DNA from: JAFGIT01 sp016929465 [NCBI: Candidatus Coatesbacteria bacterium]
GTDB taxonomy: Bacteria; B130-G9
DNA length: 7,135 bases
Direction: 5' to 3'
Assembly (NCBI GenBank): GCA_016929465.1
Contig: JAFGIT010000192.1
Span: forward strand, 1 to 7,135
In this document: positions 1 through 7,135 of the stretch, in pieces
Numbering within the stretch: the stretch's first letter is position 1
How the letters are laid out: each line of letters begins with the position of its first letter
Position numbers and translations under genes: made by a program
The notes under the pieces: model-generated
The model's input: the letters and a program-made list of their open reading frames with translations, nothing else
Told to the model about the DNA's origin: nothing
The model's database searches: none

Positions 1-110
1 CCGGTGAATGGACAGCGCATGGGCCGGTCTCGGCAAGGTTGCCCCTGGACCTCGGATCAATCGAACTGCCAACCGCCAACTGCCAACTGCTAACGACAAA
101 TGCCCGATAG
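1..110 (+). CDS. C-terminal end of a secreted beta-helix/FN3-like protein (partial, upstream paralogue)
   Basis: Only the last 35 codons and the TAG stop (108-110) are visible; the gene starts left of the window. The visible residues run GEWTAHGPVSARLPLDLG and then SIELPTANCQLLTTNAR. They match the C-terminus of the complete gene at 709-2265 in 32 of 35 positions, so this is the end of a paralogue. Between the two copies 13 codons differ silently and 3 differ in amino acid, which shows the frame is translated and conserved. The matching region in the complete paralogue is the last strand of a fibronectin-type-III-like domain plus a short tail. The tail is encoded by AACTGCC heptads. The stop overlaps the ribosome binding site of the 38-codon gene that follows. 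The fold of the missing N-terminal part is inferred from the paralogue and could differ. Confidence 0.8.
   Translation, partial: GEWTAHGPVSARLPLDLGSIELPTANCQLLTTNAR
64..94 (+). repeat. AACTGCC heptad array inside the 3' end of the partial gene
   Basis: Four heptads and a partial unit are seen: AACTGCC, AACCGCC, AACTGCC, AACTGCT, AAC. Because 7 is not a multiple of 3, the array translates into the seven-residue word LPTANCQ. The same array with the same number of units lies at 2219-2249. Confidence 0.85.
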
Positions 111-120
111 GAGAAGATAA

Positions 121-237
121 ATGAAGATAATGACCTACGAAAAACCAAAGGTGATGACTCTCGACGGCGGTGCGATCTTGAGTGCGCTGGGCCCCAGCCT
201 TTCCTGCACTGGCTTCGGGGGCTCGGCTAGCTGTTAG
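121..237 (+). CDS. 38-residue two-cysteine peptide, RiPP-precursor-like (copy 1)
   Basis: ATG at 121 is preceded by AGGAG (109-113) with a 7-base spacer; the stop is TAG at 235-237. The N-terminal half (MKIMTYEKPKVMTLDGGAIL) looks like a leader. It has a YEKP-V start of the kind seen in many short precursor peptides. The C-terminal half is small, Ser/Gly-rich and carries Cys29 and a terminal Cys38 (GPSLSCTGFGGSASC). It has no signal peptide and no membrane segment. The copy at 2276 differs at 14 of 117 bases: nine codons change silently and four change residue (K10R, G17D, I19L, A22T). All four replacements fall before residue 24. This supports real translation and strong constraint on the C-terminus. 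Functions that fit are a precursor of a thioether, lanthionine or disulfide ring peptide, or a small signal peptide. No modifying enzyme is in the window, so the class cannot be fixed. The gene is probably translationally coupled to the upstream protein gene. Confidence 0.75.
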   Translation: MKIMTYEKPKVMTLDGGAILSALGPSLSCTGFGGSASC

Positions 238-239
238 GT

Positions 240-288
240 AGTTCAAGGTTCGAAGTTCAAAGTTCAAGGCTCAAAGTTCGAAGTTAGT
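240..288 (+). repeat. Seven AGTTCAA-type heptads between peptide gene and terminator (copy 1)
   Basis: Seven consecutive 7-base units can be read: AGTTCAA, GGTTCGA, AGTTCAA, AGTTCAA, GGCTCAA, AGTTCGA, AGTTAGT. The array starts 3 bases after the peptide stop codon and ends 5 bases before the terminator stem. An array of exactly seven units occupies the same place at 2395-2443, but the variant units differ. Confidence 0.9.
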
Positions 289-293
289 TCGGA

Positions 294-323
294 GGGGCGG
301 AGCAATCCGCCCCTTTTCTTTTT
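294..323 (+). terminator. Rho-independent terminator of cassette 1
   Basis: A perfect 8-bp stem GGGGCGGA (294-301) and TCCGCCCC (306-313) closes a GCAA tetraloop. TTTTCTTTTT (314-323) follows directly. The stem and loop are identical to those at 2450-2469. Confidence 0.92.
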
Positions 324-422
324 GTCAGTAGGCCATCGCATCCGTCGGGCGCCGGGGCGATGTTGATGGCAGCAGAGTCCCGCCCAATTTAGCGGCCAAT
401 TCGTTCGAAATTTGCACAAAAC

Positions 423-451
423 TTGACGATCGGCCCATTTTTCGGCATACT
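423..451 (+). promoter_or_regulatory. Candidate sigma70-type promoter for the beta-helix gene
   Basis: TTGACG (423-428) is followed after exactly 17 bases by CATACT (446-451), which matches 5 of 6 and 4 of 6 consensus positions. It lies downstream of the cassette 1 terminator and would start a leader of about 250 bases before the ATG at 709. The assignment rests on consensus alone. Confidence 0.4.
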
Positions 452-457
452 TAATTG

Positions 458-708
458 GAGAGGGAAAGCGAAACTGAAGATAGCGCATGGGCAAAGAGCC
501 CATACCCTATCATCTTCTTCACACCGTAGCGTTCTCATCGTATGACCTTCTCCATACGGGGATCTGTGTCTTGGTTTTCGAGGTCTTCATTTTGAGCTGG
601 AAGTGAGGTGAGAAGGTCAACCATTCGTTAGAGAAAACTATCTCTCTTTTCTATTTTGCCCGAGTTTCCTTGGGGCATTTCAATCAGAACAAACAGGAGG
701 AACGAAAC
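458..708 (+). promoter_or_regulatory. Structured 5' leader of the beta-helix gene, possible cis-regulatory RNA
   Basis: No gene is seen between 324 and 708. Downstream of the candidate promoter there are three inverted repeats. ATGGGC/GCCCAT (487-492 and 498-503) forms a hairpin with an AAAGA loop. TGACCTTCTC (543-552) is perfectly complementary to GAGAAGGTCA (610-619) across a 57-base interior that can form a small CTTC/GAAG stem (585-588 and 600-603). AGAGA/TCTCT (630-634 and 641-645) is followed by CTTTTCTATTTT, a weak terminator-like shape. TTCTC at 548-552 could pair alternatively with GAGAA at 631-635, which is the geometry of an attenuator. I recognise no known riboswitch consensus. 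The start of the transcript is assumed from the candidate promoter. Confidence 0.35.
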
Positions 709-2265
709 ATGTATGCAAAGAGGACTCTGTTCTCTGCCATTGCGGTCGTGACTATCTTCGGGTTGATTGTCACGAGCGCGATCGCAGCAGACTATTACGT
801 TGACGGAAGTTCCGGCAGCGACGCCAATGGCGGTACGGGCTGGGGCGATGCCTTTGCCACGATACAGAAAGGTATCGACGCCTGCTCTGGCACGACGGCA
901 GACATAGTGCATGTCGCAGCGGCGACATATACCGAGAACATCGGCCTGGACGACTACGTCAAGCTTCTCGGCGGCTATCCGCCGGGCGGCGGCACTCGCG
1001 ATTCCTATACCTACGAGACGGTCATCGACGGCGGGGCAAGCGGGATGGTCGTGGATATCGCCTATAGCGAAGATGTCACCGTCGATGGATTCACAATACG
1101 GAATGGCTACGCAGTGGACGGCGCCGGTTTCCGAATTTACAATTGCGATAGGGGGCCGACGATTTCGAATAATCTCATAGTCGATAACAAGGCCTGGGAT
1201 CCCAGCAATGGTCGCGGAGGTGGTATCTACAGCGGCTACGCCTCACCGATAATAAGAGACAACATCATCATGGACAACGTGGCCGCGACGCGCGGAGGAG
1301 GGATCTACTCCTGGCGCAGTTGGCCAACAATCACGAATTGCCTCATAGCTCGCAATGAAACGACCAACGAATATAGTGGGCACTACGGCGGAGCCGGGAT
1401 CTATTTCGAGGCGATCAATTACGACTACTCGTGCGCACCGGAGGTCATAAATTGCACCATAGCCGACAACAAGGCAATTGAGGGAAACGCGGGAGCAGGA
1501 GTTTATTCCATAGTATCCCCATACTGCGAACCGGTTCTACTCAACTGCATCATCTGGCATAACGGAACTCGGGACGACGTTTACGGCGTGCTCGATTCGG
1601 ATGTCAGCTATTGCGATATCAGCACCGGCACCTGGACGGGAGCGGGCATGATCAATCAGGACCCGCTGTTCGTCCCGATATCGGAGAGACCTTTCGAGTA
1701 TTACCTTGCCCACATAGGACCTCAGGCGGGAGATTCGCCCTGTCTCGACGCCGGCCTCGGTGACGTCGCGGACTACGGCATGGTCGGCACAACGACTTGC
1801 ACGGACGGCAGCCCCGACGGTGACGACGATGGCAGCGACAGGACCGGCCCCATTGACATGGGCTACCACTATCCAAAGGGGTATGGCGGCGATGACGGCA
1901 CCTGGATTCGGCTGGTCTCCTTCACAGCAAATGCAAGAGACGACAAGATCGTCCTGCACTGGGAGACGGGCGCTGAGATCGACAACGCGGGATTTGCGAT
2001 ATTCCGAACCATCGGCAGAAGCAGGGACTACGAGCGCATCAGCCGGCTGATCCCCGCGGAGGGCTCCTCTACAACGGGAGCATCATACAGGTTCATCGAT
2101 GAGAATGTTCGTCCCGGCGTCATCTATAGATACTGGCTGGTTGACATTGACACGGTGGGCGAGTGGACGGCACACGGGCCAGTGAGGGCGAGGCTGCCCC
2201 TGGACCTGGGATCAATCGAACTGCCAACTGCTAACTGCCAACTGCTAACAAAAGACGCCCGATAG
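709..2265 (+). CDS. Secreted right-handed parallel beta-helix protein with C-terminal FN3-like domain
   Basis: The start is ATG 709, because AGGAGG (695-700) sits 8 bases upstream and the protein then opens with a signal peptide (MYAKR, hydrophobic core, cleavage after AIA at about residue 26). An in-frame TTG at 670 would add 13 polar residues before it. The 518-residue product begins after cleavage with YYVDGSSGSDANGGTGW, the opening typical of DUF1565-like surface beta-helix proteins. Residues of about 105-320 contain pectate-lyase-like coils with a recurring GGGIYS...P.I..N.I..DN pattern (near 151-165, 170-190, 196-215, 228-255, 262-285). A DMGYHYP motif at 383-389 closes this part after an Asp-rich stretch (370-377) that may bind calcium. 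Residues of about 399-496 form a fibronectin-like domain (VSFTANARDDKIVLHWET, EIDNAGFAIFR). The final SIELPTANCQLL comes from a heptad array. No catalytic triad is evident, so a surface or matrix-binding role is more likely than an enzyme. The gene is coupled to the 38-codon gene at 2276. Confidence 0.85.
   Translation: MYAKRTLFSAIAVVTIFGLIVTSAIAADYYVDGSSGSDANGGTGWGDAFATIQKGIDACSGTTADIVHVAAATYTENIGLDDYVKLLGGYPPGGGTRDSYTYETVIDGGASGMVVDIAYSEDVTVDGFTIRNGYAVDGAGFRIYNCDRGPTISNNLIVDNKAWDPSNGRGGGIYSGYASPIIRDNIIMDNVAATRGGGIYSWRSWPTITNCLIARNETTNEYSGHYGGAGIYFEAINYDYSCAPEVINCTIADNKAIEGNAGAGVYSIVSPYCEPVLLNCIIWHNGTRDDVYGVLDSDVSYCDISTGTWTGAGMINQDPLFVPISERPFEYYLAHIGPQAGDSPCLDAGLGDVADYGMVGTTTCTDGSPDGDDDGSDRTGPIDMGYHYPKGYGGDDGTWIRLVSFTANARDDKIVLHWETGAEIDNAGFAIFRTIGRSRDYERISRLIPAEGSSTTGASYRFIDENVRPGVIYRYWLVDIDTVGEWTAHGPVRARLPLDLGSIELPTANCQLLTKDAR
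2219..2249 (+). repeat. AACTGCC heptad array inside the 3' end of the beta-helix gene
   Basis: The units are AACTGCC, AACTGCT, AACTGCC, AACTGCT, AAC. Array length and position relative to the stop codon equal those of the copy at 64-94. The encoded residues (ELPTANCQLL) are unchanged although two codons (ACC/ACT and GCC/GCT) differ. Confidence 0.85.
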
Positions 2266-2268
2266 GAG
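2264..2268 (+). promoter_or_regulatory. Shine-Dalgarno overlapping the upstream stop codon
   Basis: AGGAG begins inside the TAG stop of the beta-helix gene and lies 7 bases before the peptide ATG at 2276. The identical arrangement with the identical spacing is at 109-113. This is the classic geometry for translational coupling, and it decides the peptide start. Confidence 0.75.
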
Positions 2269-2275
2269 AATAGAG

Positions 2276-2392
2276 ATGAAGATAATGACCTACGAGAAAC
2301 CACGGGTGATGACCCTTGACGGCGATGCTCTCTTGAGCACGCTTGGCCCGAGCCTTTCCTGCACTGGCTTTGGGGGATCGGCTAGCTGTTAG
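2276..2392 (+). CDS. 38-residue two-cysteine peptide, RiPP-precursor-like (copy 2)
   Basis: ATG at 2276 and TAG at 2390-2392 give 38 residues (MKIMTYEKPRVMTLDGDALL, then STLGPSLSCTGFGGSASC). Residues 24-38 are identical to copy 1, although the DNA there differs silently at three codons (Pro25, Phe32, Gly34). Cys29 and the terminal Cys38 would enclose a segment of eight residues, TGFGGSAS. Ser26, Ser28, Thr30, Ser35 and Ser37 could serve as dehydration or heterocyclisation sites if a lanthipeptide- or azole-type enzyme acts on it. A simple disulfide is equally possible. The leader-like half keeps LDG at 14-16 and ends in LGP before the conserved part. The gene is the last of its transcript: heptads and a terminator follow. 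The function is unknown to me. Confidence 0.77.
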   Translation: MKIMTYEKPRVMTLDGDALLSTLGPSLSCTGFGGSASC

Positions 2393-2394
2393 GT

Positions 2395-2443
2395 AGTTCA
2401 AAGTTCAAAGTTCAGAGTTCAAAGTTCAAGGTTAGAAGTTAGA
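2395..2443 (+). repeat. Seven AGTTCAA-type heptads between peptide gene and terminator (copy 2)
   Basis: The units are AGTTCAA, AGTTCAA, AGTTCAG, AGTTCAA, AGTTCAA, GGTTAGA, AGTTAGA. The unit count (seven) and the start 3 bases after the stop codon are the same as at 240-288, while the order of variant units differs. Confidence 0.9.
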
Positions 2444-2449
2444 TTGAAG

Positions 2450-2480
2450 GGGGCGGAGCAATCCGCCCCTTTTCTATATT
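2450..2480 (+). terminator. Rho-independent terminator of cassette 2
   Basis: The perfect stem GGGGCGGA (2450-2457) and TCCGCCCC (2462-2469) closes a GCAA loop and is followed by TTTTCTATATT. Stem and loop are identical to 294-313. The U-tract is less clean than in copy 1. Confidence 0.88.
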
Positions 2481-3079
2481 CCTTTCTCGACACATGTGAA
2501 GCCAGTGGGATCCAGTTGGCGTTACCCCATATATGGACGCCGGGTTGCCCGTCCCGATCTCGGCCACGGCCCAAAGAACTACTGCGAGTACTGCGATTCA
2601 ACAGGACATGCTGCTGCAGCAATAACGCCGTTTCCCCATTACCTTGTGGGTCAGTGAGCGTTCATAAATCGGCAAGGGACAGCACATTCGGCCTGGGACT
2701 GGCTACCAAGGCCGCAAGACATGGAAACGCACGTCGCATTGGCCCAGAATCTAAATATAGGCATTTTATCTCGACCCGGCTCCAGGCTAGTACATGAAAA
2801 TTGGCCGTTTCGAGTCAGGCAATCGGTCTGAAAACGCCTCAGTCTGGCGGACACATACATATTCATGACTTGCAGCGTCTGTCTCTCGAATGGCTCGAAG
2901 CATGGGGGAATATCTCCCTGCAGCCGCCTCTAGAGCCTTTTGGACAGGAGACTATTTAGCCATGTAGATTCGACAAATATTGACAAAAGACTAGAATTAA
3001 AGAGAACCATTCGGAATACGATAACTCATATATGGGCGGTTCCTCAAGACTGCCGCAACCATCGTCAACCATTTCTTTT
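2481..3079. other. Gene-free stretch of about 600 bases
   Basis: I see no convincing gene here. Open frames on either strand are short, rich in Arg, Cys and Ser, lack a ribosome binding site and match no family I recognise. Local features are a CACATGTG palindrome (2491-2498), a TGCTGCAGCA palindrome (2612-2621) and a 6-bp inverted repeat CGGCCT/AGGCCG (2689-2694 and 2709-2714). The last 150 bases become AT-rich, as expected for a promoter region of the gene at 3091. The stretch could be decayed coding sequence. Confidence 0.5.
2969..2997 (+). promoter_or_regulatory. Weak candidate promoter for the binding-protein gene
   Basis: TAGAAT (2992-2997) is a good -10 element (5 of 6). Only a poor -35, TTCGAC (2969-2974), stands 17 bases upstream. 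A perfect TTGACA at 2980-2985 lies too close to that -10 and has no good -10 of its own 16-18 bases downstream. The area is AT-rich. The exact start site cannot be decided from the sequence. Confidence 0.25.
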
Positions 3080-3090
3080 GGAGGAGAGAG

Positions 3091-3984
3091 ATGAAACGAA
3101 TTGTATGGCTGCTCCTGGTAACAGTACTAGTTCTCACCAACTGCGCATTCGCAGTCGATACTTATAAGATCGGCGTCCTTGCGAAACGCGGGCCGGTCAA
3201 AGCCATGGAGCAATGGAAGGCCACTGCGGATTTTTTGACATCCCATATAGTCGGGAAGGAGTTCAAGATAGTCCCGCTCGGATTCGATGAGGTCAATCCC
3301 GCGATAGAAAAAGGAACTATCGACTTCTTCTTGGTCAATTCATCGATGTTCGTGACCGCAAAGGTCAAATACGGCGCAGCACCTATCGCCACGATGATCA
3401 ACTCAAGACAAGGGCAACCTCTCAAGGCATTTGGGGGAGTCATACTGACGCTTGCTGACAATGGCTCTATCAACAAGGTAAAAGACCTAAAGGGAAAGAC
3501 CTTCATGGCCGTCGAGAAAGGTTCTTTCGGTGGCTGGCAGATGGCCTATAAAGAGATGCTGGACGCCGGTATCGATCCATTCAAGGACTGCACCAGCCTC
3601 CAATTCGGAGGAAAGCACGATAACGTAGTGCTCGCGGTACAGAATGGTGCGATTGATGCAGGGACAGTTCGTACAGACACTCTGGAGCGGATGGCAGCCG
3701 AGGGGCTGGTTGATCTGAGCGAATTCAAGATAATCTCCAAAAAAGACCACGTCGGTTTCCCCTTTGTTTGCAGCACTCCCCTTTACCCCGAGTGGCCGTT
3801 GGCGAAGATCAAGAAAACCTCTGATGCTCTTGCAGAAGAGGTAGTCGCCGCACTCACGAAGATGGCGTCAACTGAGAAAGCAGCCAAAGATGCGAAGATA
3901 GTCGGTTGGACCTCTCCACTTGATTACGGTCCTGTAGAGGACCTTCAAAAGTCCCTGAAAGTGGGAGCATACGCTGCGAACTGA
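3091..3984 (+). CDS. Periplasmic PhnD/TtrS-like solute-binding protein
   Basis: This 297-residue protein starts at ATG 3091, with GGAGGA (3080-3085) five bases upstream. A signal peptide (KR, then WLLLVTVLVL, cleavage near AFA at about 21) sends it to the periplasm; Cys18 does not sit in a good lipobox. The mature part is a two-lobed type II binding fold of the phosphonate-binding (PhnD, PF12974-like) class. KIGVLAKRGPVKAMEQW (26-42) opens lobe 1, GTIDFFLVNSSMFV (75-88) and a KVKDLKGKTFMAVEKGSFGGW stretch (from 129) follow, and AVQNGAIDAGTVRTDTLE (182-199) lies in lobe 2. The C-terminal GWTSPLDYGPVEDL (272-285) resembles the sensor subgroup found fused to histidine kinases such as TtrS, more than transport PhnD. 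No permease or ATPase gene is adjacent; the next gene is a chemoreceptor 173 bases downstream. I infer a ligand-presenting role. The ligand (an oxyanion or phosphonate-like compound) is not determined. Confidence 0.85.
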   Translation: MKRIVWLLLVTVLVLTNCAFAVDTYKIGVLAKRGPVKAMEQWKATADFLTSHIVGKEFKIVPLGFDEVNPAIEKGTIDFFLVNSSMFVTAKVKYGAAPIATMINSRQGQPLKAFGGVILTLADNGSINKVKDLKGKTFMAVEKGSFGGWQMAYKEMLDAGIDPFKDCTSLQFGGKHDNVVLAVQNGAIDAGTVRTDTLERMAAEGLVDLSEFKIISKKDHVGFPFVCSTPLYPEWPLAKIKKTSDALAEEVVAALTKMASTEKAAKDAKIVGWTSPLDYGPVEDLQKSLKVGAYAAN

Positions 3985-4008
3985 TGGTTTTGCTTCGATA
4001 TAAATCGT

Positions 4009-4048
4009 GCGCCCGTGCAGCCGGCAATGCGTCGGTCCGCATGGGCGC
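4009..4048 (+). other. Stem-loop between binding-protein and chemoreceptor genes
   Basis: GCGCCCGTGC (4009-4018) pairs with GCATGGGCGC (4039-4048) over 10 bp with one G-T wobble, and CCG/CGG (4021-4023 and 4033-4035) can pair inside the loop. No T-run follows, so it is not a typical intrinsic terminator. It could attenuate transcription or protect the 3' end of the upstream message. Confidence 0.5.
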
Positions 4049-4157
4049 CGAATCACCCATTGGCCACACTCTTATTGCTCCAGAGACAGCTGTTGGGAGA
4101 CTACTTCATAGCGATTAGTGGCTAAACTGGACACAGGGAGGATTGGAGGATTATTTC

Positions 4158-6128
4158 ATGCTAAAGAAAATCATTACCGGCAGCCTGCGTCAGCGCCTGC
4201 TGACGCCCACCGGCGTCATCCTCGCCCTCTGCATCATCGGGCTGTCTGTTCTCTTGATCGTTGTCCAGCAAGGGCAACTTAACCAATTGAGAGATGCTGT
4301 GCTCTCATCGATCAAGATGAGCAACGACGAGACGAGGGACGCTTTCGCGACTATGGATGAGCAAGTGAATGTCTCATTGCGACACATGTCCGAGACCGCC
4401 TGCACGTCCATCGCGAATGCGACGCGGGAGGGCCTTCATCAACAAAAAGACTCACTAGGAAGGGACCTGGAGAATGCTCTGCGGGAGAATGCAAACTCGA
4501 TCGCGGACCTTCTGGCCCAGGTTGCTCCAAGGGCGATTCTCGCCAATGACTTCCTCGAGCTGATAAACTTCTCCAAGTCAGCTTCCGGAAATCCGGATAT
4601 AGTATATGCGGTCTTCCTAAAACCAGATGGCGATCCTCTCACCCGATATCTGGACCGCCAGAATCCTGATGTCAGGGAATACATCAAGAATGGCAACGGC
4701 AATTCGAGCATAGAGAAGGCAATTGATGGCTCTCGAAAAGACAAGGCCGTGTTCTTTGTAGAAAAGACGGTTGCTATCGAGGGCCAGGACCTCGGGAAGA
4801 TACTGCTTTGCGTCAGCAAGAGGTCTTCGATGGACAAGTTGAAGGAAATGGAGGTGAGCTTCTCTTCTCTAATCGACAGCAACAAGAGGGAAGTAGAGAG
4901 TGTCATCGACTCTGAATCCGGCAAAGTGACCCGAAAGATGCAGGACATGATCCGCGAATTGGACAGCAAGAATGTGACTGCCGCAAAAGCCATCGGCGAT
5001 ACAATGAACAAGTCATGTGATACGATCAAATCGAAGACCAAGCAAATCTCAGCCGGAGTGGGCGGCGCATCTATAGCGGCGGTATTCGTCATTCTCTTTC
5101 TCGTGGTAACCAAGATCTCGAAGCGGATAAATCACCTCGTGTCAGATCTGCATGTTAGCGCGAGAGACGTCGCGACTTCTTCTGGCCAGATATCTTCCAC
5201 TAGTGAATCCCTTGCTGAATGGGCATCGCAACAAGCGTCGTCGATTGAGGAGACATCCGCTTCACTCGAGGAAATGTCTGCCATGACCAAGCAAAACGCG
5301 CAGGATGCGGTCGAAGTCAATAGCCTGATGAAGAAGGCTAGAACCATCATCGGCAACGCAAACTGCTCAATGCAGCAGCTGACTTCCTCGATGAAAGACA
5401 TCAGCGCAGCGAGCGAGAAAACTCAGAAGATCGTCAAGACGATAGACGAAATAGCATTTCAAACCAATCTACTGGCTTTGAACGCGGCAGTCGAAGCGGC
5501 AAGAGCGGGAGAGGCCGGCGCGGGCTTCTCCGTTGTTGCGAACGAAGTGCGCAATCTCGCCGGCCGGGCAGCAGGGGCAGCGCGCAGCACTGCTGAGCTC
5601 ATTGAAGGAACAGTCAGGCTCGTGAATGACGGCTCCTCGATAGTCGAGCGAACAAATAAGGAGTTCAGCGAGGTAGAGACCTCCACTATCGATGTCGGCG
5701 AGCTGATCGATTCGATCTCCAGAGGCTCCAATGAGAACGCCCAAGGCATTCAGCAATTAACTGACACAGCCGCAGAAATGGACAAAGTAACTCAGAAGAC
5801 GGCTGCCAGCGCCGAGGAATCTGCCGCTGCTTCATTGGACATGTTCTCACAGACCGAGCAGATGAGAAAGGTCGTCGACGAACTCGTTGCGCTGGTTAGC
5901 GGCTCGGGAACTCAATGGCAAAAAGACGAGGGCGAAGTCTCTTCCGAGCAAAGAGCCTGGGATGAATCCGATCGGGCATTTTCGCTGAAAAGCGGTGATA
6001 TATTCGAACAAGATTGCAGCAATTCGGATGGTGAGGGAATCAGAGGCTCTCAACCATATAAAGCCGAGGATGACCCAGTTCTAAAGAATTCTGGGTCAAA
6101 TGAAGACCCACGGTGTGAGTGCAGCTGA
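4158..6128 (+). CDS. Methyl-accepting chemotaxis protein, HAMP-less, with periplasmic sensor
   Basis: The start is ATG 4158: GGAGGA (4145-4150) lies 7 bases upstream, whereas an in-frame TTG at 4143 has no spaced ribosome binding site. The product has 656 residues. TM1 spans about 19-36 and TM2 about 300-318. The periplasmic part contains a long helical stretch (about 40-120), a Cache/PAS-like core (about 120-222; IVYAVFLKPDGDPLTRYL and a later DLGKILLCVSKRSS) and a second coiled stretch (about 224-298). The cytoplasmic signalling coil follows TM2 almost directly, without a recognisable HAMP domain. The hairpin tip EIAFQTNLLALNAAVEAARA (431-450), followed by GEAGAGFSVVANEVRNLAGR, is the CheA/CheW-binding signature. 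Likely methylation regions are SSIEETSASLEE (361-372) and ASAEESAAAS (550-559). A Ser/Asp/Glu-rich tail of about 70 residues ends in CECS and lacks a CheR-docking pentapeptide. The gene follows a periplasmic binding protein that may be its ligand-bearing partner. Confidence 0.92.
   Translation: MLKKIITGSLRQRLLTPTGVILALCIIGLSVLLIVVQQGQLNQLRDAVLSSIKMSNDETRDAFATMDEQVNVSLRHMSETACTSIANATREGLHQQKDSLGRDLENALRENANSIADLLAQVAPRAILANDFLELINFSKSASGNPDIVYAVFLKPDGDPLTRYLDRQNPDVREYIKNGNGNSSIEKAIDGSRKDKAVFFVEKTVAIEGQDLGKILLCVSKRSSMDKLKEMEVSFSSLIDSNKREVESVIDSESGKVTRKMQDMIRELDSKNVTAAKAIGDTMNKSCDTIKSKTKQISAGVGGASIAAVFVILFLVVTKISKRINHLVSDLHVSARDVATSSGQISSTSESLAEWASQQASSIEETSASLEEMSAMTKQNAQDAVEVNSLMKKARTIIGNANCSMQQLTSSMKDISAASEKTQKIVKTIDEIAFQTNLLALNAAVEAARAGEAGAGFSVVANEVRNLAGRAAGAARSTAELIEGTVRLVNDGSSIVERTNKEFSEVETSTIDVGELIDSISRGSNENAQGIQQLTDTAAEMDKVTQKTAASAEESAAASLDMFSQTEQMRKVVDELVALVSGSGTQWQKDEGEVSSEQRAWDESDRAFSLKSGDIFEQDCSNSDGEGIRGSQPYKAEDDPVLKNSGSNEDPRCECS
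6072..6097 (+). repeat. Inverted repeat in the 3' end of the chemoreceptor gene
   Basis: GACCCAG (6072-6078) pairs with CTGGGTC (6091-6097). Inside, TTC and GAA can pair around a TAAA loop with a TT bulge. It lies in the poorly conserved tail, 31 bases before the stop codon, and is not followed by a T-run. It could be fortuitous. Confidence 0.4.
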
Positions 6129-6198
6129 CGTTTATTGCTCATCTGGTTCTGCAATCCGAAGACAATAAATCCGAAATCACAAAACAGGTTGGGTTTGA

Positions 6199-6229
6199 GC
6201 GGGGGAGTGATTCCGCCCCTTCTTTTTTG
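6199..6229 (+). terminator. Imperfect Rho-independent terminator after the chemoreceptor gene
   Basis: GCGGGGGAGTGATTCCGCCCC is followed by TTCTTTTTT (6220-6228). The stem pairs GGA with TCC and GG with CC around a G-G mismatch, so it is weaker than the two terminators upstream. It shares their TCCGCCCC right arm and looks like a diverged version of the same element. Confidence 0.6.
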
Positions 6230-6335
6230 TGGCCAAGCTCGATGCTTCGATGAATTCCTCTTTCAGCCGCTCCCGGTTTCCCCTGAAACATCTCGAAGGT
6301 TGCCGTGTTCAGCTTGCGAGGAGTTGGCGATTGAC

Positions 6336-6352
6336 GGCGCGATATAGGCGCC
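6336..6352 (+). promoter_or_regulatory. Small inverted repeat upstream of the thioredoxin-like gene
   Basis: GGCGC (6336-6340) and GCGCC (6348-6352) flank GATATAG, 31 bases before the ATG at 6384. A TTGACG at 6331-6336 overlaps its left edge and could be a -35 element, although the hexamer 17 bases on (AATTTC) is a poor -10. It may be an operator or a leader hairpin. Confidence 0.25.
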
Positions 6353-6383
6353 GAATTTCACTTATTGACCTTGGAGATTAGAT

Positions 6384-7016
6384 ATGAGTCGAATTGGGAA
6401 TCCGCAGAGACTTCCATTTAGGGTGATTCTCTTCGCCTTGATCCTGTTGACGGGGATTGCGGCAGTCGGTTACGAGATTCTGAATGGCCAGTGTCCGATG
6501 AAGGTAGATGGCCTGCTGGCGAGCGAGATGAATGAGCTGGCAAGCAAGTGCGGTGGGTGCCCATCAGCTCAAAAGGGCACCTGCGCCGCCAAAAGCGCCC
6601 CGTGCGCAGTAACTGAAAGCGCTCCCAATCCTGAGGATAGGGCAGTCATCTTTATCTTGCTCGACAATGCTTCTTCAGAGACCGCGAGCAAGGCGGCTGA
6701 GATGCTCGAGTCACTCACAGCGAGACTTGTCGAGGCGAACCAGCCGGTTCTTTCAATGACACTTCGCAAGGGTGAGCGGGGCTTCGACCAGATGATCAGG
6801 CAATTCTCGATCAAATCGCTGCCGACGGTTGTTGCCCTTAGTCAGGGCTGCAAATCGACCGTGGTCAAGACCGAGGACATAGGAGAGGATGCCCTCAATC
6901 GGGCATTCGCGAATGCCTCGAAGGACACCGGTTGTGTGCCCACAGCGTCCACCCCGGCTGCGCCGACCTGCAGCGCCACTTGCCACGGCAATCTTCAAAC
7001 GCCAGAGAGCGAATAA
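6384..7016 (+). CDS. Membrane-anchored cysteine-rich thioredoxin-fold-like protein
   Basis: ATG at 6384 follows GGAG (6373-6376) with a 7-base spacer. The 210 residues begin with a short basic stretch and one hydrophobic segment (about 13-29), so the protein is an inner-membrane anchor or uncleaved export signal with the rest outside. A cysteine-rich linker follows (Cys37, 56, 59, 67, 74, including CGGC at 56-59). Residues of about 87-178 fit a thioredoxin fold: strand AVIFILLD (87-94), a helix (100-118), strand PVLSMTLR (121-128), helix, then SIKSLPTVVAL (142-152) with the Pro147 expected for the cis-proline loop. The position of the usual CxxC after the first strand is NASS (95-98), so the classic redox motif is missing there. 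The C-terminus adds Cys184, Cys196 and Cys200 (CSATC). It may be a redox, disulfide or metal-handling protein; CGGC could substitute as a mobile dithiol. The fold call rests on pattern alone. It follows a terminator and is probably transcribed alone. Confidence 0.7.
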   Translation: MSRIGNPQRLPFRVILFALILLTGIAAVGYEILNGQCPMKVDGLLASEMNELASKCGGCPSAQKGTCAAKSAPCAVTESAPNPEDRAVIFILLDNASSETASKAAEMLESLTARLVEANQPVLSMTLRKGERGFDQMIRQFSIKSLPTVVALSQGCKSTVVKTEDIGEDALNRAFANASKDTGCVPTASTPAAPTCSATCHGNLQTPESE

Positions 7017-7032
7017 GCATGAAATAGAGGTT

Positions 7033-7049
7033 GGCTCGGGCTTAGAGCC
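7033..7049 (+). other. Small hairpin downstream of the thioredoxin-like gene
   Basis: GGCTC (7033-7037) and GAGCC (7045-7049) enclose GGGCTTA, 16 bases after the stop codon. No T-run follows, so termination is not supported by sequence alone. The rest up to the window end shows no start codon with a ribosome binding site. Confidence 0.3.
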
Positions 7050-7135
7050 GCTCGCTCGATAGATAAGCTATTCAGGGATACTGGCCGTTATTGGCTGGTG
7101 TGTGATTGGTGTGTGCGGTCATTCTTATGGTCGCA

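Follow-up and report, generated by a model that had tools for sequence, protein, structure and literature searches.

A family of 38-residue peptide genes paired with secreted FN3-domain proteins, and a candidate radical SAM maturation operon, in Candidatus Coatesbacteria

A 38-residue peptide with two cysteines, encoded next to secreted proteins in a Candidatus Coatesbacteria genome, is probably the precursor of a RiPP that a radical SAM enzyme modifies and that is coupled to the export or display of proteins ending in an FN3-like domain. This reading is built on gene sequences and gene order. The link of the peptide to a maturation operon elsewhere in the genome is well supported by genomics. 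The genomes show the conservation of the peptide as a coding sequence, its linkage to FN3-domain genes, the presence of the operon in all four genomes of the family, and operons of distant lineages in which precursor, FN3-domain protein and radical SAM enzyme occur together. The stretch of DNA analysed (the window) is an entire contig of 7,135 bp (C328 of the genome G000). Its annotated features, all on the + strand, are the following.

3..110, +, C-terminal 35 residues of a first secreted protein, belonging to its FN3-like domain; open-ended reading frame, 5′ part off the contig edge
121..237, +, putative gene 1 of the peptide precursor (38 aa); the leader contains YEKPKVMTL, the core is LGPSLSCTGFGGSASC; open reading frame, query of the genome search
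240..285, +, AGTTCAA heptad repeats, 6.6 copies, period 7
291..316 (repeat copy 294–319), +, terminator-like stem-loop 1; from repeat comparison and terminator scan
709..2265, +, secreted protein with a hydrophobic N-terminus, a beta-helix and an FN3-like domain at the C-terminus; in Pfam, 44.3 bits for Beta_helix and 23.3 bits for DUF1565
1891..2199, +, FN3-like C-terminal domain; E 1.5e-48 with profile A2, which itself includes the window sequence
2276..2392, +, putative peptide precursor gene 2; open reading frame, E 5.7e-19 in the genome search with the peptide
2395..2433, +, AGTTCAA heptad repeats, 5.6 copies, period 7
2450..2475, +, stem-loop copy 2, 26/26 nt identical to copy 1; repeat family D6

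The two units are arranged in tandem, with an 85% match over 295 nt starting at positions 3 and 2158. Both peptide reading frames, each with two Cys codons, are as an earlier note on this DNA described them, and 32 of the 35 C-terminal residues of the frames preceding them are equal. The peptide genes are 88% identical in DNA; 13 of 38 codons differ, nine of them synonymously. The ribosome binding site of peptide gene 2 overlaps the stop codon of the gene upstream (TAGGAG). The identical terminator reported for both units stands as a 26-nt repeat; the terminator scan lists the first copy but not the second, and its count for the region is not above chance (three found versus a mean of 2.1 in shuffles). 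The FN3-like domain of the window was modelled by AlphaFold2 as an all-beta fold (mean pLDDT 90.3) with FN3/Ig matches in PDB. The beta-helix protein ends with an Arg, 21 residues past this domain.

In the window's genome the peptide was found at 15 places (the query and 14 further ones), comprising 14 intact genes and a remnant. Peptide genes are present in all four genomes of the family, which are drafts, 83–95% complete, and 27 intact genes were found in total. A peptide profile built from the window's own genome had matches in 4/4 family genomes and in 0/94 others at E 0.01. No Pfam or NCBIfam model matches the peptide. Alignment of the copies (A1) revealed a conserved leader and core, and plausible start codons and ribosome-binding-site-like sequences precede most copies. 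All 27 peptide cores compared, from the four genomes, are distinct in DNA; their mean minor-base fractions are 0.077 at the first codon position, 0.034 at the second and 0.426 at the third. These cores were chosen via an amino-acid pattern that misses one divergent intact gene. The peptide is, therefore, a short gene under coding constraint with a conserved leader and core. The first Cys is replaced by Tyr in one copy (L056) and by His in another (C209:5619), and the last Cys is lost in a third (C275); the Cys residues are thus not invariant. Two copies are truncated (G000 C354 and G001 C74).

The pairing of the peptide with a secreted protein proved real and not local, recurring across the window's genome and its relatives. 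The earlier note had named a beta-helix protein as the partner. The pairing holds, but the constant element is the C-terminal FN3-like domain, and the beta-helix as the defining partner is ruled out, because the domain is also found in C25-type and papain-like proteases, which serve as partners too. For 21 of the 27 intact peptide genes an FN3-like domain is no more than 500 nt away, a distance that takes in about 0.4–0.85% of each genome. The remaining six border on an FN3-domain gene, at its start or at the end where it is cut off, so that not one of the 27 stands away from such a gene or a piece of it. The order of protein followed by peptide, seen in the window, is not fixed: some peptide genes elsewhere are upstream of their partner. 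The converse linkage is looser. A peptide gene was found within 500 nt of 19 of 35 strong FN3-like domains (20 of all 54), and the idea that every such domain is linked to a peptide was rejected; the domain evidently needs no neighbouring peptide. A sensitive peptide profile applied to 20 loci around FN3-like domains lacking a known peptide gave nothing convincing (best E 3.5). The partner proteins often have a basic last residue: 22 of 29 end in Arg or Lys (31 FN3-domain proteins minus two irregular ones, L060), compared to 18 of 98 other genes, these being predicted, not curated, reading frames of at least 200 aa.

A single locus per genome encoding a PqqD protein and a PqqD-radical SAM-SPASM enzyme was found in 4/4 family genomes. 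In three of them no other PqqD locus was found; G001 has an extra PqqD in a lasso-like cluster, which is separate from the operon and was seen in this genome only. Genes for an HprK-like kinase and a PorU-like C25 protease adjoin the PqqD locus in all four genomes (split over two contigs in G000), and an S26-like peptidase gene comes next in the three whose contigs extend far enough. This operon fits the earlier suggestion that the peptide is a modified product. The radical SAM genes anticipated near the tandem units do exist in the genome, but in this separate operon: no peptide gene was found near it in the family genomes, where the two co-occur within the genome only. The SPASM-type radical SAM model has four to eight matches per family genome, so another radical SAM enzyme could act on the peptide. 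No exporter for the peptide was identified.

Closer physical linkage was found in three distant lineages (G044, G139 and G189), where a precursor, a radical SAM enzyme and an FN3-domain protein are encoded in one operon; in G044 all seven genes stand in a row. In each, precursor, recognition element and maturase are linked; the sole PqqD domain of the G189 operon is fused to the radical SAM enzyme. The distant precursors have a leader of the same kind, YxxPxVIT...LG. The operons were reached by different routes: G189 with a kinase profile, G139 with an FN3 profile, and G044 with a mixed leader profile and PqqD. When the 1040 open reading frames of the three loci, selected after the precursors had been noticed, were ranked with the family-only peptide profile, the precursors took the top three places (E 7e-8, 2.6e-4 and 2.5e-3; next 0.88). 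Matches of profiles A6 (containing G044/G189 sequences) and A7 (G139/G189 sequences) to their own members arise by construction; the type-A match in G044 (E 4.6e-9) is independent of profile membership, as is the ranking. Weak outside matches of the mixed leader profile A7 (G051, G147, G158; E 9e-4 to 0.01) were not accepted, and no FN3-domain gene is present in the one such context inspected (G158, L189). Identity across lineages is 28–37% for the radical SAM enzymes and 29–31% for the C25 proteases, making these homologous enzymes. In G044 and G189 the FN3-domain gene is again paired with a precursor, one whose core is unrelated. A C25 protease gene is located in the G044 maturation operon, directly behind a peptide gene in G189 (L155) and one gene behind a peptide gene in a further genome, G321 (L238). 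In the 7 kb read in G139, neither a kinase nor a C25 gene was noticed. In G044, Pfam gives no PqqD domain in the radical SAM enzyme and no HPr-kinase match for the kinase, whose assignment comes from weaker profile and BLAST matches.

We infer from this gene content an enzyme–substrate relation, modification chemistry, leader cleavage, any attachment and a surface-display role along the following lines. The N-terminal half of the peptide (YExPxVxTL....I..xLG) would be a leader recognised by PqqD-type domains. The PqqD-radical SAM-SPASM enzyme would modify the Cys/Ser/Thr/Gly core, which the HprK-like kinase may phosphorylate, and the S26-like peptidase and/or the secreted PorU-like C25 protease would do the cutting. 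A single separate operon encodes these enzymes, and the many precursors stand in tandem with genes of secreted proteins that end in one FN3-like domain and a short, often basic-ended tail. Most likely the peptide would help to export these proteins, retain them at the surface or tailor them.

Several known systems share parts of this set. Radical SAM-SPASM RiPP systems (mycofactocin, StsB-type sactipeptide, SynChlorMet) likewise have a short precursor with a leader and a Cys-containing core, a PqqD protein, a PqqD-fused radical SAM-SPASM enzyme and an HprK-related kinase (NCBIfam names). Here, in contrast, many precursor copies are scattered over the genome, paired with secreted proteins, and the operon includes a PorU-like C25 protease. 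The mycofactocin model scored 133.6 bits with the radical SAM enzyme, against a cut-off of 265, and all models among the matches listed (25 of 84) were far below their cut-offs. Membership in SynChlorMet was rejected (ScmD 31 of 100, ScmE 120.6 of 400 and ScmF 89 of 400 bits required), and the operon's kinase had no ScmC match at E 0.01. Leaders of lasso peptides carry a YxxP motif. Lasso systems also resemble the present one in PqqD-type leader binding and a precursor kinase, which in the case of paeninodin acts on a C-terminal Ser (PMC5067487 and PMC9266682). Lasso membership was rejected, as neither a B2 protease nor an Asn-synthetase-like cyclase was present among the five G002 operon proteins scanned; the common core differs, too, in having no Asp/Glu at positions 7–9, if it starts at the Gly of LGP. 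LanM, LanB and LanC were absent from the operon proteins scanned.

The type IX secretion system (T9SS) is similar in that the operon's C25 protease is nearest to PorU and that C25 proteases bearing a C-terminal domain are among the cargo. The T9SS translocon SprA was found in 0/4 family genomes; the same search, which took in genomes whose FN3-domain proteins carry T9SS-type tails, gave scores over the cut-off in 5/8 comparison genomes and 0/14 named controls. T9SS membership was rejected on the lack of SprA in the four draft genomes and on the PorU model score (257.5 versus 420 bits, G002 protein). SprA-positive genomes also have this FN3-like domain, there followed by 88–108 further residues in 16/16 proteins; in the single protein scanned these form a T9SS-type sorting domain, whereas here the domain is terminal and the operon contains radical SAM RiPP genes. 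Por_Secre_tail had no match in the window's beta-helix protein.

In a rival reading, the PorU-like C25 protease would be a sortase: it would cut FN3-domain proteins close to their C-terminal tail and join the mature peptide to them covalently, in the way that PorU attaches A-LPS to T9SS cargo. We regard this as rather unlikely. Gingipain-type C25 enzymes prefer Arg or Lys, and PG0026 is the PorU of P. gingivalis. A sortase-like nature has been proposed for PG0026, with attachment of medium peptides to cargo C-termini when A-LPS is lacking (PMC4560394). The C25 genes in the maturation operons and behind peptide genes agree with such an activity, as do the basic C-termini of the partners, which extend to a final Lys in 18/21 FN3-domain proteins of G044, G189 and G321. 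Yet a plain protease would give the same picture, no attachment site was identified, the NCBIfam PorU scores are under the cut-off also for the G189 protein (316.1), and 12 of 21 family FN3-domain proteins from peptide-free loci end in Arg or Lys as well. An SprA-independent finishing system for surface proteins, in which the PorU-like protease would ligate the radical-SAM-modified peptide, encoded many times over next to its cargo genes, to FN3-protein C-termini as a covalent tag or anchor and not as a free natural product, seems improbable to us.

The size, leader and enzyme set of the peptide are also those of ordinary RiPP clusters, and other genomes hold PqqD/radical SAM/precursor/kinase/S26-like clusters for which the 3 kb read include no FN3-domain gene (one was HMM-checked). 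Accordingly, the peptide might be a secreted toxin or signal, bacteriocin- or pheromone-like, with FN3-domain proteins as co-regulated neighbours or delivery partners. Fourteen copies in one genome with a near-constant core, each beside an FN3-domain gene or piece, are unlike a diversifying arsenal, however, and together with the recurrence of the pairing around an unrelated core they leave this explanation with a low probability. That the peptide genes are a functionless repetitive element or a leftover of tandem duplication is hardly credible, even though the window units are a recent duplication and truncated copies occur: the cores vary almost only at third codon positions, which argues against the repeat debris that the earlier note had allowed for, most copies have plausible translation signals, and related precursors are found inside operons of distant lineages. 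Coupling of a modified peptide to export or display of FN3-domain proteins is the reading we prefer.

No description of such a pairing was found in the open-access literature searched. RiPPs normally have one or few precursors beside their own enzymes and act as free products. In the genomes described here, one copy of each enzyme gene stands against precursors that go with a class of exported proteins genome-wide, with two core types and in several distant lineages. These data point to a hitherto undescribed route by which surface proteins are finished or decorated. Should the peptide tag or escort FN3-domain proteins, cell-surface assembly would involve RiPP chemistry, and this would suggest a role for PorU-like C25 proteases in bacteria without SprA.

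The genome to which the window belongs (G000) comprises 3.19 Mb in 423 contigs and is 86% complete; the window is one entire contig, C328. It contains two cassettes with the following features:

121-237: peptide gene 1, 38 codons, behind the end of a secreted-protein gene
709-2265: second secreted protein, with a hydrophobic N-terminus and a right-handed beta-helix (Pfam, 44.3 bits)
1891-2199: C-terminal domain of the second secreted protein
2276-2392: peptide gene 2, 38 codons, behind the end of a secreted-protein gene

The first secreted protein is truncated by the contig edge. Around the peptide genes the two cassettes share 85% identity over 295 nt, and repeat comparison recovered the heptads and stem-loop as the earlier note had described them. 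A terminator scan of the window detected the first stem-loop copy only, with a terminator count not above chance. The window also encodes, at 3091-6128, a periplasmic binding protein of PhnD type (Pfam Phosphonate-bd, 148 bits) and, after it, a methyl-accepting chemotaxis protein, perhaps a binding-protein/chemoreceptor pair. A 210-aa Cys-rich protein at 6384-7016 has a hydrophobic segment near its N-terminus and matched no family with confidence.

A search of G000 with its own peptide revealed 15 places, spread over seven contigs; 14 of them are intact genes and the other, on contig C354, is truncated. The approximate consensus is YExPxVxTLxxxxIxSxLGPSLSCTGFGGSxSC. A profile built from G000 alone found 7, 5 and 2 places in the three other family genomes, one of the seven being a truncated copy (G001 C74), so that the four genomes together hold 27 intact genes and two remnants. 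At E 0.01 the same profile had no matches in 94 genomes outside the family. A scan of named GTDB contigs yielded five peptide loci, four in MAG AUK292 and one in Candidatus Coatesbacteria B130_G9, which probably already lie within the four family genomes. When 27 peptide cores (26 intact genes and one remnant, the sole intact gene omitted being the divergent C209:5619) were compared, every DNA sequence was different. The mean minor-base fraction was 0.077 at first, 0.034 at second and 0.426 at third codon positions, the first two values being somewhat lowered by the choice of cores by amino-acid pattern. Of the 13 codons that differ within the window's own pair, 9 encode the same residue. Since variation is thus mostly at third positions, we conclude that the peptide gene family is real and under selection on its amino acids. 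A few copies deviate at the cysteines: locus L056 has Tyr and C209:5619 has His in place of the first, and the C275 copy has lost the last. The copies that depart from the cysteine pattern, which may be decaying or may have taken on another role, are:

L020, 7489-7614
L056, 1277-1399
L016, 5619-5732

Every one of the 27 intact peptide genes adjoins a gene, or gene piece, with the same C-terminal domain of about 100 residues. The distance from peptide to domain is at most 500 nt for 21 of them, while only about 0.4-0.85% of each genome lies so close to such a domain; of the remaining six, the window's first copy adjoins the end of a truncated partner gene and the others sit next to a partner's start. 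The converse fails, with a peptide found within 500 nt of 19 of 35 strong FN3-like domains and 20 of 54 overall. Ten FN3-domain proteins scanned from these contigs comprised seven beta-helix proteins (one match under the cut-off was accepted together with DUF1565), two of C25 type and one papain-like; a separate scan added two C25-type partners. The pairing of peptide and secreted protein proposed in the earlier note therefore holds, but the beta-helix is not its fixed partner. An AlphaFold2 model of the C-terminal domain is all-beta and confident (mean pLDDT 90.3). Its PDB matches include FN3 and Ig-like folds and, at the top of the list, P. gingivalis peptidylarginine deiminase, a type IX secretion system (T9SS) cargo, with modest E-values (best 4.7e-4).

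Arg or Lys is the C-terminal residue of 22/29 partner proteins; for the other genes predicted on these contigs the figure is 18/98 (Fisher p 2e-8, with kinship ignored). TAGGAG, in which the stop codon overlaps the ribosome binding site, may account for part of the excess, but such ends also occur in proteins without a downstream peptide and with other codons. In several FN3-domain genes (window 2219-2249, L054, L055, L056 and L063) a CAACTGC-type microsatellite reaches into the end of the coding sequence, where it apparently shifts the final residues (PTANCQL...).

PqqD matches were found in all four family genomes. One locus in each encodes a stand-alone PqqD (about 100 aa) and a PqqD-radical SAM-SPASM protein (462-463 aa), then, in 4/4, an HprK-like kinase (402-418 aa) and a C25 protease (about 1080 aa, hydrophobic N-terminus). 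An S26-like peptidase is next in three; the G003 contig stops short of this position. In G000 the operon is divided between contigs C64 and C360. The G002 proteins were scanned with family models, and those of the other genomes were judged by alignment or sequence reading. The nearest NCBIfam model was the T9SS sortase PorU for the C25 protease (257.5 bits against a cut-off of 420) and the mycofactocin maturase, far under cut-off, for the radical SAM enzyme. Alignments retain CNLRCxHC in the radical SAM enzyme and, in the protease, GHG and CLNG, which we take to hold the catalytic His and Cys. G001 has a further PqqD outside this locus, in a lasso-like cluster (L101, G001:C54, 1132-4815) whose genes, identified by sequence reading, are HprK-like, B2-like, PqqD and Asn-synthetase-like.

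Operons that include a precursor were found in three distant lineages. In G189, reached by the kinase profile, a 75-aa precursor with ...YIPPEVITYSSDEILEELG..., radical SAM enzyme, kinase and FN3-domain protein follow in succession. The FN3-domain profile, which matched 51 of 386 genomes at E 1e-12, led to G139, with the order PqqD, precursor, FN3-domain protein, radical SAM enzyme. A mixed leader profile together with PqqD led to G044, where PqqD, precursor, FN3-domain protein, radical SAM enzyme, kinase, C25 protease and S26-like peptidase are consecutive, the enzymes in the same order as in the window's lineage. Pfam confirmed PqqD, radical SAM-SPASM and C25 in G044; it found no PqqD domain in the radical SAM enzyme and no HPr-kinase match, and the peptidase scored under cut-off. 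Kinase and peptidase were therefore assigned by similarity in profile or BLAST searches (E 1.9e-12 and 2.9e-6). A family-only peptide profile run against all 1040 ORFs of the three lineages' loci ranked the three precursors 1, 2 and 3 (E 7e-8, 2.6e-4 and 2.5e-3; next 0.88). Identity to the G002 proteins is 28-37% for the radical SAM enzyme, 22-23% for the kinase, 29-31% for C25 and 22% for the peptidase.

A second multi-copy peptide, YKKPxIxxVKLVPEEAVLGVCKSDTGAGPNQSxCIIPQCFNPGS, lies beside FN3-domain genes in G044 and G189. Its loci (EEAVLGVCK...PQCFNPGS) are:

G044: L149, L150, L151, L152, L162, L163
G189: L153-L155

G044 has eight full-length copies, and an FN3-domain gene adjoins 7/7 inspected. 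The neighboring FN3-domain proteins mostly have Lys-rich C-terminal tails, and one G189 copy has an FN3-domain gene on one side and a PorU-like C25 gene on the other. The last residue is Ser in 8/8 aligned second-type copies and Cys in the window's type. In L238 (G321:C171, 113-4040) a second-type peptide is followed by one short gene, whose product reads as ending like a PEP-CTERM signal, and a C25 protease gene. With weaker relatives included, 14 of 386 genomes matched at E 0.001. Among these relatives, clusters of PqqD, radical SAM, precursor (EEAVLxxCK-like leader), HprK-like kinase and S26-like peptidase occur in several genomes (L167-L177; L174 checked by HMM, the others by gene order and start sequences). 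The one precursor scanned, that of L174, had no NCBIfam match. No FN3-domain gene was seen in the 3 kb read at these clusters, which argues that the RiPP core is wider than the FN3-domain pairing.

A search for SprA, the T9SS translocon, gave nothing in the four family genomes, G044 and G321; a match was under cut-off in G189 and over it in G139, G329, G322, G047 and G289. In these five SprA-positive genomes 88-108 residues extend beyond the FN3-like domain in 16/16 proteins, a T9SS-type sorting domain by Pfam in the one protein scanned, whereas in three sets from the family and G044/G189/G321 the domain mostly lies near the C-terminal end (at most 60 residues away in 31/32, 16/21 and 21/21). 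One protein of G151, a genome outside the SprA test, has a short tail. SprA and the peptide operon are not mutually exclusive, as both occur in G139.

We propose that the YxxPxV leader would be bound by PqqD domains, by analogy with PqqD-like leader binding in lasso systems (PMC5067487). The core would be modified by the radical SAM enzyme, judging from its family. The kinase may phosphorylate the precursor, as a lasso-peptide kinase does at a C-terminal Ser (PMC9266682). Cleavage and export would proceed through the S26-like and C25 proteases, and gene linkage suggests that the peptide acts on FN3-domain proteins. In the boldest form, the PorU-like enzyme would transfer the peptide onto them: in P. 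gingivalis mutants without A-LPS, growth-medium peptides are reported to become attached at cargo C-termini, taken there as a sortase-like mechanism (PMC4560394).

We found no account of this peptide/FN3-domain system in the open-access papers searched. The initial observation holds and carries more weight than it first seemed to: this is most likely a new form of radical SAM RiPP system, unusual in its dispersed, cargo-paired layout.
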